From IMG/VR virus record IMGVR_UViG_3300044766_000005, positions 1-43,394 of that record: a stretch of 43,394 nt of DNA; one strand, given 5' to 3'. Within the stretch, counting starts at the first letter, position 1. The number at the start of each line of letters is the position of its first letter. The notes below the pieces were generated by a model. It did not search any database, had not been told where the DNA came from, and saw nothing but the letters and a program-made list of their open reading frames with translations. A program made the translations under genes and the position numbers. Shown piece after piece: positions 1-43,394 of this stretch. This DNA comes from a virus.

Positions 1-175
1 TGACCGCGCAATTTCCTCAGTGCACCCAAATTGCGTCATCATGCCCTTGATTAGTTCGGGCACTTCGAACTTCGCTTTGCCCGTCCGTGTTCCATGCGCG
101 ACATGCAGGGAGTTTCGGGCGGCCTGCAGGGAGAGGTTCTTGGCATAGGCGTTGGCATACTGGAGCAGGACGTTT
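1..175. repeat. Left copy of the terminal direct overlap
   Basis: Bases 1-175 align without gaps to 43220-43394. I count nine mismatches, at 7, 10, five between 18 and 37, 67 and 70; bases 71-175 are identical. The repeat lies inside the leftward gene cut by the window ends. Eight of the nine differences are silent in that gene and one changes Ile to Met. Most simply this is the overlap of a circular or terminally redundant genome carrying two alleles. Confidence 0.85.
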
Positions 176-378
176 TCCTTGATCGTCCCATCCTCATTGT
201 AGACGTTCAAGGCTCTGCCGGCGGCAGCGTCGGATTTGTAGATTTTGTACGTCCCTTTGCCCTGGTATTTCACCACCTTTTCATCCTCACCCTTGATACC
301 CACTTCAACGTCCGTTTCAAATTCGGTAAACTCCGGGGTGTCTTGGATTTGCTTGTCCTGCACTTTTTCGTCAGCCAT
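1..378 (-). CDS. Conserved phage protein of unknown function, N-terminal part (gene crosses the window join)
   Basis: The ATG at 378-376 follows a purine-rich site (GGGAGCAAGGAAA) and opens a 126-codon frame that runs off position 1. Joined with the fragment ending at 43196, the protein would be about 133 aa, starting MADEKVQDKQIQD and ending ILANAKK. The first third is acidic and rich in Glu, Asp and Lys. The middle (GTYKIYKSDAAAGRALNVYN) looks like a small folded domain, and the end is helical. No known family is recognised. It is the only gene of its transcription unit, with its own promoter at 507-535 and a hairpin terminator beyond the stop. A short isolated unit beside the putative origin could be an early regulator or host-takeover protein, but that is inference. 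Confidence 0.8.
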   Translation of the reverse strand, partial: MADEKVQDKQIQDTPEFTEFETDVEVGIKGEDEKVVKYQGKGTYKIYKSDAAAGRALNVYNEDGTIKENVLLQYANAYAKNLSLQAARNSLHVAHGTRTGKAKFEVPELIKGMMTQFGCTEEIARS

Positions 379-506
379 TTTCCTTGCTCCCTCGGTTGTG
401 TCTGTTTGTTATGTGTTGATTGTGTTAGTGGATTCGCTAGGCTTTGCCGTTGCCTCTGTTCGCTTTTCCTTTCTGGCCTGTGGCCCGTTCGTGTTTGACT
501 GACTAT

Positions 507-535
507 AATATAGGGCAAGGCATTGCGTTTGTCAA
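507..535 (-). promoter_or_regulatory. Sigma70-type promoter for the leftward single-gene unit
   Basis: On the minus strand a perfect TTGACA (535-530) is followed after 17 bases by TATATT (512-507). The 128 bases down to the ATG at 378 hold no other gene. The same TTGACA/TATATT pair occurs at 5705-5732 and 42755-42782, so host RNA polymerase probably reads these promoters. Confidence 0.75.
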
Positions 536-635
536 TAGGGCGGAGCGAGTTATTTTGCGTTTCGTCAATTATTTTTCAGGGTTCCGGCCGTTGCGGTTTC
601 CTGCCATTTTGACGGTGTGGGTTGACTGTTTGACG

Positions 636-689
636 TATTGTGCCATTGTGGCATTGCGTTATTGTGCCATTGGCTAGTGTGTTATTGTG
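636..689 (+). repeat. Three phased TATTGTG repeats
   Basis: TATTGTGCCATTG occurs at 636-648 and again at 660-672. A shorter TATTGTG follows at 683-689. Start-to-start distances are 24 and 23 bases, about two helical turns, so all copies face the same side of the DNA. This suggests protein binding sites. Confidence 0.6.
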
Positions 690-790
690 GAATTGCAATA
701 TTTCACCATTGCATTTTTGCATTTTTGCAATTTTTCTGTAACGGGAAGTAATTGAATAAATAAATATATGGCTTGGTCCTGTGATTCATA

Positions 791-1060
791 ATTATGGGTT
801 ATTTTATGGATCGTCCCATAACGGGGAAACCCTTTCTTTATATATACTTATATATATTTTTATATATTATTATGGGATTATGAGTGATAGCGTGTGTCTG
901 TTATTGACTGATTCTAGTCATTTCACTATTTACCCGATTCGTCGGGTTTCTATGCCATTGCCCCCATCTATCTGAACCATAACCCATAATTCCCATAATT
1001 CCCATAATCGCCTTTATAATCACATACTTACACCCATAATTCCACCCATAATCCCATAAT
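791..1060. repeat. CCCATAAT iteron-like cluster
   Basis: Six perfect direct copies of CCCATAAT lie at 983-990, 992-999, 1001-1008, 1033-1040, 1045-1052 and 1053-1060. The first three have an exact 9-base period. Two inverted copies (ATTATGGG) lie at 791-798 and 869-876, and a 7/8 match at 815-822. The inverted copies flank the AT-rich tract. An origin-binding or master regulator site array is the likeliest reading. Confidence 0.7.
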
Positions 1061-1158
1061 GTTTGCAATCACTGGTATTGCAATAGATCCTGACAGGATG
1101 ACAGGGTGGCTGACAATATGGCAAAATGCATCATTGCCCGATTTTCCCGAAAAAAACC

Positions 1159-1187
1159 TTGACATTTACCTCCATCGGTTATAGATT
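1159..1187 (+). promoter_or_regulatory. Probable promoter for the rightward early genes
   Basis: A perfect TTGACA (1159-1164) lies about 70 bases upstream of the first rightward gene. The -10 element is less clear: TATAGA at 1180-1185 gives a 15-base spacer and TAGATT at 1182-1187 gives 17. It sits just after the CCCATAAT cluster, so a protein bound there could control it. Confidence 0.5.
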
Positions 1188-1232
1188 ATACATTGACAAA
1201 CCGTCACCAACAACTAACAGGGAGAACGGGCT

Positions 1233-1799
1233 ATGTTTGAACGATACCATGAAGCAGAGAAGAAACGGAACGATAAGACCGTTACGCTGTCGGATGTTTG
1301 CAATACCTTGTCTGTTGCAATTGCCAATGATTCCATTGATCGCCCGCTTGACACTACATTCTCCCATCTTTCTCAGTTATCAAAGGCCGCCGGTTCTCGC
1401 TTTGACGCTGGGCTGCAATCCTTCGCCCTGTGGATGGATCACAAATTCAACTCTTTCAATCTTCCCAATCTCTTGTCATGGAAATCTGCTAGCGACATCA
1501 TCAAGAACCTTCCAGCAACGTTTCAGTGGAAATTGCAGCTTGATCTCCAGGGTGATGGAAAGCGCGCACATTTCTTTCCGGCCGCCCACAAAGCAGAGAT
1601 TCTGCCGATGGACGGTGGAATGGCTGGAAACATTGCAGAGAAGATGGAATCCGAGGGCTTTGTGACGTTCGTGTATGCAATGGATGACGGCATTGGCCGC
1701 CGGATTATGTGGATGGATTGTGAAGGGCAATTGTCAATCAATGGCATTGTCGGTTATCGCCAGGGTTCAGTTGAACAGATTTTTCGCGTGAAGAAGTAG
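1233..1799 (+). CDS. Hypothetical early protein, 188 aa
   Basis: First gene of the rightward early unit. The ATG follows the site GGGAG at 1220-1224. The product is soluble, with no signal peptide or membrane segment. It has a charged N-terminus, a mixed middle and a beta-rich C-terminus (GFVTFVYAMDDGIGRRIMWM). Tryptophans and aromatics are spread evenly, as in a globular protein. No family is recognised. Its place at the head of the early unit fits a host-takeover or regulatory role, but nothing in the sequence proves this. Overlapping long frames on both strands lack ribosome sites and are shadows. Confidence 0.8.
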   Translation: MFERYHEAEKKRNDKTVTLSDVCNTLSVAIANDSIDRPLDTTFSHLSQLSKAAGSRFDAGLQSFALWMDHKFNSFNLPNLLSWKSASDIIKNLPATFQWKLQLDLQGDGKRAHFFPAAHKAEILPMDGGMAGNIAEKMESEGFVTFVYAMDDGIGRRIMWMDCEGQLSINGIVGYRQGSVEQIFRVKK

Positions 1800-1831
1800 C
1801 TGGTTATTGATTGAAGGGAGGTGTGCAACCC

Positions 1832-2452
1832 ATGATCTTCATTGGGGAGGCATTGCAAAGCGTGTATGGCACCATACGCCGTGGTGTCCGGCGGTCAAAA
1901 CATGACCAACCATTCAATGTTGAAATTAACAGCGTAGTTGCAGTACAGGTCAAGGATGGAAGGGTGGAAATGGTAGCCACATTGATGGAGCATTCCAATA
2001 TGGTGAAATATCCATTGGAATACGGTGTGGTGTCCGGGGATTCTAAGATTGCAAAGCATTGCACAGTTGTTTTCCGTGATTCCCTGTTTGCCGTTTTCAC
2101 CAGTCCCCAACGACAGCAAAACCACATGCATGGAAAGATCGCTGATGGCGTTAGCGTGGACAATCTGATGGATGTTATGGAATCCATTGTCTTGCACTGG
2201 GTGGATAATGGAGCTGTTCCGACACCGGAGCAGGAAAAATGCTGGTCCGTGTATTTCAAACTTCGTGCATTGGCTGACGGAACTAATAGAAAGGGAGAAG
2301 AAGCAGCAGCACGGGGGAAGGCAGCGATAATGCTGCGGAAGCTTGTTGCAACTATTCCACCCGTTGCAAACGGGGTCAAGGAATTCGCGCCCGGTTCAGC
2401 GTATGTAGACACCAAACCGTCATTACGGCATCGTGCAAAGCGCAACTGGTAG
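1832..2452 (+). CDS. Hypothetical early protein, 206 aa
   Basis: The start is set at the ATG at 1832 because AGGGAGG ends ten bases upstream; the TTG at 1811 would lie before that site. The N-terminal half alternates short strands (VVAVQVKDGRVEMVATLM), and the C-terminal third is helical and very basic (HRAKRNW at the end), which could suit nucleic acid binding. No family is recognised. It sits 29 bases ahead of the vWA gene with a separate ribosome site, so the first three genes are probably co-transcribed. Confidence 0.8.
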   Translation: MIFIGEALQSVYGTIRRGVRRSKHDQPFNVEINSVVAVQVKDGRVEMVATLMEHSNMVKYPLEYGVVSGDSKIAKHCTVVFRDSLFAVFTSPQRQQNHMHGKIADGVSVDNLMDVMESIVLHWVDNGAVPTPEQEKCWSVYFKLRALADGTNRKGEEAAARGKAAIMLRKLVATIPPVANGVKEFAPGSAYVDTKPSLRHRAKRNW

Positions 2453-2481
2453 TCAAACAACGTAGCATTGGGAGAACTCAA

Positions 2482-3072
2482 ATGAGCGAGAACCAAGGAT
2501 TGCAGCGGATCGTCGGTGGTCAGTCCGTGACATTGAAGAACTCCCTGACCGCATTGGCCCAGAGCCGCAAGCAGCGCCCCATTATATTGCTGGACATCAG
2601 CGGTTCAATGGGCGAAGCTGCCAATGGCGAAGCGCGCAAGATTGACCTATTGCGTGAACTGGTTTTCTCCCTCCGTGAAAAAACCACGTTCGACCAGGCC
2701 GTTTTTGATACTGGCGTTGAATGGACGGATGACGTTCCAGAGCCACGAGGTTCCACGGCGTTGCACTTGGCCCTTGATGAAGCCGCGCAGCGCAAGGCCC
2801 GGCGATATGTATTAATCACAGATGGACAACCTGATTCGCAAGAGCTGGCTATGGAAGCCGCAACTCGCCTCGGTGCGCCGTTGGATGTTTTCTACGTTGG
2901 TCCCGCTGAGGACATGTACGCGCAGCAATTCCTCCATAAATTGGCTACTGCTGCAAAGGGCCTATACAATCAGGCCGACCTTGCAGCGACCGCACAGTTG
3001 GAGAACAAGGTAATGCTGGCCTTGAATCCAGCCAGTGATGAGGACATCAAGCGCGGGCCGATTGCTCTCTAG
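2482..3072 (+). CDS. von Willebrand factor A (vWA) domain protein
   Basis: The 196-aa product is essentially one vWA domain. The metal-ion adhesion site is complete: DISGS (Asp38, Ser40, Ser42) after strand RPIILL, the Thr in GSTAL (Thr92), and the Asp in ITDGQPD (Asp114). vWA domains bind partner proteins through a Mg2+ ion, and in bacteria often work with MoxR-type AAA ATPases. No MoxR-like gene is visible here, so the partner is either one of the unknown early proteins or a host protein. The start has a clear site (GGGAG, nine bases upstream). The domain call is firm; its role in the phage is unknown. Confidence 0.9.
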   Translation: MSENQGLQRIVGGQSVTLKNSLTALAQSRKQRPIILLDISGSMGEAANGEARKIDLLRELVFSLREKTTFDQAVFDTGVEWTDDVPEPRGSTALHLALDEAAQRKARRYVLITDGQPDSQELAMEAATRLGAPLDVFYVGPAEDMYAQQFLHKLATAAKGLYNQADLAATAQLENKVMLALNPASDEDIKRGPIAL

Positions 3073-3183
3073 CCCTATGAAATCCCGTGGCTGGTTCAAT
3101 CCCACGCTACGGGGTACGGTATGCATGGCGCATACTGCTGATGATTAGGGTATGCCAACAACCAATTATGGGAGGATTGGACA

Positions 3184-3456
3184 ATGGCAACAATGAACGC
3201 CTTCGGACGGCTCACGGTGACAGAATTGCAAGCCAGAAAAATCATCGGGCATTCCATCCTCAAAGCCACCAACACCAGGGTTTCCAAGGAACTGGTTGAT
3301 GAAGTGATCTTTAATATCAACGCCCGCAAATCCAGTGAGTTGCTTTGGACCGGCGCCAAAATCTCCCGCTGCATCGGTGGGTACATGGTGTACGGATACG
3401 CCTATGACTACAGCGATGTGAAGCCTATCATGCAATGGCTCAACGCCCGCCGTTAA
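3184..3456 (+). CDS. Hypothetical protein, 90 aa
   Basis: A GGGAGG site eight bases upstream supports the ATG at 3184. The small, basic, mainly helical protein has an N-terminal part resembling a helix-turn-helix pattern (LTVTELQARKIIGHSI) and ends WLNARR. No family is assigned. The 111 bases before it contain a small CGTGG/CCACG hairpin and no convincing gene. It opens a run of small early genes, each with its own ribosome site. Confidence 0.75.
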   Translation: MATMNAFGRLTVTELQARKIIGHSILKATNTRVSKELVDEVIFNINARKSSELLWTGAKISRCIGGYMVYGYAYDYSDVKPIMQWLNARR

Positions 3457-3471
3457 TGGAGGCTGTGATCT

Positions 3472-3636
3472 ATGGATAACAGACAATTGAACCAACGTAT
3501 CAAGGAAGAGATCATCAAAGCAATGAAAGAACGCTGCATTGAACAAGGCCATGAATGGGAGAATGGCTGCACGGTGTTCTTTGAAATTGTAAAAATCTGC
3601 AAATGGTGTGGTGAGCGTGTTTTGAATAACGGGTAA
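3472..3636 (+). CDS. Cys-rich mini-protein, paralogue of the 4747 gene
   Basis: A 54-aa frame with a GGAGG site (3459-3463) upstream of its ATG. The product has a helical N-terminus, then RCIEQGHEWENGC and a CKWCGERV knuckle. The pattern of Cys, then Gly-His, then CxxC suggests one zinc held by Cys/His residues. The same pattern, with identical EQGH and CKWCG blocks, occurs in the 74-aa protein at 4747, so the two appear to be diverged duplicates. Function is unknown; phage zinc mini-proteins often bind host RNA polymerase or nucleases, but that is only a general possibility. Confidence 0.75.
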   Translation: MDNRQLNQRIKEEIIKAMKERCIEQGHEWENGCTVFFEIVKICKWCGERVLNNG

Positions 3637-3665
3637 TTCAACAACGCAATATGGGAGACACGACA

Positions 3666-4064
3666 ATGGCAAGACACAGTAATGCATCTAGCATCTTCAA
3701 CACCCGGACACAGGCTGTGCATAATATCATCGGTGACAAGATTAATGAACTCCTCGATGAATCTAATAAGCAGTGGTTGAAAAGCCCAGAGTATGCAATG
3801 GCTGAAAAGAAGCGCACTCAGATCAGGAAACTCCGTGAAAAAATCTCTGCCATTGAAACGGAGATTGACAAAATCCACAATGAAACTAACACAGAGATTC
3901 GCTACGAGGGCCGCAAAGATCGCCGTATTTACAGAACCATTGACACGCGAATCAAGCTAGTGCAATCCATCGGTCAACGATTCATGGACGAATTGGCATT
4001 TCACATGGAGGATAATGCAGCCGCGTCTTGGGAAACGTTCAAGCATAGTATCAAGAACGTGTAG
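3666..4064 (+). CDS. Coiled-coil hypothetical protein, 132 aa
   Basis: The start is taken at 3666, ten bases after GGGAG; an ATG at 3651 lies before that site. Most of the chain is predicted helical, with a clear charged coiled coil (KKRTQIRKLREKISAIETEI) around residues 45-70. There is no membrane segment or catalytic motif. It probably oligomerises. No family is recognised. Neighbours are other small early genes of unknown role. Confidence 0.75.
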   Translation: MARHSNASSIFNTRTQAVHNIIGDKINELLDESNKQWLKSPEYAMAEKKRTQIRKLREKISAIETEIDKIHNETNTEIRYEGRKDRRIYRTIDTRIKLVQSIGQRFMDELAFHMEDNAAASWETFKHSIKNV

Positions 4065-4100
4065 TTGCAGTCCATCTCACTCGCAATGGGAGACAAAACC

Positions 4101-4433
4101 ATGAACATGGACGATTTCAACCGTGCAATCAGTGAAGTCATTGCCCGAACCTGTGAACGTTGCATCAAGGATGGGATGGAATTGTCTGCAACAACATCGT
4201 TTGCAGTCCCCACTCACGGTGCAATCAACGCCCGCCGTGTGACATTCTCCTATTGCAACATGGCGGAGAAACGCCCAGTCCCGCACACCGTCCATAGCCA
4301 GATCATCAATGACAAGAAACTGACAGGTTCCCGCAAACAACTAGCCAATGGAATCTATGGTTGCATTGCTGTGAAATACGCAGACATGCAGCGCATTGGG
4401 ATGATTCCAAGAAAGAAGAATGGCAATGGCTGA
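4101..4433 (+). CDS. Hypothetical protein, 110 aa
   Basis: The start at 4101 follows GGGAG by ten bases; the in-frame upstream extension to 4065 lies ahead of the ribosome site. The N-terminus is helical with a CERC pair, followed by a beta-like stretch (INARRVTFSYCNM) and a basic C-terminus (PRKKNGNG). With only two close cysteines, zinc binding is possible but not clear. The 3' end overlaps the endolysin gene by 14 bases, so the two are probably translated together. Confidence 0.7.
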   Translation: MNMDDFNRAISEVIARTCERCIKDGMELSATTSFAVPTHGAINARRVTFSYCNMAEKRPVPHTVHSQIINDKKLTGSRKQLANGIYGCIAVKYADMQRIGMIPRKKNGNG

Positions 4434-4731
4434 AACGTTGCGACAGAAACAATGCCGGTTCGCTCGCATGGTGGCGGAGTTGATTCGACGGGCAACTGCA
4501 ATGGGCTATGAAGTAAGCCTTGGGGATGCATTTCGTGACCCGCGTTGCCCATACGGTTCGGAAGTCTCATTGCATAAGAAGCGCCTCGCAATAGACTTGA
4601 ACCTCTTCAAGGATGGAAAGTACCTAATGTCAACAAAGGCACATCAACCACTAGGGGAATGGTGGGAGTCTTATGGCGGTTCGTGGGGCGGGCGTTTCAA
4701 TGACGGGAATCACTACGAATTGAAACCTTAA
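4420..4731 (+). CDS. Endolysin, M15 family L-Ala-D-Glu/D-Ala-type peptidase
   Basis: The 103-aa product is a single M15-type zinc peptidase domain that cuts peptides of peptidoglycan. The motif SLHKKRLAIDLNLF gives the first zinc ligands (His52, Asp59), and RFNDGNHYEL supplies the catalytic Asp95 and third ligand His98. The block GGSWGGRF between them is typical of phage enzymes like the T5 endolysin. It has no signal peptide and no cell-wall-binding domain, so a holin must release it. It lies in the early rightward region, far from the membrane-protein cluster near 40 kb. The first ATG (4420) has only a weak AAGAAAGAAGA site, and the ATG at 4426 is an alternative. Confidence 0.88.
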   Translation: MAMAETLRQKQCRFARMVAELIRRATAMGYEVSLGDAFRDPRCPYGSEVSLHKKRLAIDLNLFKDGKYLMSTKAHQPLGEWWESYGGSWGGRFNDGNHYELKP

Positions 4732-4746
4732 CGATGGAGGACTGCA

Positions 4747-4971
4747 ATGAACGAGAAACATGAACACCGCATGCAAGCTCGTTGCCGTGAGCAAGGCCAC
4801 CAATTCGTAATCTGGGAACGTGCAAGGTCTGGAGATTTTGAAGTCTGCAAGTGGTGTGGCGTTGTCCGTTGCACAAAGACCGACGCTGAACTGATCCGTG
4901 AAGGATACAATGACGGAATGCGCTTTCGCAATGGTTCAATGCGGGCAACGTTGGACCGGAAGTTTGACTAA
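4747..4971 (+). CDS. Cys-rich mini-protein, paralogue of the 3472 gene
   Basis: A 74-aa product with a strong GGAGG site. It contains RCREQGHQFVIWER and, after an acidic loop, FEVCKWCGVVRC. Cys, Gly-His and CxxC could hold one zinc ion. The spacing of EQGH to CKWCG resembles the 54-aa protein at 3472. The extra C-terminal tail (KTDAELIREGYNDGMRFRNG) is basic and helical. The role is unknown. Duplication of a small zinc protein within 1.3 kb suggests selection for two versions of the same interaction. Confidence 0.78.
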   Translation: MNEKHEHRMQARCREQGHQFVIWERARSGDFEVCKWCGVVRCTKTDAELIREGYNDGMRFRNGSMRATLDRKFD

Positions 4972-4972
4972 C

Positions 4973-5119
4973 ATGAAACTCTTTATCGTTGAATTCGCAA
5001 TAGACGTAATGCGGTTAGTCCATGACACACTATTCACGTTATTTCTCAAGTCTGGCAACGTTTCCTTCGCATTGCAGATGAAACGAATTGCAATACTGCG
5101 AGAAAGGGGAATCCGATGA
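4973..5119 (+). CDS. Small amphipathic protein, 48 aa
   Basis: A short frame beginning one base after the previous stop and ending in an ATGA overlap with the next gene, as expected in a coupled operon. The first 28 residues (MKLFIVEFAIDVMRLVHDTL...) are hydrophobic but broken by charges, so a membrane-associated amphipathic helix is likelier than a full transmembrane one. The C-terminus is basic. No separate ribosome site is obvious, so translation would depend on coupling. Moderate confidence. Confidence 0.5.
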   Translation: MKLFIVEFAIDVMRLVHDTLFTLFLKSGNVSFALQMKRIAILRERGIR

Positions 5120-5391
5120 AAGCTCGTATTGCAGAATTGCGCCTGCAAACCAAGAAAGACGGCAAGACATACATGACGTTTCACCTGGATGGTGCAATCC
5201 GTAAACTTGGATTGCTCTCTGGTGCAAAGATCCAGGCATTCAGCTTTGATGCAAAGAAAGTATCGCTGAAATTCATCCTCCCCCCGCTTGCACCAGAAAT
5301 CACACCAGAACAGAAACTCCACTTGCACAACATGGCCAATACAATTGCAGCCTCTCTCAATAAGGAACCCGCCGATGCCATACAAGGATGA
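5116..5391 (+). CDS. Hypothetical protein, 91 aa
   Basis: The ATG overlaps the preceding stop (ATGA) and follows AAGGGG. The first 55 residues alternate basic strands (MKARIAELRLQTKKDGKTYMT...), then comes a proline-rich hinge (LPPLAPEITPEQ) and a terminal helix. The pattern would suit a small nucleic-acid- or protein-binding module, but no family is recognised. It overlaps the next gene by 17 bases. Confidence 0.72.
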   Translation: MKARIAELRLQTKKDGKTYMTFHLDGAIRKLGLLSGAKIQAFSFDAKKVSLKFILPPLAPEITPEQKLHLHNMANTIAASLNKEPADAIQG

Positions 5392-5641
5392 ACCAACTGA
5401 TCCATACATGCAACTAATTGGCAAAGTCACACTGTTCATTTTCAACAGATTCGTAGACTTTGCAGCAAGTGAACAGAACTTTACAGACTTCTCCCTTACT
5501 ATGTCAACTGCAACGATGGATTACATCAAGAACACGCTGAAAGTTGAGAATCCATTCGTTGCATTCATGGTCGCGATTGCAGCAACGGATGAAGCAAAGA
5601 AGATTATCACGCGGAGAGCTGAGTTTGCAATGACGAATTAG
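5375..5641 (+). CDS. Hypothetical protein, 88 aa
   Basis: The ATG at 5375 lies ten bases after AAGGAA and inside the end of the previous gene. The product is mainly helical, with aromatic-rich amphipathic segments (IGKVTLFIFNRFVDFAA and NPFVAFMVAIAA) that are not long enough for secure membrane helices. No family is recognised. It is the last gene before the strong terminator at 5650, so it closes the first early unit. Confidence 0.7.
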   Translation: MPYKDEPTDPYMQLIGKVTLFIFNRFVDFAASEQNFTDFSLTMSTATMDYIKNTLKVENPFVAFMVAIAATDEAKKIITRRAEFAMTN

Positions 5642-5649
5642 TTTCAATG

Positions 5650-5684
5650 GGGCGACCCTGCAAACATAGCAGGGTCGCCCTTTT
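5650..5684 (+). terminator. Rho-independent terminator
   Basis: A perfect 12-bp stem (GGGCGACCCTGC, 5650-5661, with its complement at 5669-5680) has a 7-base loop and is followed by TTTTCT. It lies nine bases after the stop at 5641 and ends the first early unit. Confidence 0.92.
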
Positions 5685-5704
5685 CTATGCTGACAATTTG
5701 TCAC

Positions 5705-5732
5705 TTGACAAAATCCCGAAAAAGCCTATATT
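5705..5732 (+). promoter_or_regulatory. Sigma70-type promoter for the second early unit
   Basis: TTGACA at 5705-5710, a 16-base spacer and TATATT at 5727-5732. It sits between the terminator at 5650 and the gene at 5769. Its elements and spacing equal those of the late promoter at 42755-42782. Confidence 0.8.
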
Positions 5733-5768
5733 AAGTATAGAATCTTCGTCAGAATAAAGGATATTGCA

Positions 5769-5999
5769 ATGATAAAACGTCCCAATTACAACCCATTGAA
5801 TGAAGTCATTATTAGAGGAAATAGATATATCAAAGGTTCCCCTATTGGATTCAGGACATTCAAGACAAACACGGGGTTTGACAATCCGGCCGGTACAATA
5901 ACGCACATCATCAGCAGCCCGCCGTTCGTTAGCATCATCATTGCAAAGCGCGACGGGTCATCCGAAGCCTGTATTGCCAATGAGAGGGACATTCAATGA
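5769..5999 (+). CDS. Hypothetical protein, 76 aa
   Basis: First gene behind the 5705 promoter, with an AAAGGA site. The small basic protein is rich in beta-like segments (EVIIRGNRYIKGSPIGFRTF, then FVSIIIAKRDGS). No known motif. It ends in an ATGA overlap with the RHH-like gene, and gene pairs of this form are often co-regulated. It could be a small regulator or replication accessory, but this is not shown. Confidence 0.72.
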   Translation: MIKRPNYNPLNEVIIRGNRYIKGSPIGFRTFKTNTGFDNPAGTITHIISSPPFVSIIIAKRDGSSEACIANERDIQ

Positions 6000-6217
6000 C
6001 TAACGGATCGCAGGAACCGGGAGTTGTTTTGCCGGAAGTGATGGAGAGAATGAATCTTTCCATCGTTGGAATGACCACAGAATTGCATCGCTCGTGGAAA
6101 GCCCTTGCTGCATTGCGGGGAATATCCATGAAGGATGCTCTGTTAGAAGCATTGAAGCTTTGGTGTACGGCACAGATGGAGAAAACGGCAAATGTCAATC
6201 GCGGACCTACTCAATAA
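5996..6217 (+). CDS. Ribbon-helix-helix-like DNA-binding protein
   Basis: The 73-aa product has a strand (MNLSIVGM) followed by two helices (TTELHRSWKALAALRG and SMKDALLEALKLW), the order of Arc/CopG/ParG-type ribbon-helix-helix repressors, with the usual Gly between helices. Such proteins dimerise and bind operators through the strand. The two palindromic or repeated DNA areas (791-1060 and 42823-42858) are candidate targets, but no direct link is seen. It is coupled to both neighbours, by an ATGA overlap upstream and a 26-base overlap downstream. The fold assignment rests on pattern only. Confidence 0.65.
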   Translation: MTNGSQEPGVVLPEVMERMNLSIVGMTTELHRSWKALAALRGISMKDALLEALKLWCTAQMEKTANVNRGPTQ

Positions 6218-6551
6218 AGCCGGTGGAAAGCCCTTTCATGCGCTAACACCGGATGATGCATTGCGCTTTATTGAAAGCCTCCGGCTTGAAAGGGCAATGA
6301 ATCCTGGGCATGGCAATGGCACGAAGAAGCGCCGTGTTGTATTGCCAAAGCCTGATGCTCCAGCCAAGAGGAGCAGGAAGGAAAAGAAAACAGAATTAGA
6401 TCGGTTCATTGCAAGTCTTTCGCCAGAAGAGAAAGCATCGTTCTTCCAACAGATAGAAAACGCCACAAAGGGAGCGAGCAATGTCAATGCTACTGTCACA
6501 GCCACAGATTCCCAAAGCCTCGGATCAAACAATATCCATCCACAATCCTGA
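6192..6551 (+). CDS. Hypothetical basic protein, 119 aa
   Basis: Starts inside the RHH-like gene after GGAG and ends 71 bases into the nuclease gene. The N-terminus (SIADLLNKAGGKPFHALTPD) is helical, the centre is very basic (GTKKRRVVLPKPDAPAKRSR), then an acidic helix (ELDRFIASLSPEEKASFFQQ) and a disordered tail. The basic linker could contact DNA or RNA. No family is recognised. The C-terminal 24 codons are in dual-coding sequence. Confidence 0.68.
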   Translation: MSIADLLNKAGGKPFHALTPDDALRFIESLRLERAMNPGHGNGTKKRRVVLPKPDAPAKRSRKEKKTELDRFIASLSPEEKASFFQQIENATKGASNVNATVTATDSQSLGSNNIHPQS

Positions 6552-7530
6552 CGTCCCTGCATTAACCATGTATCTCGATCCCATTAATCGAACATTCACG
6601 TTTGATTATTCAACCTATTCCCTACCCTGTGACCGCAAGCTCTACCTCAGCCGCTACCGTTCACTCCGCAAGAAAGTGCAACATGAAGCATTGCACGCCG
6701 GAAAATCAATCCACATTTTCGTTGAGAATTTCTGGCAGGGCATGGATTTCAAACTATGCCTAGAGAAATTCCTTGCAACTGCAACCGAGGAAGGCTCTCC
6801 ACTGGATGTTGACCCTAATTCAATAAACAAGCGTGGTGTGCGCCGGCTTAGTGAAATAATGGGCGCATACTATCGCAAATATGATCCAATGCGATCCCGT
6901 TGGCAAGTCTATCAGATCAACGGCAAGCCCGCAGTTGAAATTGGCTTCGCATTCATCCTCGGCGTTGTGGATGGATGGACAATCATCTACTGCGGACGCA
7001 TTGATCGAATCATGCTTATGGACAATGAACCAACAATCGTTGACACAAAATCCACAACCCGCTTTGGTGCAACTTACTGGAACATGCTCCGTCCCAATCA
7101 TCAAATCACTGGCTACACCGCTGCAATCAAAGAGCTAATCAATATTCTAATCAAGCGTTCTGCCATTGATGCAGTCTACATCGGTGACGAGCGCAAGCCT
7201 GACCAAAATGGAAACTACCGTATTCCAGCAGCGACGAAAGCCGCTGGTCCTGATGCAATCTCTGACTGGATGCTCAATGCACAGTTTGAACACGGCCCGA
7301 CAACGCGCAGCCAGAATGATGTTGACGAATGGTGGATTGAAATGCTCGTTGAAGGGGATAGGATGCGGAAGTTGTTTGAACATTCCAATCATGAAGATTG
7401 GCCTAAGCGCACGAGCCAATGCAATGCATTTGGCGAATGCGAATTCCGCGATCTCTGTGCATTAACTGGAATCAATGAGCAACTAGTGGAGAATCTCTAT
7501 GAAATACATACCTGGTCCCCCTACGATTGA
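6481..7530 (+). CDS. PD-(D/E)XK nuclease, Cas4/RecB-like with Fe-S cysteines
   Basis: The 349-aa product shows the RecB/Cas4 nuclease order: a first Cys (LPCDRKLYL, Cys50), helix residues HAGKSIH, then the catalytic GRIDRIML (Asp175) and TIVDTKST (Asp188, Lys190), the QITGY motif (Gln208, Tyr212) and a C-terminal cluster CNAFGECEFRDLC. Together Cys50 and the last three cysteines could hold a 4Fe-4S cluster, as in Cas4 and AddB. Such enzymes resect DNA ends for recombination and fit with the Sak4-like ATPase and ssDNA-binding protein downstream. GGGAGC precedes the start. No CRISPR is present, so a Cas adaptation role is unlikely. Confidence 0.87.
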   Translation: MSMLLSQPQIPKASDQTISIHNPDVPALTMYLDPINRTFTFDYSTYSLPCDRKLYLSRYRSLRKKVQHEALHAGKSIHIFVENFWQGMDFKLCLEKFLATATEEGSPLDVDPNSINKRGVRRLSEIMGAYYRKYDPMRSRWQVYQINGKPAVEIGFAFILGVVDGWTIIYCGRIDRIMLMDNEPTIVDTKSTTRFGATYWNMLRPNHQITGYTAAIKELINILIKRSAIDAVYIGDERKPDQNGNYRIPAATKAAGPDAISDWMLNAQFEHGPTTRSQNDVDEWWIEMLVEGDRMRKLFEHSNHEDWPKRTSQCNAFGECEFRDLCALTGINEQLVENLYEIHTWSPYD

Positions 7531-7846
7531 CCATAATAATGGGGATTTGCAACAGCCCGTAAAGGAAAGGTTGTATTGCAAAGGCATTGCAGCACAGATA
7601 ATGATCCATGAAAATGCAGCGTTGCTGTTCAAGGCTGATCCAGAATTCAATTTCTTTCAGGTTCCATCAGAGAAGGTTGTTATTGGAATCGTTTGGATTC
7701 CACGGGGTGCAGAGATTGCCGTTGCTCTTTGGACACGACATGCATTTGACAGTTTCTTTGCACAAGTACGGGACGGTCACAAATTCTTTCAAACTGTAAT
7801 GGTGGATAAACCGCAAGCCACCAAGATATTTGAAAAGGAGAAGTAA
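7499..7846 (+). CDS. Hypothetical protein, 115 aa
   Basis: Starts 32 bases inside the nuclease gene after GGAG. The product is compact, with alternating strands (SEKVVIGIVWIPRGAEIAVA) around residues 58-78 and a basic end (KIFEKEK). No motif is recognised. The stop overlaps the next ATG (TAATG), so the two are probably coupled. Confidence 0.7.
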   Translation: MKYIPGPPTIDHNNGDLQQPVKERLYCKGIAAQIMIHENAALLFKADPEFNFFQVPSEKVVIGIVWIPRGAEIAVALWTRHAFDSFFAQVRDGHKFFQTVMVDKPQATKIFEKEK

Positions 7847-7998
7847 TGGATCTCATGGGCGATTTGTTCCTTCTCGCTGTTGGTTTTATTTGTGGTGCAT
7901 TAACAGCCAAGTGGAGCCGCAAACCACGCAAGGCGGAGCCGACGATCATTCATGGTTTCAATCTCTCCCATAGCCAGCGCCAATACATTGAGAGATAA
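7846..7998 (+). CDS. Small single-span membrane protein, 50 aa
   Basis: A short gene in TAATG coupling with its upstream neighbour and a GGAG site. Residues 3-21 (LMGDLFLLAVGFICGALTA) form a probable transmembrane helix, followed by a strongly basic segment (KWSRKPRKAEP), so the tail should lie in the cytoplasm. Its size would suit a small holin or a membrane regulator, but it lies among replication genes and no lysis partner is next to it. Function unknown. Confidence 0.65.
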   Translation: MDLMGDLFLLAVGFICGALTAKWSRKPRKAEPTIIHGFNLSHSQRQYIER

Positions 7999-8000
7999 CA

Positions 8001-8450
8001 ATGGTTGATTGGGGCGATTCTCCATTTGATATTGCAGACGCAATCCTGCAAGAGCGGAAACAGGCAATAAAATTCCGTTATGTTTATTGCCCGCTTCACA
8101 ATAAACGAATGATATTGGAAGCAGCCGGTCCGCACGGTCCCTACTACATATGCCCCATCTTCTATTGCGATATGAAGATTGGAGCACACCCCAATGGCAA
8201 ACCAAAAGGCCGTCCAGCGAATTACATTACCAGGAAAGCCAGAATTGAAGCCCATGAATGGTTTGACAAGTTGTACCAGCGCGCTAATGGAAATGATCCA
8301 ACCCTTGACCGTGATACCGCTTATTCATTCCTGGCTGCTGCAATGGGAATCTCAAAATCAGAATGCCACATTGCAAATTTCTCAACGCAAGAATGCAAAA
8401 GGGTAATTGAAATCTGTAAACCTGCTCGGTTCCCTGTGGCGGGGACGTAA
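8001..8450 (+). CDS. DUF3268-like zinc-finger protein
   Basis: The 149-aa protein matches the layout of the phage DUF3268 family: a first half with Cys/His knuckles (VYCPLHNKRM and YYICPIFYCDMKIGAHPNG), a basic linker (KPKGRPANYITRKARIEAH), then a helical half with RDTAYSFLAAAMG and the typical ECHIANFSTQECKRVIE block. The family is widespread in phages, often near replication genes, and probably binds nucleic acid, though its activity is not known. Nothing in the motifs is missing. The family call rests on recall of the ECHI...C pattern. Confidence 0.72.
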   Translation: MVDWGDSPFDIADAILQERKQAIKFRYVYCPLHNKRMILEAAGPHGPYYICPIFYCDMKIGAHPNGKPKGRPANYITRKARIEAHEWFDKLYQRANGNDPTLDRDTAYSFLAAAMGISKSECHIANFSTQECKRVIEICKPARFPVAGT

Positions 8451-8454
8451 GTGC

Positions 8455-8495
8455 AAAGCCGGCTCCCGGCAATGCGGCCGAGCTTTCATAGAAAG
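8455..8495 (+). promoter_or_regulatory. Two mutually exclusive RNA hairpins before the 8504 gene
   Basis: AAAGC-CGGC (8455-8463) can pair with GCCG-a-GCTTT (8477-8486). Alternatively CTTTC (8483-8487) pairs with GAAAG (8491-8495), which would bury part of the AAAGGAG ribosome site (8492-8498). The two stems share bases 8483-8486, so only one can form. This is the arrangement of a translational switch. The pairing is visible, but regulation is inference. Confidence 0.45.
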
Positions 8496-8503
8496 GAGCA
8501 CAC

Positions 8504-8770
8504 ATGGGTAGAACAGTGTTTGACTCTCCGAGTCCAACTCTTCAGCGTTGCAGCGGTTGTGAGAAGTTGCATGACGTAGAGCGTCCATTTGATCGACCAA
8601 CCAACTGGACGGGTGTTTCAATCGCACAGACGCACGAAGAGCACGGCGTTGTAGGAGAGAAAGGAGCAAGGTTGATGTTCTGTGAGGATTGCACTCCTCA
8701 CTTTGACATCGCAATGCTCACGTTGAAAGACAGCCTCAAGCCTGAGCTGGAGGTGGATCTAACGCAGTAA
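8504..8770 (+). CDS. Zinc-ribbon-like protein, 88 aa
   Basis: The ATG follows AAAGGAG by five bases. Two CxxC pairs (LQRCSGCEKLH near residue 16 and MFCEDCTPH near 61) could hold one zinc ion in a ribbon. The middle carries many histidines (THEEHGV), and the tail is acidic (ELEVDLTQ). No specific family is recognised. The gene is flanked on both sides by RNA hairpins next to ribosome sites, suggesting translational control of this pair of genes. Confidence 0.7.
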   Translation: MGRTVFDSPSPTLQRCSGCEKLHDVERPFDRPTNWTGVSIAQTHEEHGVVGEKGARLMFCEDCTPHFDIAMLTLKDSLKPELEVDLTQ

Positions 8771-8777
8771 TTGAACC

Positions 8778-8839
8778 TGCATGGAGTGGTTATGCCAACG
8801 AATGTCTCGTTTGGATCACACTCATAGCCACTCCATGCA
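8778..8839 (+). promoter_or_regulatory. Long RNA hairpin abutting the ribosome site of the 8852 gene
   Basis: TGCATGGAGTGGTTATG (8778-8794) pairs along all 17 bases with 8823-8839, with one G-T wobble. Inside, CCAACGA (8795-8801) pairs with 8807-8814 with one bulged T, leaving a 5-base loop and an 8-base one-sided bulge (8815-8822). No T-run follows, so it is not a normal terminator. GGGAGG (8841-8846) starts two bases after the stem. A structured leader that controls translation, or a processing or protein-binding site, is likely. Confidence 0.7.
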
Positions 8840-8851
8840 TGGGAGGATGAA

Positions 8852-9169
8852 ATGAAACACAAATACGTTGTTGCAAAAGTGGATTTTTTCGAGCGTCCTG
8901 GACCTGCAAATGATCCTACTCACACCGAATGCTGTTTCCAAGACTTCGCATTGGTTACAGCACAAGGACCAAGTGAAGCATTAGAGCAATGGGCAAAGGT
9001 GTTTAATACCAAGGTTGCAATGCCCTATGAACTGAGCCTTCACCATACCCATTGCTACAGTGACTTCAACGAGCAATACTATCTCGTTGCAATTCTGAGA
9101 GAACTCCATGATCCCATTGACATGGATAGCAACAGACGGGCGGGAGATTCCCATAGCTTCATTGGATGA
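8852..9169 (+). CDS. Hypothetical protein, 105 aa
   Basis: Translated behind the long hairpin at 8778 with a GGGAGG site. The N-terminal strand (KHKYVVAKVDFFERPG) and the ordered mixture of His, Cys and acidic residues (LHHTHCYSDFNEQYY) suggest a small alpha/beta fold, perhaps binding a metal. No family is recognised. The last 62 bases overlap the next gene, whose ATG lies inside. Confidence 0.68.
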   Translation: MKHKYVVAKVDFFERPGPANDPTHTECCFQDFALVTAQGPSEALEQWAKVFNTKVAMPYELSLHHTHCYSDFNEQYYLVAILRELHDPIDMDSNRRAGDSHSFIG

Positions 9170-9461
9170 TGATTATCTCTGCAATATCTATGCACAGATG
9201 ATCCGTTCAATGGAGGAAAAGAAACTTTCCCGTGTCGGGAATCTGATGCTCGCTGCAATGGCAACAAATGATCCAGCCACAAGAGCATGGATCGAACGTG
9301 AGATTAGAAACGATGAAGAAATGTCAATACACCAATACATAACACTGGAATGGAAAACCACAAACTTTCGACGATACCAGAAATATCTTGGAGTTATTGC
9401 AGAACTCAACCAGCGTAACATTAACCCATTTGACGATAACAATGGATGGAGAAAACTATGA
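9108..9461 (+). CDS. Hypothetical protein with a DGREIPI motif, 117 aa
   Basis: The N-terminus WIATDGREIPIASLDDDYL resembles a short motif common in many small phage proteins (DGR-I-I-(E/D)-D-HL), followed by helices ending DNNGWRKL. Such proteins often lie in replication regions; their role is unknown. The stop overlaps the ATPase start in ATGA (9458-9461), so translation is probably coupled. The start is weakly supported (GAGA) and lies inside the preceding gene. Confidence 0.65.
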   Translation: MIPLTWIATDGREIPIASLDDDYLCNIYAQMIRSMEEKKLSRVGNLMLAAMATNDPATRAWIEREIRNDEEMSIHQYITLEWKTTNFRRYQKYLGVIAELNQRNINPFDDNNGWRKL

Positions 9462-10276
9462 AATGCCCTTGGCCGATCCTCTGGCTGGACGCTGATAATC
9501 GTCTAGCTGAAATGACCCTAGCACAGAAATACATGAACGAAATGAAGCTCATCGTTTGGCCTGTCACTGAGCCATTGTTTATTGGCTCATTGCGTGTCCG
9601 TCAAACCAAGTATGAGCGAAAGGGTAGCAGTGGATTTCAAACCCTTGCCGCTCCTATCAATCAGCCGAAGGGATACATTCAATTGCTTGAATACATGGAT
9701 GCAATCCCTGAGGCAATCAAGAAACTAGGAATTCGCACCATAATCCTTGATCCAGTCACCCGCGTAGTGGAACACATGATGCGGTTCCTAGCCTATCAAA
9801 CCAAGCATGGAGTTATTGAAGAATCAGCTTGGGGAATCTACCTGTCAAACCTGGAGGAGTTGATGGGTACGTTATTGGCACTCCCCGTAAACGTAGGTGT
9901 GGTACTGCATGACCGCGAATACCGTGACGAAGATACCGGCCACCTGTTGCAAGTCAAGCCATTGCTCAGTGGTCAGATGCAAGCAAAGATCGGTTCATAC
10001 TTCGCGGAAGTGTATCACACCGAATGCAAAGATGAAGGAGGTGTCACGAAATGGAGAATTAGGACACAGCCATCACCCAATCACAACTGTCGCACATCCC
10101 GTCCATTAGATGCAATTGAACCAGCCCATTTTCCAACAATCATGAAGAAGGGAATCTGGGATGCAAAGCCCTGGTCTGTCATGGCTTATGGGCCATTTGG
10201 AACAGGGAAATCCACGATGTTTCTCTCTCTCTGTGAACTTCCCGCAGACCCTCCACCAGTGGAGGAAAAGAAATGA
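9458..10276 (+). CDS. Sak4/RecA-like ATPase with apparent circular permutation
   Basis: Taken from the ATG at 9458 (GGAG nearby, ATGA overlap), the protein has 272 aa. It opens with WPILWLDADNRL (residues 5-16), which in Sak4-type single-strand annealing/RecA-like ATPases comes some 25 residues after Walker A. Then follow the Walker B strand (IRTIILDPVTRV, about 92-103), VNVGVVLHDREYRDEDTGH (about 144-162), LLSGQMQAKIGSYFAEVY and the terminal WRIRTQPSPN block. Only after these comes a complete Walker A, AYGPFGTGKST (243-253, Lys251), and the chain ends 19 residues later. No Walker A is encoded upstream. The parts fit the family in rotated order. Its probable role is ssDNA recombination or annealing with the ssDNA-binding protein downstream. 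Confidence 0.82.
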   Translation: MKCPWPILWLDADNRLAEMTLAQKYMNEMKLIVWPVTEPLFIGSLRVRQTKYERKGSSGFQTLAAPINQPKGYIQLLEYMDAIPEAIKKLGIRTIILDPVTRVVEHMMRFLAYQTKHGVIEESAWGIYLSNLEELMGTLLALPVNVGVVLHDREYRDEDTGHLLQVKPLLSGQMQAKIGSYFAEVYHTECKDEGGVTKWRIRTQPSPNHNCRTSRPLDAIEPAHFPTIMKKGIWDAKPWSVMAYGPFGTGKSTMFLSLCELPADPPPVEEKK

Positions 10277-10509
10277 AAACATTGCTCTGTCCAATCTGTT
10301 CAACCAAAATCAAACCCACAATAACAGATCAATTCATGGGTGAAACCTGTTGCCCCCATTGCTTGACAATGATTGATCTGGAAAGGATCAGTGATGGACA
10401 GCCGGGACATTTCAATCATGAAGGAAACCATCAACGTCTTGCGGAGAAAATTCGTGAAGGATCTTCGCAGGATTCCAGCATCGAGGCTATCGCCAGCGGA
10501 AATGGGTAA
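10273..10509 (+). CDS. Zinc-ribbon mini-protein, 78 aa
   Basis: Joined to the ATPase by an ATGA overlap. CPICSTKIK and CCPHCLTMI supply two CxxC pairs 19 residues apart, a probable zinc ribbon. The rest is hydrophilic and likely disordered (EKIREGSSQDSS). The last 116 bases also encode the start of the next gene in another frame, so the exact C-terminus is less sure than the ribbon. Confidence 0.72.
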   Translation: MKTLLCPICSTKIKPTITDQFMGETCCPHCLTMIDLERISDGQPGHFNHEGNHQRLAEKIREGSSQDSSIEAIASGNG

Positions 10510-10594
10510 CATAGAAGCGGTGATGCAGAAGTCCTGCACTTCCACAATGATTCAACTCTTGGAGCTGCAATCCGCCAAACGCACGGAGCCGTAA
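10394..10594 (+). CDS. Hypothetical basic helical protein, 66 aa
   Basis: The ATG at 10394 follows AAAGGA by six bases but lies inside the zinc-ribbon gene, with 116 shared bases. The product (MDSRDISIMKETINVLRRKF...) is a charged helical pair with an RRK/RRI basic patch. No family is recognised. The TAATG overlap with the next zinc gene supports it as a real translated frame. If only one of the two overlapping frames were real after 10394, this one has the better coupling downstream. Confidence 0.55.
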   Translation: MDSRDISIMKETINVLRRKFVKDLRRIPASRLSPAEMGNIEAVMQKSCTSTMIQLLELQSAKRTEP

Positions 10595-10767
10595 TGTTGA
10601 CGAAGAACACATGCATTGGTGGCGGATGGAATCAAACCCTGTTACAATGTTCCGTTTGCGGAACAGAGGAGGTAACACAACTCATTGATTACATAAATGA
10701 CGAACCTGTATGTTTAACTTGTATCAACAACAACATTCAACCAATGGAGAAAAACAATGACCAGTGA
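10594..10767 (+). CDS. Zinc-ribbon mini-protein, 57 aa
   Basis: A short gene in TAATG coupling with the preceding one. LQCSVCGTEEV and PVCLTCINN give two CxxC pairs about 20 residues apart, as in a single zinc ribbon. It ends within the first ten bases of the ssDNA-binding-protein gene. The role is unknown; it is the fourth or fifth tiny Cys-pair protein of the early region. Confidence 0.68.
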   Translation: MLTKNTCIGGGWNQTLLQCSVCGTEEVTQLIDYINDEPVCLTCINNNIQPMEKNNDQ

Positions 10768-11239
10768 TCCCGAAGTTGCCGTTGATGCGCTGCCTAGTGT
10801 TAATCTTGACGACATCCCTGAGAACGCTCCTGTTCTGGCTGAGGACAAGCTCTATCTTGTGGAAGTGAAGGAATCCACCCGCAAGATGGGGAAGGAATCA
10901 GGGGAACCATACATCAACCTGAAGATTGAAGTCATGGATGATCCCATCGATGAGGGATTTCCAATGTATGACATTCTCCCGCTTCCATCAAACATGAAGC
11001 AGGGCGAGGAACGCGAGGCATTCGTCAAGCGCACCGCTCGTCGCTGCAATCGGATGAAGCGCGCTGTCGTTGCATTCGCTGTCAAGTCCACTGGCACGAT
11101 GAGCCAACAGGAATTGACGGAACAGTTCATTGGCCGCCGTGCATGGTGCCGTGTCAAGACTGGCAAAGATCAGAACAACAATGACCAGTCACGTCCAGTG
11201 GAGTATTACCCGGAAGCCAACAAGCCAGCTTCTGTCTAG
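10757..11239 (+). CDS. Probable single-stranded DNA-binding protein (DUF669-like)
   Basis: The 160-aa product has the plan of phage DUF669/SSB-like proteins: an acidic start, a strand pair KLYLVEVKESTRK, then GEPYINLKIEVMDDP, a basic helical middle (KRTARRCNRMKRAVVAFA) and a final strand EQFIGRRAWCRVKTG with the late VEYYPE. Such proteins form an OB-like fold that covers ssDNA in phage replication and commonly lie beside Sak4-type recombinases, as here. The site AATGGAG precedes the start. No acidic tip like that of bacterial SSB is present. The family is a reading of pattern and context. Confidence 0.7.
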   Translation: MTSDPEVAVDALPSVNLDDIPENAPVLAEDKLYLVEVKESTRKMGKESGEPYINLKIEVMDDPIDEGFPMYDILPLPSNMKQGEEREAFVKRTARRCNRMKRAVVAFAVKSTGTMSQQELTEQFIGRRAWCRVKTGKDQNNNDQSRPVEYYPEANKPASV

Positions 11240-11280
11240 TTGCATTGCCGACTAACTTCGCGTTAGAACGGTGATGCAGA

Positions 11281-11329
11281 GCGGGGGGATTGTCCAGGGC
11301 ATCTGCAATCCCCTCGCTTCTTCTTTCTT
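11281..11329 (+). terminator. Probable rho-independent terminator
   Basis: GCGGGGGGATTG (11281-11292) pairs with CAATCCCCTCGC (11306-11317), 12 pairs with one wobble and a 13-base loop. It is followed by TTCTTCTTTCTT, a pyrimidine tract rather than a pure T-run. It lies between the ssDNA-binding protein and polymerase genes, so it may be leaky or attenuating, because no promoter is clear before 11367. Confidence 0.7.
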
Positions 11330-11343
11330 CGCGGAGAAATATC

Positions 11344-11367
11344 ATGCAACGACGGGAACGTGATTAA
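11344..11367 (+). CDS. Possible 7-residue leader peptide (MQRRERD)
   Basis: A micro-frame starts ten bases after GGAG and stops in TAATG, sharing one base with the polymerase start. The polymerase gene has only a weak GGGAA of its own. A ribosome ending here could re-initiate on the polymerase. Such a short frame can arise by chance, so this is tentative. Confidence 0.35.
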   Translation: MQRRERD

Positions 11368-12965
11368 TGCCAACGCTTGATGAAATCCGACAACATCTTG
11401 CAGATAAACGCGTTGTTCGGGGACGTGGAAATCCTGCTGCAATGATTCATCTCATCGGGGAAGCTCCAGGAGCATTGGAAGATGACAAAGGGATTCCGTT
11501 CTGTGGTCCGAGCGGGCAGGAATTGGAAAGGATGTGCCGTGCAGCAGGATTCACATTCAATGACTGTTATATCCATAACGTCATTCCATACCGCCCGCCG
11601 CAAAACAAACTCAAAGGACTCTCCGTCACGCCGGACTTCTTCTACCCGTTATTGGATGATTTCTACTCGCAATGGAAACCTAATATCATAGTCCCGCTTG
11701 GTAATACTGCATTGGAGGCAGTTTATGGGGACCGAAGAATTACCAAATGGCGTGGTTCAATACTCAACTCGAAATATAACATCAAATGCATTCCCACAAT
11801 CCATCCGGCTGACCTTTTTCGTGAGTGGTCATGGCGCAATGTCATTATCTGGGATCTCAATAGAGTCAATCAAGAATCCACAAGCGCCGTTATTCATCTC
11901 CCACAACGTACATTCATAACCCGTCCAACATTCGATCAAGCAATGGATGAACTTATTGCACTCCGTAATGAACAAGAACTAGCCATTGACATCGAAGGGA
12001 GAGCCAATGGAATATCATGCATTGGTCTTGCAGCACGGCCCACATCAGCAATCTGTATCCCTTTCACGACAGCTAATGGATCTTCGTACTGGAACGATTT
12101 TGAAGAAGTGGAAATTTGGAAAGAGCTTTCTCAGCTACTCTACAATCCTAATTCCAAGAAAATATTCCAAAATGCATCTTTTGATGTTGCAATCCTCTAT
12201 CTTTATTCACTTGTTACTCAGGGTGAAATCTGGGATACTATGTGGATGCATAATTGCCTTTGGCCAGAACTTCCACATGGTCTTGACTTCCAGACATCTG
12301 TTTATACAAGAGAACCTTATTACAAAGACGATGGAAAGATATGGTTAAAATCCATACCGGAGAACGATTTCTGGATATACAACTGCAAAGACGCCGCTGT
12401 GACGTTTGAGATATATCAATGTGAACTGCGGGAGTTGCAGCAGAAAGGGTTGTTGGAATTCTATAAGAAACATTATATGAATCTGCAACCAGTCACCATC
12501 GAGTCACAGTTGTTTGGTTGGAGGATTGGGCTACGCCGTCGAGAACGTATGTCAATAACGTGGGCGAAATACGTTGTTGATAGTGAGCTAGAATTGAATC
12601 GCAAAGCTACATTCGACGTTAATGCAATGTCCCCAAAACAGATCATGCACTTGCTCTATACACACTTCAACCTACCTCCACAGCGCCATCCCAAGTCTGG
12701 TGCAATGACAGTGAATGAAGATGCGCTGGAGAAATTGAAAATCAAGACACAGCATCCAATCCTCGATGCAATCCTTGACGTTCGTGCAAAGCGGAAGTTC
12801 AAGTCATCATATCTGGATGTGGAATTGGACAGGGATAGCAGAATCCGTTGCTCCATTGGGCACACAGATCATGGCCGGCTTAAAGCAACTAAGTTCCTTG
12901 GCAGAAGCGGTACAAACTTGCAAACCATCCCCGAAGTTGGACGGGCGTTCTTCATTGCAGACTAG
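11367..12965 (+). CDS. UDG-like domain + 3'-5' exonuclease + N-terminal part of family A DNA polymerase
   Basis: The 532-aa product joins three modules. Residues 25-165 resemble family 4 or 5 uracil-DNA glycosylases (GEAPGALED, KGIPFCGPSG, NVIPYRPP, PLGNTALEA, TIHPADL). Residues 200-360 hold the proofreading exonuclease with Exo I AIDIEG (Asp208, Glu210), Exo II FQNASFD and Exo III YNCKDAA. Residues 375-532 are the thumb and start of the palm, including RAKRKFKSSYLD and GTNLQTIPEVGRAFFIAD. The chain stops there, immediately before catalytic motif A, which is encoded separately at 13313. UDG-polymerase fusions are known from SPO1-type phages. The split at this point is unusual. Confidence 0.9.
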   Translation: MPTLDEIRQHLADKRVVRGRGNPAAMIHLIGEAPGALEDDKGIPFCGPSGQELERMCRAAGFTFNDCYIHNVIPYRPPQNKLKGLSVTPDFFYPLLDDFYSQWKPNIIVPLGNTALEAVYGDRRITKWRGSILNSKYNIKCIPTIHPADLFREWSWRNVIIWDLNRVNQESTSAVIHLPQRTFITRPTFDQAMDELIALRNEQELAIDIEGRANGISCIGLAARPTSAICIPFTTANGSSYWNDFEEVEIWKELSQLLYNPNSKKIFQNASFDVAILYLYSLVTQGEIWDTMWMHNCLWPELPHGLDFQTSVYTREPYYKDDGKIWLKSIPENDFWIYNCKDAAVTFEIYQCELRELQQKGLLEFYKKHYMNLQPVTIESQLFGWRIGLRRRERMSITWAKYVVDSELELNRKATFDVNAMSPKQIMHLLYTHFNLPPQRHPKSGAMTVNEDALEKLKIKTQHPILDAILDVRAKRKFKSSYLDVELDRDSRIRCSIGHTDHGRLKATKFLGRSGTNLQTIPEVGRAFFIAD

Positions 12966-12974
12966 GAGGCTAAA

Positions 12975-13316
12975 ATGAAAATGGACTATTACCAGGAAGA
13001 GGCCGAGCAAACCGCAATGTATCCAGAACTTGGACTATCCATTCACTATTCCACAATGAAGCTGTGTGGAGAAGCTGGAGAGTTTGCGGAGAAGGTTGGC
13101 AAACTCTGGCGGAACCAGAACAAGAAACTCATCAAAGACTACGATGTTATAGACGTTCTTGCACTAGTCAAAGAACTTGGAGACATTCTTTGGTATATTG
13201 CAGACATTGCAACTGCTTTGCAGATCCCGCTTTCTAGCATCGCCGCAGTCAATCTTGAAAAACTTCGAGATCGCGCCAATCGTGGAGTCATCAAGTCTGA
13301 GGGCGATGATAGATGA
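12975..13316 (+). CDS. MazG-like nucleotide pyrophosphohydrolase
   Basis: The 113-aa protein has a complete MazG active-site pattern: GEAGEF (Glu33, Glu36) followed by KELGDILWY (Glu67, Asp70), the EXXE...EXXD metal-binding set, and ends with AVNLEKLRDRANRG, the usual MazG C-terminal block. MazG enzymes hydrolyse (d)NTPs or alarmones to monophosphates and pyrophosphate; in phages they are thought to tune host nucleotide pools or ppGpp. The site AGGAGG is strong. The gene lies exactly between the polymerase halves: nine bases after the first and coupled by ATGA to the second. No intron or intein signature surrounds it. Confidence 0.9.
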   Translation: MKMDYYQEEAEQTAMYPELGLSIHYSTMKLCGEAGEFAEKVGKLWRNQNKKLIKDYDVIDVLALVKELGDILWYIADIATALQIPLSSIAAVNLEKLRDRANRGVIKSEGDDR

Positions 13317-14260
13317 TAACGTTACAACAACCTGGCATTTCACTAGCCAGTCAACAAAAGGTGCTTATCAATGTTGACAGCAGCCAAGCCGAAGCTCGTG
13401 TTGTTGCGCGTCTCTGTAAAGCAATTACCGGCACCAGTCGCTTGGATGATATTTTTGTCTCTGGACGCTCCATTCACAAAGTTGTCGGATCTATCATATA
13501 CAAAAGACCTGAAACTCAAATACCGAAAGATAATCGGCCCGGTGCAATGTACTATGTATCTAAACGCACCGTTCACGCATGCAACTATGATATGGGAATC
13601 GAAAAGTATGCAATCGTTACAGGTACTTCTATCCCAATTGCAAAAGGGAATTACAATACCTTCCACAGAGGATTCCCGGAAATCAAAGGAACATTCCACA
13701 AGTGGGTGCAAACTGAAATACAGAAAGAACGGAGCATCACTAACGCATATGGTAGAATTCACGTATTCCTTGACAGATTTGGACAAGACCTGTATCGCAA
13801 AGCCTATTCGTACTTCCCGCAATCCAGTGTTGCGGACCTTATCACACTAGCGTTCATTGATCTGTATAACCAGAAAAACAGCGATTGGCAATTAGACCTA
13901 TTGCTCACCGTACATGATAGCATAGTCGCACAATGCTTGGCTGTTCCGGAACACGTCTGGGGTGCAATACAATTGATCCAAGCCCTGATGGAGCGTCCGA
14001 TGAACGTCCTTGGATTGGATCTGACCATTCCATCCGAAGCCTCCATTGGCCGTTCATGGAAATCAATGCATGCAGTCAAGACATTGGACGACGTAAAACG
14101 CATCCTTCGGAGGCTTCGTTATCGCAATGAGACACCACAAAGATTGGATCAAAGCGTACATGGAATACACAGCGGACCAGGAATCCCCCGAAGCGTTCCA
14201 TTTCTGGACAGCAATGTCATTGCTAGCGGGGACGATGAGGAGGAACGTGTGGTTGGATAG
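13313..14260 (+). CDS. C-terminal catalytic part of family A DNA polymerase
   Basis: Begins at an ATGA overlap with mazG. After a 15-residue leader it reads KVLINVDSSQAEARVVARL, catalytic motif A (Asp22). SKRTVHACNYDMG (from Lys84) is the O-helix motif B, AYSYFPQSSVADL the downstream helix, and LLLTVHDSIV (His201, Asp202) motif C. All catalytic residues of a family A polymerase are thus present, but without exonuclease or thumb, which are in the 11367 product. The two proteins must associate to work. The last roughly 44 codons overlap the DUF3987 gene by 134 bases, and the tail after residue 270 (RLDQSVHGIHSG...) looks like run-on. Confidence 0.9.
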   Translation: MITLQQPGISLASQQKVLINVDSSQAEARVVARLCKAITGTSRLDDIFVSGRSIHKVVGSIIYKRPETQIPKDNRPGAMYYVSKRTVHACNYDMGIEKYAIVTGTSIPIAKGNYNTFHRGFPEIKGTFHKWVQTEIQKERSITNAYGRIHVFLDRFGQDLYRKAYSYFPQSSVADLITLAFIDLYNQKNSDWQLDLLLTVHDSIVAQCLAVPEHVWGAIQLIQALMERPMNVLGLDLTIPSEASIGRSWKSMHAVKTLDDVKRILRRLRYRNETPQRLDQSVHGIHSGPGIPRSVPFLDSNVIASGDDEEERVVG

Positions 14261-15287
14261 GGGATTCTATAAGATATTCCCCAACCTTTACATTATCTTT
14301 GTTGCAGAAAGTGGAAAGGTTAGGAAATCCACCGCGCAAGAATTCGGCGTTGAGAAGATATTGAAACAAATAGATGGCGTTTCAATATTCCAAGAGCGCA
14401 TGACGCAAGAGGGAATAATGAAACAAATGGCGGAACCAAAACTCACGCCAAAGGGAAACGTCAACTTAGATGGAACTGTTTATTTATTTGCACCAGAACT
14501 AACGATGATGCTTCCTGGAGATGAAATATCCCGTAAGGTGATGGGATTCATGACTTCCATCTATATGGGAAAGGATAAATACTCCCGCCCGCTTACTAGT
14601 GGAACAGGGTATGTTGAAATAGAAAACGTATTGATAAACTTCCTCGGTGCAACTGCACCAGATTGGCTAGAAACTATTGGTGAGGATGTTGCAAAGGGTG
14701 GATTCCTCGCCCGCATGATATTCATAACCGCAGACAAACGAAAGAAAGACGTTGCATGGCCCAAGCCTCCTATTGGTGGTGTTTCCATTCAATCTCTCGT
14801 TGATGACTTACAAGAAATTGCAAATGTCAAAGGCCAAATGATGCCGACAGCCAAGCTCATTAAAGCCTTTGAAGATTGGTATTGTATCAAACGCCCAGAA
14901 CATGATGATCCAAGAATTCAATCATTCCGTGAACGCTCTCATGATCTTGCATTGCGTCTATCCATGCTACTATCAATGGCGACAAGTGACAATCTAGTAT
15001 TGGACGAACAGCATCTTCAACTAGCTATTACACTCATCAGTGAGATTGAACAGTACGTTCCAAAAGCTCTATCCCATGTTGGTACGTCATTGCAATCCCG
15101 TGAAGCAGATAGGATATTGAAGCAACTGCAACGGCATGGTGGCCGGATGACGCGGGCAGAGTTATCACGGATGAATTCCTGGAAAATGAAAATCAGCGAA
15201 TTGGATGAAGTCATTCAACAACTAATGACAAACCAAGTTATCATTATGGATCGCCAGGGTAAATCAATTTATTACGTTATCAAATAG
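14127..15287 (+). CDS. DUF3987-like replicative helicase/primase-associated protein
   Basis: The 386-aa protein resembles the DUF3987 family found with phage replication proteins: ESPEAFHFWTAMSLLAG, the FPNLYIIFVAESGKVRKSTA segment (a P-loop-like turn with Lys-Ser-Thr at about 67-69), an acidic central strand, FLGATAPDWLE and KGGFLARMIFI, and a C-terminal winged-helix-like end (GGRMTRAELSRM). These are RecA-fold helicase-like ATPases. It is the only helicase candidate in the window, so it may be the replicative helicase. GGAGG lies 13 bases upstream of the ATG, rather far. The start is inside the polymerase end. Confidence 0.75.
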   Translation: MRHHKDWIKAYMEYTADQESPEAFHFWTAMSLLAGTMRRNVWLDRGFYKIFPNLYIIFVAESGKVRKSTAQEFGVEKILKQIDGVSIFQERMTQEGIMKQMAEPKLTPKGNVNLDGTVYLFAPELTMMLPGDEISRKVMGFMTSIYMGKDKYSRPLTSGTGYVEIENVLINFLGATAPDWLETIGEDVAKGGFLARMIFITADKRKKDVAWPKPPIGGVSIQSLVDDLQEIANVKGQMMPTAKLIKAFEDWYCIKRPEHDDPRIQSFRERSHDLALRLSMLLSMATSDNLVLDEQHLQLAITLISEIEQYVPKALSHVGTSLQSREADRILKQLQRHGGRMTRAELSRMNSWKMKISELDEVIQQLMTNQVIIMDRQGKSIYYVIK

Positions 15288-15296
15288 GAACCGAAA

Positions 15297-16178
15297 ATGA
15301 ACTGGTACTATGAACCAGCAGCCCAAAAATTATTCCTAGCCAAAGGACCAGGATTTAAGCCTACTGTAGAAATTTCAGTGCTTACGCTACATGACTATTT
15401 TATTGCATCAGGACTAGCCAAACCAATTGTTGAATTATTCTTTTTCACTGTTTGCAAAACACTATCAACTTGGACTGAGGGCCAATTGCGGATATGGTTA
15501 AGTGATGTATTAAGACAGGCAACAAAGACACATGCCGCTGATATACATAAATCAGTCCTGACGTTTGTAGGTTCTAGTATTGCAGGTGCACCCCAAAAGA
15601 ATTTCGGTCCTGTTGGACCAAAAACACAGGGACCACCACATCCACCAACACAAACACAGATCCATACATATAATGAATATCAATTGCACCAGCAGCAAAA
15701 AGCTTCATCGCAGAATCAAATGCCTGGATATTCGTATGATCCATCTCAAGCCCAACAAGCATCACCAAAGTCACTACCACATAAATTAGAGGAACTCCCC
15801 ATTACACTAATGACTCGTTGCGGTTGCACGAAGCAAATAAAGATGAAAAATCCTGGCGAAACAATAACCCTCATGCTAATGGGTGATGTCTCCGGTTTCA
15901 TTCAGGATGAAATAGCTGGTGCGAAACTAGAGGACTTTGCAGTAGACACAAGAACATTTCGGAAGGATCACAAACGTTCCAGGGTTGAATACTCATACGA
16001 GGATTTGTATGAAGAATTCGGAATTGCTACGCATGAATGGGGACTTAATGCAATAATGGAGCTATTCCATCGCAGCGGTATCCTCGCCCGCGCACTAGCA
16101 GATCGTCGAGCAATTATGCTTGACATTCCAACATACGTTGAAGTAGCACCAGAAAGGAAGAAGAAACGTGGGAAATAA
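15297..16178 (+). CDS. Hypothetical replication-region protein, 293 aa
   Basis: It follows the DUF3987 gene by nine bases with GGAACC before the ATG. The first 100 residues are folded (helices with LHDYFIASGLAKPIVELFFF). Residues 105-165 are a low-complexity linker of Pro, Gln, His and Thr. The last 125 residues form a second domain with MTRCGCTKQIKMKNPG (two Cys) and a basic C-terminus KKKRGK. The Cys pair is not enough for a zinc finger call. Two domains joined by a flexible linker suit an adaptor, but the function is unknown. Confidence 0.75.
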   Translation: MNWYYEPAAQKLFLAKGPGFKPTVEISVLTLHDYFIASGLAKPIVELFFFTVCKTLSTWTEGQLRIWLSDVLRQATKTHAADIHKSVLTFVGSSIAGAPQKNFGPVGPKTQGPPHPPTQTQIHTYNEYQLHQQQKASSQNQMPGYSYDPSQAQQASPKSLPHKLEELPITLMTRCGCTKQIKMKNPGETITLMLMGDVSGFIQDEIAGAKLEDFAVDTRTFRKDHKRSRVEYSYEDLYEEFGIATHEWGLNAIMELFHRSGILARALADRRAIMLDIPTYVEVAPERKKKRGK

Positions 16179-16407
16179 TGGAGCTTGCAAGATCAGGCCG
16201 AGGGTTCGGGCAGGATTGGTATTTGAATTCTTCTGCGAATCCTGTCAGCAATGGGTAGATTATCTCAACCCGCGGGAATGCCCGCATAGACACGGAGGCG
16301 GTCGTCCATACAACGCCAACGTTGATGGCATAGTTGAGAATATGCAGCAATTGGAAATCCAACTAGGCAACATCACAAACCTCAGCGGCGTGGTGAAGGC
16401 CCGATGA
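16168..16407 (+). CDS. Small protein with a possible zinc site, 79 aa
   Basis: The start is GTG at 16168, after AAAGGAAG, inside the end of the previous gene. FEFFCESCQQW and RECPHRHGG provide Cys-x2-Cys and Cys-x-His-x-His, enough for one zinc. The C-terminal 30 residues form a helix. It is the last rightward gene, and its 3' end overlaps the leftward late gene by 26 bases, with no terminator visible between the two converging units. Confidence 0.68.
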   Translation: MGNNGACKIRPRVRAGLVFEFFCESCQQWVDYLNPRECPHRHGGGRPYNANVDGIVENMQQLEIQLGNITNLSGVVKAR

Positions 16408-16813
16408 TTGGTGGATTGTTGTATGGCGCAGTCCGAATATGATCCTTCAAATCCTCTCCAGCTCTACGCATTTCGCTTTCCAGAATCGTCATCCTCCCCC
16501 GAGACTCAGTTATGAAGTTGGATAGTTGCAGTTCAATCGCTGTCAACTTCTCCAACTGTCTCTTATCTGCATCATTGACGTTATTTGACCACCAGACAAA
16601 GATGGTAATAACGCCAGCAATAAGAATCGTAATCAACCACTGTTGGAACTGTGAGAACTTGGGTTCCTCTTTCCCATTCACAGCTCCAGCTTTTCCTGCA
16701 ATTGAATTGATGGAATCTCTTAAATCTTTGAATGGGCAATCATCCCCTTGCCGGCGATTCCACGCTCGCCGTTCCTCCATTTCCTGCACTTTCACCTTGC
16801 CCGATTCGTCCAT
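16382..16813 (-). CDS. Single-span membrane protein with coiled coil, 143 aa
   Basis: Last gene of the late region. The start is put at 16813 because GAGG lies seven bases upstream; an ATG at 16825 is possible. The first 55 residues are charged and hydrophilic, residues 60-78 (FQQWLITILIAGVITIFVWW) are a transmembrane helix, and the rest (DKRQLEKLTAIELQLSNFIT) is a coiled coil. It is not a classical holin by topology but could be a membrane anchor, an inner spanin-like protein or a superinfection factor. It overlaps the PurD-like gene by 74 bases and the rightward gene by 26. Confidence 0.72.
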   Translation of the reverse strand: MDESGKVKVQEMEERRAWNRRQGDDCPFKDLRDSINSIAGKAGAVNGKEEPKFSQFQQWLITILIAGVITIFVWWSNNVNDADKRQLEKLTAIELQLSNFITESRGRMTILESEMRRAGEDLKDHIRTAPYNNPPIIGPSPRR

Positions 16814-17927
16814 GTTCAACCTCATTCTTATTCATCCCATAAGAGAGAATCGGGCCGATTGTCTTTAATGCAATTCCAGCTATATCAACACGGAACTGCA
16901 TTCCAAGTGTCAAGATGCTTGACATAGCCCGCAATGCGCCAGCTTGTGCTTCTTTGATCGTCGCCGCTGTATGCACAGTTGCACAAACTTCGCCATTGAA
17001 GCTCGCCGGATACAACATCCCGCCCTCTTCCCGCACCCCCGTCAATGAAATTCCTTGTTCCAACCAATGATCCAATCTCCCCAAGGGTGCAGTTCCAGGC
17101 TCTCTCGTTGCATGTGGATATGGCGGAACAGTTGCACGAATCGTTACACCATAATCAAAACTGCACTTCATTTGCTTCACCATTCCACGCAGCGTATCAA
17201 TGAACAACGACCCCAGTTCTTGCTGGAGCAATTGCATGAACACGTACATGGAATCAAAGCGAAATCCAGGGATATATCGAATCACATTATCCCCACACAT
17301 ATCTACACTAATGGGGCCTTTGTAATTCAACTTCTTCAACAATGGCTTAATGCGACCGAGGGATCGTTGAAACTGCACTGGCCGGAAGTTCTTGAACGCA
17401 AAATATGTTGCACCAGCACAATCAATCGCTGGCCCGACATTCCCTGCCATGAACGCATACTCTTGAATCGCACCGAACAATGGATAAATAAAATCCTCTC
17501 CATTGAACCAGCCTTCTAACACACAATTAACCCCTTGCCCATCAAGGGAACTTTCAACTTCATACATGGAATTAACCATCTTTGTGAAGTTTGCATTCCC
17601 CCGCAGGTTATCTTGAAACAAGCCAGCACCAAGGACAAGATAGCCAACCTTTGCCAATGAGTCAGCTATTTCACCAAATCCCGCATTGGTGAAAATAATC
17701 ACTGTATCCTTCGTGCTACAGGATTTGATATTGCTCAGTGTAGCCTTTCCATGAAACCGTGTTTGTGCTTCATCCGTTTGTTCTGTTGGCCCTTCCACTA
17801 ATGGAACCAACCCTTCACCAACCCGGCAGTAATCCGCAGTCAACAATGCAACAGCATGACCTTCTTGCTTCAACCGCATCGCAATGGGCAAACCTTCTCC
17901 GCGCCAGGATACAACTGTGAAACGCAT
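16740..17927 (-). CDS. PurD-like ATP-grasp protein, apparently shortened
   Basis: The 395-aa product resembles phosphoribosylamine-glycine ligase (PurD). The N-terminal nucleotide fold reads FTVVSWRGEGLPIAMRLKQE, then GFGEIADSLAKVGYLVLGAG. The middle has CVLEGWFNGEDF, the NVGPAIDCAGA equivalent of the PurD GPxxGxxG region, SVDMCGDN and later MQFRVDIAG, the usual PurD C-terminal block. In normal PurD roughly 70-80 residues with the ATP-binding lysine come between the dR-fg motif and E-fidG. Here only a short NFTKMVNSMYEVESSLD lies there, so the ATP-grasp N-lobe seems largely deleted. The last 40 residues are run-on into the next gene. AAGGAGG precedes the ATG. Activity is doubtful. Confidence 0.68.
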   Translation of the reverse strand: MRFTVVSWRGEGLPIAMRLKQEGHAVALLTADYCRVGEGLVPLVEGPTEQTDEAQTRFHGKATLSNIKSCSTKDTVIIFTNAGFGEIADSLAKVGYLVLGAGLFQDNLRGNANFTKMVNSMYEVESSLDGQGVNCVLEGWFNGEDFIYPLFGAIQEYAFMAGNVGPAIDCAGATYFAFKNFRPVQFQRSLGRIKPLLKKLNYKGPISVDMCGDNVIRYIPGFRFDSMYVFMQLLQQELGSLFIDTLRGMVKQMKCSFDYGVTIRATVPPYPHATREPGTAPLGRLDHWLEQGISLTGVREEGGMLYPASFNGEVCATVHTAATIKEAQAGALRAMSSILTLGMQFRVDIAGIALKTIGPILSYGMNKNEVEHGRIGQGESAGNGGTASVESPARG

Positions 17928-17960
17928 GGAAGCCTCCTTGTTAGAAACTCTGAAACGCCA

Positions 17961-18416
17961 TTAATCAGAAGGAAGAAATCTCTGGAAGAACTCTGAATTC
18001 CGCAATAACTCAGGGCTGTTCATATCCACAGACGGCCCCATTGTCCGAAGCAGTTGCTGCAATTGATTTCCCTGCGGTTGCGCGGCCTCCTCTCCCAAGT
18101 TATACACGGTTGGATTCCTCCATGATGGCGACGGCGTTGTACGTCCTTCCTCTAGCCCGCCTTTGTAAATTCCACTCCAAGGCCGCTCCAAATTCGTCCA
18201 TTGCGGAACTGTAGGCGCACTCCCTCCCGGTCCCTGCTGCAATAAGCGTTGCAAATCCTGTGGGACATTCACTCGTGGCCCACGAAGCGGGCCAGTGTTC
18301 AACCCCATTGCGTAATCCGTCGCACTCCATCGTGGAGCCTCCGTACCCCGTATTGCATGGTACAGTTGATATAGCAATGGGGCTTGAAAAGAAGGTTCTT
18401 GTTGGTAGTCTTCCAT
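17961..18416 (-). CDS. Hypothetical late protein, 151 aa
   Basis: AGGAG precedes the ATG. The product is rich in Pro, Gln, Gly and Leu (GLEEGRTTPSPSWRNPT; NQLQQLLRTMG) and likely disordered, without motif or membrane segment. Related LLQQG and QLLQ words occur in the virion proteins at 23695 and 24304, and in the portal tail. Its place beside the giant internal protein suggests a minor virion component or assembly factor. Confidence 0.68.
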   Translation of the reverse strand: MEDYQQEPSFQAPLLYQLYHAIRGTEAPRWSATDYAMGLNTGPLRGPRVNVPQDLQRLLQQGPGGSAPTVPQWTNLERPWSGIYKGGLEEGRTTPSPSWRNPTVYNLGEEAAQPQGNQLQQLLRTMGPSVDMNSPELLRNSEFFQRFLPSD

Positions 18417-18426
18417 TGCATTCTCC

Positions 18427-21400
18427 TTACAACCCTTTATACGTGCTTTGAATATCTTGATACTTCCCGCGAGCCTGCCGTGGCATGGACTTGATCTCTG
18501 TAGCTTCTGGCTGTGTCATGCGGATCATGCGGCGCTTAATCCCTTCCCGCAATGCAGTACCGAAATCCACACGATACTCCGGCTTGGAGTTCAAATTGTA
18601 CTTCTTCAACTCTGCAATAATATCAGCCAAGGCATTGACATCTTTATTAATCAATGCCTCTGCAATTTGTCCCTCGAACTTTCCGCGAATCTGGATATTG
18701 TAATCCCGTAGCATTTGCTCGCCCGCTTCCCTATCATACGCACGGGAAAGCCTTGCCGGGGTAAATCCAATTCCACGGGCACCGATCTCGGTCGGAGTTG
18801 CATTGGTCACAATCGGCTCATGTGCGGGCGTCCTGAACGCCCTCTGACGATCCATCGCCGTTCTTGTGGCAACACTCGCTCCCTTCAACGCTTCTGGCAA
18901 CACTTGCTCCAGAGCACGCCACGGATCACCCTGTGCCAATGCCGCTCCCGCTTTGAACGGGCGAACTACAAGCGCATCCGGCAACACACCGCCAATAACC
19001 TTGGTCACTCCAGCAACTGGATCTGTGAACATCTCACTAGGAACAACGTCCCCATATCCAGCAGATCCAGATAGATCCACTCCCTCTTCCGGCTTGCCAT
19101 ATAAGACACCAGCTCCATATGGCAAACCACGAAGCGCCAAGTCCCCAACCTTTCCAGTCTTTGCACGAAGCTCACCAGGAATATCAATCCCTGCATACTT
19201 CCTAGCTAGATCGACCACTAACTTTGCACCAGGTATCCCCATTGCACCAGCAACTGCACCCAATGTTGCAGTTCTAGTTGAAAATACCTTGAGTGCATTC
19301 AATGCTTCTGGTGTTATTGCTTTGTTGGTAGTTACTTCATTTGCAATAGTCTTCAAATCCTCTTTGAACTTGCTCATCATGTTATACTGGAACAATCGGA
19401 ACGTGCCTAATGGAGCACCCCATGATGAACGAATGAACCTTGGCCGATCTGCTTTGCTATACTCTAGGTTCGCATCTCGCGTGAGTTGAACTGCCAATTC
19501 ATGTGCCTTCTGTCCTGTTAATCCACGATCCGCTGCAATTCTTCGACCTGCAATATAACTTGCAGTCCGTAACTTATCCTCCGCTGCCCCAAACAAATAT
19601 CCAGATATATCTGACAGGTGCTTGAACATTGGTTGTCGTCCACTAACTAATCCCATCATCTCCTGGATATTTGGAGATCCTACAACACCCTCCATGCGGG
19701 CCAACTTCAATCCAGCCTTTATAGCCGGAGATAATGAATCTTCACGGAACGCATCCCGCATGGAACCTGCCCAAACCTTCACCGCATTGGGCGTATATCT
19801 CTGCATCTCTGGCAATGCAATTGTTGCATAACCAGTCAAGTTCACCAACGCAGATGACATCTTTCCACCAAGGTAGAAATGGAACAACGATTCCCGGAGC
19901 TTTCCAAAATCCCCTGATGGATTATACACGTCATCCAAATACTTCGTGCCAATAGAGAACAATTCATTCCGTGGCTGCCAATTAGCCTGCACATCCGCTA
20001 ACTCAGTTGGGCTAAAGTGCTTCTGGAAATTCACTGGCAATTTCTGCCAGTTTGGCTTATTAACGAGAATATCCAATAACTTAGTCGTGTCGTATTTGCT
20101 TTCACGCACAGCAATGTAATGCGAAATGGCGCGAAGGTAATCTGCCGTATTACGTCCCAAGTCAGCAGAATATCCAGGCACGCCTTTTTGTGTACGCAAG
20201 TGTTGCACAAAACGAGACGCGGAAACCCCAGATTGTGCAAGCATCTTCGCCACGCCGTACTGTGATGCCATCCAATGCTGTGGGCCAAGCTGCTGTTGCA
20301 ACCACTGATCCACATGATGCAAGCCAGCAAATGTCGTGACATCAAATCCACGGAGTAGTTCTGGTGCTGTTTGTGCCAATTGGCCAGCATTTGAAATCTT
20401 CTCCCCAGGACCAAGGTTGGATTGGATCAATCCCTTTGCTGCATTATGCTGAGCCTTGGTTTCCTGTGTGTAATAGCCAGAGAGATTTCCAGCATTATCT
20501 TCAACGGCAACGTAGAACTTGCCGAATCGTGACAATGGAGCATAGCCTGGATGATTGATCTGTGCTACTGCATTAGCTGCAATAGCAGGATCAATTCCAC
20601 TAAGCACAAGTCCTGTCTCTAGTCGCTTCAACGTTTGCTGCATCGTTGTGCGATATGCATTGTATCCGTCAATCTCTGCCGGCGTGAATCCCCTCGCCCG
20701 CAATTGAGCAGGCGTGAATTCTGTTTTCGTGGTTGTGCCTTCAAAGATTGTATTATCCAACCGTGGAGAGCGGGCCGCAAAATACGGCTGCAATCTCTCC
20801 ATCTGCTGTGATGCAATCCTATTCCGTTTGTCAATAAACGCCATTGCTTCTTTGACAATTGGACGGTAAACTTGGAATTTCTCTCCCAGGATATGGGGAA
20901 TCGTAAACCACCGATCAACCAGTTTACTCCCGTCCTGAATCATCTTAGACGGAATCTGCTTACCTGCTTGATAATTTGCAATCCATTGTGCAGCATTTTT
21001 CGAGCGATTGCGCATCCAACTACCAGCGCCAGCAGCAGCCAATAAACCCCCTCCAACAATAGCCGCACCAAGCAACGCCTTGCCTGGATCAAAAACGTGG
21101 GTTGCTTCTGGCTTTCCGTCATCCCCGGCCTCCGCATATGTATCAAAGCCTTCCAATGATCCAGCCACGATTCCAGCTAGTCTCAATGCTCCAGGCTTTG
21201 CACTATTGACTAAATGATCCGACACCCGCCGAAGCAATCCATCGGCCTCTGCACTAACTTTATCTGCAATATGCGGAGACAATGGACGAGCAGCTGCTGC
21301 AACATTACGCAGCCTAGCTACTTCATCCAATGTATCTTGCATGTCCTTTGCAACGTTATACTCTCCTCGTTGTGCAGCCACACTTCCACGGTTATGGACA

Positions 21401-22647
21401 AGCAACTGATCTGCCACGGCAGACACAGTACGCTTTGCATCCTGTTTCTCTTTTGCGGCCATTGCTTCCAACAGCGCGCTCTCTCGCTCACCCATTCCCA
21501 ATGTAGCACGGCCTTCATTGACCTCACTTTCAAGTCTCTTGGCCCGCTTCATTCGTGACAACGCTTCATCAAGCAACGCAACAGTTGGTTCAATCTGCTG
21601 CGGTGCCGCAATTGCCATTGGCTCCTTCGTTATTGGCAATGCCACTTGTGGAATTGGGAGTGGTTCAAACGGTCCCTGTCCTGACGCCCCCTCTAAATTG
21701 AGTGGTTGCGGTTCAGGTAATGGCAATGCGCGCTGTGGTTGCATTACTGGAAGTGCACGTGGTTCTGGTGGTCCCGCTGGCAATGCAAGCGATGGTTGTG
21801 GACCTTCCTGTAACATCCCTTGCAATGTTTCCTGTGGCCGCGTGACAGTTGGTGGCATCTCTACTTGTGGAATGTGCAGTGATTCAGGCGCTGCAAATCC
21901 ACCACCAGGCAACTTCGTGGCCGGGTTATATCCTGGCCCTGGAATTGGTAGATTCGTTGCATCTGGTGTATAGCTCCCTGGAATCTGGAACGGCTCCATT
22001 GGCGTAGCCGTTGACGCTGGCATGTTATATGCACCAGGGAAATCCTGCATTGATTGACCAATGCGAATCTGTGTCGGCAATGGCTTTGGTGCTTGCATAG
22101 CTCCACCAGCAACACCAGCCACAGCACCAAATCCAGCACCAGTCAATGCACCAGGAAATACTCCAGGCAATCCACCTTCTTGTGCTCCTTGAACGCCGCC
22201 AAGGACTCCACCCTCTGTTACACCACGCATCAATGCGCTAGTTAATGGAGCAAGTTCTTCCCCAATTATCTTCCCTGTTAATGCTTCACCAACACTACCA
22301 ATACGGCCAAGCAACTTTGGACCAATAAGCGCGATGCGAGCAGGAAGGGATACTGGATTCAACATGGATGCCAATACCTGCCCAACGACATCAGTCCCTA
22401 GCTCCGTAGTCCGGCGAAGTCCACTTTTCTCTTCTGTTGGTGTTGAACCTGGAACATGCGGGCCTAGACCCAATGTGATATTGCGAACCACGTAATCCGC
22501 AATATCCGCAAGCGTTCTAGTCCCAGCTTCCTTCGTTGCATCCCAATTGAACTTCTCCGTCTTTGCCTCCGGGGACATCATTGGATCAACGTCCGGTGGC
22601 TCGATCCGGAAGCTCATCTCCTGTGGTTCATCAATCTTGAATTCCAC
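18427..22647 (-). CDS. Giant internal virion protein, 1406 aa
   Basis: The longest gene. Start GTG at 22647, nine bases after AGGGAG. Residues 1-60 are acidic. About 100-185 is a Gly/Ala-rich hydrophobic segment (GGVQGAQEGGLPGVFPG, GAVAGVAGGAMQ), and a second one (LLGAAIVGGGLLAAAGAG) is near 530; both could enter a membrane. Between them lies a long Pro/Leu-rich linker. The remainder is helical, with HELAVQLTRDANLEYSKADR and GTFRLFQYNMMSKFKEDL, words typical of the large polyvalent or ejection proteins of podoviruses. It most likely leaves the capsid with the DNA and forms or lines the channel across the cell envelope. Enzymatic motifs are not evident. Confidence 0.78.
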   Translation of the reverse strand: MEFKIDEPQEMSFRIEPPDVDPMMSPEAKTEKFNWDATKEAGTRTLADIADYVVRNITLGLGPHVPGSTPTEEKSGLRRTTELGTDVVGQVLASMLNPVSLPARIALIGPKLLGRIGSVGEALTGKIIGEELAPLTSALMRGVTEGGVLGGVQGAQEGGLPGVFPGALTGAGFGAVAGVAGGAMQAPKPLPTQIRIGQSMQDFPGAYNMPASTATPMEPFQIPGSYTPDATNLPIPGPGYNPATKLPGGGFAAPESLHIPQVEMPPTVTRPQETLQGMLQEGPQPSLALPAGPPEPRALPVMQPQRALPLPEPQPLNLEGASGQGPFEPLPIPQVALPITKEPMAIAAPQQIEPTVALLDEALSRMKRAKRLESEVNEGRATLGMGERESALLEAMAAKEKQDAKRTVSAVADQLLVHNRGSVAAQRGEYNVAKDMQDTLDEVARLRNVAAAARPLSPHIADKVSAEADGLLRRVSDHLVNSAKPGALRLAGIVAGSLEGFDTYAEAGDDGKPEATHVFDPGKALLGAAIVGGGLLAAAGAGSWMRNRSKNAAQWIANYQAGKQIPSKMIQDGSKLVDRWFTIPHILGEKFQVYRPIVKEAMAFIDKRNRIASQQMERLQPYFAARSPRLDNTIFEGTTTKTEFTPAQLRARGFTPAEIDGYNAYRTTMQQTLKRLETGLVLSGIDPAIAANAVAQINHPGYAPLSRFGKFYVAVEDNAGNLSGYYTQETKAQHNAAKGLIQSNLGPGEKISNAGQLAQTAPELLRGFDVTTFAGLHHVDQWLQQQLGPQHWMASQYGVAKMLAQSGVSASRFVQHLRTQKGVPGYSADLGRNTADYLRAISHYIAVRESKYDTTKLLDILVNKPNWQKLPVNFQKHFSPTELADVQANWQPRNELFSIGTKYLDDVYNPSGDFGKLRESLFHFYLGGKMSSALVNLTGYATIALPEMQRYTPNAVKVWAGSMRDAFREDSLSPAIKAGLKLARMEGVVGSPNIQEMMGLVSGRQPMFKHLSDISGYLFGAAEDKLRTASYIAGRRIAADRGLTGQKAHELAVQLTRDANLEYSKADRPRFIRSSWGAPLGTFRLFQYNMMSKFKEDLKTIANEVTTNKAITPEALNALKVFSTRTATLGAVAGAMGIPGAKLVVDLARKYAGIDIPGELRAKTGKVGDLALRGLPYGAGVLYGKPEEGVDLSGSAGYGDVVPSEMFTDPVAGVTKVIGGVLPDALVVRPFKAGAALAQGDPWRALEQVLPEALKGASVATRTAMDRQRAFRTPAHEPIVTNATPTEIGARGIGFTPARLSRAYDREAGEQMLRDYNIQIRGKFEGQIAEALINKDVNALADIIAELKKYNLNSKPEYRVDFGTALREGIKRRMIRMTQPEATEIKSMPRQARGKYQDIQSTYKGL

Positions 22648-22659
22648 AGTTCAATCTCC

Positions 22660-23679
22660 CTATTGTGTAGCAATCCAACCAGTGCGCGTCTTCATGAAAT
22701 GGATTGTCTGTCCACCAATATCCGCGCTGGTCGTAGAACCAATAGCAGCACTCGAATGCTGTGCATTTAGCTGCTTGGTCAATTGGCCAAGGATCTGTTT
22801 CTGATCTGCACCACTTGGCTGTGCTTGTCCAGGACCACCAACTTGTGGTCGTTTGCGGTTAGCAAGAACTTCAGCCATTAGTTCCTCAAGAGACTGATTC
22901 ATTCCAGTCGCACCAGGGAGCATTGGATTTCCAGCACCTTCCATCAAGATACGGAGCAAGCGGGTTGCAGAATCTTCACTCTGCTTATCCCCTAGCTGTG
23001 CTGTTCTAGCACCAGCATTCGCCAATGTCCCTTGATGGAATCCACTCGTTTCTCCGAGCTTGGCCCACCCAAGTTTCGTCAACTCTTCTTGCTTCTTCAA
23101 CTCTAGTTCTTTGATTGCAGTTTCATGCCCATACTTCGTTGGAATATCCTCTTTTCCAGTTCCATAAAATTCTGGAACCTTCATTTGCATGAGGATAGCT
23201 TTCATTGCATCATCAGGAGACATCGTTTCCAATGCCTGTTGCATTGGATTCTTCTTCCATACTTCACTTGTTTTTCTTGCTGTTTCCTGCCCGCCTAACT
23301 CCAAATTTGCGAGAACGTTCTCCATTCCCTTTGTTGCAATATCACGCTTCAATCCAGCCCGCTTGACCATGCCAGGAATCTGGAATTGGCCTTCTCCAAT
23401 ACGCAGCATTTCATCGCCAACAGGCATGAACCTATCACCTGTTCGCATGTAATGTTCCATTGGATTAATCTGTGCCAATTGCTCTTGTGTCGCACCCGCA
23501 GCAACAGCATTCAGATATGTCAAGAACGAGGCTTGCTCCCTATTATTCTTCAGCTCGTTCTCTCGTGTAATACGAGTGACATCAGCTGGACCATATCCAC
23601 CGGTTGCATAATCAATCGGTACAGATTGAACTGCATCCATTGGATATCGGCCAATGTTTGAGTTACTGAAATCGAACAT
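22660..23679 (-). CDS. Probable internal virion protein, 339 aa
   Basis: AAGGAGG before the ATG. The protein is mainly helical, with charged stretches (HETAIKELELKKQEELTKLG) and Gln/Ala/Met-rich segments, no signal and no enzymatic motif. Its end (GGQTIHFMKTRTGWIATQ) is a small beta element. It sits between the giant protein and two low-complexity proteins, a neighbourhood usual for podoviral internal core proteins. The assignment is by context only. Confidence 0.7.
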   Translation of the reverse strand: MFDFSNSNIGRYPMDAVQSVPIDYATGGYGPADVTRITRENELKNNREQASFLTYLNAVAAGATQEQLAQINPMEHYMRTGDRFMPVGDEMLRIGEGQFQIPGMVKRAGLKRDIATKGMENVLANLELGGQETARKTSEVWKKNPMQQALETMSPDDAMKAILMQMKVPEFYGTGKEDIPTKYGHETAIKELELKKQEELTKLGWAKLGETSGFHQGTLANAGARTAQLGDKQSEDSATRLLRILMEGAGNPMLPGATGMNQSLEELMAEVLANRKRPQVGGPGQAQPSGADQKQILGQLTKQLNAQHSSAAIGSTTSADIGGQTIHFMKTRTGWIATQ

Positions 23680-23694
23680 CAGAAATCCTCCTTG

Positions 23695-24294
23695 CTAGTC
23701 TTCGCCCCACCGATAGCGCGGGCCATAATCCGTATATGCACCAACAGGCATTTCAGCGCCTTGCCCTAAGGAATACAAGCCAGCGCCAAAGCCAGGGGAA
23801 CTCCAACGTTCGCCAGTTGACGGAATCTGAACAGATCCATATGAACGTGGAGCGTTCTGTCCATATGTATCCGCTGGTGCGTATGGAGCGGGGCCAGCTG
23901 CAATAGCCGCTCCAACAGGAGAAGCTTGATTCTGCTGTGCCCAATATTCTGCATTACTACGATCCATCATCGCATTCCAAGCTGGACTATTCCCGCCTAG
24001 TCCATAATTGGAATCTAGCCATGCTTGATACCCACCACCACTTGCAGGTTGTGCAGGTCTCTGTTGCGGTTGCGGGAACTGAAACGCACTCTGCGGTGGA
24101 CCTTGTGGTTGCTGAGAACCTGGATTTGTTGATCCTCCTCGTTGAAGCAATTGAGACAACAATCCCATCAACGAGGCACTGTTATCTGGCCCGCTTTGTC
24201 CTGTTGGCGTCACGGTGTCATAAGCATTTTCTGGATTGTTAATCTGTTTCTTCGTGACGTCATATGGATTGATCTGCACTTTTCCACTAGCCAC
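23695..24294 (-). CDS. Low-complexity virion protein, 199 aa
   Basis: Start GTG after AGGAGG. Residues 40-85 are Gln/Pro/Gly/Ser-rich (QQPQGPPQSAFQFPQPQQ). The second half is rich in Tyr, Gly, Ser and Trp (GERWSSPGFGAGLYSLG). The product is probably extended or disordered. No family is recognised. Position in the late operon makes a minor virion protein likely. Confidence 0.68.
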   Translation of the reverse strand: MASGKVQINPYDVTKKQINNPENAYDTVTPTGQSGPDNSASLMGLLSQLLQRGGSTNPGSQQPQGPPQSAFQFPQPQQRPAQPASGGGYQAWLDSNYGLGGNSPAWNAMMDRSNAEYWAQQNQASPVGAAIAAGPAPYAPADTYGQNAPRSYGSVQIPSTGERWSSPGFGAGLYSLGQGAEMPVGAYTDYGPRYRWGED

Positions 24295-24303
24295 TGATGC
24301 CTC

Positions 24304-24783
24304 CTACCTGTAAGCCAGGCTTTGATCAAACTGGTTCTGCTGCTGCATCAACTGCAACAGCTGCATCAATGGACTAACGGAAAGGCTGAACCGATTCTGT
24401 CCAGACTGGTTTGCAGCAACCTGCGCTGATTTCCTCGCCTGTTCAAACCCCTTCATCGTCTGATCTTCCTGGCTTGCATATTCAGACGAAAGGGTAGAAC
24501 GGCCAAGTCCACTGAAGCGATTCTTCAATGCATTCAGTGCAGTTCCCTGCTGCGAATCCAGGTCAGACATCGTTGCATTCAACATTGTCTGATCCGTCTG
24601 GGGTCCCTGTTGCAACAACTGTGCAAGTGCAGTCTGGAAATCAAACCCTGGCGTTAAACCTCCACCACTTCCAGATGCACCATATGCATCATCCCCGCCA
24701 TTGTAATACATGGCTCGGGGACCAACGATTCCAGCGTTAGCCGCCCGCTGGTTGAAATATCCCCCTAACCCGCTGTATGACAT
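24304..24783 (-). CDS. Probable internal virion protein, 159 aa
   Basis: AAAGGAG before the ATG. A Gly/Tyr-rich N-terminus (GGDDAYGASGSGGGLTPG) is followed by Gln-rich amphipathic helices (TALAQLLQQGPQTD; SPLMQLLQLMQQQNQFD). Such Gln/Ala-rich helical proteins occur among podoviral core proteins, which is how this one is read, but no specific motif supports it. Confidence 0.68.
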   Translation of the reverse strand: MSYSGLGGYFNQRAANAGIVGPRAMYYNGGDDAYGASGSGGGLTPGFDFQTALAQLLQQGPQTDQTMLNATMSDLDSQQGTALNALKNRFSGLGRSTLSSEYASQEDQTMKGFEQARKSAQVAANQSGQNRFSLSVSPLMQLLQLMQQQNQFDQSLAYR

Positions 24784-24795
24784 TTCAATTCTCCT

Positions 24796-25452
24796 TTACG
24801 TTGCATGGCACTGAGGGAACTTGTCCTTCATGCATGTCCTGAAACGTGCCCACATTGAATCAATGGAATATCCAGCAAAATCATCTGACACAATTCCACC
24901 AATAGTCGCTCCAACACATGGCTTTGCATCTAACGGAAATGGTGAAGAGGGATACCTGCAATGAGGTTTCTGCACACCAACTGTCACACATTCAAGGCGA
25001 CCGTCATTCCTAATCAACGCAGCCTGATAACCTTGGAACAAGTCTGGCCACGAACCGCCACCGAATGGAAGATAGCCATATGTAATACTGAATCCTTTGT
25101 AATCTGTTTCATTCAAGAACGTTGTAGTTCCTGCATACAAATGCTGGACTCCATCCTCAACCCACGGATGGAATCCTTCATATTCATTCAACACCCAACA
25201 AACATCAACAAGGGCACTACCGTTCATCAATTGCTCATCTTGATCCTTCCCTGTTGTGTTTGTTATATCTTTAGGCACGCTCTTTGGATTTGCTGATCCT
25301 CCCTTTGATCCACCACCACCAATTGTAATTGGATCAATTGGAAGTATCCCTCCACCACCGTCAACTGTTGGGATACTGACAATGGAACCAGCAAGTATTG
25401 TATCCTCGGTTTCATACACAAACCGAATGTTATCATACAATGACTTACTCAA
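24796..25452 (-). CDS. Late protein of unknown function, 218 aa
   Basis: The start is placed at TTG 25452, seven bases after GGAG, because the frame upstream of it is only the out-of-frame shadow of the preceding gene. An early Gly-rich loop (VDGGGGILPIDPITIGGGGS) links to a folded C-terminal half with four or more Cys (RLECVTVGVQKPHCRYP, AKPCVGA, RTCMKDKFPQC). It is probably a virion protein. No recognisable family. The short 8-base overlap with its upstream neighbour is usual in this operon. Confidence 0.68.
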   Translation of the reverse strand: MSKSLYDNIRFVYETEDTILAGSIVSIPTVDGGGGILPIDPITIGGGGSKGGSANPKSVPKDITNTTGKDQDEQLMNGSALVDVCWVLNEYEGFHPWVEDGVQHLYAGTTTFLNETDYKGFSITYGYLPFGGGSWPDLFQGYQAALIRNDGRLECVTVGVQKPHCRYPSSPFPLDAKPCVGATIGGIVSDDFAGYSIDSMWARFRTCMKDKFPQCHAT

Positions 25453-26878
25453 TATCTTGCTCCATTGCGACGATCTCGAATCCAAGGAATTCCCACGGGC
25501 TGATTCCTTCAACCCGCAATTGAAATCCCCACCCTTGATCGGTGGGCAGGAATGCCGTTGCCCGCACGACATCACCTGTTGTATCTAAATTGATAATCTG
25601 TGCAGTTCCCGCAATTGGATTTGTTGCTCCATCTCTATAGATATATGGCGTTACTGTAACCGCACCACTAGCAAAAGGACGGAACAGTACAATAAATTTC
25701 GCTTGCGTCCCCCAGGTTTTTGTTTTCCCAATCTCTCCATAAATCTTGGTTTTGAAATACCCGGTGTAATTCACACCTAAGTCCTGAATTCCGGTGAACA
25801 AATTCGATAGTATACCGCCAGATTTTCCCACCAGCACCTTGTTCGGAGACTCATATCCCGCACAATAAGACGTTACATCATGGATTGAAATTCCGCTATC
25901 GGGAAGATAAAACTTCCATAATTGTCCCATAATTTCCGAAGAGCTTGTTGGAATGAATAGATACACTGTATGCTCATTTGCAGACCATATTGCATGAGCA
26001 TATTGTAGGAATGGTCCATATGAATTCACCATTGCACGCCAAGCCTTTTGCTTCGGCTCAGTCAATGGTGGGAACGTCACAGCTCCTAATGCATTTACCA
26101 GATACGCCCCGCTGTAATGGACGAAAAAGATACCATGTCCAATATTCAGAAGCGCCCTTGGAGCCGTGTTGCCAATGTCTCCTGAAACATAACGAGTCCG
26201 CCATGTCCCTGGATCGAGGCCCCGGACTTGGTAAATCTCGTCTGCTGTGAATATACACAGATCATCTCCCAGGCCCGCAGCTAGTCCAGTTATTGGTTGT
26301 CGATTCCCACCAATAGGCTCACTACCGCCACCGCCAGTAGATACATATGAGAGATTGGCATGGGTGAAATCAGGATTAGACCAGCCATAGCCATCAACAC
26401 CCAATGTAGTAGGTGCAACATACAGCCTCCTATTCAATGGGTGCATTGTTGCATACTTGGGAATCCAGCCGGCGGGCATGTTCATTTCTTTCCAATTCCC
26501 ATCAGCCGGATCACGCCACTTTGCACGATCTACTCCAGTGAACAAACATGCAAATCCAGGACCAGGAACAATGATTGGGAATGTTGTTCCAGTCAATCCG
26601 CTCAATACAGAAGCAGCATCATCCCATAATGTTCCGGAGCTGGTGAATTGCAACCGATGCCTTGTCCCATCAGGTCGATAGTATGATCGGACTGCGCGGA
26701 TTGTAGTCCCCCCTTCAAGCAATGTTTCTTGTACTTCCCCACCCCGCCGCTTGCATGGATGGGAATCAACATTCCTACCTTCCACCCACTCAGCATCATC
26801 AATCTCCGTGGGTGCAGTTGAATCTCGCTCACCCAACCAGTTATTGGGCATTACTTTAATCGTAGTTTGGGCTTCCAT
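25445..26878 (-). CDS. Tail nozzle/stabilisation-like protein, 477 aa
   Basis: Coupled to the preceding gene by a TAATG overlap, with AAGGA before it. The start (MPNNWLGERDSTAPTEID-AEWVEGRNVD) and repeated beta blades (TTIRAVRSYYRPDGTRHRLQ, ADEIYQVRGLDPGTW, TVYLFIPTSSSEIMGQLWKF) are typical of the beta-propeller nozzle or stabilisation proteins of podovirus tails, which extend the portal-adaptor channel. In the operon it follows the adaptor-like gene by a few genes, in line with that role. No enzymatic residues are evident. The function is inferred from fold pattern and gene order. Confidence 0.7.
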   Translation of the reverse strand: MEAQTTIKVMPNNWLGERDSTAPTEIDDAEWVEGRNVDSHPCKRRGGEVQETLLEGGTTIRAVRSYYRPDGTRHRLQFTSSGTLWDDAASVLSGLTGTTFPIIVPGPGFACLFTGVDRAKWRDPADGNWKEMNMPAGWIPKYATMHPLNRRLYVAPTTLGVDGYGWSNPDFTHANLSYVSTGGGGSEPIGGNRQPITGLAAGLGDDLCIFTADEIYQVRGLDPGTWRTRYVSGDIGNTAPRALLNIGHGIFFVHYSGAYLVNALGAVTFPPLTEPKQKAWRAMVNSYGPFLQYAHAIWSANEHTVYLFIPTSSSEIMGQLWKFYLPDSGISIHDVTSYCAGYESPNKVLVGKSGGILSNLFTGIQDLGVNYTGYFKTKIYGEIGKTKTWGTQAKFIVLFRPFASGAVTVTPYIYRDGATNPIAGTAQIINLDTTGDVVRATAFLPTDQGWGFQLRVEGISPWEFLGFEIVAMEQDIE

Positions 26879-28440
26879 TATTCCTTACTCCAAGACCCTG
26901 GAATGATTGATTCCTTTGTCCATGAATCTGGAACTGAACCCTCTTTTGCCCATGAATCAGCAAGATCAGCTTCCTTATGCCACAGTTCAAGGCTATTTGC
27001 ATACGTAGCAATGACAGCTTCAAACTTATTCAACTCCTGTGCAGCTGCAGCTATTACATAATCAAACTGCACAGAGACATAGTTCGATTTCAATGCTGTT
27101 GGTATGATTGCATTAATCTCAATCACTTCCCGCGCAAGAGAACCAAAAGTCCGTTCAAGCATAAAGAAGTTAGTTGGTGCAGAGAACATTGGTATGTTCG
27201 CATCAACCAACAATAGCTCTCGTCCATCTACAGCTAGAACAGTATCGAAATTTGCCAACTTACGGCTAGTGCAACCAATGATGAAATCAAACATTTCACC
27301 ATCAATAGCATTAGCTTCAGTATAAGTTAATGTTGACGTCCCGCTTGATCCACCAGCAGAGAATCCATGCCAGTTATTGAAAATTTTATACTGGCATATT
27401 GTATGTGCAATAGTCTCTAAATTCGTTGCAGTTATTGCATCATTCGCGGGATTCCATGACCACGGTGCGCTGGCTCCATCTTTCCAAATAATCAATTTTT
27501 GTGAATCTGCATCCCAATAGCAGCGGCAATTTTGTGAAGTTGCACCACTAGCAAAGACCGTAACCTCACCAAGCCAGCCGTTCTTATATTTCTTTAACCT
27601 AACTGTACCATCACCAAGAACTGAGATTATGACGAAATCAACTGTTGCATTCCCAATATACAGTGGATGGTATCCATAGTTATCTTCACGGCTCCAGTTA
27701 TTGGGAACCTGGGAGCCACCACTCCATAATACTGTACTACCACCAAGCGTTAGGTTATTAATGACATAACACAGTATTTGGTATGTACCACTTGTTTGTA
27801 GAACAACAAAGAAAGTCAGACCACCAAAACTAACTAATTGAAGACCAAGGTAATTGTTATCTAACGGTGTATCAACGAATAAAGATAATCCAAGACTCGC
27901 GCCACCATTAGTGCTTGTATATAAACTGTATGAATGGTTGTTCTGTGTATCTTTACCAAATCCAATCCAAATCCGACCATACGTTGGATCAAAAGAAATG
28001 TCTAATGATCTCGTATATCCAAATCCATCAAATGTCCCCGTCCAGAAATTGTTTATACTTCCAATTGACCAACCACCACCACCCTGTTTCGTCAACTTCA
28101 CAAAATATGCTTCGGATTGTGAGGTTCCACTGTTGTAGAAAATCCAAGTCACATAGATATTATCAGCTCCATCTTTACAAGCTGAAATTTTGAAGAGTTG
28201 TGAGCTTACGTTGCTTGATGCTTTACTCCATATCCCTTGTGCAGCTCCCCATGAATCCCTCGCCGCATTACTAGCCCATGCTTCAACATACCACGTACCG
28301 CCCAACGGACGCATATATATAACAATGGCACGGCCATCAGCCGCAACAAAGATATGCTTACCCGGTGTTAATGAATAACGTGGGTAATATTCATATCCTG
28401 ATTGCGTTGAGACCGTGCCAAGCGTCCGTACAGTTGCCAC
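26878..28440 (-). CDS. Beta-propeller-like virion protein with C-terminal SWxKE repeats, 520 aa
   Basis: Start GTG after GTGGAG. The first 340 residues are repeated beta strands with a sialidase-type Asp-box-like STNGG and many Trp/Tyr (TYGRIWIGFG, NWHGFSAGG), fitting a propeller. Residues 370-485 alternate helices. The last 37 residues are short repeats: ELWHKEADLA, then DSWAKEGSVP, DSWTKESIIP and GSWSKE, a unit of about 10 residues. The repeats probably make a docking tail for the next virion component. Receptor or glycan binding is possible. No catalytic site is assigned. Confidence 0.7.
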   Translation of the reverse strand: MATVRTLGTVSTQSGYEYYPRYSLTPGKHIFVAADGRAIVIYMRPLGGTWYVEAWASNAARDSWGAAQGIWSKASSNVSSQLFKISACKDGADNIYVTWIFYNSGTSQSEAYFVKLTKQGGGGWSIGSINNFWTGTFDGFGYTRSLDISFDPTYGRIWIGFGKDTQNNHSYSLYTSTNGGASLGLSLFVDTPLDNNYLGLQLVSFGGLTFFVVLQTSGTYQILCYVINNLTLGGSTVLWSGGSQVPNNWSREDNYGYHPLYIGNATVDFVIISVLGDGTVRLKKYKNGWLGEVTVFASGATSQNCRCYWDADSQKLIIWKDGASAPWSWNPANDAITATNLETIAHTICQYKIFNNWHGFSAGGSSGTSTLTYTEANAIDGEMFDFIIGCTSRKLANFDTVLAVDGRELLLVDANIPMFSAPTNFFMLERTFGSLAREVIEINAIIPTALKSNYVSVQFDYVIAAAAQELNKFEAVIATYANSLELWHKEADLADSWAKEGSVPDSWTKESIIPGSWSKE

Positions 28441-28442
28441 AG

Positions 28443-29198
28443 TTAGACTCCACTAATCCCGCTCAAGCGCAGCGTGAAAGTGTCATCAAAGGGATCTTTG
28501 CCAATTGGAAGCAAGCATTTCAGCCAAATCCCCTGTGCTGTCTGCGCGGTGAAGTTACCGCTATTTGCAATGTTTTTATTTGCCGCATCAAACGAGAAAC
28601 CAGATGGCGCAACCTGTCGGTTGTTTCCAGCACCATTCGTGGTTGAACCACCAAGCGATGTTTCCAGCGCAAACGTCCAAACGCTTTGTGGATCAGCAGC
28701 TAGAATCAACGAAGCAGTTCCTAGCGCGATTGTGGCATGGTTATTCTTGGCAAAGATTTTATCATAATACGTCTTTGCCACCGATGGATCAGATACCATA
28801 TTGTACCCAGGAATCCGCACATCTACAATGGCAGGTTCCATCGTTGCAATAGTGGCACCAGCTCCAGCCTTCCGAATCGTGACAGTTCCAGTCGTGCCCG
28901 CACTCTTTACTGCACGAAGGAATATCTTCATTGTTGCAGTGAATGAAATAACGCTTGTGCCGTTCAACGCCTTGACTTCAGACGTAAGCACGCCATCATT
29001 GCCGATGTAATAGATCGTTACAGTCTGCGTAGTATCACCAGCCGCAGAAGAGAGCATTTCCAACGTTGTAGCAGAACCAATCCTCGTAAAGATTGGCTTC
29101 TTCGTGACATCAATGCCACCACCAATGTTCTGCAATGCATCATCCACTGGCATCGTGGCGCTACCGAACCATTGGAAATCAGTTAATGCAAGTGGCAT
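28443..29198 (-). CDS. Virion structural protein, 251 aa
   Basis: AAGGAG precedes the ATG. The chain is beta-rich with Thr, Ser, Gly and Ala (TTQTVTIYYIGNDGVL; GTTGTVTIRKAGAG; FDDTFTLRLSGISGV) and ends in a strand, a pattern common to minor tail or head-surface proteins. No catalytic motif. It lies between the transglycosylase and the propeller-like protein. A specific role cannot be given. Confidence 0.72.
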   Translation of the reverse strand: MPLALTDFQWFGSATMPVDDALQNIGGGIDVTKKPIFTRIGSATTLEMLSSAAGDTTQTVTIYYIGNDGVLTSEVKALNGTSVISFTATMKIFLRAVKSAGTTGTVTIRKAGAGATIATMEPAIVDVRIPGYNMVSDPSVAKTYYDKIFAKNNHATIALGTASLILAADPQSVWTFALETSLGGSTTNGAGNNRQVAPSGFSFDAANKNIANSGNFTAQTAQGIWLKCLLPIGKDPFDDTFTLRLSGISGV

Positions 29199-29209
29199 TG
29201 ACGTTCTCC

Positions 29210-29632
29210 TTACTTACGCAAATAGTTGCGTGTTTCAAGCGGGAGGAATTGTTTCCAGTCCTTCCCATATTGCGACAAGATGCGGGACAGTCTAGTTGGT
29301 CCTGCATTATATGCAGCTAATGCATATTCAGGGCGTCCAAACCGTTGGAGCAATTCCGAAAGATAACGAGTGCCGAGAGATATATTCAACGTAGGATCAT
29401 CACGAACTTGTTGAACATCTTGCCCATATGATTGAATCAGCTTCGGCATCAACTGCATATTTCCAAGCGCACCTGCTGAGCTTTCTACTCCAGGCCCGCC
29501 ACCTTCAATTCTCAGAACCCTTCCAATCAGCGAAGCTGGAACATCATGCTCTTCGGACGCCTGCATTATTGCATCCGCCAGTGACTCCTCCTTGCGTTTC
29601 ATTCCTCCGAAGTAAGTATCTGGCATTTGCAT
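29210..29632 (-). CDS. Lytic transglycosylase (SLT domain)
   Basis: The 140-aa protein is a minimal goose-lysozyme/SLT-like domain. After a charged N-terminus it reads LIGRVLRIEGG (probable catalytic Glu), SAGALGNMQLMP, the SLT signature, then LNISLGTRYLSELLQRFG and EYALAAYNAGPTRLS. Such enzymes cleave the glycan strands. In this position among head and tail genes it is probably virion-associated and opens the wall during DNA entry; host lysis would be done by the M15 enzyme at 4420. The ATG has only an AGAAGAAG-type site. The 100 bases upstream hold nothing secure. Confidence 0.88.
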   Translation of the reverse strand: MQMPDTYFGGMKRKEESLADAIMQASEEHDVPASLIGRVLRIEGGGPGVESSAGALGNMQLMPKLIQSYGQDVQQVRDDPTLNISLGTRYLSELLQRFGRPEYALAAYNAGPTRLSRILSQYGKDWKQFLPLETRNYLRK

Positions 29633-29734
29633 CTTCTTCTAACCTTTGCCTTTCACACTGAAGGCATCGAAGGAGGTATCAACCACCGTTCCATATCTTC
29701 GTTAATGGCTTTTTATGAATCTTGCAAAGTAGTA

Positions 29735-30412
29735 TCATGGCACGGCTGTGATGAATGGATTCTTCCAGTAATCCGTCCCTAACAATGAACCCCGACGATA
29801 TGGCTGCAATGTGATACGATCATCACTGGAATCCTTATCATCCTCCGTCATTTTCTTAAGGAATGATCCAAACACTTCTGCCAATGACTTGGCCTTCTCT
29901 TGCTCCCGAATATGCAAATATGCCGCGGCCCGTACTCCATAGCGCAAGCAATTCAACCAACGATCTGGAATCACTGGAACGTCAACATCTGCCAAAGCTG
30001 GTGGATTGTAGGTATAGATGATATTCATCACATAACCAGCAGATTGTGGTGGTGGGGCCATCATGACATTGTTATCGTACAATGTGTAATCCCGAGGAAT
30101 TCCATTCGGCACTGACTCAATCCGGGGGTATCGTGCGACGAAATCTGCCAATGCCATCTCATGCAACTTTGGAGAATCTGAACTCCCTGTATTGACATAC
30201 AATACATGGAGCTTCCGAAAATCCAACGGCAATGCGTATCTATAAGTCCCTGCAACGCATGATCTCGTTGCCCTTGTAGTAATGAATGCCCAATCAGTAA
30301 ACGACAACACAGTTTGATAAACTTCATCAAACCATATTCTCGCTTGCACCACCAAATCAGTTCTTCCAACTTCCAAGAGCACCGAGTTGATGATTTCCAA
30401 TTTCGTGGCCAC
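29735..30412 (-). CDS. Head-tail adaptor-like protein, 225 aa
   Basis: Start GTG directly after AGGGAGA. The opening LEIINSVLLEVGRTDLV, a helix WFDEVYQTVLSFTDWAF, and later RWLNCLRYGVRAAAYLHI follow the plan of phage adaptor proteins that sit between portal and tail. Length suits this family (about 200-250). It is encoded after the capsid genes as usual. A 13-bp perfect hairpin (30425-30460) abuts the ribosome site, so its translation may be controlled. The function is inferred from pattern and context. Confidence 0.72.
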   Translation of the reverse strand: MATKLEIINSVLLEVGRTDLVVQARIWFDEVYQTVLSFTDWAFITTRATRSCVAGTYRYALPLDFRKLHVLYVNTGSSDSPKLHEMALADFVARYPRIESVPNGIPRDYTLYDNNVMMAPPPQSAGYVMNIIYTYNPPALADVDVPVIPDRWLNCLRYGVRAAAYLHIREQEKAKSLAEVFGSFLKKMTEDDKDSSDDRITLQPYRRGSLLGTDYWKNPFITAVP

Positions 30413-30424
30413 TTCAATCTCCCT

Positions 30425-30460
30425 GGAGTGGGGGGACCATCAATTGCGTCCCCCCACTCC
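30425..30460 (-). promoter_or_regulatory. Perfect 13-bp hairpin abutting the adaptor gene ribosome site
   Basis: GGAGTGGGGGGAC (30425-30437) and its exact complement (30448-30460) flank a 10-base loop. No T-run follows on either strand. In the leftward transcript the 3' arm ends directly before AGGGAGA of the gene starting at 30412. It may protect or process the capsid mRNA, terminate weakly, or affect translation. Confidence 0.7.
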
Positions 30461-30480
30461 CCATCGAGAAACTAGTGCTG

Positions 30481-31221
30481 CTACACCATCGCTAGCAGCA
30501 CCACAGCCTTGCGCCGGACAGTATCCGACGTAAGGGGCTGCAAGACCGTTGCAACCACTACCTCATTGATGTCATCTGTCGTTGCGGCGTTGTTTGCAAC
30601 AGTGGCCGCCGGAGTGAGAATCGCTGCACCATGCATCAAGCGATCCCCTTCCAACAGCGCAGTACCGGCAGCAACAACGTTGGCCGATGGATAAATACCG
30701 CGGGACTGCACCCACCCGCAATATCCATCAGCAAGATCCACCATTGGAATGCCAGCACCACGCTTCCCAGCCTTTGCAGCAGCGGCAATGAGCGCCCATT
30801 TCTTGATGATGCTCACCGTGTCGCTGGCGGCGATTGCAGCGGTCAATGCCGGAAGGAAATCAACTCGCAACGCGGTGACACCCGTTACATAGCTGACTTC
30901 ACCTTCTGGCGCTGCACCAGCTGCACCCGCATCGTCCACGACATAGATCATGTCACCAACGGACACTTTGTCCGTAAGGAATGATCCAGACGCTCTGGTG
31001 GCATACGTTGTACCGCCACCGTTGGCAGTAACTGCACCCAGCGCGGACCCATCGTACATAACCGATGAATCCGCAACTAGCGAGCCACCGCTCTTGTTCT
31101 GGCAATACCGGAACCATCGCTCACCAAATTTGTCATCTTGCTCGATCCGCAACGTCCCCAAAATATGCTTGGGGATGATGGAGGTGTCGGTGAGTGCATC
31201 CATGAACACAGACTTTAGCAT
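30481..31221 (-). CDS. Capsid-associated or decoration-like protein, 246 aa
   Basis: GGGGAG precedes the ATG. It begins MLKSVFMDALTDTSIIPKHI, continues with LGTLRIEQDDKFGERWFRY, and has many Gly, Ala, Thr and short strands (VSYVTGVTALRVDFLPALTA), ending in a strand VVLLAMV. It lies directly after the major capsid gene, where decoration or capsid-stabilising proteins are often found. No specific family is recognised. Confidence 0.72.
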   Translation of the reverse strand: MLKSVFMDALTDTSIIPKHILGTLRIEQDDKFGERWFRYCQNKSGGSLVADSSVMYDGSALGAVTANGGGTTYATRASGSFLTDKVSVGDMIYVVDDAGAAGAAPEGEVSYVTGVTALRVDFLPALTAAIAASDTVSIIKKWALIAAAAKAGKRGAGIPMVDLADGYCGWVQSRGIYPSANVVAAGTALLEGDRLMHGAAILTPAATVANNAATTDDINEVVVATVLQPLTSDTVRRKAVVLLAMV

Positions 31222-31280
31222 TTGAGTTCTCCCCTAATGCTGGCCCATCTCTGGGCGGTTGAAGACGCTACGCCATTTCA

Positions 31281-32252
31281 CTACGAAATGACGATTGCGT
31301 CTAGGACTCCCTGCATCCGGCTATTGGTAATGGTCAGGTTGCCCTTGGTCACAACCTGTGCAACACGGTCCAACTGGTTCGGGATGGGCTTCCAGTCGGT
31401 CATCATGAAATCGGCATTGCTGTCAATGACCAATTCCAGATACCGCTCGTTGAGCAGGTACGCGGTCAATGCGGGGCACGAAGGGCTGAACGTCATCGCG
31501 CAACCCTTGTACTGCAATGCCTCGAAACCAGCATCGCCCATGCGCGGATCATAGATTCGCATGAACGTGGTAAGGCCAGCCTCATACCACTCATACACCG
31601 CGCTATGAGTAAGGATGAGGGTTGGATGGTCGTTGCCAACGGAGCAGAGGTTGTACAGAATCCGCAGGTTGTACGCCACCGGATTGTCACCTGTCGGCAA
31701 TCCAGTAACGGACCACGTGCGAAGCTGATTCCTCCACCACGCAGCACTGGAACGATCAACACCGCCAACAGTTCCAGCTGTTGGAGTCTTAGAGACCATG
31801 TTGAGCAACCCGTCAAAGTCCAGAGAGCCGTTGCCCGAGCCATCTCCAAAGAGCATGGACTCGAACTTGTCAATCATGGACAGTTCCAGGTTCTTCAACT
31901 TTGCCTGCGCCAACGACATGATCTGGTTCTTGCCGACGTTGGTAGTATCATCGCTAAACAGCCGAACAACGCTGCCCGCAATGTACTTGTAGGCAAACTG
32001 TGCTGTGGTGAGCGGGTCGCTGTTGTTGATATCCACAGTGCCACCAGGACCCAGTGATTGCACCGTGTTGTTCTTGGAATACATGATTGGTTGGCCGATC
32101 CAGCGAGCGCCAGTCTCACGCCGCACACGTTCCTTGCTATACAGCCAATACCAAAACGGAGTGGCGTTGAAGATGGCGTCCATGGCCTTTGGACGCATGA
32201 TATTCCAAGTCGTGCTGTACAAACTGTCCAGTTGTTCAGTGAGGGAAGGCAT
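31281..32252 (-). CDS. Major capsid protein
   Basis: The 323-aa protein fits an HK97-fold major capsid protein. The N-terminal arm (SLTEQLDSLYSTTWNIMRPK) is followed by FWYWLYSKERVRRETG and RWIGQPIMYSKNN, the E-loop region, a spine helix NQIMSLAQAKLKNLELSMID, and a long C-terminal A-domain (HPTLILTHSAVYEWYEAGL, YLLNERYLELVID). It follows the scaffold-like gene by three bases and is followed by the possible decoration gene, the usual head order. AAGGGG precedes the ATG. A small CATTTC/GAAATG stem overlaps its stop codon. Confidence 0.82.
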   Translation of the reverse strand: MPSLTEQLDSLYSTTWNIMRPKAMDAIFNATPFWYWLYSKERVRRETGARWIGQPIMYSKNNTVQSLGPGGTVDINNSDPLTTAQFAYKYIAGSVVRLFSDDTTNVGKNQIMSLAQAKLKNLELSMIDKFESMLFGDGSGNGSLDFDGLLNMVSKTPTAGTVGGVDRSSAAWWRNQLRTWSVTGLPTGDNPVAYNLRILYNLCSVGNDHPTLILTHSAVYEWYEAGLTTFMRIYDPRMGDAGFEALQYKGCAMTFSPSCPALTAYLLNERYLELVIDSNADFMMTDWKPIPNQLDRVAQVVTKGNLTITNSRMQGVLDAIVIS

Positions 32253-32255
32253 TGA

Positions 32256-32930
32256 TTACCCCTTTCCAAAAACCCTATCGTACACAAGCCCGGCAGCATC
32301 GCCATAGTTTTTGGGTTTCTCTTTGATGGAACCCGCAATGTCTGATGGCCCGCTGCTTATTTCAGTTTGCGTAGGTCGTGTTCTATTACTGCCTCCACGG
32401 GCGCGTTCTGGATTCTCTTTCTTCAATTCCTTCCCCGACGCTTTTTCAAGTCCTACTGCGAGTAGATACAACGAGGATGCATCCAATTGCGGATACGCAG
32501 ACGACAGCTTCACCATTGCATCCTGGTAATCCCAGAAGTCTCCGAATTGCTGTTCTGCTTCCCGCAACTGATCCTTCAATGAAACCTTGGTTGTCTCCGC
32601 GCGCATTGGATCAACCAGTTTCTTCACTTCTCCAAGGATGGTATTCACCATGTAACCAGCTAGATCCTCATTGTTCATGTTCTCAAAATCTGGCTTCTTA
32701 CCACCCTTGTCTGCTGCATCACCCGGCGCGCCGTCCTTTTTTGCAACAGCCTTGAGGAACTCTGGATCGGTGAGCAATGATTCCAACGATCCAATCTTCT
32801 TCCCCATTTCACCAACTTGGCTTGAAAGCGTCTGATTATCTTTGAGCAGTTTCTCCACCTGCTCAGGAGTCAACTGGTCCTTCTTCTCATCAACCACTTC
32901 CTCTTTGCCAGTTTTCGGATCAATCGCCAT
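32256..32930 (-). CDS. Probable scaffolding protein
   Basis: The 224-aa acidic and charged protein is directly upstream of the capsid gene, as scaffold genes are. Residues 15-55 are a coiled coil (PEQVEKLLKDNQTLSSQVG), the middle is a flexible Lys/Asp/Gly linker (KDGAPGDAADKGGKKPD), then a helix (LGEVKKLVDPMRAETTK) and a basic C-terminal helix (KEKPKNYGDAAGLVYDRV) of the kind that binds capsid subunits. AAAGGAG before the ATG. No protease motif is seen in the gene or next to it, so release without cleavage is possible. Confidence 0.8.
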   Translation of the reverse strand: MAIDPKTGKEEVVDEKKDQLTPEQVEKLLKDNQTLSSQVGEMGKKIGSLESLLTDPEFLKAVAKKDGAPGDAADKGGKKPDFENMNNEDLAGYMVNTILGEVKKLVDPMRAETTKVSLKDQLREAEQQFGDFWDYQDAMVKLSSAYPQLDASSLYLLAVGLEKASGKELKKENPERARGGSNRTRPTQTEISSGPSDIAGSIKEKPKNYGDAAGLVYDRVFGKG

Positions 32931-32943
32931 TTGAAATTCTCCT

Positions 32944-33189
32944 TTAGCTCGCTAACTCGTTAACCAATCCACGCTTTTTCAACTCCCGCTTGTATTGGCT
33001 CCAGGAAGTGATTTCCACTGGTGTATGCCCCAAATGGGGATGCATAATTGGTTTGAACGTATATGCATTTACCATGGGAATCCATTCCAAAGAACCTCCA
33101 CATTCACAACGCTTGAACGAGGACAGATTCTTCGCAATGACTTCTCGCACCTTATTGCACTTATCGCACTTCGCGTCATACCTTGGCAT
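32944..33189 (-). CDS. FmdB-like zinc ribbon protein, 81 aa
   Basis: Starts 14 bases inside the portal gene end, after AAGGAC. The opening MPRYDAKCDKCNKVREV with CxxC, then FKRCECGGSLEWIP with CxC, is the classic FmdB-type zinc ribbon found in many phages beside the portal. It is probably a small assembly or regulatory factor; its job is not known. Confidence 0.82.
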   Translation of the reverse strand: MPRYDAKCDKCNKVREVIAKNLSSFKRCECGGSLEWIPMVNAYTFKPIMHPHLGHTPVEITSWSQYKRELKKRGLVNELAS

Positions 33190-35038
33190 TGTTCGGTCCT
33201 TGCTGCAATAGCTGTGTCATTGGCCCCATTGCACCGGCGCCTACTCCACCGCCATTGCCTCCCTGACTGCCCATTGAAAGCAACGCTGCAAGCTGCCCTG
33301 GCATTGCACTCTGTGGAGGAAGCAGTAATTCATCAGAAGGAACTGTTCTCATGCAATCGAGGTAATGTTGGTACAACACCTGCTGGTTGATGCTTGGATC
33401 ACCACGGAAGGTTTTGAATATCTCTACAGCCTCCTCTCTTTCCTGCTGTTGCGTTGCAGGGATTGTGGAATCCGTCGCGATTTCGATTTCGTAATCTTCC
33501 TTCAACGACGTTCCCACAAATGGAATGTTCCCCATTCCAGTCACTTCCACGTAGCGTTCTTGATCCCAGAACTCAAAGATCATCGGATTGATCTTTGTTC
33601 TGAATGATTCACTAATGAGATCAGCCATCAGATCACGACGCTCATCACCACGGAGCATCAAGTTCTGTTGGACGATCTTCGCTTCCGTTGCTGTTCGCCG
33701 GGAGGTTTCAAACTCCCCCATGGAATTTCGGGAATATCCAATAATCTCCCGAATATCATTCCGCAATGTATCGGAAATGTCAAACAATTCCCGAGACATT
33801 GTAGGATTCAGAACTTGCGTAGCCTGTGATGGTGGACCATCAACAAGGATGACTGGCCCAATCTTTCCTTCCGCAATCAACTTTGCTTGATCTGCACCAA
33901 CTACGTTCTTGTCAACCAGGATCTTGACCAACATGATTTTCTTGTGATCCAATTCAATGGATCGTGTTTCATTGTACTCCTTCGCTAATGGAAGCAGTAC
34001 CTGTGCATCACTTACACCCCAGAAATCCTCCCCGTCATCATTGAACTGCATGATGGAAACGGGGAGGCGGAAGGGCATGTTATGCGTATCGTACCGCATG
34101 AAATCTTCACCGCCCGCATCTGTGAACGCCATCACTACTCCATTGCGAGCGTCCCACACTTCATAGAACATGAGATATTCATCAGTCAGAGATTCATCAT
34201 TCCCACGTTCCTTTGGTGACGTTACAGCGCCACCACCAGAATCTCCAGCTGTTGCACCATCAGACTTTGGACCAACAAGGCTTCCAGGACCAGGACGCCA
34301 ATTGCTGTTCAACTTTTTGACAACTGATTTTGTATAAATCGGATCAGCCTTCACTTCATCCAGTGGACGCCGAACACGAAATGCACACCAGGGAGCTTCG
34401 TAAATATTCTTCGTTCCCCAGGGAACAAGGAAGTCCTCTGGCGCGCAACGGAGTGCCCACGGAGTATCCTTTTGAATCAACTCATGGTATGAATACTTCT
34501 TCAACTCATCATCAATCTTGAGCACTGAAGTATCTGAATCAAGATTGACACCAGCATCAGCAAGCAACTTCTCTGCTTGTGCATCAACAGTATCATCCAA
34601 CGGTTCATCACCCTTGGGCTTATCAGGGAATTCTGTGCCGATGGAATGATACCCATGCTTCAGAATGAAAAGATTGAATCGATAACAGTCCAATATCCCA
34701 AGTTTATACTGCCCCTTGAGATAGTTCTGGCGGATAATCATGGAATCAATTGCAGCAACTGTCCTAGCTTTGATCCGGCTAGAGGCATTGGAAGGTCGGC
34801 CTGGTGCAATGCGGGCACTAATAGAAGGACTCTTGAAATATAATTGCGGAATCATCGACCGTCCAATGGCGAATATCATATTGACATTCACGCCATCCAA
34901 CGGGCGTTTATTGAGATAATATTCACGGATCTCTCGCCATTGCTGCAACCGACTATTGTAATCCAAATACTGCTCCGCCTTCGATAGCCTGGCCCGCCAT
35001 GTTGCAAGAAGCGCCTCTCGCTTAACCCGTGTCGCCAT
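33176..35038 (-). CDS. Portal protein
   Basis: The 620-aa product matches a podovirus-type portal. The start (RKRE-LLATWRARLSKAEQ and later NKRPLDGVNVNMIFAIGRSM), the wing (WALRCAPEDFLVPWGTKNIY, RVRRPLDEVKADP), the stem helices (SDAQVLLPLAKEYNETRSIE, TMSRELFDISDTLRNDI) and the tail (FRGDPSINQQVLYQHYL) occur in normal order. It forms the 12-fold ring through which DNA is packed and leaves. The C-terminal 50 residues are Gly/Gln-rich. AGAGGAT precedes the ATG; an 11-bp perfect hairpin lies just before this site. Its gene is separated from the terminase by more than 5 kb of fibre and lysis-like genes. Confidence 0.85.
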   Translation of the reverse strand: MATRVKREALLATWRARLSKAEQYLDYNSRLQQWREIREYYLNKRPLDGVNVNMIFAIGRSMIPQLYFKSPSISARIAPGRPSNASSRIKARTVAAIDSMIIRQNYLKGQYKLGILDCYRFNLFILKHGYHSIGTEFPDKPKGDEPLDDTVDAQAEKLLADAGVNLDSDTSVLKIDDELKKYSYHELIQKDTPWALRCAPEDFLVPWGTKNIYEAPWCAFRVRRPLDEVKADPIYTKSVVKKLNSNWRPGPGSLVGPKSDGATAGDSGGGAVTSPKERGNDESLTDEYLMFYEVWDARNGVVMAFTDAGGEDFMRYDTHNMPFRLPVSIMQFNDDGEDFWGVSDAQVLLPLAKEYNETRSIELDHKKIMLVKILVDKNVVGADQAKLIAEGKIGPVILVDGPPSQATQVLNPTMSRELFDISDTLRNDIREIIGYSRNSMGEFETSRRTATEAKIVQQNLMLRGDERRDLMADLISESFRTKINPMIFEFWDQERYVEVTGMGNIPFVGTSLKEDYEIEIATDSTIPATQQQEREEAVEIFKTFRGDPSINQQVLYQHYLDCMRTVPSDELLLPPQSAMPGQLAALLSMGSQGGNGGGVGAGAMGPMTQLLQQGPNNAKV

Positions 35039-35053
35039 GTTATCCTCTCAATG

Positions 35054-35084
35054 GTGGGATGGGGTTTGCAGTCCCCCATCCCAC
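35054..35084 (-). promoter_or_regulatory. Perfect 11-bp hairpin before the portal ribosome site
   Basis: GTGGGATGGGG (35054-35064) and CCCCATCCCAC (35074-35084) pair completely around a 9-base loop. There is no T-run in either direction. In the leftward transcript it ends four bases before GAGAGGAT of the portal gene. It is similar in placement to the hairpins at 30425 and 8778. Confidence 0.7.
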
Positions 35085-35107
35085 AAGGGCGGAATCAACT
35101 ACAACGC

Positions 35108-35239
35108 CTACTTCCTATTGGGATCGCTGTTCTTCACCGCGGATGCAGGAGCCTGGGTTGAAACCTGCTTTGGCACGCCATCAGCAGATTCACGATCCTT
35201 GGGACTGTCAATCGGCCCACTGAACTTCGTCGCTGGCAT
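35108..35239 (-). CDS. Small hydrophilic protein, 43 aa
   Basis: A very strong site (GAAAGGGGGGAA) supports the ATG at 35239. The product (MPATKFSGPIDSPKDRESAD...) is Ser-, Pro-, Asp- and Lys-rich and probably disordered. It lies in line with the other late genes. Tiny genes with strong sites before the portal are common in phages; function unknown. Confidence 0.6.
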   Translation of the reverse strand: MPATKFSGPIDSPKDRESADGVPKQVSTQAPASAVKNSDPNRK

Positions 35240-35276
35240 TCCATTTCCCCCCTTTCAACTACATGTAATGGAACGG

Positions 35277-35600
35277 TTAGACCGGAAGCGTATCTGGCTT
35301 GTGCGGGTCTAGGCCATCCAACGTTGCCTTGAGCGCAGCCAGCCGCGCCAATCGCTCTGGAGTGTCACCGCCAGCAGCGATGATCCCCTCCAACTCCGCG
35401 ATCTTCGCTGTCAACGTTTCCACATCTGCAAGAACACGGGCCTTCATGTCCTCGGCAGACACTTCCACCTCACCAATGGCATCGTCAATCTTCGACATCG
35501 CTTTCATCTCCTGGTTATGATATTTCGTTAAAAGAGAAGTGAGCTGATCCAATTTCTCTACAATGGCTGGATCAGTTTGCCACGGCCAATGCGACGGCAT
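35277..35600 (-). CDS. Coiled-coil late protein, 107 aa
   Basis: AAGGGACGG lies upstream of the ATG, within the end of the preceding gene. After a Trp-rich start (PSHWPWQTDPAIV), residues 15-95 form one long helix (EKLDQLTSLLTKYHNQEMKA; VLADVETLTAKIAELEGIIA) with heptads. It probably forms a dimer or trimer, perhaps as a fibre or head accessory. No family is recognised. Confidence 0.72.
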   Translation of the reverse strand: MPSHWPWQTDPAIVEKLDQLTSLLTKYHNQEMKAMSKIDDAIGEVEVSAEDMKARVLADVETLTAKIAELEGIIAAGGDTPERLARLAALKATLDGLDPHKPDTLPV

Positions 35601-35604
35601 TGTA

Positions 35605-35775
35605 TTACCGTCCCTTCATCTTGGCCTTCATTGCCGCAACTCCACGCGCAATGCCTTTCTGCATTGGCGCAGCTTTGGCGATTGATGGAACTGTGTCCAT
35701 TCCCATTGATGGACCTTTCTCGATCAATCCACCAATAGACTTGCCCTTTCCTTTTGTAAACGTTGGTCGCGCCAT
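35605..35775 (-). CDS. Small basic late protein, 56 aa
   Basis: AAAGGGGGTG precedes the ATG at 35775. The product (ARPTFTKGKGKSIGGLIEKG... to ...AAMKAKMKGR) is basic, with Lys/Gly and Met, and likely flexible. It sits four bases ahead of the coiled-coil gene. Function unknown; DNA or capsid binding would suit the charge. Confidence 0.62.
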   Translation of the reverse strand: MARPTFTKGKGKSIGGLIEKGPSMGMDTVPSIAKAAPMQKGIARGVAAMKAKMKGR

Positions 35776-35788
35776 TGCATCACCCCCT

Positions 35789-36133
35789 TTAACCCAGAGT
35801 CAGTTCGTCACCATCCAAGGTCAGGACAAGGATATTGTTAGTTCCTGCCAATGCTTGAATAATCTCAGCCGCTTCCAGGACATAGTAACAGAACCAGTCA
35901 ATCACGTTTCCTGTAATACCTGCGGCAGCGGCAGGGATACTAAATGCATCCACGATACGTGTTCCAGCTGCATCTGATCCAATTGACAGGGTGAATGTCA
36001 CCGGGGAACCTGATGGATTCTGAACATGGATATGACGAAGAACCGTTTTCGTCAATGCTGGAACTGTGTACTTTGTGGTTGCAGAGTTAGAAACCGCGGC
36101 AGGTCCATGCAACCGTTTCGGTGTACGTGCCAT
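35789..36133 (-). CDS. Small beta-sandwich-like virion protein, 114 aa
   Basis: AAAGGAGG before the ATG. TKYTVPALTKTVLRHIHVQN, then GSPVTFTLSIGSDAAGTRIV, and the end ILVLTLDGDELTLG form a beta pattern repeatedly seen in small phage surface or fibre-associated proteins. Together with the similar genes 36146 and 38715 it makes a cluster of minor virion proteins. No specific role is known. Confidence 0.72.
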   Translation of the reverse strand: MARTPKRLHGPAAVSNSATTKYTVPALTKTVLRHIHVQNPSGSPVTFTLSIGSDAAGTRIVDAFSIPAAAAGITGNVIDWFCYYVLEAAEIIQALAGTNNILVLTLDGDELTLG

Positions 36134-36145
36134 TTCAATCCTCCT

Positions 36146-36805
36146 TTAATACGCTACACATTCAGCCCATGCAACGTCAAGAATGACGACGAGTCCATTT
36201 GCTGTAGCACTTCCGGCGTTGACGTTTTCGATTTCAAATCCCTCATTCTGTGCAAGAATGAGTGGAGAGCCACCAAAATCATCACTGAGCAATTCCTGGT
36301 AAATCACCTGCGTCCCCGCTGCACCAGTCACAGCGTATGCAGCAGCGAGACCGATGGCTTGTGTGTCCTTTGTTAATGTCCCACCAGTCATTCCAGCCGC
36401 GGCACCTGCAAGGGTATTATGGCGCACAGCAGCACCACCAGGATATGCTGCCATGCTTGTTCGTTTGACGGAGGAAACTGGCGTTACTGTGTTCGTGGTA
36501 TCAACTGCGGTGAATCCAGTACAACGGAATAGGCCAGCAAGGAATGTATATGGTGTTGTAACAGTGCCAACTGCAATTACACCAATGCGAATTCTCGTCG
36601 GTATAATGAGGTTTGTTGCAGTATTTCGAACTTCAAACAACCGTGAGTTTGCAGCCTGTGAAATTGCCATCGTAATGGCAACAGCCGTCCGATAGTGCCC
36701 TAATGCACCAACGGGAATTGGCTTTGTTACTACGTGCAATGGCGAGTTTGACTCAACTCCAACTCCCGCTAATGCACCAGATGCTCCACCTTCAAGAACA
36801 GCCAT
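36146..36805 (-). CDS. Virion structural protein, 219 aa
   Basis: AGGAG precedes the ATG. The chain is Ala/Gly/Thr-rich and beta-structured (LIIPTRIRIGVIAVGTVTTP; GFEIENVNAGSATANGLVVI) with few charges, as typical of fibre- or baseplate-like structural proteins. It lies next to the collagen-like fibre gene. No family is assigned. Confidence 0.7.
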   Translation of the reverse strand: MAVLEGGASGALAGVGVESNSPLHVVTKPIPVGALGHYRTAVAITMAISQAANSRLFEVRNTATNLIIPTRIRIGVIAVGTVTTPYTFLAGLFRCTGFTAVDTTNTVTPVSSVKRTSMAAYPGGAAVRHNTLAGAAAGMTGGTLTKDTQAIGLAAAYAVTGAAGTQVIYQELLSDDFGGSPLILAQNEGFEIENVNAGSATANGLVVILDVAWAECVAY

Positions 36806-36814
36806 TGAACTCTC

Positions 36815-38368
36815 CTATGCAAGAACGAGGTAATTAAACTTTACGTTACCTCGAACAAGTCCTACAATTCCTAGCGGCGGAACTGGTGATGCATTTCCTG
36901 GCCCCATTGAAGCAGCAATTGGAATGAACTGACCTTCTCTTCCCTTTCCCGCAAAAACTGGGCGATAGCCAATAACTGAATTCCAATAAACTACTGCGCT
37001 ACCAGCTGCCGGTGCGACGGCTGTAACTTGAACCGGTGCAATCTCTGCTTCATCTGCCAGTGAACCTTTCCCTGTATATGGTCCTGGAGCTTGCCAGCAG
37101 AGGATCTTCTTAACTGCTGTAATTGCACCATCAGTTATTGTAAACTTTCCTCTCCAGCATGCAGCACTTCCAAGATTCACTTCAACCGTTGTTGCAGATC
37201 CTCCACCACCACCCGCTTGCCCCTGTGGACCTTGCGGACCCTGTGGCCCAGGGATTACATATGGAATCTCCGCATCTTCTCCATCAATCCCTGGCATCCC
37301 TGGTGTACTACTTCCACCCCCACCACCAGTGCCCGGTGGACCTGTTGAACCAGTAAGACCTTGAGGTCCCGCAGGCCCAGGAATGAGATAAGGGATTTCG
37401 GCGTCATCCGCATCCAGGCCAGGCGGGCCAGGAATTCCTTGCACTCCTGTTGCACCTTGGACTCCTTGCAAACCCCGAGGGCCTGCGCTTCCAGGAGGTC
37501 CATCATCCCCGCGCTCACCATCAATGCCATCAATTCCTGGTACGCCAATTGCACCTGCCGGCCCTGTTGCACCAGGAGAACCTGGAGAACCTGGATTTCC
37601 TTGTACTCCTTGTATCCCTTGAGAACCTGGTAAACCAGGAGGACCAATAACACCATCCTCACCATCCAGCCCATCCAATCCAGGAGCTGCCATTGCGGCA
37701 TGATTGCGCTTATCAGTCCAATATTGTGGGTGGTCATCATCAGTTAACCCCGCAAGTTCACCATGATCCAACTGCCCAGGATCACCACCTTTGATGAGTG
37801 CAAGATAATCAACGTAGAAATCATGGCTTGTGTTACCGGATGCTGCATGGTAGAATCGAATAATAACTGTTCCACCATTTGCGGGATCAATTGGATGGTT
37901 TGCTTTTGCTACATCAAATGCAATGAAATCATTCGTTCGTTGTATGCTCGTGAGTGCAACCCACTGCCCTTGAACATAGTTCCAAATTTGTACTGCTACG
38001 CTATGTGCAGTTAGAAAGTTTGCATCATACCAAACATGACCACGAACGCGATCAAAGGATGTAACGCCAATGAATGTAAAACGGAAATCAAATCCTGGAA
38101 CTCCACTAACCTCGTCAATCTGCATTGAGATTCCGTTGACTGTATATGAATCAGTCAACGTTAAATTTGTGAATCCGCCAACCACTAGGTTATATGAATT
38201 CGCAAGATATTCAACTGCCGTAATTGCAGCAGCAAGTTCTGCATCCGTGATATATTGTGGATGATCGTCATCGCCCAATCCTGTAAGCTGTCCATGATCT
38301 GTGACACCACCAGGGCCACCACTTCCACCACCAGAGACTTGTGAGTTTGCAATACCAGCATCGGTCAC
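36815..38368 (-). CDS. Collagen-like fibre protein, 517 aa
   Basis: Start GTG after AAAGGA. Residues 24-41 ([18 protein letters not shown]) and 201-218 ([18 protein letters not shown]) are copies of a motif common in phage fibres. Between them a beta domain of about 120 residues resembles a carbohydrate-binding sandwich. Residues 230-388 are Gly-X-Y collagen-like repeats, with the block DAEIPY-IPGP occurring twice (322 and 365) and broken by GGGGG stretches. The C-terminal 120 residues are a globular tip ending NFNYLVLA-like. It is probably a trimer, and a surface or host-contact fibre. It is encoded between terminase and portal, an unusual place. Confidence 0.82.
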
Positions 38369-38718
38369 TGGAATAGTCCTTTAACCCACTGAATGAAACG
38401 CTGGCACCAGCCCTGTTGGTTTGATGGAATTCCCCAATAGATTTCAAAGATTTTCAGGAATTGGATTGGGATGTCCTTTGCGTGATTCTTATTGTACCGG
38501 AACTCCCACCAATCATTTTCATGGATTCCATAGGATATTGGACCTTCAACTGCCTCCCGCAAGATAGCGGAGATCCGCTCCATGTTGAGTTTCTCTTGAT
38601 CTACTTTTGGCATAATTAAGGAATTGGAATTATGCTCACTCTCAATAATATCCACATGCGGATATGGATAGTTGATTGCTCGAAGCATTGCCCGGAACAC
38701 ATCTTGCATATCTTTCAT
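38365..38718 (-). CDS. Hypothetical late protein, 117 aa
   Basis: Overlaps both neighbours by four bases (ATGA with the gene before, GTGA-type with the fibre gene). The product is folded, with aromatic residues ([32 protein letters not shown]) and a basic amphipathic end ([14 protein letters not shown]) that could touch a membrane. No family is recognised. Confidence 0.72.
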
Positions 38719-38987
38719 GCGAGTAATCCTATGATTTCAGCGGGTCCAGTTCCACCACCCGCACGCAAATAACCACAATTTGTATGAGCAAAGCGGGAAA
38801 GATTCCGGGAGAATGAGCCGCCGCCTTTTATTGTATGAAATGCAGCTGCATTCTCCGCAACGCGAAAATAAATATCATCCGCAGCACGATTCTGAATCGT
38901 CACTGTTTTCACTGGTTTATTAAACACAATCTCCGTGTCCGCTACTGTGGACAATGTGAGATTGAGAATTTCCTCTTGTGAACTCAT
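38715..38987 (-). CDS. Small virion protein, 90 aa
   Basis: GGAATAG lies before the ATG. LSTVADTEIVFNKPVKTVTI and DDIYFRVAENAAA, followed by a Gly-rich end ([19 protein letters not shown]), form a compact beta barrel pattern found in many phages as a small structural protein, often next to fibre genes. The exact role is unknown. Confidence 0.7.
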   Translation of the reverse strand: MSSQEEILNLTLSTVADTEIVFNKPVKTVTIQNRAADDIYFRVAENAAAFHTIKGGGSFSRNLSRFAHTNCGYLRAGGGTGPAEIIGLLA

Positions 38988-39036
38988 TTTTGGCTATTCC
39001 AGAAATCGTGTAGACAGCGGAGCCAAGCCTTCAACT

Positions 39037-39435
39037 TTACGGTGTTACTGTAACTTGGCTTGGGTCCGCAGCTTTCGGTAAAGGGTAGCCAATCTCTCCC
39101 TTGTTGGTATAGCCACTATATTGCACGCTCAAGGGATCACTGAGATATTGAAGGTTCCAGGCCCGCACCCTGTAACAGTAGAAATTGCCAGCACTTGTCG
39201 TTGCATCCAAGTACGTTGTAATGTTCTTTCCAACGTTGGCAATTTCCACAAACGCATCTGGTGCCGTACACTTTGCCACCATCCGTTCAACCTTGAATCC
39301 TTCTTCATTGTTGGAATTGTCTACCCACGCTGCGGTAGCAGCAATTCCATGCGTGGCATAGATCAGCCACATGCTGAAGAAGAAGAGGACCAATAGAACG
39401 ATCCTCAAGATTCTGTGATACGCTAACGTGCTCAT
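39037..39435 (-). CDS. Fibronectin type III-like protein with N-terminal membrane or signal segment, 132 aa
   Basis: Residues 9-33 (ILRIVLLVLFFFSMWLIYAT) are a hydrophobic segment after a short basic start, either a signal peptide ending near GIAATA or a membrane anchor. The remainder is one FN3-like domain: AAWVDNSNNEEGFKVERM, FVEIANVGKNITTYLDATT, FYCYRVRAWN. In phages Ig/FN3 domains help surface contact; with a signal it would be at the cell envelope. GGTAGGG lies before the ATG, and the preceding gene overlaps by four bases. It is placed with lipoproteins and a holin-like gene, so it may act at the envelope during lysis or exclusion. Confidence 0.75.
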   Translation of the reverse strand: MSTLAYHRILRIVLLVLFFFSMWLIYATHGIAATAAWVDNSNNEEGFKVERMVAKCTAPDAFVEIANVGKNITTYLDATTSAGNFYCYRVRAWNLQYLSDPLSVQYSGYTNKGEIGYPLPKAADPSQVTVTP

Positions 39436-39632
39436 TTCAACCCTACCTTTCTTCGCATTGAGGTTTTGGAGCGTCGCGGTTCGGAGGTCTTCAATACAGA
39501 GAAATCATCAACTTGCGATGATGTCATAGAGTTAGCAGCACGTTCGACAGAGGCATTTCCAACATCATGCCCATGCTGCCGAGCCTTTACCATCCGCATG
39601 AAACGCAATTGCTTTGGAGTTGTGGATGGCAT
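39432..39632 (-). CDS. Small basic late protein, 66 aa
   Basis: The start is placed at ATG 39632, after GAGG, rather than the longer frame from 39665. MPSTTPKQLRFMRMVKAR is a motif seen at the start of many tiny phage proteins (M-TPKQ-RFM). The C-terminal half is Ser/Lys/Arg-rich. Function unknown. Confidence 0.68.
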   Translation of the reverse strand: MPSTTPKQLRFMRMVKARQHGHDVGNASVERAANSMTSSQVDDFSVLKTSEPRRSKTSMRRKVGLK

Positions 39633-39639
39633 TTTAACC

Positions 39640-39789
39640 TCACGGACGGGATTTGGCAAATTCAATCCACATTAGGATGCAGCCAACAACCATGAGAATT
39701 GCCCCTGCCATTGGAGCTTGCTTGAAATTAGTGGCAAGGGGAAGTGCAACCCACACAGTTATCCCTGTCCACATTAAGAGAGTACCCAC
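39640..39789 (-). CDS. Small two-helix membrane protein, holin candidate, 49 aa
   Basis: The GTG at 39789 follows AAAGGGGGTG by seven bases; an earlier in-frame GTG (39798) lies inside that site. The chain has two hydrophobic helices, GTLLMWTGITVWVALPLA and PMAGAILMVVGCILMWIEF, joined by a short polar turn (TNFKQ), and a basic end KSRP. Size and hairpin topology are those of small phage holins. It is next to two lipoproteins, so a lysis cluster is reasonable. The endolysin, however, is 35 kb away in the early region. No direct proof of function. Confidence 0.65.
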   Translation of the reverse strand: MGTLLMWTGITVWVALPLATNFKQAPMAGAILMVVGCILMWIEFAKSRP

Positions 39790-39803
39790 TACAATCACCC
39801 CCT

Positions 39804-40178
39804 TTATAACGCGATTCCCTTTACTCCAACCTTGACCAGTGTTCCCAACACCAGATCAATGAAGATTTGAACCTTTTGCATATCTACTGGATATGCAGGA
39901 TTCTGGATACTGTCATTGATTTCTGCTGCAATTTTCTGAATTCCTTTATCGCTCTCCGCAAGACTATCACAAGTCGCTTGCGGGATGATCTTTGCCGTAC
40001 AGGCTTCAATGACTTGATAACGGAACACTGCATATGTCATTGCCATTTTGACATATGTAACGAAGAATGTACCCTGGTCCAGTTGAATCACAGCCTTTCC
40101 ACTGAACATATTTGGATTAGCCGTGGTGCAGCCAATGAGAGAAAACGCAAGAACAAGGATAAGAACCATGCGCGCCAT
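39804..40178 (-). CDS. Lipoprotein, 124 aa
   Basis: The start is put at ATG 40178, ten bases after GGAGGGA. MARMVLILVLAFSLIGCTTA is a lipoprotein signal peptide with lipobox LIGC, so Cys17 would be lipid-modified. The mature part is helical (GTFFVTYVKMAMTYAVFRYQ) with two Cys (EACTAKIIPQATC) and ends in a hydrophobic helix. It might be an outer-membrane spanin-like subunit or an exclusion factor; no inner partner is certain. Confidence 0.75.
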   Translation of the reverse strand: MARMVLILVLAFSLIGCTTANPNMFSGKAVIQLDQGTFFVTYVKMAMTYAVFRYQVIEACTAKIIPQATCDSLAESDKGIQKIAAEINDSIQNPAYPVDMQKVQIFIDLVLGTLVKVGVKGIAL

Positions 40179-40192
40179 AGCAAGTCCCTCCA

Positions 40193-40381
40193 TCATGGTT
40201 GAGAAGTGCAGACCTTTGCAACGTAGGCTTTCTCTTCATCCGTGGCTGGTGCATTACCTGAGACCTGCATCAACCGATACAAGCAAGCACTTGCAATTGG
40301 GTCAACTGTAGTTTCAGAATTCCTTGCGTAACAGCCAGCAAGGCTTGCAATGAGAAAGAAAAGGATAACTAACTGCTTCAT
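40193..40381 (-). CDS. Small lipoprotein, possible o-spanin, 62 aa
   Basis: Starts in an ATGA overlap with the terminase stop (ATG at 40381, site GGAAAGGA). MKQLVILFFLIASLAGCYAR has a clear lipobox LAGC. The mature peptide is only about 46 residues with two more Cys (SACLYRLMQ, VCTSQP). Size suits an outer spanin (Rz1-type), although Rz1 is usually proline-rich and this one is not. It points to a Gram-negative host. Confidence 0.72.
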   Translation of the reverse strand: MKQLVILFFLIASLAGCYARNSETTVDPIASACLYRLMQVSGNAPATDEEKAYVAKVCTSQP

Positions 40382-42030
40382 GTTCGTCCTTTCCATGCCG
40401 GCGCGATCTTCAATAATTCATCCAACGTCATCTCACGCGGGCCACTCTTATTCCATATCCAAGGAGACTTCGGATTCTGTGCTGCATTCCCTTTCTTATC
40501 CAACTCGTCCATGATGGATTCAAGGGAGAATGGATTCTCCAGCTGTGACTCTACCTTCGTTGGATACTTTGCCATTTGCACTGCATATGCTAGAGCATCT
40601 AATAGATCATAGTGCTCAATGGCAGGGAACCAAGAAAGTTCTTTCAATAGATCCTTGAAATCCCTCCGTATGAATATCCGCCCACTGGCAAAGACTGGTT
40701 GCAATATCCCACTAACCCTTGCACTCTTCTTCTGCGTTGTGATTGCTTTTAGTTCAACAACATTGAAACTGATATTGTACCGGCGCATTGCCTCCCGCAA
40801 TGGATATGTAAGAATCTTCTGGAACGCAACGAACTCAATTCCAACTCGCCCTTTCCATGTCATGTATTGACGGATTATTTCCTCAATAAGTTCGTCTGTT
40901 CCAAGATTAGCTTTTCTTGCCTCAAGAACATATATGTTACGTTCTGCATCTGTGCCAACTGTCGCAATTGCAGAGAACGAATCTCCACGGCCAGTTGCAG
41001 GATCAACAGCAGTAAAACAGCGCAAACCGACCGGAGCAATATCGTAGAATCTATTCCAATCTGGCAGGAATGAACGAGCATCTTCATGGGTTGGATTATT
41101 GAGATATTGACACGAGAAAATAAACGGTCCTTGATCTTCCAAAATCGCGTTAAGATGTTCCAACGTGAATTCATCTTCCCCTAATCCATTCGTTGGAAAG
41201 ATTGCTTTACCGTCTTCAATGGCTGAACGCACTATGCATTCATACGCGAATGGATTGTCATTGCCCAACGACTGCTTACTTGAGTTATCAAGAATATGCT
41301 GGATAAGGTCATTATGACTCCACCGAGTTCCAATGATCGTATCAACGCCACGGGCAGGAGACACAAAAAGAGAATAGGAATGCTTGTGGAAATCAATAAC
41401 CTTCTGCATCTGCTCGGGGTAGAGGATGTGATCTTCATTGACCAGATCATCCTTTATCAGTTCATCATAATGCCGGCTGACTGCGCTACCGCCAATTCCA
41501 ATGCTCTCAATAGACGCCTCTGAATACGTCTTTGGACGGACAATTTCCATCTCCGTTGTGTTCCACCGCACCTTCCCGAAATCCGGTATAAGCTCCGGGA
41601 ACAGCCATTGGAACAAATCATTCTCTTCATAGACGCTCTGTATCTCCCGCAGGAACTTTGCAGCGTTAGTTGCTGTCGCACTTATAATAAGGATTCTTTG
41701 GTTCACATCGTTCAGCAACTTCCATATCGGGTACGCCTTCGTTGCCACTGTTGACTTGTAATGCCCCCGCGGCCACACTATCAACCTGCGGCGGACATCC
41801 CGGCGCTGCAACGTCTGGCACAGTGGCTTGTGCAGATACCGCGTCATCTTGTCGTACCCAAGAATCGCCGTTGCAAGGAAGAACAAGCTCTGTTTGCAAC
41901 GGGTTCGGCACATCTGGCGCAACTTCTCGGCCTTTGTCACATTCAGTTTCGACAATCCCTCCCGCAGCATCTCCGGTGTCATTGAGTCTATCAGCGACGG
42001 ATTGTAATAGGGATTGGTTGACACGGCCAT
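40378..42030 (-). CDS. terL: Terminase large subunit
   Basis: The 550-aa packaging motor has the ATPase with Walker A VWPRGHYKST (residues 86-94), the following TKAYPIWKLLND helix, and the Walker B region SRHYDELIKDDLVNEDH. The nuclease domain has CFTAVDPATGRGDSFSA (catalytic Asp), GIEFVAFQ and HYDLLDALAYAV (late Asp). GGAG lies before the ATG at 42030. The gene starts 365 bases before the end of the small-terminase frame, so both proteins would be read from the same DNA in two frames. It ends in an ATGA overlap with a lipoprotein gene. Confidence 0.93.
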   Translation of the reverse strand: MAVSTNPYYNPSLIDSMTPEMLREGLSKLNVTKAEKLRQMCRTRCKQSLFFLATAILGYDKMTRYLHKPLCQTLQRRDVRRRLIVWPRGHYKSTVATKAYPIWKLLNDVNQRILIISATATNAAKFLREIQSVYEENDLFQWLFPELIPDFGKVRWNTTEMEIVRPKTYSEASIESIGIGGSAVSRHYDELIKDDLVNEDHILYPEQMQKVIDFHKHSYSLFVSPARGVDTIIGTRWSHNDLIQHILDNSSKQSLGNDNPFAYECIVRSAIEDGKAIFPTNGLGEDEFTLEHLNAILEDQGPFIFSCQYLNNPTHEDARSFLPDWNRFYDIAPVGLRCFTAVDPATGRGDSFSAIATVGTDAERNIYVLEARKANLGTDELIEEIIRQYMTWKGRVGIEFVAFQKILTYPLREAMRRYNISFNVVELKAITTQKKSARVSGILQPVFASGRIFIRRDFKDLLKELSWFPAIEHYDLLDALAYAVQMAKYPTKVESQLENPFSLESIMDELDKKGNAAQNPKSPWIWNKSGPREMTLDELLKIAPAWKGRT

Positions 42031-42562
42031 TGATCTTCTCCGGCTGTGGAGTCACGTCCTTTTCAGTCAGCCCGTCTGCTTCCATATCTGCCAACAGCAA
42101 ACGCTCCAACCGTCCAAGGAACTTATCGTCAATCAATACAGTTCGTTGCGTCTTTTCAACCTTCTGAATCGGAGAGATTCCATTCATCCCCAATCCCCCC
42201 ATTATCGCCTTCAACCGCACACCTTCATTGGGGCTTTCAAGAGCAATCTGCAATAATCCATCAACCAAGAATGGAGAAGCCCCCATCAAACGGTCCCGTG
42301 TAACTTCCACGTCCCGCTCCATACCTTCCCCAAACTTCTGTATCTCTTCTTGTGCATCAGGACTATTGAGAATCTTATAAACGGAGGCAGGGCTTTTATG
42401 AACAACCTTGGCAATGCGATACGGTGAGAACCCTTGCAGGAACAACGAAATAACAATCCCGCGATCCCTGGAATTAACCAGCGACCACGTTGGATTCTGG
42501 TCCCAATCTCTGCTTGAATCAATTGCAGTTGCCGAGGGCAACGCATCACTTCTTTCCATCAT
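41666..42562 (-). CDS. terS: Terminase small subunit with long C-terminal overlap
   Basis: The start is placed at the ATG at 42562 after GGGGGA; the upstream frame to 42661 belongs to another gene's region. Residues 32-65 contain the DNA-binding helix-turn-helix (IVISLFLQGFSPYRIAKVVH, then KSPASVYKILNS), and residues 70-150 the helical oligomerisation region (FLVDGLLQIALESPNEGVRL). Up to residue 177 the chain looks like a normal TerS. The remaining 121 codons overlap the TerL gene in another frame and are Pro-, Asp-, Glu- and Val-rich. Whether this tail is made is open, but no earlier stop exists. Confidence 0.8.
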   Translation of the reverse strand: MMERSDALPSATAIDSSRDWDQNPTWSLVNSRDRGIVISLFLQGFSPYRIAKVVHKSPASVYKILNSPDAQEEIQKFGEGMERDVEVTRDRLMGASPFLVDGLLQIALESPNEGVRLKAIMGGLGMNGISPIQKVEKTQRTVLIDDKFLGRLERLLLADMEADGLTEKDVTPQPEKINGRVNQSLLQSVADRLNDTGDAAGGIVETECDKGREVAPDVPNPLQTELVLPCNGDSWVRQDDAVSAQATVPDVAAPGCPPQVDSVAAGALQVNSGNEGVPDMEVAERCEPKNPYYKCDSN

Positions 42563-42701
42563 TCCCCCGGCTCGCCACAATGAACAAAGGGGACCGTCTT
42601 GTAACAGCAACGGCCCCCGGCGCAACATCAGGGCAAACATCCCCCCGCATGATTGCACCACTAACCCCCTTGAACTTCTCCATGATCTCTCGCTTGGTCA
42701 T
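42546..42701 (-). CDS. Small first gene of the late region, 51 aa
   Basis: The ATG at 42701 lies six bases after GGAG and about 55 bases after the promoter -10. The product (MTKREIMEKFKGVSGAIMRG...) begins with a basic helix and is otherwise short with Val, Ala and Arg. It overlaps the small-terminase start by 17 bases. The longer frame from 42782 begins inside the promoter and is not used. Function unknown. Confidence 0.6.
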   Translation of the reverse strand: MTKREIMEKFKGVSGAIMRGDVCPDVAPGAVAVTRRSPLFIVASRGNDGKK

Positions 42702-42754
42702 TGACTGCTCCAACGATTCAATATTAGCACGGCTAGGCCCGTGGCGTCGAGGTA

Positions 42755-42782
42755 AATATAGCACATATCCGAGTCGTGTCAA
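42755..42782 (-). promoter_or_regulatory. Sigma70-type promoter for the late genes
   Basis: On the minus strand TTGACA (42782-42777), 16 bases and TATATT (42760-42755). It is the only clear promoter before the whole leftward late region. Its likeness to the early promoter at 5705 means late timing would need another factor, perhaps one acting at the inverted repeat at 42823-42858. Confidence 0.78.
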
Positions 42783-42822
42783 GGGGTAAAGTGGAGAAAA
42801 TGGAAACTATCATTCTATACCT

Positions 42823-42858
42823 TCTAGTCACTCTATACATTCACGGGAAATGACTAGA
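42823..42858. repeat. Inverted repeat upstream of the late promoter, operator candidate
   Basis: TCTAGTCA (42823-42830) and TGACTAGA (42851-42858) are perfect inverted copies 20 bases apart, 41 bases and more upstream of the late -35 element. TCTATAC is also repeated at 42814 and 42832. TCTAGTCA occurs once more in the origin region (913-920). An activator or repressor site is possible. Confidence 0.5.
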
Positions 42859-43143
42859 GTGTTTTGCAATAGCGCGGATATAGGAGTGCTTATAGTAAAC
42901 AGTGACGGGTGGCCTGGGGGGGTGGTGCCTCCCTGCCATGCCATTGTCCAGCGCCACAATAGACAATCATTGCAATAGTACAGCATTGCACTAGGGAATC
43001 AATGCAAATAAATTTTATCTTGTATCAAATGATTTTTTTGTTGCTTGCGCGAATGCGGTATCTCACTAGACGGGATGTTGCAAGGGCGAACAAGGGCAAA
43101 CGCTAGACTGGTGCATGGTGGGAGGAAAGGGAAGGGGAAATGG
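42859..43143. other. Intergenic stretch with no gene seen
   Basis: No frame has a ribosome site with protein-like content. It includes a G-rich run (GGGTGGCCTGGGGGGGTGG, from about 42906), several TGCAAT/ATTGCA words and an AT-rich tract with TTTTTTT near 43033-43039. Together with the flanking hairpin and promoter it separates the short leftward unit from the late unit. Confidence 0.5.
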
Positions 43144-43175
43144 AAACGGCTTGTCGGTGGATTGACAAGCCGTTT
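43144..43175 (-). terminator. Hairpin terminator after the leftward single-gene unit
   Basis: AAACGGCTTGTC (43144-43155) and GACAAGCCGTTT (43164-43175) form a perfect 12-bp stem with an 8-base loop. On the plus strand five T's follow the stem base; on the minus strand TTTCCATTTCC. It lies 20 bases after the stop at 43196, so it ends that gene and may act in both directions. Confidence 0.85.
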
Positions 43176-43195
43176 TTCGTCAGGTGGGCTAGTTG

Positions 43196-43394
43196 CTACT
43201 TCTTGGCATTGGCGAGGATTGACCGAGCCATTTCCTCGGTACAACCGAATTGAGTCATCATGCCCTTGATTAGTTCGGGCACTTCAAATTTCGCTTTGCC
43301 CGTCCGTGTTCCATGCGCGACATGCAGGGAGTTTCGGGCGGCCTGCAGGGAGAGGTTCTTGGCATAGGCGTTGGCATACTGGAGCAGGACGTTT
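43196..43394 (-). CDS. Conserved phage protein of unknown function, C-terminal part (gene crosses the window join)
   Basis: The frame enters from the right end and stops at TAG (43198-43196), ending TEEMARSILANAKK. It is the continuation of the gene starting at 378, of which the two copies overlap by 175 bases. In the overlap the two versions differ by one residue (Met here, Ile in the left copy). A perfect hairpin terminator follows the stop. See the entry at 1-378 for the whole protein. Confidence 0.8.
   Translation of the reverse strand, partial: NVLLQYANAYAKNLSLQAARNSLHVAHGTRTGKAKFEVPELIKGMMTQFGCTEEMARSILANAKK
43220..43394. repeat. Right copy of the terminal direct overlap
   Basis: Aligns without gaps to 1-175. 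The final 105 bases are identical to 71-175; the first 70 have nine differences. If this is an assembly overlap, the unit genome is 43,219 bases. Confidence 0.85.

Follow-up and report, generated by a model that had tools for sequence, protein, structure and literature searches.

Gene content and motif order

The window analyzed here is the whole 43,394-base record of an uncultivated virus, and the ATPase gene with its elements and the nuclease, DUF669 and polymerase genes described below are on its plus strand. The open reading frame at 9458–10276 encodes a 272-amino acid protein that we describe as a circularly permuted Sak4/RecA-core ATPase on the basis of swapped-block profile matches, a rotation test, and a permuted ortholog at 1370–2212 of a second viral contig (L017). 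Its ATG overlaps the stop codon of the upstream ORF (9108–9461) in an ATGA sequence and follows, after six bases, a Shine-Dalgarno-like GGAG at 9448–9451 (start region 9448–9461). A second in-frame ATG is found at 9446.

The new N-terminus of the protein is the beta2 strand PILWLDADNRL (9473–9505; LDADNR is residues 10–15), which aligns with CWILDLDCKVLE of L102, a relative of ordinary motif order discussed below, and after rotation with the LIIDFEAGL-type strand of Sak4 proteins. By homology, the acidic end of this strand would occupy the position of Glu96 in RecA. The Walker B strand IRTIILD (9731–9751), with IILD at residues 95–98, IILDP at 95–99 and the acidic residue D98, was located by profile alignment and is kept in both L017 and L102. 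It is followed by a conserved VVLHDRE strand (9899–9919), a sensor-like region around His151 that aligns with the Sak4 profile and with L102; LHDREYRDEDTG corresponds to residues 150–161. Alignments with L017 and L102 place the junction between the old C-terminus (RPLDAIEPAHFPTIMKKGIW) and the old N-terminus at 10103–10171, the C-terminus of L102 (FLNEFEPADFRVIFDKDYR) being alignable to about residue 231. The relocated beta1–Walker A–alpha1 segment WSVMAYGPFGTGKSTMFLSLCEL (10172–10240) matches positions 39–58 of the Sak4 profile and contains the Walker A motif GPFGTGKS (10190–10213; Gly245–Ser252, with Lys251), which ends 20 residues short of the C-terminus and reads GPYSSGKT in L017. The remaining Pro/Glu-rich tail and stop codon (10241–10276) are unconserved in the alignment with L017. 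The RecA core stands alone in this protein, as Pfam and PHROG profile searches returned no further domain.

The motif order proposed in a first-pass annotation, with LDAD, IILD and LHDRE preceding a final GPFGTGKST, was thus found at the same places in the ORF. That annotation also held that no Walker A motif lies upstream and that no rest of another ATPase follows. Both statements agree with our searches: a six-frame scan of 6000–14500 detected no other G-x4-GK[ST], and no Sak4 remnant or second copy was present within about 1–2 kb upstream or downstream of the gene in the window and in L018. On these two results we reject a simple fusion or a frameshift. Exact direct repeats of at least 11 bases, which could mark a rearrangement, were absent from inside the gene in the window and in L018.

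The neighboring genes, in order, encode a PD-(D/E)XK nuclease of the recombination/replication module (6481–7530; PF12705, E 5e-12), the permuted protein, a DUF669/SSB-like protein that is a likely partner (10757–11239; PF05037, E 2e-5, and a weak match to the SSB family phrog_378, E 0.024), DNA polymerase A, and a primase-like protein. Nuclease and DUF669 genes also flank the permuted gene in L018, where their products are 47% and 50% identical, respectively, to those of the window. According to profile searches the polymerase is split into two ORFs (11367–12965 and 13313–14260; 11367–14260 overall) with a MazG-like gene (12975–13316) between them. The split falls at motif A (GRAFFIAD / KVLINVDSSQAEAR) and is also listed for L017 (6977–9564), L010 and L012. 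In L017 the N-terminal half stops at the same residue as in the window, with DUF3310-like and MazG-like ORFs after it, and the halves are 0.2–1.6 kb apart in several other related phages. In 11367–12965 the exonuclease/polymerase part carries an N-terminal fusion to a uracil-DNA-glycosylase-superfamily domain (PF03167, E 1.5e-22), and the same N-terminal region could be aligned in L017, L007 and L008. Upstream of the replication module, D-x-SGSM proteins that appear von Willebrand A-like from sequence are encoded in the window (2482–3072) and in L102 (3808–4434).

Profile matches before and after rotation

The protein was matched by Pfam AAA_24 (PF13479; E 1.1e-11) and by the Sak4 family PHROG 124 (E 2.2e-15), in each case in two stretches. 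When its C-terminal segment was moved to the front, each of these became one collinear match, covering positions 2–189 of AAA_24 and 40–232 of PHROG 124 (up to 62.7 bits). We also aligned the pair formed by the window and L017 proteins with a profile of 58 ordinary Sak4s using hhalign. Residues 64–233 aligned with template positions 82–247, from after beta2 onward (block 4e-14), and residues 240–259, the Walker A segment, aligned in swapped order with positions 39–58 (P 4.6e-7). The hhalign score of the pair was 96.1 (163 columns) in the native order; when the pair was rotated at every sixth column, the score was highest, at 138.5 (206 columns), with the cut at residue 237. The first-pass annotation had suggested moving the last 40 residues to the front; the restored order stands, and the best cut shifts to residue 237, that is, to the last 36 residues. 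PHROG 124, Pfam and hhalign all joined the blocks on rotation, whereas a HMMER profile of the 58 Sak4s scored them separately and did not join them (54.2 and 54.3 bits before and after rotation).

Rotation of the L017 protein increased its score with RecA (PF00154) from 15.6 to 22.0 bits, in an alignment running from the P-loop through beta2, and with phrog_1366 from 28.0 to 38.6 bits. The family searches listed Sak4/AAA_24 and RecA-type models and no Ras-like or YRG GTPase family; a weak Septin match to the L017 P-loop was below its cut-off.

A permuted ortholog and an ordinary-order sister

The first-pass annotation proposed a search of related viruses for the same motif order, and one was found in L017 (contig IMGVR_UViG_3300010391_000041), which comes from another IMG/VR data set. 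This contig encodes a 280-amino acid ortholog with the same permuted order (48% identity over 265 residues) that ends in MLFGPYSSGKTTLALTLCDV and an unconserved tail. Its Walker A motif is intact, as are Walker B and the beta2 acid. The start of the L017/L018 ortholog has the same ATGA-coupled arrangement as the window gene. The window and L017 proteins share 54% identity in the core and 38% in the P-loop segment. Synonymous sites have reached saturation (pS 0.8 overall and 0.97 in the P-loop part) and non-synonymous change is lower (pN 0.36 over the gene and 0.43 in the P-loop part), which indicates long-term retention of the relocated Walker A.

Since the window is the contig of an uncultivated virus, an assembly or binning artefact has to be considered. 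The same order in an independent contig makes an assembly error very unlikely, and with 48% identity, a shared ATGA start and the same neighbors in L017 we reject an artefact as vanishingly improbable. In the collections searched, the window and L017 proteins were the only two permuted sequences. Scans of viral contigs with a protein pattern and a DNA pattern, both among few and strict patterns, returned only the L017 contig and two unrelated ORFs. Genome contigs scanned with two protein patterns, likewise few and strict, gave no matches, and tblastn detected no permuted relative in phages and plasmids. The closest relative found, with an 89% identical terminase, is IMGVR_UViG_3300012228_000013, and no Sak4 profile match was present on its 28.6-kb contig.

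We compared 80 viral loci with related polymerases and 10 others. Among these, L102 (IMGVR_UViG_3300035099_000176) carries at 4763–5617 a gene of ordinary order that is matched by an HMM of the permuted pair with an E value of 1.7e-50 and that itself matches PHROG 124 (E 3e-9). In L102 the gene is followed by DUF669, polymerase and primase-like genes, as in the window; it differs in its ordinary motif order, and its polymerase A is one uninterrupted ORF. BLAST aligned window residues 6–231 with L102 residues 48–277 (36% identity over 230 amino acids) and residues 240–266 with L102 residues 22–48, so that the two blocks meet with no real overlap or gap. By these alignments the break lies in the loop between alpha1 and beta2, and the old ends are joined around EPAHFPTIMKKGIWDAKP / WSVMAYG. 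With the rearranged gene shared by L017 and the ordinary version present in L102, the sequences point to a natural circular permutation and not to a sequencing error.

In a tree of the shared core, the window and L017 proteins formed a pair (100/95) with L102 next to it (100/99) and ordinary Sak4s around them. This position suggests that the permutation is derived and that it arose, most simply, once, after the split from L102. The Walker A motif was N-terminal in all 80 of the 80 Sak4 homologs fetched by profile. In the other compared loci with a Sak4 match it also preceded the core, except where a contig end truncates the ORF and in a few ORFs that showed no strict motif. The window protein shares with the Sak4 family (PHROG 124/AAA_24; HK620 Sak4, PMC5928155) its profile match, Walker A and Walker B motifs, the beta2 acid, an LHDRE-like conserved strand, the size of a RecA core alone, and a neighborhood of nuclease, SSB and polymerase genes. 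Unlike those proteins, it has its Walker A segment at the C-terminus and a chain that starts at beta2. Since it departs in this way from the collinear, Walker-A-first RecA order, we classify it as a Sak4-derived permuted variant and not as an ordinary member. The earlier reading of the gene as a permuted Sak4 therefore gains support from rotation, from a second virus with the same order, and from the mapping of the rearrangement onto L102.

A probable natural permutant of a RecA-type ATPase

A structure of the native sequence was predicted with AlphaFold2 from an alignment of 117 unmodified rows in which fragment rows were left unpaired. The model was of moderate confidence (pLDDT 67, pTM 0.67), with pLDDT values of about 80 over residues 1–10 and 76–81 over residues 241–260 and low confidence around the linker; an earlier model from two sequences was poor (pLDDT 50). 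It predicts a strand at 240–245 and a helix at 251–258. The nearest folds in Foldseek were those of phage AAA/RecA-like proteins, with a best E of 2e-9; solved folds, among them KaiC and the human BCDX2 (RAD51-paralog) complex, matched only weakly (no E below 0.001). RecA, RAD51 paralogs and KaiC are the nearest solved folds, from which the window protein differs in its permuted order and its lack of extra domains. The top viral match, BFVD A0A516LUR7 (248 amino acids; E 2.3e-9, next 3e-6), extends over 286 alignment columns, and this protein could be another permuted relative.

The gene is very probably a natural circular permutant of phage Sak4, a RecA-core-only ATPase that anneals ssDNA, and the usual fold and activity are expected. 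The permuted topology is well supported; the activity and the geometry of the active site are what we infer. The chain starts at beta2 and goes on with Walker B and the remainder of the core, after which a short linker joins the old C-terminus to the old N-terminus and beta1, the P-loop and alpha1 come last. We expect the C-terminal beta1 strand to take a central place in the normal RecA sheet and the P-loop to complete the ATP site; judging by the known fold, the new termini would be distant from that site. Like other Sak4s, the protein would bind and anneal ssDNA in an ATP-dependent manner beside the nuclease and the SSB-like protein, and it would act in phage replication and recombination, serving the nuclease/SSB/polymerase module. 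In HK620 Sak4, ATP is needed for ssDNA binding and annealing, and SSB stimulates the reaction (PMC5928155). Another report describes Sak4 recombinases as required for phage replication in Staphylococcus aureus (PMC5499656). The permuted gene may have originated by in-frame tandem duplication and subsequent trimming at both ends, a route that we only infer, since no remnant of a second copy is found near the gene.

A Sak4 that had lost its N-terminal P-loop and acquired a C-terminal one from a different ATPase gene, such as that of a clamp loader or helicase loader, would be functionally permuted as well, though not through rotation of one gene. Short as they are, P-loop segments look much alike; on its own, the L017 segment gives slightly higher scores with helicase and clamp-loader families than with Sak4, and weak PDB sequence matches are to RFC. 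However, the window segment alone has Sak4 as its best PHROG (PHROG 124, E 8e-4, 19.8 bits; next 11.7), hhalign places the segment of the pair at the exact Sak4 P-loop positions with a score of 51.4, and the segment fits L102 next to the other block without real overlap or gap, so that we consider a foreign origin quite unlikely.

Terminal beta-alpha units on linkers of about 20 residues are plausible swap elements and RecA-type proteins oligomerize; the C-terminal beta1–P-loop–alpha1 unit might then dock into the next subunit and complete the active site in trans. In ordinary Sak4, however, a single chain connects these ends, and docking in cis therefore needs no new geometry, which renders a domain swap rather improbable. 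The ATP site could instead be dead or incomplete, with the C-terminal GKST undocked and annealing proceeding without ATP. The low confidence of the model around the linker would be compatible with this, as would an older result on a Walker A mutant of PA73 Sak4, for which PMC5928155 reports a mild loss only. Nevertheless, both permuted genes retain G-x4-GK[ST] although their synonymous sites are saturated, they retain Walker B and the beta2 acid too, and the HK620 enzyme depends on ATP (PMC5928155), which makes a dead site unlikely.

Natural circular permutation of P-loop NTPases is known from GTPases with other cut points, the YRG/YlqF proteins having the order G4-G5-G1-G2-G3 and cpRAS the order G3-G4-G5-G1-G2 (PMC2430557). 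The window protein is instead a RecA-type ATPase whose cut lies between alpha1 and beta2, so that the P-loop unit comes last. No permuted RecA-type ATPase was reported in the literature searched, a partial set with most subscription journals outside it. The protein is probably the first naturally permuted RecA-type (ASCE) ATPase, a functional recombinase in which beta1–P-loop–alpha1 comes last and is detached from beta2. A beta–P-loop–alpha–beta element has been proposed as the founding unit of these enzymes (PMC7758060); a RecA-core enzyme that copes with having its P-loop helix and beta2 apart is relevant to this idea. The ordinary-order and permuted sisters allow a direct comparison and offer a rare test of how important chain order is in a RecA-type motor. 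Annotation that presumes Walker A to come first may overlook permuted proteins of this kind.
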